A stretch of DNA of 64,000 bases from Gammaproteobacteria bacterium (lineage in GTDB: Bacteria > Pseudomonadota > Gammaproteobacteria > SZUA-152): the NCBI GenBank assembly GCA_029882975.1, contig JAOUJW010000002.1, forward strand, positions 62,001-126,000. Direction: 5' to 3'. Made by a program: the position numbers and the translations under genes. This document shows positions 1 through 64,000 of the stretch, in pieces. Positions within the stretch are counted from its first letter, which is position 1. Every line of letters begins with the position of its first letter. Under the pieces are notes generated by a model. It ran no database searches. It saw only the letters and a program-made list of their open reading frames with translations, and was not told the origin of the DNA.

Positions 1-663
1 AGTATCACCACTTAGCAACCTCGATGCGAAACCGGCAAACAACTGCCGGCTGAGGCGGTAATCCATTCCTATCGTGGCGGCGTAAATATTACTTTCAAAT
101 CCAGCCACTGCGTTGGTTTCATCCTGCTCTGAATTAATATGGGATACACTAACAAAATAACTCTGATTAATACTGTTGTTATCTCCGGCTCCCCCACCAT
201 AGGCATTCAACAAACTCGCCAATTCAGGAACCTGCCTGCCTCTCCATGGATCCAATGCCGACATGCTTTGTTGGTTGCGCGCCGCCCGTCGCAATGCCGC
301 CAAGCGGGAGCTAATGTCTTCCATAGACATTAGCAGTGTGCCCTGTGACAATAATGATGATATTGCGGATATGGAGCGAGCAGATATCTGACGATAAGCA
401 TCCCCGGCTTGGTTGGTATTTGCTAAAATTGCTTCACAGATATTCCGCAAACTTCCCGGAGGCAAGGTTCCGTCCAGCGGGTTGCACATTTGCACTAGAG
501 CTGTATGTAAAGCCGCCTCCGGTGATGTGCTACTGGTAGCAATACCCATGGTAATGTCTATAGTCCCGCCCGGCCCATCAACAACATCTGAATGCGCGTG
601 TCCGCTTAGTAGCAATCCCATAACTGATAATACGATAAAGCTCTGCTTCTTTTTGTTCATCAT
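1..663 (-). CDS. Autotransporter/outer-membrane beta-barrel protein, partial (C-terminus off the window)
   Basis: An open frame runs from ATG at 663 to the left edge with no stop, giving 221 residues. It opens with a signal peptide (MMNKKKQSFIVLSVMGLLLS, cut near residue 24-25). The first 130 mature residues are low in hydrophobic segments and carry a Cys pair. From about residue 170 the pattern becomes alternating polar/aromatic strands (SYFVSVSHI..., NIYAATIGMDYRLSRQLFAG), which is the strand-turn-strand rhythm of autotransporter barrel domains. I infer an outer-membrane protein, probably with its barrel continuing past base 1. ATG at 660 is an equally possible start. The exact family is not certain. 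Confidence 0.72.
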   Translation of the reverse strand, partial: MMNKKKQSFIVLSVMGLLLSGHAHSDVVDGPGGTIDITMGIATSSTSPEAALHTALVQMCNPLDGTLPPGSLRNICEAILANTNQAGDAYRQISARSISAISSLLSQGTLLMSMEDISSRLAALRRAARNQQSMSALDPWRGRQVPELASLLNAYGGGAGDNNSINQSYFVSVSHINSEQDETNAVAGFESNIYAATIGMDYRLSRQLFAGFASRLLSGDT

Positions 664-1234
664 GCCTGACTCTTTGTACGCGTGTGATTACATGTGTATT
701 TGACGACAGATATGCCTTGAATAAAGTACAAGGCGACAACCCGAATGGCGGTGTGCTTCGGTGGTTCTTCTGATTCCGATAACACCCAATAGATAGTCCA
801 ATTCAGTAAAGCCGGGGTTAACCCTAGGTATCGTGATCCTGCTATCAAATATTCTCAAGGGCACTAATGGCCAGCCGTTCATTCTAAAGATAAACACCGC
901 ACGGTCAAGAACTACCGCTGTACCGCAGACCGAATTAGAAATTGAGATCTTATTCGAGACGAATGTTTGAAACGGCAACGAATAGTTATACTTCTTGAAT
1001 ATATAGCAGCGGATCTATTTCACAATATATAAATATGTTTTTCAGGCTTCCTCTCCACAACCGCCCGCTCTATTGGACCCGGACACCGGTACAGTAAATG
1101 AGAACCTGTTTCAACGATTCCTCGAGTCCAAGTATGGGGCGTCGTTGTCTGGGGAGTCTGCAAGCAAATGTTCTTGTGGCTGGAGCGTGGCCGCAATGCC
1201 ACGCTCACAACTACAAAAAGTCAATTACACCATC
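664..1234. other. Gene-free interval of 571 bp upstream of the autotransporter gene
   Basis: No frame here has a credible start, ribosome site and protein-like composition. Open frames of 60-99 codons exist on both strands but look like random translation. The right end holds a perfect 9-bp inverted repeat with a 6-base loop (1183-1191/1198-1206), just past the stop of the DUF2330 gene. The left end should contain the promoter of the autotransporter gene, which I cannot place with confidence. Confidence 0.5.
1183..1206 (-). terminator. Hairpin downstream of the DUF2330 gene
   Basis: GAGCGTGGC pairs perfectly with GCCACGCTC across a 6-base loop, about 30 bp after the stop codon at 1235. No T-tract follows on the minus strand, so it is only a possible factor-dependent terminator or 3'-end stabilising stem. 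Confidence 0.35.
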
Positions 1235-2584
1235 TCACTTCCACAATCGCTCCCACCAACTACCCTCACTTGGCGGTGTCGAGCTCGGCAATACGGGCCA
1301 TAGAATTTTGCTGCGAATATCCTCCACAGACCATCCGGTCAACATTGCCAGATTTTGGGAACGTTGTTCCTGCTGGGTTCGTAAACGCTCCAAATAACCT
1401 TTAGCGGCTTCACAGCGTTGCGCGTCTCCTTTCCAGGGGTGACGGATGATGTAGCGACCCTGATAGTTTTTTCGATTGTTGGTCACTTGAAACTTCAAAT
1501 CATCGGGAAAGGTATCTGCGGTATAACGCAAATGCAATCGGGTAACATAGACGTTTCTGGCCATAGGTTTGTAGCGACGACGCCCCTCATCCTCGGCATC
1601 AATCCAAAACGCGCCGAGTTGGCGCAGTTGTTTTTGGCTCAGAGGGTCGGCGGCACAGGGATCGCACCAGTTCATATCCCAGGCATATTCCAAAAAAACG
1701 ACGCGTTGTTTTTCCTTTTCCACTTGGTGACTGAACATATCCTTATAAAAATCAGCAAACCCGGCTTTCACGAATACCGGGACTTCCGTATCGGTAGGCA
1801 AACCGACGGTGCGATAGTTAGTGGTTTCCACCCTGCCCTTGCGAGTCAAAGCAAACACGAACAAATCCTGAGCCCCATTGGCATTTAAAGTTCCGAGACG
1901 AATGGGTAACATGAATTTTTCTGAATTAAAGGCCATCTGCAAAGGGCGTAAATAATTAAAACCCAATTTGGAATGCTTTTCCAGATTGACTTTGGCCACA
2001 AAGAACTTCATATCCTGTTTTAAATAGCTGTCCAGCACTTTTTCCGCACCGGCGGGGATTTGGTACTGATTTTCTTTAAGCCACGTGGCCAAACCGTGAC
2101 TTTCTTTGGCAGACAAAATCAGAATATCGTATTCACCAATGGTATAGCTGGCTTCAATTTTGACACCTAATTTTTTCGCCTTGAACTCTTGTTCCGCCAC
2201 GACCGACCGATCCATAGACATTGCCGCCATGGGCATATCCTCACGCAAGCGCGGGGCACAGGGGTCTGCATCAAAATACTCCACCAGACGGGGGGCGGTA
2301 TAGGCATCCAGATGATCAATATTGGCTTGTTCCCCCACGTTGATCTGCTTTTCCTGTAATACAGTGGGTACCGGGACCACAATTGCAAACTCCTTGACGT
2401 CCCCCTTAAAATCGTTGGACATGGTAATCACGGTACGATTCTCGTCGCGTACCAAAACCACCTTTGACGCCTGATTAAACAATTGGGTATCGGCTTTAGC
2501 CACGTAGAATCCGCAAAAAGCCCTGACGTTGGCGGCTGAACACAGCAAGATACTGCCGCAAATCACTGTTAAGGTTTTTTTCAT
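1235..2584 (-). CDS. DUF2330 domain-containing secreted protein
   Basis: 449 residues. A clear Sec signal peptide (MKKTLTVICGSILLCSAANVRA) is followed directly by the FCGFYVAKA start typical of DUF2330 proteins. Next comes the conserved stretch 'SKVVLVRDENRTVITMSNDF' and a VVPVP segment near residue 70. Several cysteines (for example the MNWCDPCAADP segment) suggest an extracytoplasmic disulfide or metal site. The molecular function of DUF2330 is not established. The start ATG overlaps the stop of the upstream RnfD/NqrB-like gene by four bases (ATGA at 2581-2584), so the two are almost certainly translated together and probably work together in the envelope. Confidence 0.85.
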   Translation of the reverse strand: MKKTLTVICGSILLCSAANVRAFCGFYVAKADTQLFNQASKVVLVRDENRTVITMSNDFKGDVKEFAIVVPVPTVLQEKQINVGEQANIDHLDAYTAPRLVEYFDADPCAPRLREDMPMAAMSMDRSVVAEQEFKAKKLGVKIEASYTIGEYDILILSAKESHGLATWLKENQYQIPAGAEKVLDSYLKQDMKFFVAKVNLEKHSKLGFNYLRPLQMAFNSEKFMLPIRLGTLNANGAQDLFVFALTRKGRVETTNYRTVGLPTDTEVPVFVKAGFADFYKDMFSHQVEKEKQRVVFLEYAWDMNWCDPCAADPLSQKQLRQLGAFWIDAEDEGRRRYKPMARNVYVTRLHLRYTADTFPDDLKFQVTNNRKNYQGRYIIRHPWKGDAQRCEAAKGYLERLRTQQEQRSQNLAMLTGWSVEDIRSKILWPVLPSSTPPSEGSWWERLWK

Positions 2585-3393
2585 AACACATTCCTCTCTA
2601 TAGGCCAGTGATACCGATGAGCACTGGAGATTTTGTCAATTAATGGAACCAACGGAGAACTGCACACCAAAGCCCAAATCAAGGCATTGGGTTGATGCAA
2701 CTGAAATTGTAGATAGACCGCCAGAATCGCCACCCAGATGGCAAACCCGATACGACCTAGACGCGAATCGGGGATGGTTCTGGGGTCAGATATCATAAAA
2801 AACGCAAAAATAAGTAACGCACCGTTTTGCAAATAGTGTAAAGGAATGGACCAGGGATCTCCCAACCACCAGGCTCGCAGCAGCAAAAGCAAGGAATAAG
2901 CAGCTAGAAATGCGAATGTGATATCACTGCGCTCGGTACGATAAAGCACCACGCCACCTAAACAGGCCATTAAAAAGGCCAGCAAGGGTGTCGAACCCCA
3001 CTGACCCGATGACACCCAGACAGAATCACTGAGCAACAAACAAGCTGCCAATGCAAAATTGGTCGGGTTGAATACGTGCTTACGATCCAGGTGAATCACA
3101 AATTTGCTGACGACCGCCAACATGGCGGCTAATATTGCCAACCTCCAATCTTCAGTACGTAGCAGCAAACATAAGGAAAGACTGGATATAAGGGCACTGC
3201 GGGGATCAAAGATCGGCAAATTCCATATCCTGGTACAAGCGTATTGACTGATTTGCGCAGCCAGAAGAATTAGTACAGCCGTAATCCAGTAAATTTCAAA
3301 CTGTAAATAAATCAATCCGTAGCCAATGAGTGCGGCTAACACCGAAATCTGGTACCAGCGTGGATCTCGCGGTAAGCTAAGCCATGTCATCAC
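2581..3393 (-). CDS. RnfD/NqrB-like polytopic membrane protein
   Basis: 270 residues with about eight to nine hydrophobic segments and almost no soluble domain. Two motifs place it in the RnfD/NqrB/RseC-neighbour superfamily of flavin-carrying ion-pump subunits: 'HVFNPTNFALAA' near residue 107 and 'ISDPRTIPDSRLGRIGFA' near residue 203, which matches the family signature (SDPRTTPD..LGRI). In Rnf and Nqr complexes these subunits carry covalent FMN on a Thr/Ser before the helix; T in NPTNF could play that role, but this is inference. There are no other rnf or nqr genes nearby. Its only partner is the coupled DUF2330 gene, so it is a stand-alone member rather than part of a full complex. Confidence 0.78.
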   Translation of the reverse strand: MMTWLSLPRDPRWYQISVLAALIGYGLIYLQFEIYWITAVLILLAAQISQYACTRIWNLPIFDPRSALISSLSLCLLLRTEDWRLAILAAMLAVVSKFVIHLDRKHVFNPTNFALAACLLLSDSVWVSSGQWGSTPLLAFLMACLGGVVLYRTERSDITFAFLAAYSLLLLLRAWWLGDPWSIPLHYLQNGALLIFAFFMISDPRTIPDSRLGRIGFAIWVAILAVYLQFQLHQPNALIWALVCSSPLVPLIDKISSAHRYHWPIERNVL

Positions 3394-3547
3394 ACATCCT
3401 CCTGCGGGCTCATATTCGTTCTGTGAGTGGAGACTTAGGCTTTATAAACGCAAGGCTGCGGAAAAGGGGTTAAAGCGTTAAATTATTTTTGATAGGAAAA
3501 TCACAAAGAATGTAATAACTTATTGATATTTTATAAAAAAGATTTAG

Positions 3548-3581
3548 AAAAAAAACGCAGGCTTGGTTTACCAAGCCTGCG
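3548..3581 (-). terminator. Rho-independent terminator of the periplasmic rhodanese gene
   Basis: Perfect 11-bp stem CGCAGGCTTGG/CCAAGCCTGCG with loop TTTA at 3556-3581, followed on the minus strand by eight T (3555-3548). It lies about 30 bp beyond the stop codon at 3610. Confidence 0.93.
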
Positions 3582-3609
3582 CAAAAGTCATTTTTGGAGA
3601 CCGTATTAT

Positions 3610-4626
3610 TTACTTATTTGCTTTTTCTTTTTCCAGTGCTGCTATTTTCTTCTCAAGATTTTTCAGTTTTTTGTTCAAGCCGGCAAAATTGAACCACTGC
3701 TCCCCAGCCACAGGGAACTCCAATTGGGAACCATAGACTCTCCAGGACTCATCCCAATTAGCCGGATCTTTAAAGCCCAGTAGACGCAATTGTAAATAAG
3801 TTAAGGTTGAACGTGTACCTGTTTGACAATACGCCAGAGTTCGTTTGTTTCGATCCAAAGAACCAAATGCCTTTGTCGCAGCGTCCGGATCAAGATAGGC
3901 AACAGGTTCCAGTTTGCCGGTTTTTGGATTCTTTTTCTGAGCCAATGTGTCGACATGAGAAATATTGGCCGTCACATTCGGAACATGCCCACCTCGTATG
4001 GCGCGAATATCTGACCCTTGAAATTCCTTTTTAGTACGTGAATCTATCAATTGGGAATTTTTGGCAGCACCCTTAGCGATTCCCAACACCTCATCCGTTG
4101 AACCGTAACGCCCGGCTACTACGTTGACCTTGTAATTACTGGGCTTGCGAATAACCGGCTTGCTGTCCAACCGCTGTCCGGCATCACGCCAAGCAGCCAA
4201 ACCACCATTCAAAACATGCACATTCTTATGGCCTACATATTCGGCAACCCAAAACCCCACCGAAGCATCGGTCAAGGTTCCCATACCGTCATAGTAAAAG
4301 ACAATGTGGTCGTCATTGTTAATGCCGACTTTACTGAACAGGCGTTCGTATTTGCTTGAATCCCGAAAAACTCTGGCCGTAGTATCCCGTAATGCATTCT
4401 TGCAACGGTTGCCTAAACTAATCGCTCCGGGTATATGCCCTTTGATATAATCCTTTAAGTCCCTGCAATCCACAATCACCCAATTTCGGTCATTGCTGTG
4501 CTTCTTCAGTTCGTCTGCCGTGACTAACAAAGTGGGATTTGCCCATTGCGCTGCGTTCACCACACCCAGAAACAAGACACCCCACACACCGACTAGGCAT
4601 GCAGCCCAACGTTTTGCAGCGTTCAT
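3610..4626 (-). CDS. Periplasmic tandem-domain sulfurtransferase (rhodanese)
   Basis: 338 residues. A signal peptide (about residues 1-25) is followed by two rhodanese domains (about 32-150 and 172-305). The second carries the active-site loop CQTGTR with Cys267. The first has an Asp (D113 in YYDGMGT) where the catalytic Cys would be, as in classical two-domain thiosulfate:cyanide or 3-mercaptopyruvate sulfurtransferases. A C-terminal charged helix (LNKKLKNLEKKIAALEKEK) predicts a coiled coil, unusual for the family and perhaps used for oligomerisation. It should transfer sulfane sulfur from thiosulfate or a related donor in the periplasm. Upstream (4702-4719) lies a palindrome shared with the DsrE-like gene at 13159, suggesting common control with the sulfur relay island. 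Confidence 0.92.
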   Translation of the reverse strand: MNAAKRWAACLVGVWGVLFLGVVNAAQWANPTLLVTADELKKHSNDRNWVIVDCRDLKDYIKGHIPGAISLGNRCKNALRDTTARVFRDSSKYERLFSKVGINNDDHIVFYYDGMGTLTDASVGFWVAEYVGHKNVHVLNGGLAAWRDAGQRLDSKPVIRKPSNYKVNVVAGRYGSTDEVLGIAKGAAKNSQLIDSRTKKEFQGSDIRAIRGGHVPNVTANISHVDTLAQKKNPKTGKLEPVAYLDPDAATKAFGSLDRNKRTLAYCQTGTRSTLTYLQLRLLGFKDPANWDESWRVYGSQLEFPVAGEQWFNFAGLNKKLKNLEKKIAALEKEKANK

Positions 4627-4701
4627 AGTTACACCTCCACCTGATTATGTATGGAATTTCTCCCCTTACGCCTAAGTATTGCCAATACCCCCGGATATGA
4701 A

Positions 4702-4719
4702 ATGATTCAAATGCATCAT
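4702..4719 (-). promoter_or_regulatory. Candidate operator, copy 1 of a shared 18-bp palindrome
   Basis: On the minus strand this reads ATGATGCATTTGAATCAT, an imperfect inverted repeat centred 84 bp upstream of the rhodanese start codon (4626). It matches 16 of 18 positions of ATGATGTATTTGCATCAT at 13539-13556, which lies at nearly the same distance from another sulfur gene. A CAATACT-type -10 around 4676-4682 would place the palindrome near -40, the usual position of an activator site. That promoter assignment is inference. Confidence 0.6.
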
Positions 4720-4797
4720 TTGGTGAGAAAGCCACAACGGCTATAGTGAACAAATAGAGCAGATAAACGGCACACCTACACTAAAACAGACACTTAT

Positions 4798-5946
4798 ATG
4801 AATATTGAATCCGAAGCATTGCTGTCCATTATTATCCCCGTGTTTAACGGTGAAAAAACAATCGGACTTTGCCTTCAATCTCTGCGAACATCCTATGATC
4901 CAAACTGTGAAGTCATTGTCATTGATGACGGTTCCACCGATGCCACCGGGGAAGTGGCAAACCGGTTCCCCTGTCGCTATTTACGCCACAGACGTCGCCA
5001 AGGGGCTGCGGCCGCCAGAAATCTGGGCGTACAACACGCCCGTGGTCAACTGTTGTTTTTTATAGACGCCGACTGCATGGTATTACCGGAAACGCTGCAT
5101 CATGTACGCAGCAGTTTGCAACAGGAACCGATAAATACCATTGTCGGCGGCACATACCTGCCAAAAGCACTGGACGGTGGTTTTTTCAGCGATTTTCAGG
5201 CGATTTTTGTAAATTTCTTTGAAACCAGAAATCATTTACCCGACCATGCTCCCGACTACATTGCCACCCACGCAATGGCAATGCAACGCGAATTGTTTGT
5301 GCAACATCCAGGATTCAATAATGACAAACTTCCGATTCTGGAAGACGTGGAATACAGCCATCGCATGCGCCAACACGGCATTCAACTGAGGATGTCGCCA
5401 CATATTCGGGTACAGCATTATTTTGGTTTTAACCTGGTAAGGTCTTTACGCAACGCAATACGTAAGTCCATGGTGTGGACACAATACAGTCTGAATCGAA
5501 ATGACGTATTTGAAAGCTCTGGAACTGCTTCCCTGGAACTTAAAATCACAACAACCGTATTACCTATCATTGTCGCCATGAGCCTCCTGGTACCCGGTAG
5601 GGTCGCGGCAGTGATGGCATTGCTCGGCCTGCTGACTGTCAATATGCAAGTTAATTGGAAGTTTATAGGCACCATAAACCGGGTACACGGCCTGAACTTT
5701 ACGTTTTTTTCATGCCTGTATTACTTTTTTGTGTATCCACTGGCGGTGGCGACCGGAGCCTGCGCGGGTATTGCTGCTTTTCTATTACAATATTTCCAGT
5801 ACCAAACAATGCCCCGTTCAGAGATGGCTTCTCGCTCAGGGCTGTCTTCTCGCTCAGGGCTGTCTCCCGGTTCAAGGCTGTCCTCTCGCTCAGGGCTGTC
5901 CTCTCGCTCAGGGCTGTCTCCCGGTTCAAGGCTGCCCAATGTATAG
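4798..5946 (+). CDS. Family 2 glycosyltransferase with membrane tail and repeat C-terminus
   Basis: 382 residues. The N-terminus begins LSIIIPVFNGEKTIGLCLQS, the GT-A fold opening, with the nucleotide-binding DDGSTD at 43-48 and the metal-binding DAD at 90-92. An EDVEYSHRM segment near residue 185 matches the acceptor-side ED motif. Three hydrophobic segments (about 245-335) anchor it in the inner membrane. The last 38 residues are hexapeptide repeats (SSRSGL, SSRSGL, SPGSRL, twice), encoded by six 18-bp units; this tail is not part of the GT2 fold. Its stop overlaps the start of the next gene by 8 bp, so the GT and the radical SAM protein form one operon. It probably modifies an envelope glycan or a lipid; the acceptor is unknown. 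Confidence 0.88.
   Translation: MNIESEALLSIIIPVFNGEKTIGLCLQSLRTSYDPNCEVIVIDDGSTDATGEVANRFPCRYLRHRRRQGAAAARNLGVQHARGQLLFFIDADCMVLPETLHHVRSSLQQEPINTIVGGTYLPKALDGGFFSDFQAIFVNFFETRNHLPDHAPDYIATHAMAMQRELFVQHPGFNNDKLPILEDVEYSHRMRQHGIQLRMSPHIRVQHYFGFNLVRSLRNAIRKSMVWTQYSLNRNDVFESSGTASLELKITTTVLPIIVAMSLLVPGRVAAVMALLGLLTVNMQVNWKFIGTINRVHGLNFTFFSCLYYFFVYPLAVATGACAGIAAFLLQYFQYQTMPRSEMASRSGLSSRSGLSPGSRLSSRSGLSSRSGLSPGSRLPNV
5827..5934 (+). repeat. In-frame 18-bp tandem repeats (6 units, arranged A-A-B twice)
   Basis: Six units of 18 bp each end in CTG. Four are of the type TCTCGCTCAGGGCTG preceded by a serine or alanine codon; two are TCTCCCGGTTCAAGGCTG. The order A-A-B-A-A-B makes two 54-bp super-units. 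The units are nearly identical, which points to recent slippage or duplication. The array ends 4 bp before the start codon of the downstream gene. Confidence 0.95.
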
Positions 5947-7090
5947 CCCCATTACCCATTTACCGGCCTTATGGCTAAAACGCCCGGTGCAGCTGACCTT
6001 CTTCCTCACGCGACGTTGCAATGCCCATTGTCCATATTGCTTTTATTTACAAAGTAACGATGCTCCTACCGGAGAAACCAAAGACGAATTACAGCTCCCG
6101 GAGATTGAACAAATTTCGGCATCGATGAAAAATCTTCTATGGCTGGCTTTTTCAGGCGGCGAAATCTTCTTACGCCGAGATCTGGTGGAAATCAGCAAAA
6201 CATTTTACCGCCACAACCACCCGGTCTATATGTTGTTTCCCACTAACGGACAAAACCCGGATCGGGTTTTTCGAATGGTGCGTGACATCGCCGGCTCTTG
6301 CGTGAATAGCAATATTATAGTCAAACTGTCTATAGACGACCTCTATGAGGAACACGACCGCTTAAGAGCAACACCGCGCAGTTTTGAGAAAACCCTGGAA
6401 ACCTATGCAAAACTCAGCACCCTTTGCCATAAACATTCCAATCTGCAAATTGGTGTCAATACGGTGTTTTGTGCGCAAAACCAGGACCGGATAGATGCCA
6501 TTATCGACTTTGTCAGCAAGTTATCCGCTGTAAAGACCCATACTCTGTCTCTGGTCCGCGGCGATTTACGGCAGAAAAACTATAAACATGTTGACATGGA
6601 AAAATACCGTCGGGCCACCCAGCGACTGGCTCAGTTTATCCAAAGACAGCAATCACCGCACTATTCCTTCACAGCCGGAAAACTCAAGATCGCTCAAGAC
6701 GTACTCCAACGACGACTCATCGACCGCACCATGCGCAAACAAGACCGGGTAACACCCTGCTATGCCGGCTCGGTTAATCTAGTGCTAAGTGAATCCGGAG
6801 AAGTCTATCCGTGCGAACTCCAGAGCCGCAGCATGGGCAACATCAAAACTTACCACTACCGCATGGATCAACTTTTACGCGACCACGCAGCTAAAGCTGC
6901 CCAAGCCTGGGTAAAACAGAACCACTGTTTCTGTAGTCATGAATGCCACATGATGACCAATATTCTGGCCAACCCCGCTCGCTACCCGGCTTGGTTTAAA
7001 GAATATGTCCGCTTATTTCACGCGCAGAACCCTTTGTTTCCCGGGCGGGAAGACGTTCCCCGGCCGCAACATGGGTTTGGTGACGGGTAA
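5939..7090 (+). CDS. Radical SAM protein with SPASM-like C-terminus
   Basis: 383 residues from the ATG at 5939, which overlaps the GT2 stop (5944-5946). The frame stays open upstream through the repeats, but this is the first ATG giving a normal domain start. The radical SAM cluster motif is CNAHCPYC (Cys27, 31, 34), and GGE follows at 73-75 for SAM binding. Cys-rich segments near the end (PCYAGS...GEVYPCEL, then NHCFCSHEC) fit a SPASM/twitch domain holding an auxiliary iron-sulfur cluster. Such enzymes modify peptides or small metabolites. Here the partners are a glycosyltransferase and, on the opposite strand, a B12-radical SAM protein. No precursor peptide gene is evident. Its 3' end overlaps that of the next gene by 95 bp. 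Confidence 0.88.
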   Translation: MYSPITHLPALWLKRPVQLTFFLTRRCNAHCPYCFYLQSNDAPTGETKDELQLPEIEQISASMKNLLWLAFSGGEIFLRRDLVEISKTFYRHNHPVYMLFPTNGQNPDRVFRMVRDIAGSCVNSNIIVKLSIDDLYEEHDRLRATPRSFEKTLETYAKLSTLCHKHSNLQIGVNTVFCAQNQDRIDAIIDFVSKLSAVKTHTLSLVRGDLRQKNYKHVDMEKYRRATQRLAQFIQRQQSPHYSFTAGKLKIAQDVLQRRLIDRTMRKQDRVTPCYAGSVNLVLSESGEVYPCELQSRSMGNIKTYHYRMDQLLRDHAAKAAQAWVKQNHCFCSHECHMMTNILANPARYPAWFKEYVRLFHAQNPLFPGREDVPRPQHGFGDG

Positions 7091-8513
7091 ACAAATCCTT
7101 CTCCAAATACAACCAGAACAAACTGACCAGCCCACGAATCCCCACAACGATATCCTGCAAGCTACGCAGTGCCATTAATTTTCTTAACAAAAATCCGGGT
7201 CGACTGTAGAAGCGTCGCAAGGCCCGTTGCCGCAAACCTTGAATTTGTTGCTGGGTCAGTGTGTAGGGTATAAACGCAGCGCCTTGATAGGTATATTGCC
7301 GTAAGCGATCAGCCACCCGACCGTATTTGGGCAAGTGCTCATAGAGATAAGTTCCGGGAAACGCGGTGAGTGCATGAAAGTTAGCGTAATCCGGATCCAA
7401 ACGCACCGCAAAATCGATGGACTGCAACGCATCTTGGTAGGTTTGGCCGGGGATACCAAACAAAAACGGCGTAGTGACGCGCAACCCTACCGCTTTTGCG
7501 TCACGCACTGCTGTTTCGATATGTTCGACCTTAATTCCCTTGCGCAGGGTATTCAGATCTTTCTGTACACCGCTCTCCGCCCCTATCAGAACAGCCCAGC
7601 AGCCGCTGTCCTTCATCGCCTGTAGCAGCTTACGATCCACCTGATTGGCACAAACGGAAGCAAACCAGGTAAAGTCCAACCCAGCCTGACGAATACGCCG
7701 GGTCAATTCCAGTAACCGATCATAGTCGGATGCCAAGGAATCATCGATAAATTTGATTTCACGGTAACCGCTATCCAGACACCATTGAATTTCTGCCATG
7801 ACGTTGTCCAGGCTGCGATAACGCACCCCACGGACGCCGCTGCGGCGATTCTTGTCCATTTGATAACAAAAAATGCAGCGCCGATTGCATCCGCGCGATG
7901 TCATCACCACCGCCACCGGAGCCCGTTGATAACCGGCCGGGGGCGGTAAGTAGCGCATCTCATCTTGCAGTAATTGCCGCGCCGGCATGGCCAATTGATC
8001 CAAGTCCTCTTGCGGCAGTCGGTCCGGGTTATGAATCACGTCATCGTCGCAGCGAAAACTCAAACCCAGCACCGAGTCCATGCGGCGTCTACCCAAAACG
8101 GCATCCGCAAGCTCTACTACCGCTTTTTCGGCTTCACCGCGAATCACCGCGTCCACGCTCAGCTCCTGTAGACACAGCTCCGGCATACTGGTGGGATAAG
8201 GCCCACCGGCACAAGTAAAACAGCGCGGGATGACCCCTTTCACATCCCGCGCCGTTTCTACCGCTCCCTCCCATGAAAAACAAGTAGCGTACACACCCAC
8301 CCATTGAGGTTGAAATCGGCGCACCTTATCCAGAATCTGAGGATGAGACAGAAAAGCCCCATTATAAAACTCCACCTCATGTCCTTGCTGCAATAGCGCG
8401 GCTGCCACGTACAAAGTACCCAGAGGTTGCCAATAATTAAGTTGAGCATTGGCGGTTTTCTTAGGGAACAAATCCTCAGGCTGCCATGCCGGAATGATCA
8501 GTGCACATTTCAT
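6996..8513 (-). CDS. Cobalamin-binding (B12) radical SAM protein
   Basis: 505 residues from ATG 8513; a GTG 12 bp upstream is also in frame, but TGAGGG is well spaced for the ATG. The N-terminal 150 residues are a B12-binding Rossmann-like domain (ALIIPAWQPEDLF..., GTLYVAAALLQQGHEVEFYN, VGVYATCFSW). The radical SAM core follows with CNRRCIFC (Cys209, 213, 216). The layout matches the BchE/PhpK-type class, whose members methylate unreactive carbons or perform ring chemistry, or act in lipid/hopanoid and antibiotic pathways. The C-terminal 100 residues contain an amphipathic, partly hydrophobic helix (VSLFWLYLEKDLF). The substrate is unknown. The 3' end lies inside the 3' end of the convergent radical SAM gene. 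Confidence 0.88.
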   Translation of the reverse strand: MKCALIIPAWQPEDLFPKKTANAQLNYWQPLGTLYVAAALLQQGHEVEFYNGAFLSHPQILDKVRRFQPQWVGVYATCFSWEGAVETARDVKGVIPRCFTCAGGPYPTSMPELCLQELSVDAVIRGEAEKAVVELADAVLGRRRMDSVLGLSFRCDDDVIHNPDRLPQEDLDQLAMPARQLLQDEMRYLPPPAGYQRAPVAVVMTSRGCNRRCIFCYQMDKNRRSGVRGVRYRSLDNVMAEIQWCLDSGYREIKFIDDSLASDYDRLLELTRRIRQAGLDFTWFASVCANQVDRKLLQAMKDSGCWAVLIGAESGVQKDLNTLRKGIKVEHIETAVRDAKAVGLRVTTPFLFGIPGQTYQDALQSIDFAVRLDPDYANFHALTAFPGTYLYEHLPKYGRVADRLRQYTYQGAAFIPYTLTQQQIQGLRQRALRRFYSRPGFLLRKLMALRSLQDIVVGIRGLVSLFWLYLEKDLFTRHQTHVAAGERLPARETKGSAREISGHIL

Positions 8514-8813
8514 TTTGACCCTCACTATTGGGTACAGATTTATAATCTAACAACAAGTTCGGAGCCTCGAAGTTTACAGCATCATAGAGTAAACAAAAGC
8601 GCTCAGTCATTATAACAACGTTAAGCGTAGGAACCATGAATCCAATTCATCAAACCAGCACCAAGAACCGTTACCGTTGTGGAACGCCGTTTGGATAACC
8701 TAGAGTATTGGCCCCAACATTCATTGTGCAGGTACAATTTTGGCCTCCTGTTGTAATACGGTAGTTGGATCTACACTGGCTTCACATTTACCGACATCAT
8801 TCTTACCCTGGTC
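8514..8813. other. Non-coding interval between the B12-radical SAM gene and the sulfur island
   Basis: About 300 bp with no supported frame. It must hold the promoter of the B12-radical SAM gene; an AT-rich block around 8535-8560 (minus strand GATTATAAAT) is a possible -10. It also holds the 3' end of the sulfur island transcript. I find no convincing terminator. Confidence 0.4.
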
Positions 8814-9029
8814 TTATTCTTGTAATTGCTGGTAGTACTGCTGCATGTCTTCGGACACACCCGCACCCGCTGCAGCATTGCTATCGGCACTGACACCATA
8901 ACCACCGCTTTCAGCAATTTCAAAAAAACCCGGCTCCACGCCTGTGTGTTTCGACATCATGAACCCGAGTGTATAGGCAATCAAGCCGGACACTACCACA
9001 ATAGCCAACCAAAGTTTTGTATTCACCAT
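8814..9029 (-). CDS. Small single-pass membrane protein, copy 2 of a homologous pair
   Basis: 71 residues from ATG 9029 (GGAG nine bases upstream); an in-frame TTG at 9047 is less likely. One N-terminal transmembrane helix (about residues 5-26, LWLAIVVVSGLIAYTLGFMM) is followed by a short linker and a polar tail ending EDMQQYYQQLQE. It shares its layout with the product of 9060-9242: LW at the start, a VV-G-G helix, a G-V/I-S segment, then acidic residue + two + Y + three + LQ at the end. It lies last in the run yeeE-tusA-small-small. I do not recognise a named family; a small accessory subunit of the YeeE/YedE transporter is my inference. Confidence 0.72.
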   Translation of the reverse strand: MVNTKLWLAIVVVSGLIAYTLGFMMSKHTGVEPGFFEIAESGGYGVSADSNAAAGAGVSEDMQQYYQQLQE

Positions 9030-9059
9030 CGCTGTTTTCTCCGACAAAGCAGCTTCAGT

Positions 9060-9242
9060 TTAGTTATCGATTTGAAGATTTTTATAATGATCTTCCAAAT
9101 CGTCATTTATTTCCGTACTGATACCTACAGTTTTCTTTTCGCCAATCAAGCCTACCTCTAACATCGGCGGGACGCTGTAACCGATCATCAGTCCCATAAA
9201 TACACCTACCACAGTAATCACCACCCACAGTTCTTTTTTCAT
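9060..9242 (-). CDS. Small single-pass membrane protein, copy 1 of a homologous pair
   Basis: 60 residues with a strong GGGGAATAT ribosome site six bases before ATG 9242. One transmembrane helix (LWVVITVVGVFMGLMIGYSV) is followed by a polar tail of about 37 residues ending DDLEDHYKNLQIDN. The resemblance to the next gene (8814-9029) in helix, GxS segment and terminal acidic/Tyr/LQ motif argues for an old tandem duplication. It follows tusA by 37 bp and precedes its paralogue by 30 bp. With N-in topology the tail would face the periplasm. Function unknown. Confidence 0.75.
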   Translation of the reverse strand: MKKELWVVITVVGVFMGLMIGYSVPPMLEVGLIGEKKTVGISTEINDDLEDHYKNLQIDN

Positions 9243-9279
9243 GTGATATTCCCCAGTCGTTTCCTCAAAGACAATGGCT

Positions 9280-9525
9280 TCACGCTTTCTCTATGCGCCA
9301 GACGAAGTTACCGTCGTCTTTCTTTTTATCCACAATCTCATCACCCTCCACCTCACACATGGATGCGATGGACTCTCCGGACGATGGGTTATCAAAAATC
9401 ACATCGATGAATTCACCTGAGGCGATCTTGGAAAGCGCTTTTTTTGTGTAAATCTGCGGATGTGGGCAAACATAACCTTTCACATCCAACACATATCCAC
9501 CTTCTGTCTGTTTTTCAAATTTCAT
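9280..9525 (-). CDS. tusA: TusA/SirA-family sulfur carrier protein
   Basis: 81 residues, ribosome site GGAGGTG six bases before the ATG. It has the compact TusA fold with the sulfur-accepting Cys20 in GYVCPHPQ, the CPxP motif of the family, followed by the usual acidic/basic alternation. TusA carries persulfide sulfur between donors such as rhodanese or DsrE-type proteins and acceptors. It lies 21 bp downstream of the YeeE/YedE gene, an arrangement seen in many bacteria where imported thiosulfate or another sulfur species is handed to TusA. The orthologue relationship to E. coli TusA (tRNA thiolation) is not certain. In this context a role in oxidative sulfur trafficking is just as likely. 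Confidence 0.93.
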   Translation of the reverse strand: MKFEKQTEGGYVLDVKGYVCPHPQIYTKKALSKIASGEFIDVIFDNPSSGESIASMCEVEGDEIVDKKKDDGNFVWRIEKA

Positions 9526-9546
9526 GTTTCACCTCCTGCCAGGGGT

Positions 9547-10977
9547 TTACACACCACAAGCTGCAAATTCCTTATCCAGTTTGCGCTGTGTCCACCAGTT
9601 AAAGAACTTCACACCAATATAGGCACCACCGATCATCCCAACACCAAAGAGCCAACCGGACACATCACCCTGTGAAACCCGGACGAAAAAGGCGCCTACA
9701 TTGCAACCCAGCCCCAGACGTGAACCGATACCCATTAGGGCGCCACCAATCATGGCCCAGATAGCCAACTCCCAGGTGGGTTTTTTGAACTTGAACTCAT
9801 TGTGTAACAAAGCCATCACCGCAGCGCCTCCAATCAGCGCCAAGGACATCCAGTCCGCCGGATTGATGGCCGGGTTGGGTATACCGTTGACGAAACCAAA
9901 ATAAATGTTATCCATGTTCTCTGCGCCCATTTTGTTAAACACCCACCCCACCCATTGGGCTTCCTGAGTGGTGACATACCAATAACCGGGATCAAATACA
10001 GTCCCATTGACTGACAAACCAAAATCAAAGCCCATACGATCCAACAGCGTCCCGGCATTTTGTACGCCGAACTTTACCCGCAACCCCTGTGTCACCAACA
10101 TTTGCAAGCCGCAGAAGATACCCAAAATCAGCCCGGCAATAGCCGTTCTTTTCGACGCCATTATCATGGTCCAATAGCCGGCGATTTCATCTTTGAACGT
10201 CGTCTTGGATTTAATTTTTAGTTGCTTTTTCATATAGCCCCGACGGGACCAACCGGCGTATACGAACATCAGCAAAATAGTGGCGGGAATGATCACTCCA
10301 ATTAGCACATTACCCACGAAGGCACCGGTTACGGAATCGTTGCTTTGTCCCATCATTGTGGCATATGTCAGCACCGGCTGGTCCCAAACATAGCCTGCGA
10401 GGTATTGATCCACCCAACCGTCTCCGGCGTTAATGGATGCCGGTAGCCCTTTCGACATGGCGGACTGATGCCAGGAGTCCGGTACCAGTTTATTAAACCA
10501 ACCGCCCACATCGGCAAATATGGCCTGGGTGACGCTAATAGAAAGAATCACTATGAGTGCCACGCCGTTTCCTTCTCCGGTTTTATACAGCGAACCCGAG
10601 GCACAGCCGCCGGCAAACACCATGCCGATACCAAAAATAAATCCGGCAATGGTGGCGTGCACACTGGTGGGAGCCGCGTGAAAAGTACTTAATCCGGTAG
10701 CGCTCACAAAAGCGCTGACCAGAGCAAACAGGACGGTTGCGATCATGATACCAACGGCCATTCGCGGCACCCCAACCGCAAACAAGTCTCGAAATGCCGA
10801 TGAAAAACAAAAGCGACCGTATTGCAAACACATGCCGTAAACGAATCCGAACCACAGGTAAACGGACAGATATATGTAGTATTCATTGTAGGCATAGGTC
10901 CCAATACTCACCAATGCCAGCACTCCCACAATGATGTACGCCCACATCACATTTTTTTCCAGCTTCTGCGTAACCAT
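9547..10977 (-). CDS. YeeE/YedE-family sulfur-compound transporter
   Basis: 476 residues from ATG 10977 (AGGTG six bases upstream); a GTG nine bases earlier lies inside that ribosome site. At least eleven hydrophobic segments. Three cysteine motifs are visible: QYGRFCFSSAFRD near residue 55, GGCASGSLYKTGEGN near 125 and LGLGCNVGAFF near 430. They match the conserved cysteines that relay thiosulfate through YeeE-type proteins by transient S-S interactions. At 476 residues it is longer than the 330-400 usual for YeeE and lies at the long YedE end. tusA follows immediately, and two micro membrane proteins follow that. Role: import of thiosulfate or a related sulfur species across the inner membrane. 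Confidence 0.93.
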   Translation of the reverse strand: MVTQKLEKNVMWAYIIVGVLALVSIGTYAYNEYYIYLSVYLWFGFVYGMCLQYGRFCFSSAFRDLFAVGVPRMAVGIMIATVLFALVSAFVSATGLSTFHAAPTSVHATIAGFIFGIGMVFAGGCASGSLYKTGEGNGVALIVILSISVTQAIFADVGGWFNKLVPDSWHQSAMSKGLPASINAGDGWVDQYLAGYVWDQPVLTYATMMGQSNDSVTGAFVGNVLIGVIIPATILLMFVYAGWSRRGYMKKQLKIKSKTTFKDEIAGYWTMIMASKRTAIAGLILGIFCGLQMLVTQGLRVKFGVQNAGTLLDRMGFDFGLSVNGTVFDPGYWYVTTQEAQWVGWVFNKMGAENMDNIYFGFVNGIPNPAINPADWMSLALIGGAAVMALLHNEFKFKKPTWELAIWAMIGGALMGIGSRLGLGCNVGAFFVRVSQGDVSGWLFGVGMIGGAYIGVKFFNWWTQRKLDKEFAACGV

Positions 10978-11026
10978 AAGATTCACCTTTCTCGCGTCAC
11001 TGTTTTGGTTTCGGTTTAGTTTTGGT

Positions 11027-12838
11027 TTATAACTTTACTGTTTCCGCACAATCTTCACTTCGATAAACATGTGTCAGAACCTGATATCGGAATACCCTGT
11101 CCGTCACAACAAACGCTTTACTTAATCGATAAGACGCCGCCCATGCAGGCTTATCAAGCCTGCTCCTACCATCCGAAATAATCACCAATGCTGCCAGGTC
11201 GGCACATTGTCCACCTACCCCAGACGCATCGTCCCATACTTTATAGCGCCAACCGTTATGAAACTCCCACGTGAATCGCACCGGGGAATTGATAGGAATT
11301 GTTGCGAGCACTGGGCCTGGAGTATATTCGGGGTCTAGATAAATCGTTTTTTGGGTATACGCATCTAAAAACGGAAGGGCAATATTTGGATTTATGGCCG
11401 TTCGCCGCACAGGTGTAACGACCACAACCACATTACTTTCCGGTAATTTATTTAGGTACGCCCCCGCGTTTTTGAGATTAACCATGCTCATACTTTGCAA
11501 AGAACCACTGTATGCCACTACCAGCAACACAACGGACATGGCGATTGCGTTCAAACTGATTTGACGAACCATGAACGAACTAAACAATTGCAGCAAACCC
11601 CTGGAAGCCAGGAGCGCCAGTATCGGATAAAACACCAAAAAATAACGCGCTCTGGCGACCCCCAGAATAATCAAGCCGGCAAACAACACTACCGCCAACA
11701 TGACGTGCCAATCCATTCGACGGATCGCCACCACTACTGCACCCAATGCGGCCAGACTCACATAAGGATGGATTTGATAAAAAAAAGTGGAAACGTGACT
11801 TTCACCCCACCAGCTTAGACCGGGCAATTGAAACCCTTGCAGCAACTGCCACTGTTGTTGAAACACCGTAAATTTCCAGGCCATCACCGATCCCAACAGT
11901 GTCAACACTCCGCTCAACAATAAAAAACCGGTTTTTATTCCGGCTCTCAAACGGATATGCCCGGACCGATTGTAGAGAAAAGGAGCAATGCAAATCCAAC
12001 CCACCAGTACCCAGGTATTGTATTTACTCAAAAGAGCCGGCAAGCACAAAGCCACGGCTGTACTGATTGCAACCCAGCTTTGGCGCTGCACCGCCGCAAT
12101 CACAGCGCGTATAGCCAACACAAAGAAGAACATGGCAACCACATCCACTAATACTTGCGAAACCTGCACCAGTAAAAACGGAAATGCCAACAATAGACCG
12201 GCTGCTACCAAACCGGTTCGTTCATCCCAAAGAGATTTCCCGATCGAATACGTTAAATACAGGGTTGTCGAAAACAACACACTGCAAAAAACCTGAACAA
12301 CTAAAACACTTTCACCAAACAGAGTAAACAATACACCATAGAGCAACGGCACCATCGGCAGGTCTGTCCAAACCGCAATATCCGAACCCCATTGTTGCAA
12401 AAAATGGAACACGCCGTGCGTAGCCACGGCGTTGGCATAAGTGAGGTAGCGGGCACTGTCTATGATGACTTGCGGGGAAGACCACAATACAACGGTCAAA
12501 CCGAAACCCGAACCCAGGATGAGGCCCAGTTTTGCTGAAACAGTTCCAACATATTGAATCAGACGGTTTCCCAGCAGCACCAATACCGATGAAAAACCAA
12601 GAATGGGTAATAACAAGTCCGCACTAATGGTCCAGCGCCAGCTTAATAAACGATTATCGTCCCATATCCTAAATACGTACTGCAGCAGAAATACCAGCGC
12701 TGTAATTAAATACAACAACAATATTTGTAAGCGACGGGTATCAAGATTCAGAATGGATTCGGCACCGACAATGCAATCGCGCAGGCCATACTCAAACCGC
12801 TGCGGACTGCACACAACCTTGTCGGTTTTACCGGCCAT
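11027..12838 (-). CDS. GT39-like polytopic membrane glycosyltransferase
   Basis: 603 residues with about eleven to thirteen transmembrane helices and a soluble periplasmic C-terminal domain of about 150 residues (from 'NAGAYLNKLPESNVVVVVTP'). The first periplasmic loop contains IIDSARYLTYANAVA, equivalent to the D-containing acceptor loop of ArnT/PMT-type (GT39/GT-C) enzymes that transfer sugars from polyprenyl-phosphate donors. It lies inside the sulfur island: 49 bp separate its stop from the yeeE start and 109 bp separate it from the DsrE-like cluster. A glycosyltransferase is unexpected there. It may be co-transcribed by accident of insertion or may glycosylate an envelope component of the system. 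Substrate unknown. Confidence 0.8.
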   Translation of the reverse strand: MAGKTDKVVCSPQRFEYGLRDCIVGAESILNLDTRRLQILLLYLITALVFLLQYVFRIWDDNRLLSWRWTISADLLLPILGFSSVLVLLGNRLIQYVGTVSAKLGLILGSGFGLTVVLWSSPQVIIDSARYLTYANAVATHGVFHFLQQWGSDIAVWTDLPMVPLLYGVLFTLFGESVLVVQVFCSVLFSTTLYLTYSIGKSLWDERTGLVAAGLLLAFPFLLVQVSQVLVDVVAMFFFVLAIRAVIAAVQRQSWVAISTAVALCLPALLSKYNTWVLVGWICIAPFLYNRSGHIRLRAGIKTGFLLLSGVLTLLGSVMAWKFTVFQQQWQLLQGFQLPGLSWWGESHVSTFFYQIHPYVSLAALGAVVVAIRRMDWHVMLAVVLFAGLIILGVARARYFLVFYPILALLASRGLLQLFSSFMVRQISLNAIAMSVVLLVVAYSGSLQSMSMVNLKNAGAYLNKLPESNVVVVVTPVRRTAINPNIALPFLDAYTQKTIYLDPEYTPGPVLATIPINSPVRFTWEFHNGWRYKVWDDASGVGGQCADLAALVIISDGRSRLDKPAWAASYRLSKAFVVTDRVFRYQVLTHVYRSEDCAETVKL

Positions 12839-12947
12839 GCATCCTCCAATGCCATCAGCCTATTCATCATCCACGACCTGCGACCCTGATCCTTTGTTCG
12901 TCTATCCCTTTTACCCCTACTGTTCAACCTGAACCAATACCACCAAA

Positions 12948-13136
12948 TCAATCACTAATGTTATTCCAGGAAACGACTTTATCCGTCACCGCTATTTGTG
13001 CAATAATTCCGTCATAATCCACATCATCGCCGTTATACAGTTTAATTACATTCACCTGATCATTTTTGGCCTGCATATCCACCAAATCGAGAACATCTGC
13101 ACCAGGCTCACTGTTAAATATGTGTAGTATTTTCAT
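12948..13136 (-). CDS. Short TusB/DsrH-like protein
   Basis: 62 residues from ATG 13136; the frame is open 39 bp further, but GGTG lies before this ATG. The sequence opens MKILHIFNSEPGADVLDLVD and ends ITDKVV-type 'AVTDKVVSWNN', with the alternating beta-alpha rhythm of DsrH/TusB, whose members start ML-HI and are 85-100 residues. This one is shorter and lacks cysteine, so it would be a structural partner rather than a sulfur carrier. It follows two other DsrE-fold proteins (22 bp after the preceding stop), giving a three-gene set that resembles dsrEFH/tusBCD in content. Assignment is by fold-level resemblance only. Confidence 0.62.
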   Translation of the reverse strand: MKILHIFNSEPGADVLDLVDMQAKNDQVNVIKLYNGDDVDYDGIIAQIAVTDKVVSWNNISD

Positions 13137-13158
13137 ATTCACCGTCCGATAAACATTG

Positions 13159-13461
13159 TCAAAACACCAGTACATGATCCGATTCGTGGTTCATCATGGC
13201 ATTGTTGAACTGGCTACCACACACGATATCCTTGGACAATTCACTCACATCAACGCCTTGTTCTTCCGCGCTATGCCTGCAAAGACTTAAACTTACACCG
13301 GCTAATTTGCACAAATCCCTAAAGGCCACTTGCTCCAGAAACCGCGTCCCCACATCCATACAAAATACGGTCACTTCATGCCCCTGCCGCGATGCTGACT
13401 GAACCAACTCGGCAACATGGCGAAAATATTTGTCGCTGGTAACCAATATTCCTAGTTTCAT
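13159..13461 (-). CDS. DsrE/TusD-like sulfur relay protein
   Basis: 100 residues, GGTGG ribosome site before ATG 13461. MKLGILVTSDKYFRHVAELVQSA is the beta-alpha start of DsrE-like proteins. Cys61 in 'AGVSLSLCRHSAEEQGV' aligns by position with the persulfide-carrying Cys of DsrE/TusD, which lies in a similar V-x-L-x-x-C...A...G segment. The C-terminus (HESDHVLVF) is the terminal strand of the family. The gene follows the first DsrE-like gene after an unusually long 230-bp gap that contains a palindrome (13539-13556) and a probable -10 (TATAAAT near 13510), so it likely has its own promoter. Predicted role: cytoplasmic persulfide transfer, possibly to or from TusA. Confidence 0.78.
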   Translation of the reverse strand: MKLGILVTSDKYFRHVAELVQSASRQGHEVTVFCMDVGTRFLEQVAFRDLCKLAGVSLSLCRHSAEEQGVDVSELSKDIVCGSQFNNAMMNHESDHVLVF

Positions 13462-13538
13462 GTTTATCCACCCTGTTTCGTCAGCGTTTAACTTCTCACC
13501 CTTCCATTTATAAATAAACTTTACTCCGGTTTTTGGGT

Positions 13539-13556
13539 ATGATGTATTTGCATCAT
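13539..13556 (-). promoter_or_regulatory. Candidate operator, copy 2 of a shared 18-bp palindrome
   Basis: The plus strand reads ATGATGTATTTGCATCAT: perfect 6-bp arms (ATGATG/CATCAT) around six bases. The centre lies 86 bp upstream of the DsrE-like start codon at 13461, and about 36 bp from a TATAAAT -10-like element. The copy at 4702-4719 upstream of the rhodanese gene matches in 16 of 18 positions when reversed. The adjacent PAS-LuxR regulator is the obvious candidate binder, which is inference. Confidence 0.65.
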
Positions 13557-13691
13557 TTTCCCAAACTCACCTGTAGATCCATTTAACACCGCAACAAACA
13601 CTCTGACAAACACCCGACAAACCCCACACACAAGCCTCTTTTGCAGCGCCGCCACCACTGTTTTCCATCTCGACCTTTAATAACTGGAGTA

Positions 13692-13964
13692 TTAGTAAGG
13701 CAATACGTGATCGTAAGTCGTCAGTTTATCGGCCAGCTCCCCTAAAGATAACAACTCAACATCGTCGTTGCTCTCGCAATTGGAGTACATATGTATCCCC
13801 AATTCCTTCCCGGTTTCTATATTAAGCTGGTTGTCTTTGGTTTTTTGTAGTTTTCTGTCCACGAAAAACACATCCACTGTATCGTCTGCCAGAGTCAATC
13901 CTATGGACATGCGCAAAGCTTCGTCCTGACGACCGGATACTACGACTGCGATTTTCTTTTTCAT
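13692..13964 (-). CDS. DsrE-fold sulfur relay-like protein
   Basis: 90 residues from ATG 13964, with AAGGA seven bases upstream. The frame extends further back but would run through the regulator gene. The start MKKKIAVVVSGRQDEALRMSIGLTLADDTVDVFFVD is the first beta-alpha-beta of DsrE/TusC proteins (bundled substrate pocket, 'A..A..L'). A single Cys63 (MYSNCESNDD) could carry persulfide. The last residues (YDHVLPY) form the closing strand also seen in the next gene. It starts 10 bp after the stop of the PAS-LuxR gene, so regulator and relay protein share a transcript. Sequence similarity to named DsrE, DsrF or TusC is too weak for a symbol. Confidence 0.72.
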   Translation of the reverse strand: MKKKIAVVVSGRQDEALRMSIGLTLADDTVDVFFVDRKLQKTKDNQLNIETGKELGIHMYSNCESNDDVELLSLGELADKLTTYDHVLPY

Positions 13965-13974
13965 GTCTGGATCC

Positions 13975-14610
13975 TTATAAGAATTTGTGGCGGTATGCAT
14001 AGGCCACCGCCTCGGTTTTACTATGGACAGCCAGTTTTTTCTGGATATGTTGAATGTGATTTCTGACTGTAGTTTGACTGATGTGTAGTCTGTCGGAAAT
14101 GGTCCGGCTGGCCACACCTTCCGCCATCAATGACAGTACTTGTGTTTCTCTGGGGGTCAAGCGCGTTTGATTTACTCTATCGGGAATCACTTGTTTGCTT
14201 TCCTTAGGCTTACGCTGACTGTGATCCATAAGACCTAACACATCGGTATGACTGCTGCGATGCAGCAAATGCATGATGTGCCAGTTTTTCTTGCAACTGG
14301 AAGGTAGCAGAATTATGTCCACCGACAGATTAACGCCTTGCCCGGTACTGTCCTTAACTCTAACCAGAAAGGATTTTGGCGCTTCGGAAACCGGAAGTTT
14401 GGATACATCGCATTGTTGCCGGCACCAGCGGCGGCCGGAAACCGGATGACACCCCTGTAAGACGCTACAACAGGGACGCCCCAGCGCCCAGTGCTCGGAG
14501 TAACCCAATAGTTCCTCACAGCCCTGGTCCCAATAAATAATTCTCTGGCGACTATCAATGGCAAAACTGCCATCCACCGTTGTGTACAAAATGTCGGCTA
14601 GGGTACCCAT
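13975..14610 (-). CDS. PAS-LuxR transcriptional regulator with cysteine cluster
   Basis: 211 residues; GGGGGG lies eight bases before ATG 14610. Residues 1-115 form a PAS domain (DGSFAIDSRQRIIYWDQGCEELLG) carrying cysteines at 31, 47, 48, 54, 63 and 67. The group from 47 to 67 (CC-x5-C-x8-C-x3-C) could bind iron-sulfur or zinc, or sense thiols. After a charged linker, residues 148-211 are a LuxR/FixJ helix-turn-helix (LTPRETQVLSLMAEGVASRT, then ISQTTVRNHIQHIQKKLAVHS). There is no receiver domain, so signalling is by the PAS domain directly. It heads the DsrE-like operon and is the likely local regulator of sulfur genes. An FNR-like box lies 84 bp upstream of its start. Confidence 0.86.
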   Translation of the reverse strand: MGTLADILYTTVDGSFAIDSRQRIIYWDQGCEELLGYSEHWALGRPCCSVLQGCHPVSGRRWCRQQCDVSKLPVSEAPKSFLVRVKDSTGQGVNLSVDIILLPSSCKKNWHIMHLLHRSSHTDVLGLMDHSQRKPKESKQVIPDRVNQTRLTPRETQVLSLMAEGVASRTISDRLHISQTTVRNHIQHIQKKLAVHSKTEAVAYAYRHKFL

Positions 14611-14686
14611 AGTACATTCCCCCCGGATTGCCTATTACGGAAACCTAATCACACTTTAAGTTAAGTAGAGACGGTCACTGGCCACA

Positions 14687-14700
14687 TTGACACAAATCAA
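14687..14700 (-). promoter_or_regulatory. FNR/Anr-like binding site
   Basis: TTGACACAAATCAA fits the FNR consensus TTGAT-N4-ATCAA with one mismatch (C for T). It also forms part of the inverted repeat ACAAATCAATTTGT. The centre is 84 bp upstream of the PAS-LuxR start. Oxygen- or nitric-oxide-responsive control of the regulator is an inference from this match. Confidence 0.5.
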
Positions 14701-14808
14701 TTTGTCGATGTTATCGTTAGTCCGTATGAATCATATGGCAATTTTACAATAATCCACATTATCAATATGTTAGGGCGGGTTTCGAGGTCGTTTGTGAGAA
14801 AAGAAATA

Positions 14809-14940
14809 ACCGTTCTCTTGCGGGCAGCAAGAGAACGGTGTGCGACATAACAGGTACGACTGTAAGGGGGGCACGATTGTCGGTACCTGTTACCCTTTAT
14901 ATCGGCCGCTCCGGGTTGAGCGGCAGACCCAAACCGGAGC
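14809..14940 (+). other. Cluster of three inverted repeats upstream of the RND adaptor gene
   Basis: First, a perfect 13-bp stem (14809-14821/14827-14839, loop GGGCA). Second, a 9-bp stem AACAGGTAC/GTACCTGTT (14849-14857/14883-14891), which extends by three more pairs past one bulged base. Third, GCCGCTC/GAGCGGC with a 6-base loop (14905-14924), which competes with a longer GCTCCGG-type pairing to 14940. No T-tract follows any stem. This could be a 5' untranslated structured leader of the RND operon or a small RNA. Confidence 0.5.
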
Positions 14941-15052
14941 CTTAAGATACTGTTAAGAATCCATATTCGGTAACAAAATATTTTCTACCTAGCGTATTTG
15001 AAAAGGGTTAAGATCATCCTATTCCTAAACAACAAAAGGCTCCTTTACCCAT

Positions 15053-16126
15053 ATGTCCCGCGTGCCGACATATTTCATCTTGTGCTTTTTCATACTCACC
15101 GCCTGTTCCAACAGCGATGACGACAATAAGACAAAGAAAGACAAACCTCACCTGGTGGAAACCGTCAAGGTGGAGGAAAAAAGCCTGGGCATCACCCGCG
15201 TGCGTACCGGCACCTTGCGATCCCTCAAAGAGGTTAAGGTATTTACTCAGGAAGAAGGACAAATCACCCACTTGCCATTTTATGAAGGCGATACGGTTAA
15301 AAAGGGTGAGTTGGTGGCACGCCTGGATGACAAATTGCTGAGCGCCCAACTTAACCGGACCAAGGCCACTCGCATAAAAGCGGAAAAAGACCTGCAAAGA
15401 GTTCAAGGTTTATATAAGCGTAAATTGGTTTCCGATGAAGAACTGGCGCGTGCTGAAACCGAACACCAAGTCGCTTTGGCTGACGAACTCGTACTGCTAA
15501 CCCGGAAAAAGTACGCCACCATTCAAGCCCCCATCTCCGGCGTGATCACCGAACGGAACAATGAAGCTGGGAATGTAGCCACCAAATACAGTCACTTGCT
15601 AACTATTGCAGATCCGGCTTCTTTAATTACCACGGTCAATGTTTCTGAACTGGTGCTGGTACATTTAAAACTTCAAGACCAAACCGGCGTTTCCATAGAC
15701 GCTCTGGGGACGGAAATCTTCCCGGGAGAGATCACGCGAATTCACCCCAAACTGGATCCAGTAACACATCAAGGCACGATAGAAGTACAGTTAAAATCCG
15801 TACCTGAACAAGCTCGCCCCGGACAATTGTGCCGGGTCATGCTACATACCCAAATCAGTCCCCGTATTCTGATTCCGTTTCAAGCCTTGCGCAGTGATGC
15901 GGAAGGTGAGTATGTGTTTAAATTGAACGAAGAAAACCATGCCATTCGCACCTCCGTAATCAGTGGACAGCGCCTGGATGAGCATATAGAAATCGTACGC
16001 GGTCTACGCCCCGGAGAAACCGTGGTTACCAAAGGTTTTCTAGGCTTAACACCCAATAAAAGCGTGAAACCGGTCAACCGGGAAAGTCCTTCCAAGACAA
16101 GCCAAACTTCGTCAACTCAACCATGA
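15053..16126 (+). CDS. RND efflux periplasmic adaptor lipoprotein (membrane fusion protein)
   Basis: 357 residues. The N-terminus is a lipoprotein signal with lipobox LTAC (Cys18). Barrel and lipoyl half-motifs follow (GTLRSLKEVKVFTQEEGQI near 55-75, and 'YATIQAPISGVITERNNEAG' near 155). Between them is an alpha-helical hairpin of about 60 residues, then the beta-barrel and membrane-proximal domains (PRILIPFQALRSD). This is the AcrA/MexA-type layout. The stop overlaps the start of the pump gene by four bases (ATGA, 16123-16126), so they are coupled. No TolC-type gene follows; a channel must be supplied from elsewhere, for example the one at 51544. Confidence 0.92.
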   Translation: MSRVPTYFILCFFILTACSNSDDDNKTKKDKPHLVETVKVEEKSLGITRVRTGTLRSLKEVKVFTQEEGQITHLPFYEGDTVKKGELVARLDDKLLSAQLNRTKATRIKAEKDLQRVQGLYKRKLVSDEELARAETEHQVALADELVLLTRKKYATIQAPISGVITERNNEAGNVATKYSHLLTIADPASLITTVNVSELVLVHLKLQDQTGVSIDALGTEIFPGEITRIHPKLDPVTHQGTIEVQLKSVPEQARPGQLCRVMLHTQISPRILIPFQALRSDAEGEYVFKLNEENHAIRTSVISGQRLDEHIEIVRGLRPGETVVTKGFLGLTPNKSVKPVNRESPSKTSQTSSTQP

Positions 16127-19100
16127 CCCAGCCTACATCGAATCCAAAAAACATGAACCCCAAGCATGGCGGGGGCTTAGCGCAATGGTCGGTTGCCCAT
16201 CCCGTTGGGGTCACTATGATAGCACTTGCGATCATTGTTCTGGGTTTGTTTTCCTTGGGTAAACTGGCCATTGATTTATTACCTCATCTGATCTATCCGG
16301 AAATTCGGGTTAGGATCCTGGATCCGGGGGTATCAGCCACTGTCATGGAAGACAGAGTCACGCGCCAACTGGAGGAACAGCTGGCCATTACCGAAGATGC
16401 TATCTCGGTACAGTCCAACACGACCCTTGGTCTCACCACCGTTGACCTATCCTTCTCTTACGGTAAAGATATCGACATTGCCTTGCGCGATGCCAGTACG
16501 CGACTGGATCGTGCCAAACGATTTCTCCCCGACACCATCAATCCCCCCATGATTTATAAGCTGGATCCGTCACAAATTCCGGTGCAAGAATTTGTGATCA
16601 GTTCCAATCTACGCAACCCGGTGGAATTGCGCAGCTGGGTGGATGATGTTTTGCGAAAATGGTTCCTCAACTTACCAGGGGTGGCCGCTGCCGAAGTGGG
16701 TGGCGGCTTGATTCGGGAAATTCATATATTGCCGGATCAACAACGATTGGCCGGAGTTGGCCTGAGCATGAAGGAACTGATCGATGCCTTAGAGCGGGGA
16801 AACCGTGAGGACCCCACTGGCCGTTTGTTAATGCAACATCAGGAGCTCAGCGGCCGAATCAGCGGTCGGTTTAACAAGGTAGAGCACATTCAGAAATTAC
16901 CCTTGAGAACGGCCGGCGGTAAAACCATTTACCTGGGAGAAGTGGCGCAAGTAAAAGACACGCACGGAGATGAACGCCTACGCGTGCGCTCCAACACCAT
17001 TCCCGGTGTAAAACTGTCTATACAAAAACAACCCAACGCCAATACCATAGCGGTGGTTGATGTAGTGAGCCGGCGATTGGCTTGGCTACAACAGCAACAA
17101 TTATTTCCTGAGGATATCACCATCACCTCTGTGGCGGATCAATCGATTTATGTGCGTCAAGCTCTCAGTAATTCCAGTCTCGCGGCCGTGAGCGGTGCTT
17201 TGTTAGCCATGACGGTGGTCTATTTTTTCTTGGGTAACCTGCGCCGTACGCTGATTATTGGCAGCGCCATCCCTATCGCCATCATGGTAACCTTTATCAT
17301 TATGGGTGCGGGCGGACTGACCTTGAATATTATGACTTTAGGTGGTCTGGCCTTGGGCGTTGGCATGTTGGTGGACAACACTATCGTAATGCTGGAAAAC
17401 ATATATCGGCATCAATGCCAAGGTGAAACCGCCACCGTTGCGGGAACCCGAGCCGCAGCGGAAGTGAACAGCGCCATTGTAGCTTCTACCAGCACTAACT
17501 TGGCCGCCGTATTACCATTTCTTTTCATAGGCGGGCTTACCGGTTTGTTGTTCCGAGAACTGATTTTCACCATTTCTGCTGCTATTGCAGCTTCCATGGT
17601 CATTGCACTGACGCTCGTACCAACACTGGCGGCAAGGGTTCCCGTGGACGCAAAGAGCCGGTTTCGCACGCAAGTGGACACCGCAGTAATGTGGATGCAA
17701 TCGCATTATACAAAACTGGTGCGACGATCCTTAGAACTGCCCTGGCTCGCCCCGGTGATATTTACAAGCGCCATCATTTTCGCAGCCCCGGTATTTTTTA
17801 GTAATAAACAGGTGTTTCTCCCTAAAATGGATGACGGCCGCATTACCTTACGTATCCAGGCCGATCCAGGTATTTCCCTGGATGAAATGGACAATAGTGC
17901 TTCGAAAATTGAAAAACTGCTACTAGAGCAAAAAGAAACTCAGACTGTTTTCACACTGGCCGGGGGTGCCATTTTTGGGCGCACACAACGCGAAACCCCC
18001 AGCCAAACCACTATCATTGCCCAGTTGGTACCTTTAGCAGAACGGGACAAAAGCAGTGGCGAGTGGATTAAACATATGCAAAAGCAAATCTCTGCCTTAC
18101 AACTTGCTGGAATTAAGGTACGTATGACCCAACGTGGAGTCCGCGGTATTCGCACCGGCCGAGGTGACGATGACATCAGCCTCAGAATTCAAGGACCGGA
18201 ACTGGAGGTACTGGAGGAAATCGCTGCAAATTTGGTTGGACAATTAAAGCCAATAGCGGGTATGCAAAATTTGTCATACAGCTCCGAAGAGGAACAACTG
18301 GAAATATCCATAGAACCGGACCGTGAACGAGCCAATATTTTGGGATTGAATGTACAAGACATCAGCCAGGCCCTGCAAATTGCCCTGGAAGGCATCAAGG
18401 TCACGGAATATGTAGAGGGTGATCGTTCTTACAATGTGATTTTGCGTCTACCTCGGCGGGATATGGCAAACCCACAGGATCTGGAGTCCATCATGCTAAG
18501 CCCTGCAGTTGCAGGTCAACCGGCAATTTACCTGGGCAATGTCGCTGAGGTAAAACTGGTAAAGTCGCCGGCCAGTATAAAGCGAGACAACCAGCTTAGA
18601 ATTGTAGAAATCAGTGGCTCCATCGCCGATGACGCCACACTGGGCGGTGTCCTGGAAAAAATCGAGGCCATCCTAAACAGCTTCGAGCTACCTCAGGGAT
18701 ATACCCTCTATGAAGGCGGTGCCAAACAGGCACTGCAAGAAGGCAAACAACTCACGTATATTTTATTGAGTCTGGCTCTCTTTTTGGTTTTTGTGGTAAT
18801 GGCAGTGCAATACGAATCTCTGCGCAACCCCATCGTCATCATTATCAGCGTACCCTTTGCTTACATTGGTGTGGCGGTGGGATTGATGCTAACCGGAGCG
18901 TCCTTATCCATGCCCGTCTGGCTGGGCATGATAATGTTGGCCGGTATTGTGGTGAACAACGCCATTGTCTTAGTGGAATACATAGAAATCGTGCGCCAAA
19001 ACAGCAGCAATAAACACGAAGCCATTATAGAAGCCGCCGCCCTGCGTTTACGCCCCATTCTGATGACGACACTAACCACGGTGGTAGGCATGCTTCCCCT

Positions 19101-19257
19101 GGCCTTAGGCTTAGGGGAAGGTGCAGAAATGCTTCAACCTTTGGCGGTTTGTATAGTGTTTGGCTTAAGTTTTTCCATGTTGGTAAGCCTGTTGCTGGTA
19201 CCCACGTTGTATGCTTTATTCCACCCAGAGGATCAACTTGCAGTAAAACACGCCTAA
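16123..19257 (+). CDS. RND-family efflux permease
   Basis: 1044 residues, the normal size for the AcrB/HAE family: twelve predicted helices and two large periplasmic loops (about 55-345 and 560-870). In helix 4 the proton-relay position reads GMLVDN rather than the LVDD of AcrB, so only one of the two aspartates is kept, as in a subset of heavy-metal, lipid or hopanoid-type RND pumps. The N-terminus has a short soluble extension before WSVAHPVGVTMIALAI. It is translationally coupled to the adaptor lipoprotein upstream. Substrates cannot be read from sequence. Confidence 0.92.
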   Translation: MTQPTSNPKNMNPKHGGGLAQWSVAHPVGVTMIALAIIVLGLFSLGKLAIDLLPHLIYPEIRVRILDPGVSATVMEDRVTRQLEEQLAITEDAISVQSNTTLGLTTVDLSFSYGKDIDIALRDASTRLDRAKRFLPDTINPPMIYKLDPSQIPVQEFVISSNLRNPVELRSWVDDVLRKWFLNLPGVAAAEVGGGLIREIHILPDQQRLAGVGLSMKELIDALERGNREDPTGRLLMQHQELSGRISGRFNKVEHIQKLPLRTAGGKTIYLGEVAQVKDTHGDERLRVRSNTIPGVKLSIQKQPNANTIAVVDVVSRRLAWLQQQQLFPEDITITSVADQSIYVRQALSNSSLAAVSGALLAMTVVYFFLGNLRRTLIIGSAIPIAIMVTFIIMGAGGLTLNIMTLGGLALGVGMLVDNTIVMLENIYRHQCQGETATVAGTRAAAEVNSAIVASTSTNLAAVLPFLFIGGLTGLLFRELIFTISAAIAASMVIALTLVPTLAARVPVDAKSRFRTQVDTAVMWMQSHYTKLVRRSLELPWLAPVIFTSAIIFAAPVFFSNKQVFLPKMDDGRITLRIQADPGISLDEMDNSASKIEKLLLEQKETQTVFTLAGGAIFGRTQRETPSQTTIIAQLVPLAERDKSSGEWIKHMQKQISALQLAGIKVRMTQRGVRGIRTGRGDDDISLRIQGPELEVLEEIAANLVGQLKPIAGMQNLSYSSEEEQLEISIEPDRERANILGLNVQDISQALQIALEGIKVTEYVEGDRSYNVILRLPRRDMANPQDLESIMLSPAVAGQPAIYLGNVAEVKLVKSPASIKRDNQLRIVEISGSIADDATLGGVLEKIEAILNSFELPQGYTLYEGGAKQALQEGKQLTYILLSLALFLVFVVMAVQYESLRNPIVIIISVPFAYIGVAVGLMLTGASLSMPVWLGMIMLAGIVVNNAIVLVEYIEIVRQNSSNKHEAIIEAAALRLRPILMTTLTTVVGMLPLALGLGEGAEMLQPLAVCIVFGLSFSMLVSLLLVPTLYALFHPEDQLAVKHA

Positions 19258-19275
19258 AACCCTCATCTACCCTAC

Positions 19276-20964
19276 TTATGACTTTTCCAGCTTCGCCCAG
19301 GTATCCCGCAGGGTAACCACACGATTGAAAATAGGCTTGTTACCGGGCAATTGCATAGGATCGAGACAAAAATAACCTTCTCGCTCAAATTGCACCTGCT
19401 GACCGGGTTCACTGTTTGCCAATGTCGCTTCCAGATAACACTCTGTCAAAGTCAGCAATGAGTTAACGTTGAGATGTTCTTTAAAATCTTTACCATCCTT
19501 AGTGGCATCGGGCGTAGGGTGGTCAAACAAACGATCGTATAAACGCACCTCGGCCTGTACCGCAGTGCGTGCGTCCACCCAATGAATCACACCTTTGACT
19601 TTGCGCCCCTCAGGATTTTTCCCCAAGGTATTTTCATCGTGACTGCAATGCAATTCGATAATGTTCCCGTGGGCATCTTTAATGACTTCATCACAACGTA
19701 TAACGTAGGCATTACGCAATCGCACTTCCCCACCGGGAATGAGACGCTTGTATTTTTTCGGTGGATTTTCACTAAAATCGTCTCGATCTATATACAGTTC
19801 CCGGGAAAAACTCAACATGCGTGTACCCATAGTTTCGTCCTGGGGATGATTATGTGAACTGAGCTGCTCCTGTTTTTCGTCCGGATAATTCGTGAGAATG
19901 ACTTTCAAAGGTCGCAACACAGCCATGCGCCGGGGTGCACTAATATTTAAATCGTTACGAATGCAGTCTTCCAGCACACTCATTTCCACCAGATTATCCG
20001 CTTTGGTCACGCCAATACGGTGGCAAAACTCACGAATCGACGCAGCGGTATAGCCGCGACGACGAATACCGGCCAATGTAGGCATACGCGGATCATCCCA
20101 GCCTTCCACATAACCGCCCTCAACCAATTCGGTAAGCTTGCGTTTGCTCACTACCGTGTATTCCAAATTCAAACGGGAAAACTCGATTTGCTGCGGGTGA
20201 CACGGGGTTTGCAACTCATCCAAAAACCAGTCGTACAAAGGCCGGTGGTCTTCAAACTCCAAGGTACAAATAGAATGCGTAATGGATTCGAGCGCATCGG
20301 ATACACAATGAGTAAAATCATACATGGGATAGATACACCAATTGGCGCCGGTTTGATGGTGGACTACGCCATGTCGAATCCGGTATAACGTGGGATCACG
20401 CAGATTGATATTGGGTGACGCCATGTCAATTTTTGCCCGAAGCACTTTTTCACCGTCACCAAACTCACCGGCGCGCATACGCGCAAATAAATCCAGGTTC
20501 TCATCCACCGAACGATTACGATGGGGGCTGTTTTTACCCGCCTCGGTCAAGGTACCGCGAAAATCACGAATTTCCTCGGCACTAAGGTCATCTACATAAG
20601 CCTTACCCTTCTGAATCAGCTGCACAGCATAATCGTATAATTGCTCGAAATAATTCGAGGCAAAATACATGCGATCGCCCCAATCATATCCCAACCAGCG
20701 TACATCGTTCTGAATGGCTTCAACGAATTCAGCATTCTCCTTGTGGGGATTGGTATCATCAAAACGCAGGTTGCAGCTACCTTTATAATCCTGGGCAATA
20801 CCGAAGTTCAAAACGATGGATTTAGCGTGTCCGATATGCAAATAGCCATTGGGCTCCGGCGGGAAACGGGTGGCCACCCGGCCTTCGTTTTTGCCCACTG
20901 CCAAATCCTTATCTATGATTTGACGTACAAAATTACTGGGCGCAGACTTCTCGGAATCGCTCAT
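19276..20964 (-). CDS. glnS: Glutaminyl-tRNA synthetase
   Basis: 562 residues from ATG 20964 (AGGA ten bases upstream). The frame continues 36 codons upstream, but that would exceed the usual 550-560 residues. The class I signature [16 protein letters not shown] carries HIGH at 43-46, and VVSKRKL supplies the KMSKS-type loop near residue 265. The two-part beta-barrel anticodon-binding C-terminus is complete and ends with an [10 protein letters not shown] tail. It charges tRNA-Gln directly, so this organism should not need the amidotransferase route for glutamine. It is convergent with the RND operon (18 bp apart). Confidence 0.97.
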
Positions 20965-21172
20965 GTTTTCTGTTTCCTTATCCATGCATTGTTTAATGAG
21001 GGCGAAGTTTATCATTTCTACCCGCAAAGCAGTATAGACGCTCCCCATGCGCCTGCACATGCTGCTTCCCATTGGACGTACTTGACCGCCCCGGTGCGCT
21101 TGACAGCCGTTGGGTTTTGAATCACTGTAGCTGCCAAATTATAACCGCACACCACACCACGATTTGATACAC

Positions 21173-23374
21173 ATGCAAACGACCGGCCCCACCAAACCAC
21201 CGTGTGAAACCACTGCGCAACCTACTGATAATATAGATGTTTCTGAAAAAATAAACCAGGCCCGAGAAATTTTGCGGCTCAAATACGGTTACTCGGAATT
21301 TCGCTTAAAACAGGAAGACATTATCAGCACCCTCCTAAAGGGAGAGGATGCATTGGCCCTGCTGCCCACAGGCGGCGGTAAATCCCTGTGCTACCAAATC
21401 CCTTCCCTGGTGCGGCAAGGCACCGGAGTGGTAATTTCCCCCCTCATTGCCTTAATGCAAGACCAAGTGGATGCGCTACGTCAATTGGGAATCCGTGCCG
21501 CTTATCTCAATTCCAGCCAGGATGGTGCGACGCAAAGACAAATTGAAACCCAACTGCTACGCCAGGAATTGGATTTACTGTATATTGCACCGGAACGCTT
21601 ATTGACCGAACGCCTATTACAGCAATTGGAGCAAACCCACATTGCCTTGTTCGCCATCGATGAAGCCCACTGCGTATCGCAATGGGGACATGACTTTCGC
21701 AAGGAATACCAGCAACTATCCGTATTACATCAACGCTTCCCCCATACACCGCGCATTGCCTTGACGGCAACGGCTGATGAGCGCACTCGCCGGGAAATTG
21801 TCGCGCAATTGAATTTAAGCAATGCCCGCATTTTTATAAACAGTTTCGATAGACCCAATATTCACTACCGCATCAACGATGGTAACAACGCCCGAGAGCA
21901 GCTGTGGCGCTTTATTAACCGGGAACACCCAAACGATGCAGGTATTGTCTATTGTCTGTCACGGAGAAAGGTGGAAAGCGTGGCCGAGTGGTTCAATAAA
22001 AAAGGACGAACCGCGCTTGCCTATCACGCCGGACTGCCGGACGCTGTGCGTCAACAAAACCAAGAGCGTTTCCTGCGAGAGAACGGCCTCATCATTGTCG
22101 CCACCATCGCCTTTGGTATGGGGATTGATAAACCTGATGTCCGCTTTGTAGCACACCTGAATCTTCCCAAAAGTATTGAGGCCTACTACCAGGAAACCGG
22201 CCGTGCGGGCCGAGACCAAAAACCGGCAAATGCCTGGATGAGTTTTGGTTTGCAGGATGTCATGACCCTACGTCACTGGGTAGAACAGGCCGATGCAGAT
22301 GAACGCTACAAACGCGTGAGCCTGCAAAAATTGGAAGCCATGCTCGGACTGTGCGAAATGAGCTCGTGCCGCCGTCAAGCCTTACTCAAATATTTCGGTG
22401 AATCCCTGGAACAGCGCTGCGGCAACTGTGACAATTGCGTGTCTCCGCCGGAACAATGGGACGGAACCGTGGTGGCACAAAAAATTCTTTCTTGTATTGT
22501 CAGAACAGGGCAACGCTTCGGTGTTGGCTATATCATTGATGTACTTTTAGGAAACAACAACGAGCGCATTCAACGCAATGGCCATGACCGCATCAGCACC
22601 TTTGGAATCGGTACCGAGTTGAGCGGAGCAGAATGGCGTTCTGTGCTACGCCAATTGGCAGCACAATCCTATATCAGCACCGACTTGGAAGGCCACGGCT
22701 CGCTCCTACTCAATGAAAAATGCAGACCCTTGCTCCGCGGCGAAACCCGGATTCAGTTCCGAAAAACCAGTGAAAAAATCCATGCACCGGAGAAACCCAA
22801 ACAACAAAATATCAACACTTGGGATGAAGAATTGCTGGCCGCACTAAAAACCCTGCGCCAACAACTGGCCGCAGAACAAAACGTACCCGCGTACATTATT
22901 TTTCACGACCAAACCTTGATAGACGTGGCGGCCCTGCGACCGGCCAATCTTACGGAACTGAGCCGCATCAACGGCATTGGCCAACAAAAACTGGATCGTT
23001 ACGGTGAGGCAGTATTGCAACAGGTGGCCACTCACCCCCTGCCGAATGTACTAAAAAACAATTTCAGCAATACCATTAATGAAACCCTGTATTTGTACAG
23101 TCGCGATATGGATGTGGACGCCATAGCCCAGCACCGGGATCTAAAACCGGCGACGATACTGGGACACTTTGCTGAAGCCATAGAAGCGGGTATGCTGCAA
23201 TTAGATGACGTATTGCAACTGGATGAAGATACGGTCACCGAAATCCTGCTTACGGCAGAATCACTCCAACTGGCAGCCGACGACAGTCTTAAATCCCTGT
23301 TCCACGCCTTTAATGGCGAACACGATTACGGCGTACTCAAATGCGTGGTAGCGGGACAACTACGATCACGATAG
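21173..23374 (+). CDS. recQ: ATP-dependent DNA helicase RecQ
   Basis: 733 residues from ATG 21173; a TTG nine bases earlier is also in frame. Helicase motif I is LPTGGGKS (GGGKS at 67-71). The DEAH box reads [16 protein letters not shown], followed by SAT-equivalent ALTATADE and motif [10 protein letters not shown]. The zinc-binding RecQ-C cysteines are in CEMSSCRR and CGNCDNC near 400-425, followed by the winged-helix region. An HRDC domain ([24 protein letters not shown]) lies near 590-620. About 100 more residues follow with an HTH-like segment ([20 protein letters not shown]), making it longer than the 609-residue E. coli enzyme. It unwinds DNA 3' to 5' in recombination repair. Confidence 0.96.
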
Positions 23375-23403
23375 CGACTGCCGCACTAAATCAGGCAACG
23401 CCA

Positions 23404-23736
23404 TTAGGCAACTGCCGGTCGCACCATGGGATAGGAATACTGAGACCAGGAGATGACACCGCCACGCAGATTATGCACATTGTCAAAACCGTTTTGCTGG
23501 AGAAACATACAGGCCTGTGCCGAACGAGCACCGCTGCGACAAATGACAACGACCGTGCCTTCCTTATTGATCTCCTGCAAACGCATTGGGACGGTGGCGA
23601 GAGGCATGAACAGGGCATTCTCTATGGTGCCCTGAGAAATCTCTCTCATTTCACGCACGTCCAACACTTGTACATCTTCTTGTTCCAGCCATTGGACCAA
23701 CTGGGGGGCATCAATTTCTTTAACACTAAAAAACAT
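23404..23736 (-). CDS. Single-domain cytoplasmic rhodanese
   Basis: 110 residues with no signal peptide. One complete rhodanese domain with the active-site loop CRSGAR (Cys66), typical of GlpE/YgaP-like sulfurtransferases, and the upstream VLDVREMREISQGTIENALFMP segment of the family. It probably passes sulfane sulfur in the cytoplasm. It is convergent with recQ, whose stop is 29 bp away, and no other gene is co-directional with it. With the proteins at 3610 and 25240 it is one of three rhodaneses in the window. Confidence 0.92.
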   Translation of the reverse strand: MFFSVKEIDAPQLVQWLEQEDVQVLDVREMREISQGTIENALFMPLATVPMRLQEINKEGTVVVICRSGARSAQACMFLQQNGFDNVHNLRGGVISWSQYSYPMVRPAVA

Positions 23737-23976
23737 ACATTTTCTCTATAAGCGACAAATCAAATTAGTATATAAGCTTCTTCTAATATTGTCCAGGATC
23801 GCATTGAAAAATATTTGTAAACACACCCAAAATTAATTCACCAATCCCAAACCAATCAAATTTCCCGGGAAAACACCCCGCCATTTGACTCGCTTAAGAT
23901 GGCATGTTAAACATGTGCCTTCCCACACTTAGAAAAATAAACAGTAACTCAAGGAATAGAAAGTTCAAAGAGGTGA

Positions 23977-24339
23977 ATGATGTTAAAATCCATAATAAAA
24001 TTAGGTGGTTATTCAATTGTTCTATTTAGTTTGCTGGTATCACAGGCTCAAGCAAACTCCATCAACTTAAGCGATCCCGCTGTATTGGGAGACTTAAAAC
24101 TCAGTTCGAACCAGCTCAAAGCGATTCAAAAAGCGGTGTTAAAAGCGCAAAAAAGTGCCATTGACGCAGAACACCAATGTGGTGAAGTACGTTTGGATTG
24201 CGTGGTTAGAGCGGCTCGGGAATGGAAATACCAGGGCGTAACCTACCGGGAGATCGTTGTAAACGTTCACATGGTTGGCCACGCCTCCCTTACCGTAGAA
24301 AAAATAAAGGGTAAATGGACCAAGGTCAACATTAAGTAA
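23977..24339 (+). CDS. Small secreted protein of unknown function
   Basis: 120 residues. ATG 23977 and ATG 23980 are both possible; GAGG at 23970-23973 is better spaced for the second. A signal peptide (to about residue 28, VSQAQA-NS) precedes a mature domain of about 92 residues. A helix rich in Lys/Ala (LKAIQKAVLKAQKSAIDAEH), a Cys pair (CGEVRLDC) and a basic C-terminal beta segment (GHASLTVEKIKGKWTKVNIK) can be seen. I do not recognise a family. An inverted repeat CATGTT-A-AACATG lies about 65 bp upstream (23903-23915) and could be an operator. A strong terminator follows. Confidence 0.75.
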   Translation: MMLKSIIKLGGYSIVLFSLLVSQAQANSINLSDPAVLGDLKLSSNQLKAIQKAVLKAQKSAIDAEHQCGEVRLDCVVRAAREWKYQGVTYREIVVNVHMVGHASLTVEKIKGKWTKVNIK

Positions 24340-24358
24340 GAAGCTGCGTTCCCAACAA

Positions 24359-24403
24359 ACAAACCCGGTAAAAGCGTGTTGGATTCGCTTTTACCGGGTT
24401 TGT
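24359..24403. terminator. Strong bidirectional hairpin terminator
   Basis: An 18-bp perfect stem (24359-24376/24386-24403) with a 9-base loop, sitting between the convergent genes ending at 24339 and 24431. A/T-rich stem ends give a T-tract on either strand. Confidence 0.85.
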
Positions 24404-24430
24404 CTTGAAACATCAGGCGGTGCCTTACCC

Positions 24431-24985
24431 TTATAATTCTTCCCCTTCATCACAAATTCGATTCACCACCGTTTTTCCCATTACCGTGGTGCCGCTTTGC
24501 CCTTCCCCTGCGCCCATCACTATGGTGGTCCCACTGGTGCTGGCGATCTGGGCGTTACAGGCAAGATTGATCACCGACTTACCCATAACATTCACTTTGG
24601 CTTTGAGACAGTACCATCCATTGGGATTTAACAACTCATAGTTCATATTGCCCATGACATTTACCCCAGGACGTACCACAATAAGTTGCGGATATTGTGT
24701 GGGCGTGTCGTCCACAATATTGTTGCCCACACCAAACACCTTGACCTGACCTTGCATCAGGCGGAATTTGATTTTTTGTTGATCCTTAAAAGGGTGCGAC
24801 TTTCCCCAGCTTCGCAGACAAGCCTCTACAGCCGGGCCGTAAGAAGATTTCATCCCGTATAAAGAATATTTCTCTGCATATTCTTTTTTACTTAAACCAT
24901 CCGCGTGGGCAATGCTGCTCGCCAGCAATAATACCCCCAACGTTTTTACTTGTGTACTTACTAGTGTGTTAAACAAAGTTTTCAT
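24431..24985 (-). CDS. Secreted protein with repeated V-M-G motifs
   Basis: 184 residues from ATG 24985; a GTG six bases upstream is in frame. A signal peptide (to about residue 29, ASSIAHA-DG) precedes a conserved N-terminal region with one Cys (VEACLRSWGKSHPF). From about residue 75 the chain becomes a short beta-repeat: GQVKVFGVGNNIV, GVNVMGNMNY, KVNVMGKSVINL, TTIVMGAGEG and GTTVMGKTVVNRI, each with V-x-V-x-G spacing. This suggests a small beta-helix or beta-roll on the cell surface or in the periplasm. A DUF3060-like relationship is possible but unconfirmed. Convergent with the secreted protein at 23977. Confidence 0.75.
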   Translation of the reverse strand: MKTLFNTLVSTQVKTLGVLLLASSIAHADGLSKKEYAEKYSLYGMKSSYGPAVEACLRSWGKSHPFKDQQKIKFRLMQGQVKVFGVGNNIVDDTPTQYPQLIVVRPGVNVMGNMNYELLNPNGWYCLKAKVNVMGKSVINLACNAQIASTSGTTIVMGAGEGQSGTTVMGKTVVNRICDEGEEL

Positions 24986-25239
24986 ACGCACTTTCTCTTC
25001 ACCCCTCCTGTTTCGATCAGTTATTGCTCCCTCAATGTATGGTCAGAAGCGTCTGACACAAATTCAACCGCCCACACTGAAATAGCTTACAAAATAGACA
25101 GCCGTTATCGCCAAAGTTCATCATCCAAAAACGACACGACGATGAAAAACCGTCTGAGCCCAAGCACTCCGTCGCCGCTAAACCTGTACGGGATCGCAGC
25201 TATGATTTAGTATCGCTATTATTTTGCGAGATTGATACC

Positions 25240-25668
25240 GTGCATAAACACTTGAGCCGTCTACCGTGCATCAAGCTCTCCATTCTCCTGCTGCTACTTT
25301 TGCAACTATTGCTGTCGAGTGGCTGCGGGTTTGTTCGGCCGGATTACTTAAAAATGGTCTCACCCGGGGAATTGCAACAAATACTGATTCAGGATAATGT
25401 CCTCCTGCTGGATGTACACGTCCCAAAACAAAAGCATATTCCGGGCACCGACCACCATATAGCCTTTTACCGAATCGATGAAAATGCCCATCTATATCCT
25501 GCCGACAAAACGACGCCCATTTATTTGTATTGCGAATCCGGGCCCATGGCTAATTGGGCTGCTCGCAGCCTTCACAACCTGGGATACCGCAATCTGATCA
25601 GTCTGGACGGCGGCACACACGCCTGGGAAAAGGCAGGCTTTGCCCTACAAGCTGAAGCAACACCTTGA
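25240..25668 (+). CDS. Rhodanese-domain lipoprotein
   Basis: 142 residues starting at GTG 25240. The N-terminus is a long Leu-rich lipoprotein signal with lipobox LSSGC (Cys29). A single rhodanese domain follows: VSPGELQQILIQDNVLLLDV, then the catalytic loop beginning CESGPM (Cys98) and a final GGTHAWEKAGF, the usual C-terminal motif. Membrane-tethered in the periplasm, it could work with the soluble periplasmic tandem rhodanese at 3610. The active-site loop CESGPMA differs from the CRxGxR of classical enzymes, so substrate preference may differ. A weak terminator follows. Confidence 0.88.
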   Translation: MHKHLSRLPCIKLSILLLLLLQLLLSSGCGFVRPDYLKMVSPGELQQILIQDNVLLLDVHVPKQKHIPGTDHHIAFYRIDENAHLYPADKTTPIYLYCESGPMANWAARSLHNLGYRNLISLDGGTHAWEKAGFALQAEATP

Positions 25669-25677
25669 TCCAAGTGT

Positions 25678-25704
25678 AAAAACCCTAATCTCTTGAGGTT
25701 TTTT
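25678..25704 (+). terminator. Probable terminator after the rhodanese lipoprotein gene
   Basis: AAAAACC pairs with GGTTTTTT across about 12 bases, with a T-run directly at the 3' side, 10 bp after the stop at 25668. The stem is short and A-T rich. Confidence 0.5.
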
Positions 25705-25792
25705 GATCCCATATAGCCCCTTTGAGACCGCCCCTACAGCACGTATACTATAATTTTTGTAAGATGGTATTTGTAAGACACAGGAACAGGCA

Positions 25793-26110
25793 ATGGCAGA
25801 TGAAGACCCATTGACACAACCGGAACTCGTGCAACAACTGAATCAGGAAACAGGCAAAATTTCCTGGCAGGAATTGCAGCGACACTATGCCCGGGGCGTG
25901 GTAATCAAGGTAGCTTCCGAAATGGATTTAGTGGAAGTCGCCGCCAAAATGGTCAGTGACGACAAGGAAACGATTAATTCATGGTTACAATGTGGTGTGG
26001 TCGCACACACTACTGATGCCGATGCACTGCACTGGGAACAGACTCGGCCATGGTTTTGGGCTGTCGTGACGGCGCCATGGGTACTGGTACAGGAAGTCAC
26101 CATACAATAA
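25793..26110 (+). CDS. DUF2288 family protein
   Basis: 105 residues with no signal or membrane segment. The sequence from KISWQELQRHYARGVVIKVA to 'RPWFWAVVTAPWVLVQEV' matches the small DUF2288 family of gammaproteobacteria and cyanobacteria: an acidic, tryptophan-rich protein with a conserved W-x-L-x-x-x-F/Y-A-x-G segment. Its biochemical role is not established. It ends exactly where the convergent GIY-YIG gene ends (26110/26111). Confidence 0.85.
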   Translation: MADEDPLTQPELVQQLNQETGKISWQELQRHYARGVVIKVASEMDLVEVAAKMVSDDKETINSWLQCGVVAHTTDADALHWEQTRPWFWAVVTAPWVLVQEVTIQ

Positions 26111-26428
26111 TTAGCTGGAGGAACTTGGGCTCGAACCATCGGCTCTGAGCAGATTTTCCTTTTCATGCTTTTTCAGTCGCTTAATCTGAGCTTCACGTTT
26201 GGTCGCTTGCGAGCGATTTTCATATCGTTCTTCATATACTAATTTCACCGGGCGTCTCGCTCGGGTATAACGTGCGCCCAATTGGGCGTCCTGGTTGTGT
26301 TCCTGGATTCGTCGCTGGGTGTCCTTGGCAATTCCGGTATACAAGCTACCATCTGCACAACGAACCATATATACATACCAAATGTCCTGGCCTATTGGAT
26401 TCTTTGCTAAACTCATGCCCTGCATCAT
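26111..26428 (-). CDS. GIY-YIG domain protein (UPF0213/YhbQ-like)
   Basis: 105 residues. The core is a single GIY-YIG nuclease-type domain: WYVYMVRCADGSLYTGIAKD supplies the two signature strands, R of QRRIQEHN follows, and E of YEERYENRSQATKREAQIKRLKKHEKENL supplies the metal-binding Glu. The size and the A-x-x-R-E-x-x-I-K motif match the UPF0213/YhbQ group, which has nuclease activity reported for some members but no agreed role. The C-terminus is a serine run (GSSPSSSS). ATG at 26416 is an alternative start. Confidence 0.88.
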   Translation of the reverse strand: MMQGMSLAKNPIGQDIWYVYMVRCADGSLYTGIAKDTQRRIQEHNQDAQLGARYTRARRPVKLVYEERYENRSQATKREAQIKRLKKHEKENLLRADGSSPSSSS

Positions 26429-26468
26429 ATCTCAAGCCAAAGGTTTTTACACAATTTGAGCATAACGT

Positions 26469-27194
26469 CTAGCGAACTTCATAAGCAAGGACACGATAAA
26501 AACCGAAAAAGGAACGATGACTATTTATTAACGTCAACTGCTTCCCATGGGCTTGCGCACATTGTTGCAGCAAGTCTGAGAGGCTCTCTGTCCAAAAAGA
26601 CTCCAAAAACGGTTCCAGTGTTTGTAACAGCCAGCGCATGGGCCAAATCGAATGGAACCAGTGGGAGCGCGCCAAGGCCGAGTATTCGGCTATATGAATA
26701 TGCCCCCCTTTAACCGTCACACGCATGACTTCACTCAACACCCGCTGCCTTGCCGGTAACGGCAACTCATGTAACAGAAAAAACAACATCACCGTCTTAA
26801 AGGCCGAAACGTCAAAACCCAGTTGTTCCCCGTTCATTTGCACCAACTGAATCGAGCCCGGTGGTGTTTTCTGCCGCGCCATGCGCAATTGCTGCCAAGC
26901 CACATCCACCAGGGTCAAGGGTACCGGCGCCAACTTAGCCGCCAAATCCGGCACCAAACTGCCATAGACGTTGGCTAACAACAAGTGCGCCTCATTTTGA
27001 GAGTTGTGCACATGGGAAAATATATCTGCAAGAAAGTGCTGTTTCAGTACTTTATACTGGCCGAATAGAATCGCATTGATAAGAAAATGATGATCAAATA
27101 ACCACAATCCGGGCCGCCACAAATACGCCCACCAATAGTGGCGAGCCAGGTATAATGGAATTCCGTTATTAAAAAACCGCTGCCACAGCGCCAT
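26469..27194 (-). CDS. rquA: Probable rhodoquinone biosynthesis protein RquA
   Basis: 241 residues. It is a class I SAM-dependent methyltransferase fold with the features I associate with RquA: an N-terminal aromatic segment (IPLYLARHYWWAYLWRPGLWLFD), a degenerate motif I (LLLANVYGSLVPDLAAKL instead of GxGxG), the signature TVMLFFLLHELPLPARQRVLSEVMRV, and a C-terminal amphipathic region WFHSIWPMRWLLQTLEPFLESFW for membrane association. RquA converts ubiquinone to rhodoquinone, the low-potential quinone used with fumarate reductase under low oxygen. The main alternative is another uncharacterised membrane-associated methyltransferase. It stands alone, with no quinone genes adjacent. Confidence 0.78.
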   Translation of the reverse strand: MALWQRFFNNGIPLYLARHYWWAYLWRPGLWLFDHHFLINAILFGQYKVLKQHFLADIFSHVHNSQNEAHLLLANVYGSLVPDLAAKLAPVPLTLVDVAWQQLRMARQKTPPGSIQLVQMNGEQLGFDVSAFKTVMLFFLLHELPLPARQRVLSEVMRVTVKGGHIHIAEYSALARSHWFHSIWPMRWLLQTLEPFLESFWTESLSDLLQQCAQAHGKQLTLINSHRSFFGFYRVLAYEVR

Positions 27195-27312
27195 ACCACT
27201 CCGAAAACCTTCGCGTGTTTGTTTTTTTGCTCCTTATAAATTATAGCAGCGGTGCTCTTGCTTGCTTTTGTTTCTCATACGCACCGCTGCCTTGAATGGA
27301 CTTCCTGCCCAA

Positions 27313-28407
27313 TTACATCGCTTCTCGAGGAATCAACTCACCTGCGTCCACAAAAATAGTCCATTTCATGGAGTCAATATCCGAGAAAACTCGGCGAATT
27401 CGGTCTCTGTCCATGGGGTTATCTTTGACATCACGAATAAGAATATGCCGAACTTGCCGCGGATGTGACTTGGCAAATTCCGCATAAATCTCCGGATCAC
27501 TCTCCGTGCTATCACCCACCAGCACAAATGTGCGATCGGGGTAAGTACGCAGCAAGTTATCTATAACCCGGGTTTTCTGCTTCTGAGGCTGTTTAAAAAA
27601 TTCGGTAAACGATTCATCCTTGACACGGAAACGACGCAAATTAAAACTGCCCTTGGGAAAACCCTCGTCCTTGATGAACTGACTTAAGGCCGGGTATAGC
27701 TGCCACGGCGAGCCGGAGACATAATGAAAGCTGGCGCCGTCCTCTGCCCACAAGCGATACAAACGCGCCATACCGGCCACGGGTCGATACTTCTTCAGAA
27801 AGGTATTTTTTATCAGTTTTCTTTTGCGCGCCACTCGACTGATTTTGATGGTGTCATCAATATCGGAAATAATGGAAACACCTTCCGGGTACAACAGTTG
27901 TACCTCGCCTACGAAGCGACGATTGTCTCTTCGAGGCAGTTCCGCTTCATACTGTATCCAATCGTTTTTATCCACCAACCGTTCCACGCCCTTCTCTGAC
28001 AGCCTGATCTCGCCTTTAAAATGGCCATTGGGCTTGGAACGGTCCATGGAAGCCACTTTTCTACCCAACTTTACTTTAATGTCTTTGTTGCGCTCGTTAT
28101 CGACTAAAAACATTCTGGCTCTTTCCGTGAAATAACGATTGTGACGGTCGGGTTGGTCCACTTCCAATGTATTGCGAATCACTCTTATAGTACTGCGGCG
28201 CCACATAGAACCTTTCTCAGGTTCAAACACCCAACCCCGTACCGGCAATACCCAACCATCGTCCCAATACGCATTGGTGGGGAAAAATATCAAATCTTCA
28301 TCCGCCTGAAGAGGTGACGCACTAACCGGCCCTGTAACCCAAAAGCAAATACTCATTACTACAGCACTTATGCACGCTGTTTTTGAACTTCGGTATAACT
28401 TCAGCAT
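27313..28407 (-). CDS. App1-family (DUF2183) phosphatidate phosphatase-like protein
   Basis: 364 residues. A signal peptide (to about residue 30) makes it periplasmic. The C-terminal half carries the HAD-type motif DIDDTIK at 182-188 and, later, FVLVGDSTESDPEIYAEF, both hallmarks of the DUF2183/App1 catalytic domain (yeast App1 is a phosphatidate phosphatase). The N-terminal region (WVLPVRGWVFEPEKGSMWR) is the family's usual accessory domain. It is divergent from the phospholipase A gene at 28669, so two phospholipid-degrading envelope enzymes share an intergenic region; joint function in lipid turnover is an inference. The start codon at 28407 (ATG) is clear. Confidence 0.88.
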   Translation of the reverse strand: MLKLYRSSKTACISAVVMSICFWVTGPVSASPLQADEDLIFFPTNAYWDDGWVLPVRGWVFEPEKGSMWRRSTIRVIRNTLEVDQPDRHNRYFTERARMFLVDNERNKDIKVKLGRKVASMDRSKPNGHFKGEIRLSEKGVERLVDKNDWIQYEAELPRRDNRRFVGEVQLLYPEGVSIISDIDDTIKISRVARKRKLIKNTFLKKYRPVAGMARLYRLWAEDGASFHYVSGSPWQLYPALSQFIKDEGFPKGSFNLRRFRVKDESFTEFFKQPQKQKTRVIDNLLRTYPDRTFVLVGDSTESDPEIYAEFAKSHPRQVRHILIRDVKDNPMDRDRIRRVFSDIDSMKWTIFVDAGELIPREAM

Positions 28408-28668
28408 GTGGAACTCCCTGAATTATTATGGGAACCTGGCGGCCCCTTTACCTTACCCGTCGATTCGGGCCCTATTTGTCTTTCAAACGTCGTTTGCCCT
28501 GAAACCCGTCGTACTTTAGTTGGTCTTCCGGTCATTCAGCCACATTGGTCACTTTGGTCACACAAAGGGACTGGTCACCAACCTGGCAAACCGTTACCCT
28601 ACATACCCAAGCCCGGCTGTGCGGCACAGAAGTCAAATCATTCAATACAAGCGGCATGGAATACACCT

Positions 28669-29637
28669 ATGAACAAACTACCCCATTCTGCATCAAAGTT
28701 AGAACAATACATTACGCAAAACCTTGCGGCGATCATCTGCTTAATTATAGCGCTTTTCATTCCAAGTGAAGGTCTAACTCAATCCGACGAAAATCATCCA
28801 GCGACCGATGCCGGAAACACCAAGGTATCCGACTCATTAATCACACGCCGGGTGGAATCTGAAGGCAAGGCACGAAGTAATCCATTTGTATTGATCCCAC
28901 ACCGGACTAATTACTTTTTGCCCATTACGTATGAAAAATCACCCAATGAGGCACCCTATGCCACGTTTGGTGAGCGTCTCAATCATGTGGAGGTCAAGGC
29001 TCAGATCAGCGTCAAAGTACAGTTGGCACGGCAATTATTCGGTGACAATGGTTACCTGTACGCTGCATATACTCAACAATTGCATTGGCAGGCCTACAAC
29101 CCAAAAATTTCCTCACCATTTCGGGAAACCAATCATGAACCGGAAGTATTCCTGACCTTTCTAACCAATTCCCCGTTCCTAGGCTTAAACAATCGGCTTA
29201 TTACAATTGGTGTCAATCACGAATCCAACGGCCAAAGTGGTACGCTATCACGCAGTTGGAATCGTGTGTTTGCACAATTCGTGCTGGAAAAAAATCAGTT
29301 CTACCTGAGCTTCATGCCCTGGTGGCGAATCCCCGAATCTAAAAAAGTGAACCCCACCGATGCAGTAGGTGATGACAACCCGGATATTGAACACTATCTG
29401 GGTCACGGAGAAATAACCGGGCTCTATGTATTGGGACAACATCGCATGGGGTTCATGCTGCGGAACAATTTAAAATCGGATAATCGAGGTGCGCTGCAAT
29501 TAGACTGGAGTTTTCCGATTCAAAAACGCGTACGCGGTTATTTACAGTATTTCTACGGCTATGGTGAAAGCTTAATCGACTACGATTACCGCAGTAACCG
29601 TTTGGGTCTGGGCTTTTCGATCATTGACTGGCTATAA
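28669..29637 (+). CDS. pldA: Outer-membrane phospholipase A
   Basis: 322 residues from ATG 28669. The frame is open back to 28408, but that part is unlike any protein start and lies in the divergent promoter region. A signal segment (about 19-38) is followed by the PldA barrel. The catalytic triad equivalents are His184 and Ser186 in NHESNGQS and Asn198 in SRSWNRVF, with the same 12-residue Ser-Asn spacing as E. coli OMPLA (S144, N156). Barrel strands alternate through to a terminal aromatic (IIDWL). It hydrolyses phospholipids mislocalised to the outer leaflet. An N-terminal extension of about 50 residues beyond the signal is longer than in E. coli. Confidence 0.92.
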   Translation: MNKLPHSASKLEQYITQNLAAIICLIIALFIPSEGLTQSDENHPATDAGNTKVSDSLITRRVESEGKARSNPFVLIPHRTNYFLPITYEKSPNEAPYATFGERLNHVEVKAQISVKVQLARQLFGDNGYLYAAYTQQLHWQAYNPKISSPFRETNHEPEVFLTFLTNSPFLGLNNRLITIGVNHESNGQSGTLSRSWNRVFAQFVLEKNQFYLSFMPWWRIPESKKVNPTDAVGDDNPDIEHYLGHGEITGLYVLGQHRMGFMLRNNLKSDNRGALQLDWSFPIQKRVRGYLQYFYGYGESLIDYDYRSNRLGLGFSIIDWL

Positions 29638-29644
29638 AAACAAA

Positions 29645-29663
29645 GGGCCTGCTATGCAGGCCC
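29645..29663. terminator. Bidirectional terminator between pldA and the CFI-box gene
   Basis: GGGCCTGC pairs perfectly with GCAGGCCC around loop TAT. The plus side is followed by AAATTTTC. The minus side is followed by CTTTGTTTTT, 8 bp before the convergent stop at 29672. Confidence 0.85.
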
Positions 29664-29671
29664 AAATTTTC

Positions 29672-31198
29672 TTATGGAGCAACTTCTCCTATCCGCCTAC
29701 GTCGACGCCGCACAACCAAAGCCAACATCCATAGTGCCACAGCCAGTGAGACAAGCGGATATTTCACTGCGTAAACCACCGGTGTCAATAACCAGCGCGT
29801 TGTGGTCCGCAAACCTTCATGTTCGGCGATATAGTCAGCCGCGGGCGGTGAATACTGATAGTACCAAGACACCAAGACACGCCCGGCTGCATTGGTAAGC
29901 AGGTAATCATCGCGGAAATCGCGTAATACCTGAACATCAGTGTGCATATAAGAACCGTATGCGGCAGTAGCAATGAAACAGCCTTCAATCTCACTCAGTG
30001 GATCTGAAAATTCACCTCTTACCAACCACACATTTCGAGCGCTGGCTTTTAGGGCTCCCCCAATTAAACCGTCGCCCAGGTCTAAGAACAGGGCATAAAC
30101 GGGAATATCGGCATCGGAGGTAGAAGACCAGGGTTGTTGTGAAGCATTAACATTTAAAAAGGGATGCCCAACGGGAAGCACTGTACCCGCACCACTGCTG
30201 GAAGCGTCAATCAAGCTGTTCAACTCTACAATATTTGGCAAGCGCCAATCGGAGTATCCTTGATAGTTATTGTCGTTGAGACATCTCACGAAATTTAGCG
30301 CTGCCTGCCAGGACATACTGATACTACCGCTGCAATCACCCACAGCTGCCGCCGGATGTGCCAAATCTTTGACCCAGGTCAGCCCTGTCGCCCGATCCGT
30401 CACCAAATATTGAAGCGCATCGTTAAAGCGTGAACCATCCCAGCTTTCACCGGCCCGGATCTCACCGTCCTGCCCCGTACCTGTACAAGGTGTTGTATTA
30501 CCCCCACTGTCATAGCAGCTGTCCTGACCCGTTTGTAATAAATTAGCCTCAATCGCCGGAGCCAAACCACCACGTACCGGCCACACATAAGCGATGCCGT
30601 TATTTTTGGATATACTCAAAGAACGATTGAGGAAAAAATTGACTGCCTTTGCTTCGGTAGCAACAGGAACATGCGTAGTACCGGACCAATAATCTACTTC
30701 CGTCACGCCCACGAAACCCTCTGCCAATAAACTATTCGTGGAACTGGCCCGACCGAAATCCAGCAGACTCATCAACTCATTTATATTAGGTAAACGCCAA
30801 TCATTTTCACCCAGATAGTTGTTGTCGTTGAGGCATTGCACAAACTGCTGTACATTCTGCCAACTGGACACGGCATCGGGGTCCGTGTCTCCGCCATCTT
30901 TATAAGAATCGCAAGCCACTGGAGTGTCCCCGGACGAAGCATCCTGAGCCCAGACCAAATTGGTCAATACATCAGTGCGCTTGTTGGCAAGCGAAGAAAA
31001 CCGAGAGCCGGACCACTGCAAACCGGCGCGAATTTCACCGTCCTGTCCGGTTCCAAAACACGACACCACCAGACCGCTGACGTCATAACAATCCGCTTGG
31101 CCGCTGGGGAGCAATTGCACCGCCATCAGTTGAAACGAACACACTCCTAAAGAAAGTAACGCGAAGAGTTTACAGAAAATAATTCGAACACGGATCAT
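29672..31198 (-). CDS. Surface protein with duplicated DUF1566/Lcl domains and a CFI-box C-terminus
   Basis: 508 residues from ATG 31198 (GGGGA six bases upstream); the frame is open 58 codons further but without a protein-like start. Signal peptide to about residue 26. Two homologous modules of about 175 residues each contain CYD...[11 protein letters not shown], then W-x-x-A/V-x-x-F-V-x-CLNDNNY and DWRLPN (the DUF1566/Lcl signature). After them comes [10 protein letters not shown], the CFI-box sorting-type signature, then a hydrophobic helix and a cluster of six arginines ([10 protein letters not shown]). This resembles PEP-CTERM-like tails that are processed at the envelope. Role probably in the cell surface or extracellular matrix. 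Confidence 0.85.
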
Positions 31199-31378
31199 TG
31201 ATATTCCCCGAACTGTGACTGTGATTATGTTTGAGAATAATATCACGAATGAACTCAGGGGTGATGTCTTTATTATACCCAAGCAAACACACAAAACAGC
31301 ATATAAACGAATCTTTTTATTACGAATAATGATTTGGAATTCTGCGGAAACCCCTAACAAAAACAACGCCATAACTCA

Positions 31379-31753
31379 TCATAAACCCATTCTATCCAGC
31401 AAACTTTCCGGAAAGTCATAGTGGCTTAGATACGCGCGAGTTCGCTTAAATATTTTGTCGCTCAGCGCTTTCATTTCCACCGCTTTCAATTCAGTTACAA
31501 CTTGCTTCGCAGTTTCCTTGGACGCAAATTGAATGATCTCGATACCGGTTGGCAAATCCTCACCGATATTTTTGGAGATCCACTCAATGGCATGACTATG
31601 ATGCACATAGTTCGGGGCGTACTTCTCCAATATAGCATTCATCTTTTTCTTAAATGATTTTAACTCAATGAAGAATTCTGGATTGACCCAAAGCTCCATG
31701 ACCAAAAAAACACTTTCATCTTTCAAAGATTCAATTTTCAAATTAGTTCCCAA
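31379..31753 (-). CDS. Small hypothetical protein, possibly dimeric alpha/beta-barrel type
   Basis: 124 residues if translation starts at TTG 31753; ATG 31699 (MELWVNPEFF) is the only upstream-half ATG and would remove a beta strand. No clear ribosome site helps decide. The pattern strand (SVFLVMELWV), long charged helix (FFIELKSFKKKMNAILEKYA), strand (GIEIIQFASKETAKQVV), helix fits a ferredoxin-like fold of the DUF1330/Dabb kind, but similarity is only structural guesswork. No signal peptide. Neighbours give no clue. Confidence 0.55.
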   Translation of the reverse strand: MGTNLKIESLKDESVFLVMELWVNPEFFIELKSFKKKMNAILEKYAPNYVHHSHAIEWISKNIGEDLPTGIEIIQFASKETAKQVVTELKAVEMKALSDKIFKRTRAYLSHYDFPESLLDRMGL

Positions 31754-32083
31754 GTGTTCAAATTATAAACTCAGCACGATCCTATGCGCTCACATACCCA
31801 CCAATTATCAATTTAAGACTCTGACCGGATATTTTTTCCGGAAAGCTTCTCAACTAATTTAGACCGAACTCTGCGTTGCGGGACAAATACAGTGGTACAT
31901 TTCAGGCAGTCTTTTCTCTCATATTGCTGAACTGTACCTCATCATAAGCATTACTTAAGAAACAACATAGGCATTTCTTTTATTTTAAGCCCGGCTTTCG
32001 GGTTTAGACTTAGTTTATACACTCCAAACAAGCCACCGTTTTATGTTACTCAAGTATGACTTTCGTGATCAATGTCATTTTTT
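31754..32083. other. A/T-rich interval with no supported gene
   Basis: 330 bp between two minus-strand genes. It contains a short inverted repeat (AAGCCCG/CGGGTTT near 31988) without a T-tract. I see no coding frame with sensible composition, no RNA gene and no clear promoter. It should include the promoter of the small gene at 31379. Confidence 0.4.
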
Positions 32084-33718
32084 CTATTTTTCTATTTTTC
32101 TATAGATCTTAATCTTCGGAAGATGACTCTCAACAGGAGTGTTATAGAAATGATACAACGGGTCAGGGCGATTATTCCATTGGATATCGGGCGCGTTTAA
32201 CTCTACAAGCTCATACTTGTGGTTGTTTAATGATTCAACAAAGTTTTTATCAATAACCGGGGGATTAAATGTTCGTGGAATAAACCATTCCGGCGCTGAA
32301 GGACCAACCATAGGAGCACTTATAACGGAAAAATTTGTGTGAAACATTAGAGGCAAATCACCATAGCTTATCTTCACACGATCTGATGGTAACGCATTTT
32401 CATTCAGGTATTTAACAATCCAGTCAATTGGTCCCTTTGGCGAATTAAGCGCACTCAGAATATATTGAATCAGCGGACTTCCCATCGGCGTATTGATAAT
32501 GGTTTTAATCTCCCCTTTCGCATAACTCAGGCCCACATTCTTAACATCCAAGTAACTACCATTGACGCCGTTAGTTGTCCAATTTGCCTGCTGTAATCGT
32601 GTGTATTTTAGAATTGACAACGGCAGCACCTGCAATGTATTGCTTATTGTAATAACGACAACAAGACTCCAGGATAAAACCATACTATTACCAGTCATTC
32701 CTCTGATACAAGCTGCACCCAAATATAAAACAAAAGGCAAAATACCAAGCATATATCGGGTAAATGGATAGTCTGACGCCAAGGAGAAAAATAGAAGCTG
32801 CGTTACACAAATTGTTAACAAAAGAAAAACTATTGGGTCATTGCGGACCTTGCGTAAAACTTCCCGCCATCGCCAAACCAGTGCGACAAAAACGAGTATC
32901 AATGGAAAAATATAGGTGTTTATTGTAATTGCGTACCTGAACAAGTAGGCACTGAAGACAGGAATACTGCTGTAGCCCGGTTGTATCCCAAACTGTCGAT
33001 CCCAAACCCGGGTATACCAAGCTATTGGCATATTGATCAATAATAAGATCGCGACTATTACCAATATGTATTTAAGCACGTGTCGATCAGGCCGCCGAAA
33101 TATTAAATCTACACCAAGGGCCAATCCCAAAATAGGAGCAGCCGGAAACAGGGAATTGAAAAGTAACGTGGTCCATATAACTATTTGCGTAGCGCTAAAC
33201 GGATTGGGCTGTTCCAACAATTTCAAATAGCTATATACGATTAACAGATTTAAAAGAGGAACCAAAATATAGTAACGACACTGTCTTGCATGAAGTAGTA
33301 GAGCTACACATCCAAGCATTAAAGCTATAGCCAACAAACTTCGTTGGCGATCCGGCTGCCATGAATTGAATATATGGTAACTTGCAACAATAAGCAGAAT
33401 AAACAGTAAGGCAAAAGGCAATCTGGCAGCAAATGCCGTATTTCCGAGAACAGAGACAGACACCGCAGCAAGATAAGACGGAATCCAGGCCTGCCAAATA
33501 TATATCCCGTCGCGAATATCACGATGATCAGGAAAGATTGAAACTAAATTCTTCCCATTTGAAGCATAGGGAAAGCCGGTTTCCGCGATATTTTGTGCAA
33601 TGACGGCTGTGTGGGCCTCATCGGTCCACAGACTGGTACCACCCAAACCGGGAAAAATTAATAATGCTGATATCAAAACCAACACTACTACTTTGACATC
33701 GATCCAATTCTTGAGCAT
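32084..33718 (-). CDS. GT39-like membrane glycosyltransferase
   Basis: 544 residues, about eleven transmembrane helices and a soluble C-terminal domain of about 170 residues. The first periplasmic loop contains LWTDEAHTAVIAQNIAETGFPYAS, the D-E metal/acceptor motif of ArnT/PMT-type GT-C enzymes that use polyprenyl-phospho-sugars. It is unrelated in detail to the GT39-like protein at 11027, whose loop is IIDSARYL. The gene is flanked by non-coding A/T-rich DNA on both sides (330 and 244 bp) and has visibly lower GC than most neighbours, so acquisition by transfer is possible. Acceptor unknown. Confidence 0.85.
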   Translation of the reverse strand: MLKNWIDVKVVVLVLISALLIFPGLGGTSLWTDEAHTAVIAQNIAETGFPYASNGKNLVSIFPDHRDIRDGIYIWQAWIPSYLAAVSVSVLGNTAFAARLPFALLFILLIVASYHIFNSWQPDRQRSLLAIALMLGCVALLLHARQCRYYILVPLLNLLIVYSYLKLLEQPNPFSATQIVIWTTLLFNSLFPAAPILGLALGVDLIFRRPDRHVLKYILVIVAILLLINMPIAWYTRVWDRQFGIQPGYSSIPVFSAYLFRYAITINTYIFPLILVFVALVWRWREVLRKVRNDPIVFLLLTICVTQLLFFSLASDYPFTRYMLGILPFVLYLGAACIRGMTGNSMVLSWSLVVVITISNTLQVLPLSILKYTRLQQANWTTNGVNGSYLDVKNVGLSYAKGEIKTIINTPMGSPLIQYILSALNSPKGPIDWIVKYLNENALPSDRVKISYGDLPLMFHTNFSVISAPMVGPSAPEWFIPRTFNPPVIDKNFVESLNNHKYELVELNAPDIQWNNRPDPLYHFYNTPVESHLPKIKIYRKIEK

Positions 33719-33962
33719 CCAGTTCCCCGCACTAACCGGCTTAAAATATCGATCTTTCTGGTTTGATACATTGAATATAGCTGGTTATTCCGGGAGGGTT
33801 CAATTGAACGCCTATTCTTCAAAACGGAAATCGACGCTTCAACTTGCAATTTAGACTTGCGTTTAGCAGACCAGACTCAAAGTGTATAAATAGCAAGCAC
33901 TTTTTAGTCGACAGTCACTCTGCATTTTCTGTTGTACATTACAAAATATGTGTTACCGAATC

Positions 33963-34688
33963 TTACCACAGTTTCCACCACGGCTTCTTTTGATTCGGTT
34001 GTTTTGCCATACCCGATTGTGAATCATTTCCATCAATCAATGAATCTCGACCAGGTGTAACATAGTGATAGATACCCGATGATTTAAAACTCGCGTGGAG
34101 ACGGTTTCGACCTTTAGCCCGTGCCTGCGCGACGTAATCCAATTCGCTTGGTGTCAGAATTTGCACAGTCGCGAGAATAACCTCTCCACCTGGGAAGTCT
34201 ACTTTCCCGGGGAGATCCGGGTGTTCAATACCGATCATAATCCCAACCATTCCGTTTTCAGTCTGATATTCGTACAGGCCGCAATCCTCCGCATATAGCT
34301 CCATGGTAATAATTTTGTACTGATTCAACAAATTTGCCATCTGACCGGAATGAGCTGCCTGCTGAGCGGTTGCGAAAACGAGCTTGAAAATATCGCTTTT
34401 TGAAATATCCACTTCTATCGGCTCTTTCGTTTCTGCGTATATTTCGATACCAAAACCTGAGTTTTCCTCATCCACATTATCAAAAGGGTCGGCCAGCCCA
34501 TTGGAAACCACAATGGTGTTACTACCTCGGTGTATGACACTGAACGCCTGCCTCATAGCTGGCCAAGCAGGACCTCCCAAAAAGGCAGGATTAATTATGT
34601 GCGTAATAACTTCCGGTTCTACTTCCCCGATGGAAGAATACAATCTGTCCCTGGCGTCACATGTAACTTCATACAAGCTTTCTGACAT
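33963..34688 (-). CDS. Suppressor-of-fused (SUFU) domain protein
   Basis: 241 residues from ATG 34688 (AGGGG six bases upstream); upstream in-frame codons are ignored. The centre contains PAWPAMRQAFSVIHRGSNTIVVSNGLADPFD and GFGIEIYAET, the core strands of bacterial SUFU-like proteins. Towards the end is GMVGIMIGIEHPDLPGKVDFPGGEVILATVQILTPSEL, the second half of the fold. In bacteria this domain occurs as an immunity or protein-binding module. The C-terminus is a polar linker ending PWWKLW. The start shares one base with the stop of the 59-aa gene (TAATG), so it belongs to the phosphatase operon. Confidence 0.85.
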   Translation of the reverse strand: MSESLYEVTCDARDRLYSSIGEVEPEVITHIINPAFLGGPAWPAMRQAFSVIHRGSNTIVVSNGLADPFDNVDEENSGFGIEIYAETKEPIEVDISKSDIFKLVFATAQQAAHSGQMANLLNQYKIITMELYAEDCGLYEYQTENGMVGIMIGIEHPDLPGKVDFPGGEVILATVQILTPSELDYVAQARAKGRNRLHASFKSSGIYHYVTPGRDSLIDGNDSQSGMAKQPNQKKPWWKLW

Positions 34689-34867
34689 TACACACCCCTT
34701 ATGAGCGAACAAAGAGCAAATGAAACAGCGCCTGACTGCTCAGACAATAACCGCAACCCGGTAGTCAATGCTTGGCAAGCATCTTCCGGAGCACCAGACA
34801 CTAAAATTTCAAGAAGGCAACTTGTATCCATGTCGTCCTCATTGTATGTGCCACCAACGTTGATCAT
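34688..34867 (-). CDS. 59-residue protein between a phosphatase and a SUFU gene
   Basis: The ATG at 34867 overlaps the stop of the phosphatase gene (ATGA), and its own stop overlaps the next start (TAATG), so it is almost surely translated. The 59 residues are acidic at the N-terminus (YNEDDMDT) and helical-hydrophobic afterwards (ACQALTTGLRLLSEQSG, ALCSLIRGV). Two cysteines. No family recognised. A small bridging or regulatory subunit of the three-gene operon is my inference. Confidence 0.7.
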   Translation of the reverse strand: MINVGGTYNEDDMDTSCLLEILVSGAPEDACQALTTGLRLLSEQSGAVSFALCSLIRGV

Positions 34868-35367
34868 ACTCGTTTGATAATTGCATTGTAATTTCTCGCC
34901 AGCCATTCCTCTTGCTCTTCGGTATCCGGCACTTGCACACCTCTTTTATTGGATATATGCATTAAAGCCTCTTTTGGTTTGTATCCGCAATGCAATAACA
35001 CCCCTGCCGCAACTACTCCGGTTCTACCTATACCCGCACGACAGTGAATAACAGTGGTTTTACCAGCTTCAATTTGCCAATAAAGCATTTTTGTAAAATC
35101 TCCAAATTCAACCACTGAATCCGGAACGCCTCTATCTCGAATTGGAAAAGACAAAAATTCCATTCCGTTTTTTTCGGTTAATTGTTTTTCGCGCTGCAAT
35201 CCCACCTCATACGCTTCATGTAACTCGAGAAGTGATACAATTGCTTTGATCCCTTCACTTGCCAATCCTTCAAACTCTTGTTCTATCCATTCACCAGAGA
35301 CGGGCTTGGCCATTACAGCCAAAACGCCACTGCCGATATATTCTACTTTATAAATATCTGGTTTCAT
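34864..35367 (-). CDS. Dual-specificity/tyrosine protein phosphatase-like protein
   Basis: 167 residues, cytoplasmic. The P-loop HCRAGIGRTG (Cys109, Arg115, i.e. CX5R) is intact. Asp78 or Asp83 in 'IRDRGVPDSVV' could serve as the general acid. The order GI-KAIVSLLELHE, FLSFPIRDRG, then the P-loop is that of prokaryotic dual-specificity phosphatases (related to PTP-like DSPc). It opens a tightly overlapping three-gene operon with a 59-aa protein and a SUFU protein. Targets (phosphotyrosine, phosphothreonine or phosphoinositide) cannot be told from sequence. Confidence 0.9.
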   Translation of the reverse strand: MKPDIYKVEYIGSGVLAVMAKPVSGEWIEQEFEGLASEGIKAIVSLLELHEAYEVGLQREKQLTEKNGMEFLSFPIRDRGVPDSVVEFGDFTKMLYWQIEAGKTTVIHCRAGIGRTGVVAAGVLLHCGYKPKEALMHISNKRGVQVPDTEEQEEWLARNYNAIIKRV

Positions 35368-35608
35368 CGACTGGACATCAGTTTGTAAGTACTGCCCTCC
35401 GGGTTATCACTCGCTCGTGTTTTAAATTTCAGTACAAATTTTAACGCCACCCTTGCTATTTACACCTGTAGCTAATGTGATTTTCTAAAAAACCGTAACC
35501 GGGGACCATGTAGTTTTTTACTAATAGGTGCCAAAACAAGCTCTAAATTGATTGCGATACGACCAAACCATTAGTGGTAACCACGTAATTGCGACTGACG
35601 GGTTTAGT

Positions 35609-36121
35609 TTAGTTACCGGCAGAAACAGTAAACTGGATCTCATTGGATACCAACCGGCCGTCCCAAAGTTTTATTCCTTCAAATTGGTTTTTCATCCCTC
35701 GCGTGTCGTATACCGCCTTTGCCATGTACTTACCCGGCACCAAATCATAATACGCCTTGTATTTTTCTCCCTCTTTGACAAAGGACGGCTTTAGATCACG
35801 CAAGTCCATTCGTCTTCCGAAGAATCCTCTGGGACTGACATAGATAACATTTTCTATTAATAATTTTGCTTTGACCAAAGAACCGCGAAACTTTACTTTT
35901 TCACCTTTTTCATTTTCAATCTTAAATACCAACATGTGGTACGGCACATCAAATAGGTTCAACAGATATTGCGACTCATTACCATTGTTTTGCACCTGGA
36001 CTTGGACGCTGGAGCTACCCAAAGAAGTGAGCTGCAGCTCCAAACCCCGCGGTGGTTCTCCGGCGCCAAGCCACGCGGGAATCAGGCACAAACCAATAAA
36101 TAGATATAGTTTCAACGGCAT
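35609..36121 (-). CDS. Secreted Ig-like domain protein
   Basis: 170 residues. Signal peptide to about residue 20 (GLCLIPAWLGA-GE). The mature chain (LELQLTSLGSSSVQVQVQNNGNESQYLLNLFDVPYH..., FRGSLVKAKL, then 'YYDLVPGKYMAKAVYDT') has the strand pattern of the Ig-like domain found before M35-type peptidyl-Lys metalloproteases and of some protease inhibitors. No HExxH is present, so it is not itself a protease. The start overlaps the stop of the iron alcohol dehydrogenase gene by one base (TAATG), so it sits in that operon even though an envelope protein seems out of place there. Confidence 0.72.
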   Translation of the reverse strand: MPLKLYLFIGLCLIPAWLGAGEPPRGLELQLTSLGSSSVQVQVQNNGNESQYLLNLFDVPYHMLVFKIENEKGEKVKFRGSLVKAKLLIENVIYVSPRGFFGRRMDLRDLKPSFVKEGEKYKAYYDLVPGKYMAKAVYDTRGMKNQFEGIKLWDGRLVSNEIQFTVSAGN

Positions 36122-37305
36122 TATGACAGCGAACCGCCCAATGCATGTTCCAAAATTTGGCCGTACTGCTCCGCATCCATTGGTTTGGGATTACCCGCCG
36201 ATGAAGGATCCGCTACTGCTTTCGCTGCTATTTTGGTTATTTCCCCCGACTCGACCCCAATGCCGGTTAGTGTGTGGGGAATCCCAATTTCCTGACGTAA
36301 GGCCAGAACCCAATCGATGACGCCCTCTACTGATTGATTCTGCAAACCCAAAACATGGGCCATGCGTACCATGGCACCGCTAATATAGTCTCTATTATGA
36401 GCCAATACATAGGGCATGAGTATGGCGTTTAACAGGCCGTGGTGAGCGTCGTACATCGCCCCTAGGGGATGAGCCAATGCATGCATACCGCCCAGACCTT
36501 TCTGAAACGCCGTGGCTCCCATCAAGGAAGCACACAGCATATGGCTACGAGCTTGCAAATGATCCGGGTGGGAAACCACCCGCACAAGATTCAGGTCGAT
36601 GAGTCGTATGGCTTCCAACGCTATGCCATCGGCCAGGGGATGATAGCCGGGAGCGCACAGCGCTTCTAGATTGTGAGATAACGCATCCATACCGGTGGCG
36701 GCAGTAACCTCAGGGCTGAGCCCCAGGGTCAATTCAGGATCGGCGATGACAATTCCCGGCATCATATGGGGGTGAAATATTATTTTTTTCAGCTGTGTGT
36801 TTACGTCATTGATGACGGATGCGCGCCCCACTTCCGATCCGGTACCGGCCGTGGTGGGTATGGCTACCACCGGCGCCATGGCAGCAACATTCACCCGAGA
36901 CCAGTTATCACCCACGTCTTCGTAGGCCCAAATGGAGTCTGTTTGCCCTACCATAAGAGCAATGGCCTTACCCGCATCCAAGCTGCTTCCGCCGCCAAGG
37001 GCTATGACGCCATCATGCTTACCCCGGTGATACGCCACTACGCCATCGGATATATTTGCCTCGGTAGGATTGGGCCGAACCTCACTAAAGACCGCCACGC
37101 TCAGCCCGGCCTGTTTTAGCGCAGTACCGGCCCCAGCCACAAATGGCAGTCCCGCCAAACCCTTATCGGTCACTATTAGCGGCGCGCTCATGCCCAGTAA
37201 TTGACAAGCTTGGGGTAAATCCTGAATACGCCCCGGACCAAACCAAATTTTGGTCGGATAGTTCCAATTTCCTGTTACGGATTTTATGAGCTCTTCCAGA
37301 TTCAT
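36121..37305 (-). CDS. Iron-containing alcohol dehydrogenase
   Basis: 394 residues from ATG 37305 (AGAG just upstream); an ATG 36 bp further has no ribosome site. The Rossmann-type half has GGGSSLDAGKAIA; the metal-binding half has the D-x3-H-x-x-E pattern in 'GMDALSHNLEA' and the histidines of GLGGMHALAHPLGAMYDAHHG. This is the group III (iron-activated) ADH family, NAD(P)-dependent. In this operon (glutamine-synthetase-like, aldehyde dehydrogenase, alcohol dehydrogenase) it would oxidise the hydroxyl of a gamma-glutamylated amino alcohol, an inference from context. Confidence 0.93.
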   Translation of the reverse strand: MNLEELIKSVTGNWNYPTKIWFGPGRIQDLPQACQLLGMSAPLIVTDKGLAGLPFVAGAGTALKQAGLSVAVFSEVRPNPTEANISDGVVAYHRGKHDGVIALGGGSSLDAGKAIALMVGQTDSIWAYEDVGDNWSRVNVAAMAPVVAIPTTAGTGSEVGRASVINDVNTQLKKIIFHPHMMPGIVIADPELTLGLSPEVTAATGMDALSHNLEALCAPGYHPLADGIALEAIRLIDLNLVRVVSHPDHLQARSHMLCASLMGATAFQKGLGGMHALAHPLGAMYDAHHGLLNAILMPYVLAHNRDYISGAMVRMAHVLGLQNQSVEGVIDWVLALRQEIGIPHTLTGIGVESGEITKIAAKAVADPSSAGNPKPMDAEQYGQILEHALGGSLS

Positions 37306-37400
37306 TTTCTCTAACCTTTGGGGACCGTGGCCGCCACTCATTGAAATATTAAGTATTGTGTATTAACTCTTACGCAATCGTTATTGATAATATTTAAGAG

Positions 37401-38801
37401 CTAAGAGATTTTTTTGCGCAAATGAAATGATTTGGGACGGCTTAGGTGTTCATAGGCAATTTCTGATAATGAACAACCTGTCCCTGACATTTTACAACCG
37501 GTCCAACTCAATGCCGGATCCAGGTAATCACAACGGTTCATAAACCAGGTGCCGGTATGGACCTGCTGCCCCAATGTAAAAGCAGCAGCATCGTCTTGGG
37601 TCCAGACGGATGCGGTCAACCCATAGTGGGAGTCATTCATCAACTCCACCGCTTGTGCGTCCGAATTTACCGGCATAATTCCCACTACCGGCCCAAAAGT
37701 CTCTTCCCGCATCACGTCCATAGCGTGATTTACGTTGACTAACACCTGGGGTGGCATATACAGCCCCGACGGTTGATCTGTAGGGAAGTCTTCCGGCGCA
37801 ATACAGGCCTGCGCCCCCTGTTGTAAGGCTTGTTGAATATGCGTTTGGACTCTTTGAACCGCCCTGGCGTTGACCACCGGACCCAAAGTGGTCTCTGGCA
37901 ACAGGGGATTGCCCAGGCGATATTGTTTAACCAAGGCCACAAAACGCTGAGTAAATTCCTCATACAGTTCTTGGTGTACGTATATACGCTCGATGCCACA
38001 ACAGGATTGCCCTGAGTTAAAAAAAGCACCGTCCACCAGATTGGCAACGGTAAATTCCAAATCTGCATCGGCGCGCACGTAGGCCGGGTCTTTACCCCCC
38101 AGTTCCATGGTGCTACCGATAAAGCGCTCGCCCAAAGCTTGATGCAGACTTTGACCTCCCGCCACCGAGCCGGTAAACACAAGAAAATCCACTTTCGGGT
38201 GCTTAACCAAAGCTTCTGTGTCCCCGTGAGTTAACAACACGGATTGAAACACCCCTTCGGGAACTCCCGCTTGATTCAGCGCCTCTTGCAACCGTTCACC
38301 GCACAATGGTGTTTGTGATGAAGCTTTCATGATCATGGTGTTACCCGCCATCAATGCGGGAATCAGGGCATTCACAGCTGTGAGTAAAGGGTAGTTCCAC
38401 GGTACCACGGCAAATACCAACCCCAGAGGCCGACGCTGAATCAATCGTTGGAAATCAGGAGATTGTTCAACAGTAATATCTTGCAGCTTGTTTGGCGCAA
38501 TCTCCACCATGGTGCGCGCTCGTTCGGCAAATCCCTTTAACTCACCCGGTGTATATTGAAGTGGTCGCCCCATTTGCCAAGTGATTTCTTCAGCAATGTC
38601 TTGAGCATGTTGTAACATCCAATCCACGGCTTTTAGACACAAGGTTGCCCGCTGCTCAATCGGGGTCGCAGCCCATTGAGTCTGCGCTTGGCAGCCGTTA
38701 TTCAAGGCCTGTTCAATTTGGTGTTGATTAAAATATTCCCGATGTATATAGACACTACCATCCACAGGGGAAATCACTTGTAGAGACTGTTTAGTGGTCA
38801 T
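37401..38801 (-). CDS. NAD(P)-dependent aldehyde dehydrogenase
   Basis: 466 residues. Cofactor segment VPWNYPLL and FTGSVAGGQ, the general base Glu233 in MELGGKDP, and the catalytic Cys267 in NSGQSCCG are all intact. C-terminal 'EETFGPVVGIM' and NDSHYGLTASVWT are the usual family motifs. It would oxidise an aldehyde to the acid; with the neighbouring gamma-glutamyl ligase and alcohol dehydrogenase the natural substrate may be a gamma-glutamyl-amino-aldehyde, as with PuuC. It lies 60 bp from the ligase gene and 95 bp from the alcohol dehydrogenase gene, same strand. Confidence 0.94.
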   Translation of the reverse strand: MTTKQSLQVISPVDGSVYIHREYFNQHQIEQALNNGCQAQTQWAATPIEQRATLCLKAVDWMLQHAQDIAEEITWQMGRPLQYTPGELKGFAERARTMVEIAPNKLQDITVEQSPDFQRLIQRRPLGLVFAVVPWNYPLLTAVNALIPALMAGNTMIMKASSQTPLCGERLQEALNQAGVPEGVFQSVLLTHGDTEALVKHPKVDFLVFTGSVAGGQSLHQALGERFIGSTMELGGKDPAYVRADADLEFTVANLVDGAFFNSGQSCCGIERIYVHQELYEEFTQRFVALVKQYRLGNPLLPETTLGPVVNARAVQRVQTHIQQALQQGAQACIAPEDFPTDQPSGLYMPPQVLVNVNHAMDVMREETFGPVVGIMPVNSDAQAVELMNDSHYGLTASVWTQDDAAAFTLGQQVHTGTWFMNRCDYLDPALSWTGCKMSGTGCSLSEIAYEHLSRPKSFHLRKKIS

Positions 38802-38861
38802 AGTGGAAGCTCATATCCAGAATGCATGAGAGTTAATACATGAATCGTGTAGAGTGTATGG

Positions 38862-40229
38862 CTAGATAATTTCAAAATAGCGTTCCAACTCCCAGTCTGT
38901 GATGTGCTTGCGGAACTCTCGCTCCTCCCAATCACGACTGGCGGCAAAATGATCCACAAAGTTTGCGCCGAACATGTCGTTGGCCGCATCCGAAGCACGC
39001 AAGCGTTGTGCCGAATCCCACAGGGTACTGGGAAGCTGCAGTTGTTCCGGAAAGGACACGTCGTAAGCGTTACCCACCACGGCTGCCTGCGGTTCGATGC
39101 GGTTTTTTATGCCCCACAAACCTGAAGCTAAAGCGGCAGCTAAAGCCAGGTAGGGATTGGCATCAGAAGCAGCCACTCGATATTCCACCCGCTGGGATTT
39201 CTCATTTCCGGGAATGACTCGCAGGGCGCAGGTACGGTTTTCCACTCCCCAACTCGCCGCTGTGGGTGCCCAGAAACCGGGAACCAAACGAGTATAGGAG
39301 TTCACCGTGGGAGCGATCATGGCTAACAGCTCCGGCATCAACTGCTGTTGACCTCCGAGAAAATAGCGCATGGTCTCACTCATGCAATAGTTCTGGGATG
39401 CGTCGTAAAACACAGACTGCCCCTTTGAATCTTTGAGTGACACATGAATATGACCACTTTGCCCCGGCCAGTCCGCAGACCACTTAGCCATGAAGGTAAT
39501 CATTTTACCCATTCGCTGCGCCGCCACTTTTGCAAAAGTTTTAAACAACGCAGCCTTATCCGCCGCCTGTACCGCCGAGTCTACGGCAATGGCTGCCTCC
39601 AGCACTCCCGGGCCGGTTTCTTCGTGCAAGCCTTCCAGCGGAAAATCCATCCCCTCGCACATATCTAATAAGCTTTGGTACACATCACTATCCACAGAGT
39701 TTCGTAACACGGAATACCCAAAATAGCCCGGGGCCATGGGTTGCAACTGATGATAGTTTTTCTCACGGATACTTTGCCGTGTCTCGTTAAACACAAAGAA
39801 CTCATACTCAAACGCCGCTTGAGCGTGAAACCCCATCTCTTCACACTGCTGTACCACACGGCGCAATACTGCCCGAGGACAAATCTGTTCCGCTTCTGCA
39901 GCAAATTCCGCCATAAACAACAGCTGATTGTCTTCATATACCAGATTGCGACAGGTGTGGGGTAACAGGCGTGTGGGCGCATCAGGATAGCCGGTGTGCC
40001 ATCCGGTATAGCTGACATTGTCGTACAATTGGTCTTTGGAGTCCCACCCCAATATCACATCACAAAACCCAAAACCGTGGTCCAGTGCGGAGAAGAATTT
40101 GTCACGCGACATATATTTGCCCCGCATGATGCCATCCATATCAAAAATACCAACTTTGACATGGGTTAACTTACGATCCATAACAATCTGGCGTGCGTCA
40201 TCTGCGGTGCGTACGTCTCTGGCATCCAT
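38862..40229 (-). CDS. Glutamine synthetase-like gamma-glutamyl ligase (PuuA/GlnA3-4 type)
   Basis: 455 residues. It is a full GS fold: a beta-grasp N-terminus (LTHVKVGIFDMDGIMRGKYM), FEYEFFVF with metal-binding glutamates, GHIHVSLKD in place of the NGSGMH loop, NSYTRLVPGFWAPTAASWGVENR, and EYRVAASDANPYLALAA at the C-terminus. The deviations from housekeeping GlnA (no tyrosine-adenylylation loop, altered ammonium-site region) match the gamma-glutamylpolyamine/ethanolamine ligases. It would couple glutamate to an amine at the cost of ATP. It heads a minus-strand operon with an aldehyde dehydrogenase and an iron alcohol dehydrogenase, and is divergent from a class I amidotransferase. Confidence 0.9.
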   Translation of the reverse strand: MDARDVRTADDARQIVMDRKLTHVKVGIFDMDGIMRGKYMSRDKFFSALDHGFGFCDVILGWDSKDQLYDNVSYTGWHTGYPDAPTRLLPHTCRNLVYEDNQLLFMAEFAAEAEQICPRAVLRRVVQQCEEMGFHAQAAFEYEFFVFNETRQSIREKNYHQLQPMAPGYFGYSVLRNSVDSDVYQSLLDMCEGMDFPLEGLHEETGPGVLEAAIAVDSAVQAADKAALFKTFAKVAAQRMGKMITFMAKWSADWPGQSGHIHVSLKDSKGQSVFYDASQNYCMSETMRYFLGGQQQLMPELLAMIAPTVNSYTRLVPGFWAPTAASWGVENRTCALRVIPGNEKSQRVEYRVAASDANPYLALAAALASGLWGIKNRIEPQAAVVGNAYDVSFPEQLQLPSTLWDSAQRLRASDAANDMFGANFVDHFAASRDWEEREFRKHITDWELERYFEII

Positions 40230-40371
40230 AGGCAGTCCTCTATAATTTTTCTATTGCCATTTTTCCAGTTGCTATTGTTAGTTTAGTTGAATCCATCCCG
40301 ACCGGCGTATAGTGTTATGATGACGCATTGGATTTACCGGCACGTCGACTGGCCGTTTTTTATTCAACTTT

Positions 40372-40410
40372 TAATAACCATAGCTAATAACCATAGCTAA
40401 TAACCATAGT
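40372..40410. repeat. Three tandem 13-bp repeats in the divergent promoter region
   Basis: TAATAACCATAGC occurs three times head to tail (the third ends in T), at 40372, 40385 and 40398. It lies 30 bp before the amidotransferase start and about 140 bp from the ligase start. It may be an operator array or simple slippage. Confidence 0.85.
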
Positions 40411-40440
40411 CGCAAACCAAAATAGCCACGAGTAAAGTCC

Positions 40441-41139
40441 ATGACTAAAATCGGCATATTGCAATTTGATTCTGTGTTGCCTCAATATCAAGACCGTTTC
40501 GGCGATTACCCGGATATGATTGTGAGGCTATTGCAACAATCAGACCCAAGTTTACAGTTTCACACCTATGACGTGGTACAAGGCCGGTATCCGCAACCTC
40601 AGGAATGTTCTGCATATATCACCACCGGTAGTAAAGACAGTGTTTACGATCCCCTACCCTGGATGGAGAAGTTTAGCGGCTTTATCCACCGTCTACATGA
40701 ACAACAAGTGAAACTGGTGGCTATTTGCTTTGGTCATCAATTGGTCGCGGAATTGTTTGGGGGTAAAACCCAGGAGGCTAACCAGGGCTGGGGCGTGGGG
40801 GTGGCGCAAAACCGAGTGGTGCAAACCTGCACCTGGATGCAGCCGTCACAAGATAGCTTCAACCTGGTGGTGTCTCACAAAGACCAAGTGGTGCAATTGC
40901 CAAAAGGTGCCCAATTGTTGGCGCGCAGTGACTTTTGCCCTCACTTTATGTATCTCATGGATACTTTTCTGTGTCTGCAAGGTCACCCGGAGTTCAGCAA
41001 AGAATACGGACGTACTATGATGCAACATCGACAGGATAAACTGGGGCCATCGGTTTACGCACAAGGGATAGAATCTTTGAACCGGGAGGCCCATGATCAA
41101 TTGTTAAGCCAATGGATCAGCAACTTTCTGAGAAACTGA
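40441..41139 (+). CDS. Class I glutamine amidotransferase / gamma-glutamyl hydrolase-like
   Basis: 232 residues. Triad: Cys96 in AICFGHQ, His182 and Glu184 in QGHPEFS. N-terminal MTKIGILQFDSVLPQY and GSKDSVYDPLPWM match the free-standing GMP-synthase-like amidotransferases. It would hydrolyse glutamine or, given its divergent neighbours, a gamma-glutamyl amide. It is read away from the ligase gene across a 211-bp region with three 13-bp repeats. In PuuD-type systems the enzyme releases glutamate from the final gamma-glutamyl acid; that role is inferred here from context. Confidence 0.9.
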   Translation: MTKIGILQFDSVLPQYQDRFGDYPDMIVRLLQQSDPSLQFHTYDVVQGRYPQPQECSAYITTGSKDSVYDPLPWMEKFSGFIHRLHEQQVKLVAICFGHQLVAELFGGKTQEANQGWGVGVAQNRVVQTCTWMQPSQDSFNLVVSHKDQVVQLPKGAQLLARSDFCPHFMYLMDTFLCLQGHPEFSKEYGRTMMQHRQDKLGPSVYAQGIESLNREAHDQLLSQWISNFLRN

Positions 41140-41170
41140 GGTTGTGGAATATATGTAAGTTACGGCGAAC

Positions 41171-41629
41171 TTAAGCCGATTTGGCCGATTTGCTTTTTTT
41201 GTCCCGCAACGGGAAAATCAAGTAACTGCCTTCTTGATTGAACGTAGGCCCAAATCCCAGTTTTCCCGACCGCAGTTGATAAGGCGTCAACCTGACCATA
41301 GAATAGCGCTGACAATGATCCAGATTTATGGCGATGGTTTCCATTTTATGATTACCGCCGGGTGGTACCGCGCGACTATCAAACACCATAGCCGTCGCAA
41401 CGTATTTTCCTGAGCCGGCACCAAATTGCAGTTTCTTAGTTAAGTAATTCACCACATCGTGGGGATCGGGAAATTCTTCTTCCCCCTGGTACTCAATGAG
41501 CACAATTTGCCGCTCGTGGGTCAAGCCGGCAGCAAAGGGTAAAAACTCGCGAAATTGTTCCAGTGCGCGAGATGCTACGCCAAATACATGACTTTCCAAA
41601 ACACTCACATCGGTTTTTATGTCACCCAT
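41171..41629 (-). CDS. Uncharacterised protein next to the spermidine-synthase-like gene
   Basis: 152 residues, no signal or membrane helix. Visible features: 'AFFPFAAGLTHERQIVLIEYQG'-like strands, a loop with VFDSRAVPPGGNHKMETIAINLDHCQ, and a terminal basic tail (KKSKSAKSA). It is the last gene of the minus-strand run that includes SPFH, DUF4178, DUF350 and the spermidine-synthase-like gene, 60 bp after the latter. I recognise no named family. Association with that assembly is by position only. Confidence 0.7.
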   Translation of the reverse strand: MGDIKTDVSVLESHVFGVASRALEQFREFLPFAAGLTHERQIVLIEYQGEEEFPDPHDVVNYLTKKLQFGAGSGKYVATAMVFDSRAVPPGGNHKMETIAINLDHCQRYSMVRLTPYQLRSGKLGFGPTFNQEGSYLIFPLRDKKSKSAKSA

Positions 41630-41689
41630 ACCGCTTCCCCGTCAACCTATTCCATTACGTTGATTATTAAAAGATTTATAAAACCACCG

Positions 41690-43243
41690 CTAATGAAACC
41701 ACCGTTTCCAACCGGCGGCATAGTATGCTGCCAGCTTATGCGAATCGATGGTATTGATTTGCACATCAGTCTCTGTCATGTCCGGTGGAAAAATCACCAT
41801 TGAAGTCAACGTAGCCGCATCCAAAAATTTCGTTTCTACATTAATGCTAATATCGGACGCTCTGGGCGGGAGTGTAGAGGCAATCACAAAACCCCACTCC
41901 CCGAAACTGGGCACGTAGGCATGATAAGGCAGGGTGCTAAGCTGAGTATTAAGAGATACCGATGAGGGAGTTTCCTGTAAGGTTTTGTTTATACACCAAA
42001 AAGCGTCCCTGGCGTACATGGGAGAAGTGGCTTGGGTTACCATATGACCACCAGCCCCTAAACGATTGGCCAATAGTTTGTAAAAACTTCGTGAATACAA
42101 TTTGCTTAGGCTCAGCTGGCTGGGATCAGGAAGATCGATAATGACTACATCAAAAAACTCGCGGCTTTGTTCCACATATTTCCAGGCATCTTGATTGACG
42201 ATATGTACTTTGGGATCACGCAAGGCTTGTTGGTTAAGGCGATACAGCATGGGGTTATCCCGAAACAGGCGAGTGATTTCCGGGTCCAAATCCACCAAGG
42301 TGATACGATCCACATCCGAATATTTCAACAATTCCCGCACCGCCAAACCGTCTCCCCCTCCCAGCACCAACACCTCGTTATGGCGCCGGGCCAGAGACAT
42401 CACCGGGTGTACTAAGGACTCGTGATAGCGGTACTCATCCAGACTGTTAAACTGCAAATTCCCATTAATAAATAGACTGAACACGTCTCCATCACGAGTC
42501 ACCACGATATCCTGATAGGATGTGGTTTTGGAAAATATAATTTCACCTGTATACAGTCGTGATTGAAAAAAACCGGTAATGTCCTTCACAAAATAAAAAC
42601 CCACCCCCAGTAGCAAGGCGGCAGCCACTACACCGAGTGATAACTTATGCATCCCCTTAAGGGAATCCCTGAACGTATACAGACCCAAGCCGGAGACAAA
42701 TACATTTAAACAACCGAACAACAAAGCACTGCGAAAGATTCCTAACTGTGGCACCAGTATGATCGGAAATAACAGCGATGCGGCTAAGGCGCCCAGGTAG
42801 TCTGCAGTCAACACATTGGACACATTAAGCCGCAACACCTGATATTCTTTAAGCAGGCGAATCACGATGGGAATTTCGCATCCCACCAAAGCACCGATGG
42901 AAACGGAAATCAAAAACAAGATCAATTGATAATTGTTGACGTAGGTAAATGCATAAAACAGAGCAAACGCACTGAATCCACCAATAAGACCAATAACGAT
43001 TTGCAAAGTGATAAAAGTTTCGGCCAGTGACGCAGTCACGAAGCGAGACAAATAAGACCCCACCCCCATCGCCGCCATAAACAAGCCAATAACAATCGAA
43101 AATTGATAAACTGAGTCGCCCAATAAATAGCTGGACACGGTTCCAGCCAACAATTCATATATCAATCCGCACACAGCAATAACAAAGGTGGCAAACAATA
43201 AAGCCGTGTTGGCCCTGTCATCCACTTTTGCCGTTATACCCAT
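41690..43243 (-). CDS. Membrane-fused polyamine aminopropyltransferase-like protein
   Basis: 517 residues. The N-terminal 210 residues are seven hydrophobic helices (from ALLFATFVIAVCGLIYELLA). The C-terminal half is a spermidine-synthase-type fold: the decarboxylated-SAM/SAM loop EVLVLGGGDGLAVRELL near residue 293, TLVDLDPEI, and the catalytic-region segment FDVVIIDLPDPSQ. Membrane-fused members occur beside DUF350 and DUF4178 genes in many bacteria, where a lipid or envelope substrate has been proposed rather than free polyamines. It precedes the 152-residue gene and follows DUF350 by 100 bp. Confidence 0.9.
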   Translation of the reverse strand: MGITAKVDDRANTALLFATFVIAVCGLIYELLAGTVSSYLLGDSVYQFSIVIGLFMAAMGVGSYLSRFVTASLAETFITLQIVIGLIGGFSAFALFYAFTYVNNYQLILFLISVSIGALVGCEIPIVIRLLKEYQVLRLNVSNVLTADYLGALAASLLFPIILVPQLGIFRSALLFGCLNVFVSGLGLYTFRDSLKGMHKLSLGVVAAALLLGVGFYFVKDITGFFQSRLYTGEIIFSKTTSYQDIVVTRDGDVFSLFINGNLQFNSLDEYRYHESLVHPVMSLARRHNEVLVLGGGDGLAVRELLKYSDVDRITLVDLDPEITRLFRDNPMLYRLNQQALRDPKVHIVNQDAWKYVEQSREFFDVVIIDLPDPSQLSLSKLYSRSFYKLLANRLGAGGHMVTQATSPMYARDAFWCINKTLQETPSSVSLNTQLSTLPYHAYVPSFGEWGFVIASTLPPRASDISINVETKFLDAATLTSMVIFPPDMTETDVQINTIDSHKLAAYYAAGWKRWFH

Positions 43244-43343
43244 ATCACCACCCTATTTCCTGCATTATTTACCACCGAATTTTGAACTGCTCTCTTGAAC
43301 AACTGATGCAGTCGTATTACGTCAAATCCGGTATACAGCAGGC

Positions 43344-43568
43344 TTATTTTATCGCTGCGGCAATGATGATAGACAATGCAATCATCATGGAGCCAATTAT
43401 CACGCCCAAGGCCACATTGTGATCCTCACCAATTTCTTTATGAATGGAATAGGGAGTCAGCTTGTCAAATACCAAAAACGCCAGACCGAAAATTAAAATG
43501 CCGATCAGACTGTACACTACCGTCGACACAATGGGTGCAAAATGCAACTCGCTGATTAATGTGTCCAT
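43344..43568 (-). CDS. DUF350 two-helix membrane protein
   Basis: 74 residues with two transmembrane helices (about 12-35 and 50-73). The loop motif LTPYSIHKEIGEDHNVALGVIIGSMMIALSII matches the DUF350 repeat unit (E-x-x-N-x-A-x-G/A). Full DUF350 proteins carry two units, so this is a half-length member, likely acting as a dimer. It lies inside the DUF4178/SPFH/spermidine-synthase-like gene set that is conserved around DUF350 in other bacteria. Biochemical function unknown. Confidence 0.88.
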   Translation of the reverse strand: MDTLISELHFAPIVSTVVYSLIGILIFGLAFLVFDKLTPYSIHKEIGEDHNVALGVIIGSMMIALSIIIAAAIK

Positions 43569-43640
43569 TATTTGCTCCTTCGCAAAATAAATAATAGAAC
43601 CTATGTCAAATCTATCAAAACCAATGTTTTGAATGAATTT

Positions 43641-43805
43641 TTATTTACCACCACCAAAGCCGCCACGTACACCGCGATGAGTACTACCCTGTCGTACGCT
43701 GTGCTTTTCGATGGAGGGCTCCATCACATTGACATCATACAGAGTCATATAGGCAGCCCCGGCGGTCAAACTAAAAAACATAGCCATGAGGAATTTAGTC
43801 ATCAT
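43641..43805 (-). CDS. Small membrane-anchored protein overlapping the DUF4178 gene
   Basis: 54 residues from ATG 43805, with ATG 43802 as an alternative. The start lies inside the end of the upstream DUF4178 gene (11-bp overlap) with GAGG as ribosome site. One N-terminal helix (FLMAMFFSLTAGAAYMTLYDV), then a basic Gly-rich tail (TTHRGVRGGFGGGK-like). No family recognised. Its position between DUF4178 and DUF350 implies membership of the same membrane assembly. Confidence 0.68.
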   Translation of the reverse strand: MMTKFLMAMFFSLTAGAAYMTLYDVNVMEPSIEKHSVRQGSTHRGVRGGFGGGK

Positions 43806-45069
43806 CGTCCTCGTAATCCCCCCACCGCTTAGCCTCAAAATGCCCGCGACTGAGGGGTAATGCAACTAAAGACAACAACAGCAAAACGGAGGTAATGATA
43901 AAATAACGGGACACAATAATACCCTCACGCACCGTCACTGCCAGGTTTCGGGGTTGCGCGACGGCACCGGTCTCGCCTGTCCCCCCTTCCCCAAAAACAT
44001 TCAACTCATACTGACCGGCCTGTGGGACTTTGAAATAAGCACTGGCACTGCGAGACCCTTCACTCCAGTGCTCCCCGCCTTCATACCCGGAATAATAAGA
44101 CACCTGTTTGTTCATAGAAAACAACGGCACACCCTGGTTGAGTACCTGGATATCAAACCAGGCCCAGGCATTGTCCAGCGGAATATTCAATTCCACTGAC
44201 AGCAGTTTACCTGAATCATTCACATTGAAAGGAATGGTTTTTTCACCTGCCAGATAGTCCTCACTGGTCAAGACTGAATTTACCAATACATTGCCACTTC
44301 CAAGCATCAAAACCAGTAACAAGAAGACAATATTTACGGGTAAAAAAATCTTGGCTGCCGCAGATAAACCCGTGCTGAGAGAACCGGCGATATGGGGTTG
44401 GGCACCGTGGATTTCAGAGGGTTTTTCCGGTTTCCCTTTGAGTTTAAAAGCGGTATAAATCTCCTCGGCGGGCATGTATTCCCCCAGGGAGTATTCCAGC
44501 TCTTTATCCTTTTTCTCCTGTGTATATATATACGGCGGACAAATGGCGTCTATGAGTTGAACTTTATCCCCTCTATTTGCCACCCAAGTGAGCTCGCCTT
44601 CCACATAGTCGATTTTTGCCGTATAGCTTTCAAACACCTTAAAAGTCATATGTTTTGCACTAAAGGTAGATTTTTCGGCCGATGAGATTCTTTTGTTGGG
44701 TAAATCGCGGACACGACGAGAGAAGATAAAATGCCCACCATCCACCTCAATCCAGGCGTAACCGTGAGTAGGGGAAAAAATAGAATACTCATACCAGATG
44801 GAATCGTGTGAGCTGTACTTAATCACCCCAATAACCGTAAACTTCACCCCTTTGATTTTTCCAGTGGACCCCAAAGGAATCAACAAAGGCGCTTTTTGCG
44901 CGGTGTATTGTTTCAGAACTTTATATTCGTCTTTAGCATCCAATACACTACCGCAGTAACCGCAGGAAATGGACTCAACCCGGTGGCCACCGTGCAATTC
45001 CAGAGGGGCACCGCATTGCGTGCAGTTGATGGATTTGAGGTTTTTCGACGCTCGAGTGGATAAGCTCAC
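43795..45069 (-). CDS. DUF4178 protein with zinc ribbon and two membrane helices
   Basis: 424 residues. The N-terminus has a four-Cys zinc ribbon (CTQCGAPLEL...CGYCG). A DUF4178 domain follows (GKIKGVKFTVIGVIKYSSHDSIWYEY, then HGYAWIEVDGGHFIFSR). A transmembrane helix lies near 243-265, an extracytoplasmic beta domain of about 120 residues comes after, then a second helix near 390-410 and a short acidic tail (GDYEDDDD). The topology is cytoplasmic ribbon and DUF4178 with a periplasmic sandwich. The start overlaps the stop of the other DUF4178 gene by four bases. DUF4178 is of unknown activity and usually accompanies DUF350 and spermidine-synthase-like proteins. Confidence 0.9.
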   Translation of the reverse strand: MSLSTRASKNLKSINCTQCGAPLELHGGHRVESISCGYCGSVLDAKDEYKVLKQYTAQKAPLLIPLGSTGKIKGVKFTVIGVIKYSSHDSIWYEYSIFSPTHGYAWIEVDGGHFIFSRRVRDLPNKRISSAEKSTFSAKHMTFKVFESYTAKIDYVEGELTWVANRGDKVQLIDAICPPYIYTQEKKDKELEYSLGEYMPAEEIYTAFKLKGKPEKPSEIHGAQPHIAGSLSTGLSAAAKIFLPVNIVFLLLVLMLGSGNVLVNSVLTSEDYLAGEKTIPFNVNDSGKLLSVELNIPLDNAWAWFDIQVLNQGVPLFSMNKQVSYYSGYEGGEHWSEGSRSASAYFKVPQAGQYELNVFGEGGTGETGAVAQPRNLAVTVREGIIVSRYFIITSVLLLLSLVALPLSRGHFEAKRWGDYEDDDD

Positions 45070-45689
45070 CGGTTAACCCCATCATATCCGAGCGGTTTAA
45101 TATCAAAGGGGTCAATCCAACTACCTTTAAACAACAAAGAGTCATCACCAAAACATTCCAGCGTGAATAGCACGCCATTATGTCCGGACAAATGGGCATA
45201 GTCGTGTTCGTCTCCCGGAAAAATCACCTCAGGTAACTGCCCTTCCAAAGCGACGCATTTACAACTGTTCTTTTCCGTCACCAGCAAATTCTGCGCATCC
45301 AGATTGATGCTTGCACCCACTTCCAAACTATCACAGGATGGAACCGGTGATTTGAGTGTCATGGGGGATTCAATGGCGATGTCGCCTTCGTCCACACTCA
45401 CCCACATACCTACACCGCGGGAATTGACCACCCACCATTCGTCCCAATAACCACCGCCATAGTCGAACTGAACCCGTCCATAGGTTTCAAAAGTCATGGA
45501 ACGGTAACGATAGGTTTGGCCCACGCTGAACAGACTGGGTTGCTCAATGACGACAGACTTCACGCCGGCGTGTTTCACGGCATTGTCTTCCAGAAACAAC
45601 GAAGTTTTACAACTGGAACACACCAGCAGTTTGGCAAATTGCATTTGTTCGGGTGCCGGTGCTCCGCAAACCGGGCAGTTCAATGCCAT
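45066..45689 (-). CDS. Soluble DUF4178 protein with zinc ribbon
   Basis: 207 residues. It opens with a zinc ribbon (CPVCGAPAP...CSSCK), followed by a single DUF4178 domain (FSVGQTYRYRSMTFETYGRVQFDY, then WDEWWVVNSRGVGMWVSVDEGD). No membrane helix, so it is the cytoplasmic companion of the larger DUF4178 protein that begins inside its stop codon (ATGA overlap). The pair suggests a heteromeric complex. Confidence 0.9.
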   Translation of the reverse strand: MALNCPVCGAPAPEQMQFAKLLVCSSCKTSLFLEDNAVKHAGVKSVVIEQPSLFSVGQTYRYRSMTFETYGRVQFDYGGGYWDEWWVVNSRGVGMWVSVDEGDIAIESPMTLKSPVPSCDSLEVGASINLDAQNLLVTEKNSCKCVALEGQLPEVIFPGDEHDYAHLSGHNGVLFTLECFGDDSLLFKGSWIDPFDIKPLGYDGVNR

Positions 45690-45775
45690 TATGTTTTTAT
45701 CCTTAATGGGTTGGGCGGCTTAGAGGCTTAGTGGCTTAGTCCACCACAATGATCACCCTTGCTTCTACGCACAGC

Positions 45776-46786
45776 TTATTTTGCCAGCTTATTACCACAC
45801 TCGGAACAAAATTTGGAAGTTTCTTCATTAATGTGGTTGCATTCCATACAACGGATCATAATCTTCGGTGCTTGCGGTGCTCCTTGTGCCGTTCCTTGCG
45901 CTCCGCCTTGCGGCTGTTGCCCGGTGAGAGCTCCGGCCATCGCCGTTCCCACTGCCATACCCACACCGGCACCCACACCAGCCCCGGCCAAACTGCCCCC
46001 GTCACCACCGGATTTGGCGAAATCGGAAATGGAATTGGCCGCCTGAAATTTAGTGTAGTCATCCAAATTACCTACGGCAACCATACCCGCGCGTTGATCC
46101 AGTACTTTTTCCACCTCCGGCGGCACAGACACGTTGATAACAAAAAATTTCTCCAAGCTCAGCCCGAAATCTTTGAAAACCGGTTGTACAGCCGGCTTTA
46201 GTGCTGTAGAAAACTCGTTAAGATTAGCGGCGTAATCCAAAAAAGGAATTTTGGATTCCGCAATAAAGTCGGTAAAACCGCTAATAATCGCGGCTCTTAG
46301 TTGATCCTCAATTTCCGAGACCTTGAATTCTTGGTCCGTACCACTGACATCTTTCATCAGCTTCACCGGGTCATCTACGCGCATGGAGTAATTTCCAAAA
46401 GCGCGAATGCGTAACATCCCGAATTCGGGATCACGCAAGGTAATGGGATTTGGAGTGCCCCATTTCACATCGGTAAACTGGCGCATATTGAAAAAATAGA
46501 CCTCGGATTTAAAAGGCGTATTAAATCCGTGAGTCCAGTGTTGCAGCGTAGACATGACCGGCATGCTTTCAGTGGTTAATTTATAGTGACCCGGAGCATA
46601 AACATCCGCTATCTTGCCCTTATAAACAAACACTGCAGCCTGTGACTCTCGCACAATGAGAGAGGAGCCCATTTGAATTTCTTTGTTGTATGTAGGAAAT
46701 CGGTAAACCAGGGTTTCGTCCGAGTCGTCATCGGTCCACTCGATGACGTCAATAAATTCACCCATTATTTTGTCAAATAAACCCAT
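45776..46786 (-). CDS. SPFH/band-7 domain protein with zinc ribbon (YdjI-like)
   Basis: 336 residues; GGAGGG lies upstream of ATG 46786. SPFH-type core from SSLIVRESQAAVFVYKGKIADVYAPGHYKL to 'GLSLEKFFVINVSVPPEVEKVLDQRAGM'. A Gly/Ala-rich low-complexity linker (GAGVGAGVGMAVGTAMAGAL) could insert in membrane, and the end has a CxxC...CxxC zinc ribbon (CMECNHINEETSKFCSECG). This order is that of the virion-core-like/YdjI group. SPFH proteins scaffold membrane microdomains. Here it sits directly before the DUF4178 pair (86 bp) on the same strand. Confidence 0.9.
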   Translation of the reverse strand: MGLFDKIMGEFIDVIEWTDDDSDETLVYRFPTYNKEIQMGSSLIVRESQAAVFVYKGKIADVYAPGHYKLTTESMPVMSTLQHWTHGFNTPFKSEVYFFNMRQFTDVKWGTPNPITLRDPEFGMLRIRAFGNYSMRVDDPVKLMKDVSGTDQEFKVSEIEDQLRAAIISGFTDFIAESKIPFLDYAANLNEFSTALKPAVQPVFKDFGLSLEKFFVINVSVPPEVEKVLDQRAGMVAVGNLDDYTKFQAANSISDFAKSGGDGGSLAGAGVGAGVGMAVGTAMAGALTGQQPQGGAQGTAQGAPQAPKIMIRCMECNHINEETSKFCSECGNKLAK

Positions 46787-46871
46787 TTTCCGGCCCTCCG
46801 GTTTTTCTATTTACATGATATTCAAATGAACTTCGAAGATTTGATAAAAATTTTCGGTTTAAGTTCCCGTT

Positions 46872-47621
46872 TCACGTTCGCTGCAACAACTCTTGTGCCG
46901 TAGCGTCCCTTTGCAGCTGTTGCAGCTCCTGCCGCTGGAGCACATCTTTTACCGCTTTTTTAAAAAAACTGTGCAAAGCACTTTTTAAATGATGTAACAC
47001 TTGCTTACTGTGTATTTGGTTCAACACACTGTACACGGCCAAGGCGTAGGTAATGTCATATTGGGACAAATAAGCCGCCCTGTCATTGGACGGACCTTGG
47101 CAAGAGCCACAAGATGTCACGCGGACATTAAAAGCACTATTAGCAAACATAATGCCGAAACCCATATAGACTGCCAACACTTCTGTCGTGTGAGGCCAAT
47201 TTTCTTCACCTCCGGGGGGTAATTCCTTCGCCTGACTGCCCTGATACATTGCCAAGGCGTGAGCAAGTGAGGCGATCAAGGCTTGTGGATTGGTTAGCTG
47301 TATGGGATTGTAGGGCACAGGTAAGACAAGATCGGGATTATTCAGGTTCCCATCCCATTGCAGAGGCGGGGCATTTTCCATTTGCTGCAAGGGAACAAGC
47401 TGTAACGGCCAATGGTTCATCCCAGCGTACTCTGACACTTTGGAGAATATCAATGCCGCCATAGCATCGGGGGAATTTTCTTGCCCAGGAAAATAATCGT
47501 TAGACGGAAAGATAAGACGAGGATTTAACAAATCGTTGAGGTTGTGCTGCGCCCAGGCGTATATATCAAACAGCCACGACACCGTTTCTTCATCTAATAT
47601 GGGGCGGGAGCTCCAAAACAT
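46872..47621 (-). CDS. Uncharacterised protein with CGSC motif near the SPFH gene
   Basis: 249 residues from ATG 47621 (AGGAGG six bases upstream); TTG 47627 is in frame but lies inside that site. No signal or clear membrane helix. A conserved-looking block 'HTTEVLAVYMGFGIMFANSAFNVR' is followed by CGSC and a C-terminal Gln/Arg-rich coiled segment (VLQRQELQQLQRDATAQELLQ). Helical repeats with LAHALAMYQ resemble metal-dependent scaffolds, but no HExxH is present. Same strand as the SPFH operon and probably first in it. Function unknown. Confidence 0.75.
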   Translation of the reverse strand: MFWSSRPILDEETVSWLFDIYAWAQHNLNDLLNPRLIFPSNDYFPGQENSPDAMAALIFSKVSEYAGMNHWPLQLVPLQQMENAPPLQWDGNLNNPDLVLPVPYNPIQLTNPQALIASLAHALAMYQGSQAKELPPGGEENWPHTTEVLAVYMGFGIMFANSAFNVRVTSCGSCQGPSNDRAAYLSQYDITYALAVYSVLNQIHSKQVLHHLKSALHSFFKKAVKDVLQRQELQQLQRDATAQELLQRT

Positions 47622-47690
47622 AAGCAACCTCCTGATTCAAAATCGGCAGTCACTATAACATTGTCTTAAAGGAAATACACCAGAGCCCGC

Positions 47691-48281
47691 CTACATATTA
47701 GCCACAAAGGTCCCCCACTCAGGATGCATCAGAAACTTGCCGGATTGTATACCCTCGTCATAGCGCCGTAAAAAATCCGCCAGGTTGTCACCCAGCAGAG
47801 GACGAGGCTCGTCATTATGGATAAACTCGATGATCTGACCTTCCTGACCTTCATAGCCGGGATGCATATCCAAGCAGTAATGATCACCAGACACCTGAAA
47901 CGCAAAGGGAATCCAACGCGGATGCCACCAAATGCTACGCACTGGCCCATCGTCCTCACCTTCGACCCGCATTTCGTAGTGACTGTCGTACATGTTTTTC
48001 AGCATAAGCCAGGTTTTGCGTATATTCTCCAGTGGCATCAACTCAAATCCGTCGGGGAAAAGGGCGCAATCTTCCGCCTGTCCGTTGGCCAATTGATATA
48101 ACTGTCGAAATTGCATCGGCAGCCGCACACCAATCAAGCGTTCCAGGTCATCCAACATGGAACTGGTAGCTGGTGCTCGCAAACTGTAGGCAATTTTGGG
48201 GTAATGGATTTTGCAAAACCCAATGATGGAGTCAAAATATTGTTTAATACTTTCAGTATCAGGGAGCTGATTGTTATTCAT
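47691..48281 (-). CDS. SMI1/KNR4 family protein
   Basis: 196 residues. The SMI1/KNR4 signature is clear: LDDLERLIGVRLPMQFRQLYQLANGQ near residue 45, then FELMPLENI, WIPFAFQVSGDHYCLDMHPGYEGQEGQIIEFIHND and LADFLRRYDEGI. In bacteria the fold is frequent as an immunity protein against polymorphic toxins, but stand-alone members beside housekeeping genes also occur. No toxin gene is visible nearby. A 12-bp direct duplication (GCTCGTGTAGTT) sits in its upstream region at about 48289-48312. Confidence 0.92.
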   Translation of the reverse strand: MNNNQLPDTESIKQYFDSIIGFCKIHYPKIAYSLRAPATSSMLDDLERLIGVRLPMQFRQLYQLANGQAEDCALFPDGFELMPLENIRKTWLMLKNMYDSHYEMRVEGEDDGPVRSIWWHPRWIPFAFQVSGDHYCLDMHPGYEGQEGQIIEFIHNDEPRPLLGDNLADFLRRYDEGIQSGKFLMHPEWGTFVANM

Positions 48282-48414
48282 AGCGGCTCTCGTGTAGTTG
48301 CTCGTGTAGTTACCCGTCTCACGAGAGCCAATTGCAAAATTCAGGCCTAGGGCCTATAGTCGTAATGTGAACTAAGTCACAGAAATCAAACGCGATATTT
48401 CAAAACAGCAACGG

Positions 48415-51400
48415 CTAGCCTGGGGTGGTTGCTGTGGCAGACCTGGTCTTCCTTCCAGTAAACATATGTTTAATGTCATAGCCCGCTGCCAACACCGCCG
48501 GTATGGAAACCAGCGTGACCGCTGTGGCAAAGACCAAACCCCAGGACAAAGCCAATGCCATGGGCGAAACAAAGGGATCCATGCCGCCCCATCCATACGC
48601 CGTAGGCAATAAACCCACCACTGTAGTGGTTGCCGTTAACAATACAGCCCGCAAGCGCCGCCGGCCTGCCAGCACGATGGCCTCATGAGGCTCTATGCCA
48701 CTTTGCACTGACCGTTGGATAAATACCAACAATATCAGAGCACTATTCACCACCACCCCTGTAAGCGCCACCATACCCAACATGGACATAAAAGATAAAG
48801 GCATGGGCTTCCAAAACATATCGTGCATATAAAAGCTAATTACTATACCAATGGCGCCAAATGGGATGGCCAGCATCACAATAACGGGATACGTCATATT
48901 GTTAAACTGTATGGCGAGGATAAAGAAAATACCGATCAAAGCAAAACTAAAAGCAACTACCAGACTAATCAGCGATTCCTTGTTTTGTTCTTCCTCGCCA
49001 CCATAATTTACTGACACCTTATCTGTCAGATCTCCCAACCATTGCGCCTGCTCAGTTCGCACTTTTTTGTTGAGTTCAATGCTGGTAATTTTGTCCGAAT
49101 CAATGTCCGCCACCACATTGACTATGCGTATCCCTTCTTTGTGCCGGATGGTAGTAAAACCCGGTTTTTGTTCAAAACGGGCAATTTTGTAGAGAGGCAC
49201 CAAACCGTCGCGATTGTTGGGAATCAATATACGTTTCAATTGGCCCAATTGATCTACCTTACCATCGGGATATCGAATGGTGACGTCCAGCTCCTCCGTA
49301 CCGTGACGCACTGTTGACACCACCAGTCCGCCGGAAGCCGCGCGAATGTGACGGGACGCTGTCGCCAAATCAATACCCGCATAGGTAGCCAGCTTACGAT
49401 TCAGAGAAACGTGTAACTCGTTATCACCCCGCTTTAAACCGCTGTCAATACCGGCCACTCCAGGTATGGTCTGGAGAAAATCCATGAGGCGTTGAGCAGC
49501 CGCTTCACTGGCCTTATTGTCGTAACTGGAAATTTCCGCTTCCAATGCACGCCCCAATGGTGGACCGGGACGGATTTCGGTAAAGTTAATTTCCAATTTC
49601 GGATATTTAGCAATAATAACTTTGGCGAGACGATGCATTTCCAACAAAGCGTCATGGTCAGGCCGTCCAATGGCCGGCGTGTAAATTGCCCGCAGTTGGC
49701 CATAGCGGCTTCCACGCATGGTCAGAGGGTCGCCTTGATCAATGGATACATCTCCACTTTTTATGACAGTGGCTTCAAGAAAGGTATGATCAATATTGGC
49801 TTTGATATCGGCATCGATTTGACGCAAATAACTGTGCATTTTTTGTAAGCTGGTACCCGGCGGTGCGGTCACCCGCACCACGTATTCCTCCACCCCTGCC
49901 GGTGGAAAAAGTTGAAACGGTAAGGTCTTCGCCAGCATTAGCGCTGCCACCAAGCAGGCAAAAGACAGGAACACCGTAATCCAGCGGTGCGCCACCGCCT
50001 TGGTCAACACCCAGGTATACATTCTATCCAACGCCAGCAACCAAGCACGTTCCGGCGGATGTTTGTCTGGATTCGTCACAAAAGCGACATGGCTGGGCAA
50101 AATCAAAAACGATTGCAGCCAGGACAACAACAGCAAGGTAATCACAACAATGGGAATGGCAATGATGAATTTGCCGATTAATCCTGACATAAACATCATG
50201 GGGATAAAGGCCGCCACGGTGGTCAGGATGGTAGTAGTCACCGGCCCCAGCAAATCCACGGCTCCCCGCACGGCGGCATCCTCGGGATGCATGCCTTGCT
50301 CCATATGGTAGGTAATGTTTTCACCCACAATAATGGCATCGTCCACGAGCATACCCAGTACCATGATAAACCCCATCATGGAAATCATGTTCAACGTAAC
50401 ACCGGAGGCGTACAAGATAAACAAACCGCTAAGGAAAATAATGGGCAAACCCAAGGTGGTGGTCAAAGCAACGGATATGCGCAAAAACAACAACAAGGAC
50501 ACAAATACCAACACCAATCCCACAATACCGTTGTTAGTCAACACTCCAAGACGCATACGGGCAAAGCGGGAAAAATCCTGAAACGGGGTGACACTCACAT
50601 CGCCGTATCGATCTGGCACAGTTAAAATATAGTCTCGCACGGAATTTACAGTATTGATGATGTCCGCATCGGATTTTTTTAACACCATCAGGGAGAAACC
50701 CGGTTTTCCTCCCACACCGTGTAAGGTTTGCGGCTCCACTAAGGTTTCCTGAACGTCGGCCACATCTCCTAAACGCAGCAGATCACCACGTTCATTAGCA
50801 CGTAACACCAGTTTTTCCGCATCTTTGGCACTACGGAACTCTCCCACTACACGCACCACTGCCTGCCCTTCTTTGGTATCGATATCACCACCCGGTACGT
50901 TTAAATTCCAACCCCGTAGTGCCCGTTCAATCTCACCGGTGGAAATACGCTCCTGGGCCATCCGCTCGGGCTTAACCACAACACGAATTTCCGCTTTACG
51001 GTCTCCCAACACCATAACCTGCGCCACCCCCGGCACGGTCAGCAGATCATCTTTGATCTTATCCCCCAGGCGTTTGAGCTCCAGGTCCCCCAAGGGGGCA
51101 GATATAGCCAGACGCATAATAGGAAACACCGAACCGTCGACCTCTGTGACCACCGGATCATTGGGAAGATCGGCGGGCAACCGAGCCTTGTTTACGGCCA
51201 AGGTCACTTCGTTAGCAATACGGTCCCGATTGCCGGCATCAGGGTCTAACTCCAGGGTTATGCGGCCGGAGCCGGGAAACGACATGGAAATCATTTTATC
51301 GATTCCACCCAGGAGGCGCAGCTGTTGCTCAATAGGCGTGACTACCAGTTGCTCCACTTCTTTGGGAGAAGCACCGGGGTATATAGCTTCTACCTGGATA

Positions 51401-51531
51401 CGATCCAGACTAACATTGGGAAAAGCTTCACGATTAATAGCGAACATGGCATACAATCCCAAACCCAATAGGAAAATGGACACCAGGTTAACCACCAGCG
51501 CACGACGCACCAGAAATTGTATTATTTTCAT
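48415..51531 (-). CDS. RND-family efflux permease (second system)
   Basis: 1038 residues with the AcrB/HAE two-fold arrangement. Helix 4 has GMLVDDAIIVGENI, retaining both proton-relay aspartates, unlike the RND pump at 16123 (VDN). It starts without cytoplasmic extension (MKIIQFLVRRALVVNLVSIFLL), and the end is a short Arg/Thr tail. It is preceded on the same strand, 12 bp away, by a TolC-type gene. No membrane fusion protein gene is in this operon, so an adaptor must come from elsewhere. Heavy-metal motifs are absent; the substrate class is not readable. Confidence 0.93.
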   Translation of the reverse strand: MKIIQFLVRRALVVNLVSIFLLGLGLYAMFAINREAFPNVSLDRIQVEAIYPGASPKEVEQLVVTPIEQQLRLLGGIDKMISMSFPGSGRITLELDPDAGNRDRIANEVTLAVNKARLPADLPNDPVVTEVDGSVFPIMRLAISAPLGDLELKRLGDKIKDDLLTVPGVAQVMVLGDRKAEIRVVVKPERMAQERISTGEIERALRGWNLNVPGGDIDTKEGQAVVRVVGEFRSAKDAEKLVLRANERGDLLRLGDVADVQETLVEPQTLHGVGGKPGFSLMVLKKSDADIINTVNSVRDYILTVPDRYGDVSVTPFQDFSRFARMRLGVLTNNGIVGLVLVFVSLLLFLRISVALTTTLGLPIIFLSGLFILYASGVTLNMISMMGFIMVLGMLVDDAIIVGENITYHMEQGMHPEDAAVRGAVDLLGPVTTTILTTVAAFIPMMFMSGLIGKFIIAIPIVVITLLLLSWLQSFLILPSHVAFVTNPDKHPPERAWLLALDRMYTWVLTKAVAHRWITVFLSFACLVAALMLAKTLPFQLFPPAGVEEYVVRVTAPPGTSLQKMHSYLRQIDADIKANIDHTFLEATVIKSGDVSIDQGDPLTMRGSRYGQLRAIYTPAIGRPDHDALLEMHRLAKVIIAKYPKLEINFTEIRPGPPLGRALEAEISSYDNKASEAAAQRLMDFLQTIPGVAGIDSGLKRGDNELHVSLNRKLATYAGIDLATASRHIRAASGGLVVSTVRHGTEELDVTIRYPDGKVDQLGQLKRILIPNNRDGLVPLYKIARFEQKPGFTTIRHKEGIRIVNVVADIDSDKITSIELNKKVRTEQAQWLGDLTDKVSVNYGGEEEQNKESLISLVVAFSFALIGIFFILAIQFNNMTYPVIVMLAIPFGAIGIVISFYMHDMFWKPMPLSFMSMLGMVALTGVVVNSALILLVFIQRSVQSGIEPHEAIVLAGRRRLRAVLLTATTTVVGLLPTAYGWGGMDPFVSPMALALSWGLVFATAVTLVSIPAVLAAGYDIKHMFTGRKTRSATATTPG

Positions 51532-51543
51532 TAAAAATAGACT

Positions 51544-52965
51544 CTAAGATAAATCAAGTTTGGGTAATTCTATATTTTTCCAAATAGAACCACGCAATAA
51601 ATATAGTTGGTACATCCCGCGGATAAACTCCAGGCGCTGTAACACCACATTAAGTTCAGCAGTAGCCAGTTGGTTTTCAAACTGAATAACTCGGTCGATA
51701 TCTATGCGGCCCTTTCGGTATCGTCGGTCGGCATCATCCAGTTTTTTGCGTTCACTCGCAGCGCTGTTTTCAAAAGCCTGTAGAGATTCCCGTATGGCTT
51801 TTATTTGTGCCAGTAAAGCTGCCGTCCCATAATGCAAGTCTTCCAGCACCTGCTTACGTTGTTCCTTTATCGCGCCATGCTCATATTGCGATTGGCGGAT
51901 AGCAGCATCAAGGCCGGATTTATCCAATCCGCTACGGTATTCCACGCTAACGCCGCCAAGCAATTCAGAACTGTCCCGCTCCCCTAATGGGGTACTGCCT
52001 TTACTCATTTGGTTTCCCAAATGCAGCACCAAGTCCATCCGATCCTTTCGAACTTCCTGTTGCCGGGTAATTATATTTTCCACGGATTCCAAACGTGTAT
52101 CCACTAAGTGTAATGTGGGTGAATACTGTTTTACCTGATCCGTGATTGCTGAAAAATCCAATTCGGACAGTGACACTTTATCCGTGTACGCCAAGTTCAA
52201 CACATCATCCCAACCGCGCCCCATTAAACGGTTCAGTGTAATGAGTTGCTGCACCCAGGCCAATTCCAGTATTTTCATTTGTGCCTGCTGACTGTCCAGT
52301 TGCGCCACCACCTGTAAGCGGTCTTTGTTTTCCGCAATTCCCAGATTCAGACGACTGCGGGTAAACTGTTCCAGCCGCTGGGTTCGCTGCAAGGCCAGAT
52401 TCATATTATCCATACGGCTTTTGGTAGCCACGGCATCAAAAAATACCGCAATGACACGTTCAGCAATCGTATCGTACTTCACTTGCCGATCCGCCTTAGC
52501 CAGATCTACACTTAAATCCGCATCTTTAAGATCCAAAGCGTAGTCCGGAGCACCGGCACCTTGCTGCAGGGGACGACGATAGTTCAGGTCCACCCGGTTG
52601 CTGTTTAGGGGATTGGGTTGTAACGGGGAATCGGAATCTTCCCGTTGATAGCCACCGGACACGGAAAGCTCTCCACCGGATTGCAGCTGCCGCTGCACCC
52701 CACCTCCAAGTTCCAAACGCTGTACACTGTCACCAAAAAATGACAAATCTTTGGCTAATCCTGCTTGGGCTTGCAATTGCCAACCCAGGCGGCTCTTCAC
52801 TTTAATAGCATTTTGATAGGCTTTTTCCACCTGATAGGAAGCCGTTTTCAATGCCGGATAATGATGCACTACAGCCTGCAGCACCTGCTCCAAAGTCATG
52901 TCAGCGGCCTGAGCTGTCCCGGAAGCAGCAAATACTCCAGCCAATACAATTGTGCGTAAACTCAA
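51544..52965 (-). CDS. TolC-family outer-membrane efflux protein
   Basis: 473 residues starting at TTG 52965, supported by AAAGGGGA six bases upstream. A signal peptide (to about residue 20, GTAQA-AD) is followed by MTLEQVLQAVVHHYPALKTASYQVEKA, the OEP helix 1. Two internal helix-barrel repeats are seen (PDYALDLKDADLSVDLAKADRQ; DAAIRQSQYEHGAIKEQRKQ). No lipobox Cys. It should form the trimeric exit channel for the adjacent RND pump and perhaps for the adaptor/pump pair at 15053. Confidence 0.9.
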   Translation of the reverse strand: MSLRTIVLAGVFAASGTAQAADMTLEQVLQAVVHHYPALKTASYQVEKAYQNAIKVKSRLGWQLQAQAGLAKDLSFFGDSVQRLELGGGVQRQLQSGGELSVSGGYQREDSDSPLQPNPLNSNRVDLNYRRPLQQGAGAPDYALDLKDADLSVDLAKADRQVKYDTIAERVIAVFFDAVATKSRMDNMNLALQRTQRLEQFTRSRLNLGIAENKDRLQVVAQLDSQQAQMKILELAWVQQLITLNRLMGRGWDDVLNLAYTDKVSLSELDFSAITDQVKQYSPTLHLVDTRLESVENIITRQQEVRKDRMDLVLHLGNQMSKGSTPLGERDSSELLGGVSVEYRSGLDKSGLDAAIRQSQYEHGAIKEQRKQVLEDLHYGTAALLAQIKAIRESLQAFENSAASERKKLDDADRRYRKGRIDIDRVIQFENQLATAELNVVLQRLEFIRGMYQLYLLRGSIWKNIELPKLDLS

Positions 52966-53412
52966 ATTCTATCCCCTTTGCCTTGTACAACCGGCCAATA
53001 TCAACCCATACTAACTAGCATACTAAGGCACAAAGCGCAAAACCGAACACTATTTCAAACGGAAAATATAACAATGAAACTATGGATTTACAATTGGACT
53101 ATCCACAATGAGATAGGCAGCTGTATTTGTGAAACATTGTAAAGCTTCGCCCTGCCCCCCCCCCCGAGACACCCGTTATAGTAAGTGCCGATTCAATATC
53201 CCCAAGACTGCACCGTCCTCAACAAATTTGGAGCGCAACTTGCTTTGAAACAACTTGCATCGGGACATCCTGATCAAACTACATACAAAGTCTACATGAC
53301 TTTTATTTCAACTGGCACTTATAAATTCCAGGTCTATAGTTAGATAGACACCCGAGAGGCGGTTTTCGATCTGACCTCTCCTGCTGCGAATATTTTCCGG
53401 AGGAATCAGTTA
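52966..53412. other. Non-coding divergent region with a C11 tract
   Basis: 447 bp between the tolC-type and histone-like genes. It holds a run of eleven C (53155-53165), a GAGAGG/CCTCTC inverted repeat near 53352-53384, and the strong ribosome site GGAGGA before 53413. The promoters of both genes must lie here. No coding frame is convincing. Confidence 0.5.
53155..53165. repeat. Homopolymer of eleven C
   Basis: An uninterrupted C11 run, about 190 bp upstream of the TolC-type start and 250 bp upstream of the histone-like start. Such tracts can slip during replication or be misread in sequencing. Confidence 0.9.
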
Positions 53413-54195
53413 ATGCAAGGCCTAACCAACAGTATCCATAAACTCGCAAAATTTGAAACGAATAAATCAGCCCGCGAAAAATCCATTGAAGCACTCAACG
53501 GTATTATTTCCGACATCAATTCAGGGATAAAAATATGGCAACAATTCTCGAGTGACGCCGCCAAATCCAAACAAGCAGGTTTGTTCGGCGGCTGGGCTAA
53601 CTTCAAAATAGAAACTAAGTTGTTCGAGTTACAGCTACAAGCCAGAGACAAAGCCAACACAGCATCCGGTGGCTGGTCCAGCCTGGACGCCCCCTTGATT
53701 GAACAAGCCTACACAAAGCTCCATGATGACCAGACTGCCAGCGATGCGGTTAACGCTGCCGTAGACACCATGAAAAACCGCATTGACGCCATAAAGCAAT
53801 TAATTAACACCATCAAAAATACGGTTCCCAGCAAATCCAATGCATCAAAGGCAAAACCGGTCGCAACCTCAAAACCCGCAAGTGCAAAAAAAACAACCCC
53901 GAAAAAGAAAGCCGTAAAGAAACCGGCAGCGAAGAAAAAGGCGGCTCCCAAAAAGAAAGCAGCTAAAAAATCCGCGGCCAAGAAAAAGGCGGCCCCCAAA
54001 AAGAAAGCGGCTAAAAAACCCGTAGCCAAGAAAAAGGCGGTTCCCAAAAAGAAAGCAGCTAAAAAACCCGTGGCCAAGAAAAAAGCAGCTCCCAAAAAGA
54101 AAACAGCTAAAAAACCCGTCGTGAAGAAAAAGGCGGCTCCCAAAAAGAAAGCCTCCAAGAAAAAAGCCTCTGCCAAAAAGAAAAAATCTCGTTAA
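53413..54195 (+). CDS. Histone H1-like lysine/alanine-rich repeat protein
   Basis: 260 residues with an excellent ribosome site (GGAGGA eight bases before the ATG). Residues 1-140 form a helical domain (for example REKSIEALNGIISDINSGIK, IDAIKQLINTIKNTV) that I do not recognise; it has the amphipathic look of a phasin- or coiled-coil-type module. Residues 145-260 are an H1-like tail of Lys, Ala and Pro, with five 16-residue repeats (consensus KKPVAKKKAAPKKKAA). Such tails bind DNA or polyanions non-specifically. A nucleoid- or polyphosphate-associated role is an inference; the attached N-terminal domain is unusual compared with short bacterial H1 homologues. Confidence 0.85.
   Translation: MQGLTNSIHKLAKFETNKSAREKSIEALNGIISDINSGIKIWQQFSSDAAKSKQAGLFGGWANFKIETKLFELQLQARDKANTASGGWSSLDAPLIEQAYTKLHDDQTASDAVNAAVDTMKNRIDAIKQLINTIKNTVPSKSNASKAKPVATSKPASAKKTTPKKKAVKKPAAKKKAAPKKKAAKKSAAKKKAAPKKKAAKKPVAKKKAVPKKKAAKKPVAKKKAAPKKKTAKKPVVKKKAAPKKKASKKKASAKKKKSR
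53917..54156 (+). repeat. Five in-frame 48-bp tandem repeats in the histone-like gene
   Basis: Five units of 48 bp encode 16-residue variants of KKPVAKKKAAPKKKAA. Synonymous and a few coding differences show the units have partly diverged. Confidence 0.9.
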
Positions 54196-54217
54196 CCACA
54201 GTGGATAATTAAGCGCA

Positions 54218-54241
54218 AACCCCGCTCATGGCGGGGTTTTT
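54218..54241 (+). terminator. Rho-independent terminator of the histone-like gene
   Basis: AACCCCGC/GCGGGGTT stem with loop TCATG, followed by TTTT, 23 bp after the stop at 54195. Confidence 0.93.
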
Positions 54242-54257
54242 TGTGCCGTTGAAACGG

Positions 54258-55682
54258 TTATTGAGGCTTGGGTTTACTACTGTCCGGCTTGCCGGACTTA
54301 GGCCTGGGCTTGGATTTTGGCTTAGAGTCCGAGCGATTTCCTCGGCGTTGGTTGTTCCCAGGCGCTCTTCCTCTTTTATCCTGACGCGGTTTACGAGGGG
54401 GAAATACCGGAGCACTGGGCTGGACCAACAACGCCTGGTCCAAGGCCTGTACCGGGATTTTATGACCAATGTATTCTTCAATATCCGCGAGAGAAAAGGA
54501 GTACTCCTCGCAAGCAAAGCTTATGGCATGCCCCGTAGCACCCGCCCTGGCTGTGCGCCCAATTCGGTGCACATAATCTTCACTGTCCTGGGGCAAATCA
54601 TAGTTGATCACGTGACTGATCTCGGGAATATGCAACCCACGCGCCGCGACATCAGTCGCAATCAGAATTGGGATTTCACCGTTAGAGAATTCCTGTAAAA
54701 AACGCTGCCGTTTTTTCTGAGGTACATCGCCGGATAAAACAGCCGATTTACACCCGTTGCCCTGCAAATAAGCGTACACCCTTTCGGCGGCCCGTTTGGT
54801 GTTGGTGAAAATCATGGTCCGGGTAAAATCCTGTGTGGACAACAACCCCAGTAACAAGCTGATTTTCTCTTCCATAGCCGGAAAAAACACTGACTCGGAG
54901 ATATTCTTGGCTGTCACTTGCTCCGATTCAATCACCACATGTTGCGGATTATTCATGTGCTCATAGGCCAATTCCGAAACGCGTGTGGACAGAGTGGCGG
55001 AAAATAAAAGATTCAGGCGCAGGTCGGGTTTAGGCATGCGCCGCAACAAATAACGCACATCCTTTATAAACCCCAGATCAAACATGCGATCCGCTTCGTC
55101 CAGCACCATCACCTGAATCGATTTAAGGTTGATCAACTTTTGCTTAAAATAATCAATAATCCGTCCCGGCGTCCCAATGAGAATGTCGACACCGCTTTCC
55201 AGCACTTGTTTCTGCGAACCGTAACCGGTGCCTCCATACACCAAACCTAACTTAAAGTCGGTGTATTTACCTAATTGAACAGCGTCATTATGAATTTGTA
55301 TGGCCAACTCTCGCGTGGGAGCCAACACAATCGCCCTTGGTTGATTTGTGATTTTTTTCTCGAGGGGATGGTTCAAAAGATAAGCATATAGTGCTATCAG
55401 AAATGCTGCCGTTTTCCCTGTGCCGGTTTGCGCCTGCCCGGCCACATCCTGTCCTGCCAGTGCGATGGGCAGAGTTTCGCCTTGAATCGGCGTACATTGG
55501 GTGAATCCCAAGTCTGCTGTGCTCTGCAACAAAGCCTTGGGAATATCCATAGCCGCCATGGTTATGGGTTGATTCTCTTTGTTATTCAAATCGTTACTAT
55601 TCAAATCCCGTACCGCGCAGCTGTCATTTTGACCAATCCGAATGGCCGCTGCTGTCACCAAACCGGAATGGGCTGCAAGCAT
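54258..55682 (-). CDS. rhlB: DEAD-box RNA helicase, RhlB-like
   Basis: 474 residues if translation starts at ATG 55682; start choice is uncertain (ATG 55559 at MAAMDIPK would give about 433 residues). Motifs: Q motif FTQCTPIQ, motif I AQTGTGKT, motif II DEAD in [14 protein letters not shown], motif III SAT, and motif [12 protein letters not shown]. The [23 protein letters not shown] stretch and the AYEHMNNP segment point to RhlB rather than RhlE or SrmB. The C-terminus is basic and low complexity ([19 protein letters not shown]), likely for RNA or RNase E binding. Role: RNA unwinding in mRNA decay. Confidence 0.9.
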
Positions 55683-55731
55683 AACCCATATGCGCCGTGT
55701 GAGCCAATGACTCGAGGACCTGAAAAGGAAA

Positions 55732-56958
55732 TCAGCCCTGATTAGCCTGTATTAGATGGAACAACCGAGAAATCAATACTTCGTTATCCTGTTTCACCAC
55801 CACGAATTGAATCCTTCCGGCATAGTGTACAGAACGGTCCCCTGAGTTGGTCACGGAAACGACCAAGCGGGCCTTACCGACAGCTTTGTCGCCACTGTAC
55901 GACCATTTTAGCCCCTGTAACGCCATTTGCCGTCCCGAAGTGGTAAGAAACAACTGCTCATATTCAGCTTTGATGGCATTTAAACTGGACTCGTTATTGT
56001 TAGTGGCATCCAAGGTAAACAAGGCGGTAAACTTAGATATGTCGCCGCTCTCGTACGCTTGCACAAACTGCCCGGCAATGTGTTGCAGCTGCTCGGCTGT
56101 TGGGCGCCGCTGCAACAGAACTTGTGCCTGCTGCGCCGTATCACTGGTGCGGCGCGATAATTCCGGTGCTGCATGGGAAATTTCGTGTTGAGGCATCAAT
56201 ACATTTGGCACCTCCAGCACTGTATCAAACTCGGACTCTGCAGCTGTGTCCACCGGAGCTTGAGGCCCAATGTTTCCGATAATCACGGTACCCGTGTCAA
56301 TTTTTTGAACAATATCGGTTTTTTGACCTTCTCCCAACCTTTGTTGGTTTTTTACTTTCCCAGCTTTGGGCGACCCCAGCTCGATACTTAAATTTGCCGC
56401 CAAACCAATCAGTAGACGTTGCCGCTCCAGCTTATCCTGACTCATTTTATTTTCAGTTGCATAACGCTGCAAACGCTGAACAATGCCGTTTTCCATTAAC
56501 TGGAACCAAAGCGTTTCCCGCATCTGCTTCTGTTGGATATAGGAATGACGTTGCCACGCAAGCGCCACGGATAGAATGTCCGCTTCGGTCCAATCGTCCG
56601 TTTGTACTATCCGCAAAGCCTCATCTTCTAACTTAAACTGCTTACTATTCACTTCTCTGGACTCAATCAACTTACGCTCCATGACCTTGACGGATTGCAG
56701 TGCATCTTGTTTGGAAACCGATACCGAATCGGTTTCTAAAGGAGCCCCGGTAGAAACGACATAAATCGCCGTAACCACACTGCATAACAAGGCCAACCAG
56801 GGCATAAAGACCATGACACCCAAGGGTTTTTCTGGAACGGCTTGCTCTAGTGGTGCAGTAACAACCGGCGCTTTAGCACCGGGCATGGGAATCACTTTTC
56901 CCATGATTTGTGGAGCATAGTCTTTGTGTGGAGACTGCTTAGGCATATCGACATCCAT
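55732..56958 (-). CDS. Inner-membrane protein with C-terminal NTF2-like domain
   Basis: 408 residues. The N-terminal 45 residues are cytoplasmic and proline-rich, one transmembrane helix lies near 48-70 ([21 protein letters not shown]), and a coiled-coil region follows (90-190). The C-terminal 115 residues ([25 protein letters not shown]..., [27 protein letters not shown]) have the SnoaL/NTF2-like pattern of a periplasmic ligand-binding or dimerisation domain. Such proteins occur next to exopolysaccharide genes in other bacteria, but none is here. The start at 56958 is uncertain; ATG 56946 is an alternative. Confidence 0.75.
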
Positions 56959-57150
56959 TGATAAAATTGATCAAAGAACAGCCATTCTACAATTCGACTT
57001 ATCTAACAGCAATTTCTGCTCTTAAAATCACTGATTTATTTTATTTTATTATCAAACGGTTAGATCCCATCCGACAGTCGGCCCATGCAAAGCGACGACT
57101 GTTATTTGATTTAACTATATCTGTAATTTTTTATATATGGATTAAATATT

Positions 57151-57183
57151 AAAAAAACACGCCCCGCACAGTGTGGGGCGTGT
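57151..57183 (-). terminator. Rho-independent terminator of the EAL-domain gene
   Basis: ACACGCCCC/GGGGCGTGT stem (57157-57165/57175-57183) with a partly paired loop, followed on the minus strand by seven T. It lies 70 bp after the stop at 57253. Confidence 0.9.
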
Positions 57184-57252
57184 GAGTGCGCCGGGCTAGA
57201 AGGGGGGGTGGTTTTGTCGCCCGGGTAGAAACTGAATATTTCAATAAAATTG

Positions 57253-58173
57253 TTAACCGTTCACCAGCACCATTCTTGGCATTTCCTTTTGCACGGCATT
57301 GCACGCCGGCATTTGCAGCAACCAGGATAGAAATGCATGTTCCGGTAAGGGCCGGCTAACAAAGTTTCCCTGCGCGCCGGTGCAACCCAGTTCGCGCAAG
57401 TAATACAGCTGATTCATGTGCTCCACTCCCTTGGCTACCACTTCAACACCTAATTTATTCGCCAAGAATAAAAAGGACTCAAATACCGCGGCACCTACTT
57501 TACTGGCTTGCGCATTGCGAGTGCAGGACATTTCCAGCTTGACCGTGTCAATCAGGCCTTCCGGACAATCTGCTAAAAACTTCAATTCCATACTGCAGTC
57601 ATCCAGCGCAATACCGAATCCCATTTGCTTCAACTCTTGCAATGCGGCCATAGCAGTAACATCGCTGAAAAAGTCACTACCGTGGACTTCAAATTCTATT
57701 CTTGTGGAGTTCATCAGCTCTTTAAATTCGCGATCACTGATGTATCTTTGAAATATCGTTTTAACCGTTTCCAAAAACTCCGGTTGTCGTAATTGAGACT
57801 GGGAAACATTGATACTGACCTTTGGAAAAACAACATCTCTCATTTTCCAAACCACCAGTTGCTTACAAACTTCACTGAAAACCCAACCACTGACTTCGTT
57901 CAACAACCCTGTCTCTTCAAATAAGGGGATAAACTCTTCCGGAGGAATATCACCAAAACTAGGCTCCTCCCACCGCAACAACGCTTCAACTGCGTCAACC
58001 TTTCCCTCTTTTACATTAAACTGCGGTTGGTAAATCAAATAGAGTTTTCCATGCTCTATACTGTCCCGCACCAATCCTGGCAGGGAGCAACGCTTCACAA
58101 TCTCCCGAACATACATGGAACACCACGTAAGGATATCCACCTGGGGGGAAGCTAAGGTCCGGCTGGCAACCAT
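57253..58173 (-). CDS. EAL-domain protein, probably not an active phosphodiesterase
   Basis: 306 residues from ATG 58173 (AGGAG six bases upstream). A single EAL domain spans about 30-285. EALLRW supplies Glu63; Asn122, Glu162, Asp191-192, Lys212 and Gln268 fall at the expected positions. The glutamate of the AEGVE motif is replaced by lysine (VVAKGVE, Lys248, 36 residues after Lys212 and 20 before Gln268, as in active enzymes). The loop-6 DDFGTGYSS segment reads DDCSMELKF. Both changes predict loss of c-di-GMP hydrolysis, leaving a binding or protein-interaction role. No GGDEF or sensor domain. A strong terminator follows. Confidence 0.88.
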   Translation of the reverse strand: MVASRTLASPQVDILTWCSMYVREIVKRCSLPGLVRDSIEHGKLYLIYQPQFNVKEGKVDAVEALLRWEEPSFGDIPPEEFIPLFEETGLLNEVSGWVFSEVCKQLVVWKMRDVVFPKVSINVSQSQLRQPEFLETVKTIFQRYISDREFKELMNSTRIEFEVHGSDFFSDVTAMAALQELKQMGFGIALDDCSMELKFLADCPEGLIDTVKLEMSCTRNAQASKVGAAVFESFLFLANKLGVEVVAKGVEHMNQLYYLRELGCTGAQGNFVSRPLPEHAFLSWLLQMPACNAVQKEMPRMVLVNG

Positions 58174-58444
58174 AAACAACTCCTACAACATACAGCTTCG
58201 ATTGTTAATGCGTCACTCCCTTGTCCCTCTTCGCTCCTTCGGCTCCTTGCAGCCTCCTTGGCAAGCTTTTCCTTGATAAAGACAATCATCCCGTCATCTT
58301 GTACCAAGTTATCGGTTTAAACTTGAAATCCATCACACTTTTTTGTGGCTATTATGTTAAACCCTTCAACAATGAGTTAATCATTCGCATATTTAGCAAC
58401 AACAATCTTGCATATTTGTTAAACAACACAAATAGGAATTTTAA

Positions 58445-58590
58445 AACCGGCAAGTCCCTTTGCCACATTCATCCCTGCATACCACTGCAAATCCCTTTGC
58501 AAGACACCATCCATGCATACAACCAACCGGCAAGTCCCTTTGCAGACATCCATCCCTGCATTAACGCTGGCAAGCTTCGCATCCCTTCAG
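58445..58590. repeat. Degenerate tandem repeats of about 40 bp
   Basis: AACCGGCAAGTCCCTTTGC...CATCCCTGCAT is nearly identical at 58445-58480 and 58525-58561, 80 bp apart. A diverged unit lies between them (58483-58518) and a fragment after (58563 onward). The unit ends with CATCC(C/A)TGCAT. Confidence 0.8.
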
Positions 58591-59113
58591 ACCAATCCCT
58601 TGAATCGCCAATCCATTGGCGGCTTAGTCCTTAAAAAATCAGCTTATCCTTGCGATCCTTGCATACTGCATCCCTCATGATGGAAAGTATTTGTCAACTC
58701 CTGTTAACATTTTACTGCCGATCATGCCTATAAAATGCATGTCACAGGCCAAACCACGTTGACAAAATGTAAGCTTTTATGACACAAACCGGGGCGGTGC
58801 AAGCGCTTATAGCGACTTATATCATTAGCTATCTTTAATCTAACGAACCTTTCTTACATCAAGAACAGTCTAATACAAAACCAATCTCGAAAGCGTAGAC
58901 TGGATTAGCATAGCGTAATACGGCGGTAGTTTTGAACATTGACTTCCCTATTAAGCAACCGAACATGTAGAGGTAAAACCTCACCTTTCGCACGGCGGGC
59001 TACGGGCACAACTCTCACCTTGAAATCCGTGCCCACCCTTGCACGCGCTCAACAATGATGACTCGACAGTGGGGTATGGGTGTGTCTCATATTCCCGGTT
59101 CTATTCGTCTCAC

Positions 59114-59147
59114 CCAAAAATACAACGAAGCGCCGTTGTATTTTTGG
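59114..59147. repeat. Perfect 14-bp inverted repeat (hairpin)
   Basis: CCAAAAATACAACG and CGTTGTATTTTTGG flank the loop AAGCGC. The stem ends in five A or five T. It stands alone, 267 bp upstream of the NAD kinase-like start. Confidence 0.85.
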
Positions 59148-59413
59148 AGTTGCGATGGCAGAAGCAAGATGGTATCTACATATTCCGCTATTGGCACGAT
59201 CGCTGGTTGGATTGGGGCAACGTAATCCGACATCCCCATCTCGCCGCAAGCATCAATGTTAGAAAATGATTCCAGCCAAGAATCGACAGTGGATGGGGTT
59301 TCCGCAACGACCATCAAATGATCCCCAAGCGTTGAATCTGTGGACATAAACACTTGCACACAACGGAGTTGTAGGCTTTAATCATTCCTTTTTGCATTTA
59401 CTAAGGAAAAGTC

Positions 59414-60175
59414 ATGCTTTGTTTTTTGCACGACAACAGCAGCAACCCCACCAACACACGAAAATACACCGACCATTTAAACTTGGTAGAAGATGTTCAA
59501 AACGCGGAAGTCATCATGGTGGTTGGGGGTGATGGCTCCATGTTACAAGCCATTAGTTTGTACCAGCATTTAAATATTCCCTTTATGGGTATCCACGCGG
59601 GCACTCGCGGTTACCTGATGAACAATTTTGAAAACGCAGAACAGTTTAAACAGAGCCTGGACAAGGTCACCTATGAAGAGCTGTGGATTTTGGAAGCCAT
59701 CGCAGAATCTGCAAACCGACAAACCACTATCTACGGCTTTAATGATATCTGGATATCACGCAGCAGCGGTCAAACCCTGCGTCTGCAAGTGACTATAGAC
59801 GATGTACTACAACCCAGTATGATTATTGGTGACGGTATACTGTTTTGCACCCCGCAAGGGTCCACCGGCTACAATCTGGCTCTGCGCGGCAAAGCTATCT
59901 CACCGGGAGTTCCTGTGCTGCAGGTGACACCTATTTCCTGCATGGTCAACAAAGCCCCGCTGGGTTCGGTGATTCTGTCTGAAACGTCGATAGTCAGTGT
60001 CTCCTTGGGTCAACTGGAAAAACGACCGGCTGCGGTTTACCACGACGGTAGATTGGTGGAAATGGGACCCGTGGAAAAAATCACCGTCAAAAAAAGCGAC
60101 CGTACAGTTAAACTGGGCTTCATTGAACGTTATTCATTTAAGAACAAAGTACCTTCCTGGCAATTTCTAACCTAA
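59414..60175 (+). CDS. NAD kinase-like protein (short form)
   Basis: 253 residues, AAGGA before ATG 59414. The catalytic GGDGS (about 39-43 in VVGGDGSMLQA), the ND of YGFNDIWI and GDGILFCTPQGSTGYNLA are all present, the diagnostic motifs of NAD(+) kinase. It lacks most of the N-terminal Rossmann half found in E. coli NadK (about 290 residues), as do the short Bacillus-type kinases. It phosphorylates NAD to NADP if active. The NadA and NrtR genes lie 2-3 kb downstream on the same strand, so NAD metabolism is clustered. Whether this is the cell's main NadK or a second copy cannot be seen. Confidence 0.85.
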   Translation: MLCFLHDNSSNPTNTRKYTDHLNLVEDVQNAEVIMVVGGDGSMLQAISLYQHLNIPFMGIHAGTRGYLMNNFENAEQFKQSLDKVTYEELWILEAIAESANRQTTIYGFNDIWISRSSGQTLRLQVTIDDVLQPSMIIGDGILFCTPQGSTGYNLALRGKAISPGVPVLQVTPISCMVNKAPLGSVILSETSIVSVSLGQLEKRPAAVYHDGRLVEMGPVEKITVKKSDRTVKLGFIERYSFKNKVPSWQFLT

Positions 60176-60312
60176 AAGGCAATGGAAACCGTGGCCGGCA
60201 CTTTGCCAAGTCAACGGTATGCATTTACAATGACGCAGATCACCGAATCTGAGCCGATTCGATGGGGGTCAATACACGTACGTAGATCCAACCTAAACAA
60301 AAAGGAAGTCTC

Positions 60313-61938
60313 TTGCCTGATCCGGTAGCCAACACCCCCCATTCGTGGGCAGAATCTTTAAGTGTATATCGCAAACCTAAAGTTTTAGCTCTATTGTTTC
60401 TGGGCTTTTCCGCGGGACTCCCGTTCCTTTTGGTTTTCGCCACGCTGATTACCTGGCTGAAAACCGCCAAGCTGGATATCGCCATTATTGGCTATTTCAG
60501 CTGGATTGGAATCACTTATTCCATCAAGATATTCTGGGCTCCCTTTGTCGACAAATGGCATACCCCGTTTCACAAATTGGGGCACAGACGCGGCTGGATG
60601 CTTTTGGCTCAAGTGGGCATTGCCACCGGGCTCATACTCATGAGCCTTACCAATCCCTTGGACCACCCCTATGAAATGGCCTGTTTTGCCTTATTGGTAG
60701 CCTTTTCATCCGCCACCCAGGATATCAGTATCGACGCCTACCGAATCGAAGCGGCCGCACCGGAATATCAAGCTGCCATGGCGTCCATGTACATATTGGG
60801 TTATCGTTTGGCAGTCTTAACTTCCGGTGCAGGGGCTCTGTTTTTGGCGGAAGATCTCTCCTGGTCTGCTTCTTATATGATTATGGCAGCCTGTGTCAGC
60901 GTTGGGATGATTACGGTATTCCTCCTGCGCGAGCCGGAAGCGCGCGATCAGGAAAGACAAATTATGCCTCGACAGCTGGTCGTGGGTCATTTTCAAACCA
61001 TTACCCGGTCACTCAAGTCTCCCTTGCTGCAACAGGGATTTAAAGTTTTCAGTGTATTGGGCTTGGGAATATTTTTATTGTTCTTTCAAGTTATTTTGTT
61101 GGTGTTTTTTATCATTTTTCCGGTCGCTGTGGGTAACGCCATTCTGGGCCTGGTTTTCGATGCACGACTGTTTGACACCGAGCAATTATTCATCCACTAC
61201 AATACTTTGTTAACCGCTTTAACCACCATCGCTATTGTGTCAACGGCTGTGGTCCTAGCCCGTCAAAAACACGAACCGTTCAAAACCCTGAGCGACTGGA
61301 CCATGGGCGCGGTTATCGGGCCGTTTGTGGACTTTTTCTATCGATTCGGCATTATAATCGCCGTCATGGTATTGGCATTGATTGCTATCTACCGAATCAG
61401 CGATATTTTTATGGCCTCAATGGCCTATGCACTATATGTAGATCTGGGTTTCGATCTGAAAGAAATCGCCAGCATTACTAAAGTCTTCGGTTTTGTCATG
61501 ACCATTATAGGCGCAGCGCTGGGAGGTATACTGGTAATGCGCTACGGGGTAATGCGACCCTTATTGGTGGGCGCTGTTATGGTTGCTATCACAACCCTGT
61601 TGTTTGCCCTGTTGGCCACTAAGGGCGAAAGCATCGTTTGGCTTGCTATTGTTATCATGGGAGATAATATCAGCGCGGGCTTGGCCCAATCCGCATTTAT
61701 TGCGTATTTATCGGCACTGGTAAATAAGTCCTATACAGCCACTCAGTACGCCCTGTTCAGCTCCCTCATGACTTTACTGGGAAAATTTCTCAGTGGCTTT
61801 TCCGGCGAGATCGTCAAAGCGGACGGCTATGTCTACTTTTTCATTTATGCCTCTATAATCGGAATCCCCACCATATTGCTCATCATCGCTTTAATGATGA
61901 AAAAACATGTGCCGGAACAAGTGCAAAGGTCGAGTTGA
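60313..61938 (+). CDS. AmpG-like MFS permease
   Basis: 541 residues with a TTG start at 60313, supported by AAGGAAG just upstream. About fourteen hydrophobic segments. VYRKPKVLALLFLGFSAGLPFLLVFATLITWLKTA and FVDKWHTPFHKLGHRRGWM match the AmpG family, and SSATQDISIDAYRIEAA is the conserved helix-4/5 segment. AmpG imports anhydromuropeptides for cell-wall recycling. An inserted hydrophobic region of about 90 residues in the middle (LFFQVILLVFFIIFPVAVG) makes it longer than E. coli AmpG (491). It is the only peptidoglycan gene in the window. Confidence 0.88.
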   Translation: MPDPVANTPHSWAESLSVYRKPKVLALLFLGFSAGLPFLLVFATLITWLKTAKLDIAIIGYFSWIGITYSIKIFWAPFVDKWHTPFHKLGHRRGWMLLAQVGIATGLILMSLTNPLDHPYEMACFALLVAFSSATQDISIDAYRIEAAAPEYQAAMASMYILGYRLAVLTSGAGALFLAEDLSWSASYMIMAACVSVGMITVFLLREPEARDQERQIMPRQLVVGHFQTITRSLKSPLLQQGFKVFSVLGLGIFLLFFQVILLVFFIIFPVAVGNAILGLVFDARLFDTEQLFIHYNTLLTALTTIAIVSTAVVLARQKHEPFKTLSDWTMGAVIGPFVDFFYRFGIIIAVMVLALIAIYRISDIFMASMAYALYVDLGFDLKEIASITKVFGFVMTIIGAALGGILVMRYGVMRPLLVGAVMVAITTLLFALLATKGESIVWLAIVIMGDNISAGLAQSAFIAYLSALVNKSYTATQYALFSSLMTLLGKFLSGFSGEIVKADGYVYFFIYASIIGIPTILLIIALMMKKHVPEQVQRSS

Positions 61939-62090
61939 CAGAGGCGGCCCTGGAGTTTAACTTGTGTACAGTGACTAAACAAAACATTTGTAACTATCTG
62001 TTTTTTCAAAATAACAATTACTACAAACCGCTCTGGTCCAGACTTGAGTGTACTTGAACCGGCTTACCCGTTTGAGTAAGCGTATTGACT

Positions 62091-62129
62091 TAGTGTATAT
62101 ATTACACTATTATTAAAATAGTGACACTA
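62091..62129 (+). promoter_or_regulatory. Overlapping palindromes, candidate NrtR operator
   Basis: TAGTGTATATATTACACTA (62091-62109) is a 7-5-7 palindrome. It overlaps a second, CACTATTATTAAAATAGTG (62105-62123), also 7-5-7. A further ACACTA follows at 62124. The half-sites alternate TAGTG/CACTA, and the last ends 13 bp before the NrtR start codon. Autoregulation by NrtR and control of nadA are inferred from position and symmetry. Confidence 0.65.
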
Positions 62130-62142
62130 CCGATTAAACGCG

Positions 62143-62811
62143 ATGCCATACAGTTATCAGTACCCTCATCCTGCCGTAACAACGGACATTGTTGTATTCA
62201 CCATTCGTGAATCCCAACTGAAATTGTTGTTGATAAAGCGCAAAACCACTCCCTTTAAAGGCAAATGGGCACTACCCGGCGGTTTTGTCGCTATCGACGA
62301 GGATATTGCCGAGTGCGCAAAGCGGGAGTTAGCCGAAGAAACCGGTGTCAGCGGCGTATATCTGGAGCAACTGTATACCTTTGGTAAACCCAAACGCGAT
62401 CCCCGAGAACGAGTTATCAGCATCGCTTATTTCGCCCTGATACCATCGGATCGCATTGAGCTCAAGGCGGCCACGGACGCAGAAGCGGCCGAGTGGTTTG
62501 CACTGCAAGAGATCCCGGATTTGGCCTTCGACCACAAAGATATTGTGCGAAAAGCAAAAAAACGTCTGGTAGCCAAGCTGGACTATTCCACCATCGCCTT
62601 TCAGTTCATGCCCCCCAGTTTCACCCTTAGTGAACTGCAAAAAGTGTATGAAATCATACTGCAGGAAGACCTGGATAAAAGAAATTTTCGTAAATGGGTT
62701 TTGGCCATGGAAAATATCGAGGAAACGGGCGAAGAACGCCGCGATGGGGCCCATCGACCGGCACGATTGTATCGCATCAAGAACCCGGAAATTGTAGAAT
62801 TCATCAAGTAG
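62143..62811 (+). CDS. nrtR: NrtR-type NUDIX transcriptional regulator of NAD metabolism
   Basis: 222 residues. The N-terminal NUDIX domain keeps the full box GX5EX7REUXEEXGU (Gly47, Glu53, Arg61-Glu62, Glu65-Glu66, Gly68), so ADP-ribose pyrophosphohydrolase activity may persist. The C-terminal part (FTLSELQKVYEIILQEDLDKRNFRKWVLAM, then RRDGAHRPARLYRI) is the winged helix of NrtR. NrtR represses NAD genes and releases DNA on binding ADP-ribose or related ligands. It precedes nadA by 29 bp, and its upstream region has alternating TAGTG/CACTA palindromes. Confidence 0.93.
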   Translation: MPYSYQYPHPAVTTDIVVFTIRESQLKLLLIKRKTTPFKGKWALPGGFVAIDEDIAECAKRELAEETGVSGVYLEQLYTFGKPKRDPRERVISIAYFALIPSDRIELKAATDAEAAEWFALQEIPDLAFDHKDIVRKAKKRLVAKLDYSTIAFQFMPPSFTLSELQKVYEIILQEDLDKRNFRKWVLAMENIEETGEERRDGAHRPARLYRIKNPEIVEFIK

Positions 62812-62840
62812 GCAGTTTACTGTATAAAAGGCTCTAATCA

Positions 62841-63911
62841 ATGAACACCAGAATTAATGAAGCACAAATTTGGGAAAAGGTCCGCAGCGCCATGGAATAC
62901 GTATCCGGTGATGACAGCCTTGCCGAGGCTAAAAAAGCGGAGCTTCAAACGCGGATAATCACGCTATTAAAAGAAAAGGATGCCGTTCTGGTTGCCCATT
63001 ATTACACCTCGCCGGAGCTGCAAACCCTGGCGGACGCCAGTGGTGGTTTTGTTTCCGACTCTCTGGAGATGGCTCGCTTTGGCACCCAACACCCAGCGAA
63101 AACCCTGGTGGTAGCCGGGGTACGTTTCATGGGAGAAACCGCGAAAATCTTAAACCCGGAAAAACGCATACTGATGCCTGATCTGGATGCTGAATGCTCC
63201 CTGGATTTGGGGTGTCCCGACAAGGAGTTCATCGAATTTTGCGATGCCAACCCAGGCCGTACGGTAGTGGTGTACGCCAATACCAGCGCCAAAGTCAAAG
63301 CTCGCGCTGACTGGGTAGTCACCTCCAGTATCGCGGTGGACGTGGTAAGACACTTACACCGGCAGGGTGAAAAAGTTCTTTGGGCACCGGATAAACATTT
63401 GGGCTCCTATGTACAGCAACAAACAGGAGCGGATATGTTGATTTGGGACGGCTCCTGCGTAGTCCATGACGCGTTTAGATCAACTGCTATAAAAGACCTT
63501 ATTAAAGCCAACCCAGACGCCGGGGTCCTGGTTCACCCGGAATCACCGGCAGATGTCACCGCCTTGGCGGATGTGGTGGGCTCTACCACCGGTATGATTG
63601 ACGCCGCCGTGCGCCTGCCCAACAAAACCTTTATAGTTGCGACAGACCGCGCCTTAATTCATAAAATGAAACAAGCGGCACCGGACAAAACCTTCTTGGA
63701 AGTGCCCACCGCCGGAGTCGGGGCAACCTGCATCAGTTGCGCCCACTGCCCCTGGATGGCCTTAAACTCCCTGGAGAAACTGGCACAGGTCCTGGAAACC
63801 GGTAAAAACGAAATCCATGTGGCTGAAACCGTGCGAGTACAAGCCGTAAGATCACTGGAACGCATGGTGAACTTTAGAAATACCTTGTTGGCGCAAGCTG
63901 TTAACAACTAG
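62841..63911 (+). CDS. nadA: Quinolinate synthase A
   Basis: 356 residues. Three half-repeats with cluster cysteines are visible: the first in [10 protein letters not shown], and the last in [18 protein letters not shown], matching the Fe-S ligand motif of long-type Nad[20 protein letters not shown] is the N-terminal substrate loop. With dihydroxyacetone phosphate and iminoaspartate it forms quinolinate for NAD synthesis. It is 29 bp downstream of nrtR and probably co-transcribed and repressed by it. The enzyme contains an oxygen-sensitive [4Fe-4S] cluster. Confidence 0.96.
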
Positions 63912-63917
63912 TTCAAA

Positions 63918-63935
63918 GCGCCCGTAGCTCAGCTG
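63918..63935 (+). pseudogene. tRNA-Arg(CCG)-like 5' fragment
   Basis: GCGCCCGTAGCTCAGCTG matches the first 18 bases of bacterial tRNA-Arg(CCG), including the acceptor 5' strand and part of the D-arm. Immediately afterwards the sequence leaves the tRNA (CCACGTCCTGGCGGGCC...), so no D-arm closure, anticodon or 3' half follows within the window. It may be a broken tRNA, a tRNA-derived repeat or the junction of another element. Confidence 0.5.
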
Positions 63936-64000
63936 CCACGTCCTGGCGGGCCACCGCTCGGGCATCGTTTCCTCCCGTTCGCCTCTCGCGAAGCGGTGCT

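Follow-up and report, generated by a model that had tools for sequence, protein, structure and literature searches.

A conserved palindrome at two promoters of a sulfur-gene cluster is a putative operator of an adjacent PAS-LuxR regulator

Two copies of a palindrome in a sulfur-gene cluster

The window analysed here, a 64,000-nucleotide stretch of gammaproteobacterial DNA, contains a group of sulfur-handling genes interspersed with radical-SAM and glycosyltransferase genes, together with a gene encoding a PAS-LuxR regulator (Table 1). An 18-bp palindrome, referred to below as the box, occurs twice in this group: once between DsrE-like gene 1 (DsrE1) and DsrE-like gene 2 (DsrE2), where it reads ATGATGTATTTGCATCAT, and once between the divergent rhodanese and GT2 genes, where it reads ATGATTCAAATGCATCAT (reverse complement ATGATGCATTTGAATCAT). 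A preliminary description of this DNA had counted 16 of 18 bases in common between the first copy and the reversed second copy, with both centres 84-86 bp before a start codon, and re-reading bore this out, the distances being 86.5 bp to the DsrE2 start at 13461 and 84.5 bp to the rhodanese start at 4626. The centre of the second copy also lies 87.5 bp before the start of the divergent GT2 gene (4798), a point missing from that description. Allowing up to three mismatches, and with each palindrome scored on both strands, the window holds five matches to the motif; the expectation is 0.30, and 100 shuffles never gave as many as five.

Table 1. Positions in the window of the two boxes, the candidate promoter hexamers and the surrounding genes.
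Feature	Position	Strand	Remarks
Two-stretch rhodanese, downstream of the 4702 box	3610..4626	-	Pfam Rhodanese 1.7e-29, in two stretches
-10-like hexamer AATACT, rhodanese promoter	4675..4680	-	Offset 30.5 from box centre
Second box, in the rhodanese-GT2 intergenic region	4702..4719	.	Centre 4710.5
-10-like hexamer TATAGT, divergent glycosyltransferase promoter	4742..4747	+	Offset 31.5 from box centre
GT2 glycosyltransferase, divergent from rhodanese across the 4702 box	4798..5946	+	
Radical-SAM protein	5729..7090	+	Start codon uncertain
B12-binding radical-SAM protein	6996..8525	-	
TusA-like sulfur carrier	9280..9525	-	Query for finding related loci
YeeE/YedE-type sulfur transporter	9547..10986	-	Pfam Sulf_transp 1.5e-40
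PMT-type glycosyltransferase	11027..12838	-	Pfam PMT_2 6.5e-9
DsrE-like gene 2 (DsrE2), first gene downstream of the 13539 box	13159..13461	-	Pfam DsrE 3.9e-5
TATAAA	13507-13512		4 bp beyond TATTTA
-10-like hexamer TATTTA, DsrE2 side	13511..13516	-	At the expected 31.5-bp offset; weak on its own
18-bp palindromic box upstream of DsrE2	13539..13556	.	Core 13540-13555, centre 13547.5
DsrE-like gene 1 (DsrE1), between regulator and box	13692..13970	-	No Pfam match; name rests solely on position and resemblance
PAS-LuxR (GerE) one-component regulator, proposed box-binding protein	13975..14610	-	Pfam GerE 4e-19, PAS 7.7e-5

We collected related loci by scanning 84,980 species genomes with an alignment of TusA and kept 80 of them, many from metagenome-assembled genomes in which mis-binning is possible and all under the taxon names of their submitters. 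The preliminary description had treated the two box-associated genes as unrelated sulfur genes; this view does not hold, because in the related loci DsrE2 and the rhodanese bracket a single conserved cluster of ~11 kb, so that the two boxes mark promoters at its ends. The gene order in relatives is PAS-LuxR, DsrE1, box, DsrE2, PMT glycosyltransferase, YeeE/YedE, TusA, two small membrane proteins, in some cases an FAD oxidoreductase, B12-radical-SAM, radical-SAM, GT2, box, rhodanese and, sometimes, Usp.

The FAD-dependent oxidoreductase adjoins the B12-radical-SAM gene in several relatives (for example L080 8336-9757 and L081 11513-12949) and was not seen at its place in the window, 8525-8814. 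The N-terminus of the rhodanese resembles a signal sequence. The window transporter does not reach the NCBIfam cut-offs for TsuA or YedE, and we set aside an assignment of the transporter and the TusA-like protein to the thiosulfate uptake system TsuA/TsuB (YeeE/YeeD), as both match general Pfam families and score below the NCBIfam TsuA and TsuB cut-offs. GT2 carries tandem repeats (SRSGLSSRSGLSPGSRL...) at its 3' end (5850-5946), and a different gene of this genome has a repeat of like appearance (SPEPKDSPESKD...; L086 12388 onward). No stretch resembling the cluster region was found among the plasmids searched. We speculate that the glycosyl and radical-SAM genes hint at a modified product of the cluster.

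Conservation of the box and co-occurrence with the PAS-LuxR gene

The product of the regulator gene has the architecture of a one-component PAS-LuxR protein, with an N-terminal PAS domain (residues 7-56), a C-terminal LuxR/GerE helix-turn-helix (HTH; residues 151-205) and, in the Pfam search, no receiver domain; nor did it match an autoinducer-binding domain, the PAS domain being present instead. An AlphaFold2 model likewise places a PAS domain before the HTH (mean pLDDT 83.5, pTM 0.54). Alignment of 34 orthologues revealed three invariant cysteines (Cys47, Cys63 and Cys67) and a fourth, Cys31, present in 33 of the 34, as well as invariant H114 and W27. Within the HTH, residues T181, R183-N184-H185 and Q187 are invariant, in keeping with the near-invariant operator, and this match speaks in favour of binding of the box by the regulator.

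The palindrome is found at both cluster positions in related loci of Gamma-, Beta- and Alphaproteobacteria and of Nitrospirae, with the core TGATGCA-WW-TGCATCA. Across 67 aligned sites the consensus is TGATGCAWWTGCATCA, that is, ATGATGCA-WW-TGCATCAT, with outer arm positions that are nearly invariant and flanks that are usually A and T. Besides the window, 28 related loci carry the box upstream of the rhodanese. In the DsrE1-DsrE2 gap the box was present in 30 of 34 loci with the regulator and in none of 17 without it (Fisher p = 4e-10, a value that, like our binomial ones, ignores relatedness, and that overstates the number of independent events because regulator and site change only a few times on the tree). 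Restricting the comparison to gaps of at least 150 bp gave 25 of 26 regulator-bearing and none of 10 regulator-less loci. The exceptions are few: three of the four regulator-bearing loci that lack the DsrE1-DsrE2 box retain the rhodanese box and the contig of the fourth ends early, while another four loci show a rhodanese or DsrE2 box and no regulator, on contigs that stop short of the regulator's place. On the tree the regulator changes four times and the site five times; of the independent contrasts, four over all branches, two are well supported, and in these two regulator and site change together, numbers too small for a sign test to reach significance. Loci that have the same cluster and neither regulator nor box (L110, L114, L115, L120, L121, L123, L129, L140, L155 and L165) are in most cases titled Nitrospirae or Thermodesulfovibrio.

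The sites are also largely confined to the cluster at the level of whole genomes. In the 5.18-Mb genome from which the window derives, the only two exact matches to the motif are the window boxes; a further match appears at one mismatch and two at two mismatches, and the core TGATGYATTTGMATCAW at up to one mismatch gives five matches against none for a backward control. In 27 regulator-bearing genomes, searched for the 18-mer at up to one mismatch, we found one to four sites each and 60 distinct sites in total, of which the cluster accounts for about 53 (a hand count from their listed places), whereas the backward control gave one site. In relatives without the regulator, all 12 of the matches whose context was checked lie inside open reading frames. 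Genome-wide, matches to the motif do not occur at the rate of chance, and the shared operator-like element and local regulon put forward in the preliminary description are strongly supported, the box being kept upstream of orthologues as well.

Two extra intergenic boxes of the window's genome lie between divergent cytochrome c genes (L085 7227) and just before a lectin-domain gene (L086 8336), and not by classical sulfur genes; no convincing -10 hexamer was found at the expected spacing from either box. Among the own-genome matches, one (C1:165931) was discarded as lying inside an open reading frame that we recognised by eye as priA-like, and the two intergenic ones, at C46:8226 and C1:66335, which lack the -10 spacing of the cluster promoters, are not claimed as members of the regulon. 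Of the seven near-perfect sites outside the cluster in the regulator-bearing genomes, three (L213 3024, L218 2999 and L212 3036) stand before Usp genes, in two genomes, or before a cytochrome c7 gene, in one, suggesting possible small extensions of the regulon.

Promoter geometry and the probable mode of action

We defined a -10-like hexamer as one with at least four of six matches to TATAAT. At an offset of 31.5 bp, measured from the centre of the box to the start of the hexamer, 22 of 31 DsrE2 promoters and 19 of 29 rhodanese promoters have one; on the GT2 side of the rhodanese box it is present in 8 of 29 loci, and on the gene-less flank of the DsrE2 box there is no enrichment across loci. 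The window itself has imperfect hexamers on two of its three sides (DsrE2 and rhodanese) and a good one, TATAGT, on the GT2 side. A search for -35/-10 promoter pairs found none around the DsrE2 site and one weak match, at shuffle level, near the 4702 site. Taking the hexamer as the -10 element would put the centre of the box at about -43, so that the fixed spacing points to the position of a class II (lux-box) activator site. Lack of a -35/-10 pair at the DsrE2 site is expected on this geometry, because such a promoter would depend on an activator.

Taken together, these patterns in the sequence make it very probable that the PAS-LuxR protein encoded immediately upstream has the palindrome as its operator and uses it for class II activation. 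The local regulon of the preliminary description is retained in this reading and the unrelatedness of its genes is not; the candidate activator, encoded at 13975-14610, had gone unmentioned there. A dimer of the GerE HTH would bind both 7-bp arms (TGATGCA-NN-TGCATCA) of a box whose centre is at about -43, take the place of the missing -35 element and recruit RNA polymerase to a -10 element starting about 31.5 bp from the box centre. The 13539 box would drive DsrE2 and the genes after it, and the 4702 box would act on the rhodanese gene and, probably, on the divergent GT2 and radical-SAM genes of the window. Provided that the genes are co-transcribed, as we infer, two boxes could switch the whole sulfur-trafficking and glycosyl cluster together, with the PAS domain and its conserved cysteines presumably sensing a sulfur or redox signal.

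The co-occurrence of operator and regulator would also fit a repressor, with a PAS-LuxR dimer blocking RNA polymerase at the -35 region, which the box overlaps, until a signal releases it. We consider this unlikely, however, since the 31.5-bp spacing is fixed throughout the family and puts the centre near -43, the geometry of a class II activator, where a repressor site would have no need of a single fixed distance, and since no -35/-10 pair was found around the DsrE2 site. It is somewhat less probable still that a different, unlinked regulator of the LysR, MarR, Rrf2 or another LuxR-type family binds the box and that its association with the PAS-LuxR gene is a coincidence. Other regulator families also use imperfect palindromes of such a length, and these genomes encode several GerE proteins, including other LuxR-type proteins in that of the window; yet on the tree the box comes and goes with the neighbouring PAS-LuxR gene, the loci read in detail share no second regulator gene within the cluster, and genomes without the PAS-LuxR gene have checked matches only inside open reading frames. 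The NsrR/Rrf2 half-site is AAGATGYATTT and the FNR site TTGAT-N4-ATCAA; both were dropped as identities for the box, TGAT-N8-ATCA, because their spacing does not fit. Chance palindromes might have been entertained for just two short AT-rich sites in one window, but the excess of matches there, the conservation at orthologous positions across classes, by which chance is already refuted, and the gathering of most whole-genome sites in the cluster leave this explanation a vanishingly small probability.

An activator role for the PAS-LuxR protein is therefore the reading we carry forward. A broader proposal, which we regard as evenly poised between right and wrong, is that a one-component activator whose PAS domain bears several cysteines directly senses a sulfur species or redox state and, through a dedicated operator usually present in two copies per genome, switches on a sulfur-trafficking/radical-SAM/glycosyl cluster across Proteobacteria and Nitrospirae, and that this regulatory system is previously undescribed. 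A literature search for the box sequence returned nothing relevant, and in the titles and abstracts returned for the cluster and regulator we found related sulfur genes and neither the PAS-LuxR regulator nor the box. For a conserved and functionally uncharacterised cluster, a probable regulator with its operator and promoter geometry can now be named, which makes the inducing signal testable.

Comparison with known regulatory systems

The PAS-LuxR architecture is known, whereas the operator sequence and the regulon differ from known ones. Streptomyces PAS-LuxR regulators, which are mostly pathway-specific, bind the 16-bp sequence CTVGGGAWWTCCCBAG in the -35 region (PMC9774167). Like PimM, PteF, AmphRIV and NysRIV, the window regulator joins a PAS domain and a LuxR-type HTH in one protein, and the box proposed as its operator is likewise a 7-2-7 palindrome with a central WW, whose deduced position near -43 also corresponds to theirs. 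The arms, in contrast, are TGATGCA here and CTVGGGA there, so that the 67-site consensus departs from the PimM-type one, and the proposed target is a sulfur-handling cluster of Proteobacteria and Nitrospirae rather than antibiotic genes. A further property of the window regulator is the conserved Cys31/47/63/67 of its PAS domain.

The lux box is a ~20-bp palindrome centred at -42.5 (PMC4471428), and the present system resembles LuxR quorum sensing in its GerE-type HTH and in the position of its box; it differs in box sequence and in having a PAS domain where LuxR has an acyl-homoserine-lactone domain. The best full-length fold matches of the predicted regulator are the PAS/LOV-HTH one-component proteins EL222 and VqmA (18-20% identity), a likeness of fold; of these, EL222 is light-activated and VqmA binds DPO.

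Among regulators of sulfur metabolism, NreB/NreC of Bacillus licheniformis, a PAS sensor and a DNA-binding regulator, activate sulfur-oxidation genes on sulfide (PMC9918477). They are an analogue of the proposed regulator in function. NreB/NreC form a two-component system, a kinase with a regulator that becomes phosphorylated, and their targets are sqr and pdo, whereas here sensor and HTH form one protein and the cluster is a different one. SoxR and sHdrR are ArsR-type sulfane-sulfur repressors (PMC10451225, PMC12423496); they too control sulfur trafficking and oxidation genes but are not of the PAS-LuxR type. If the cysteine-bearing PAS domain does sense sulfur or redox state, the cluster would add a one-component PAS-LuxR activator beside the repressors SoxR, sHdrR and YrkD and the two-component NreBC.
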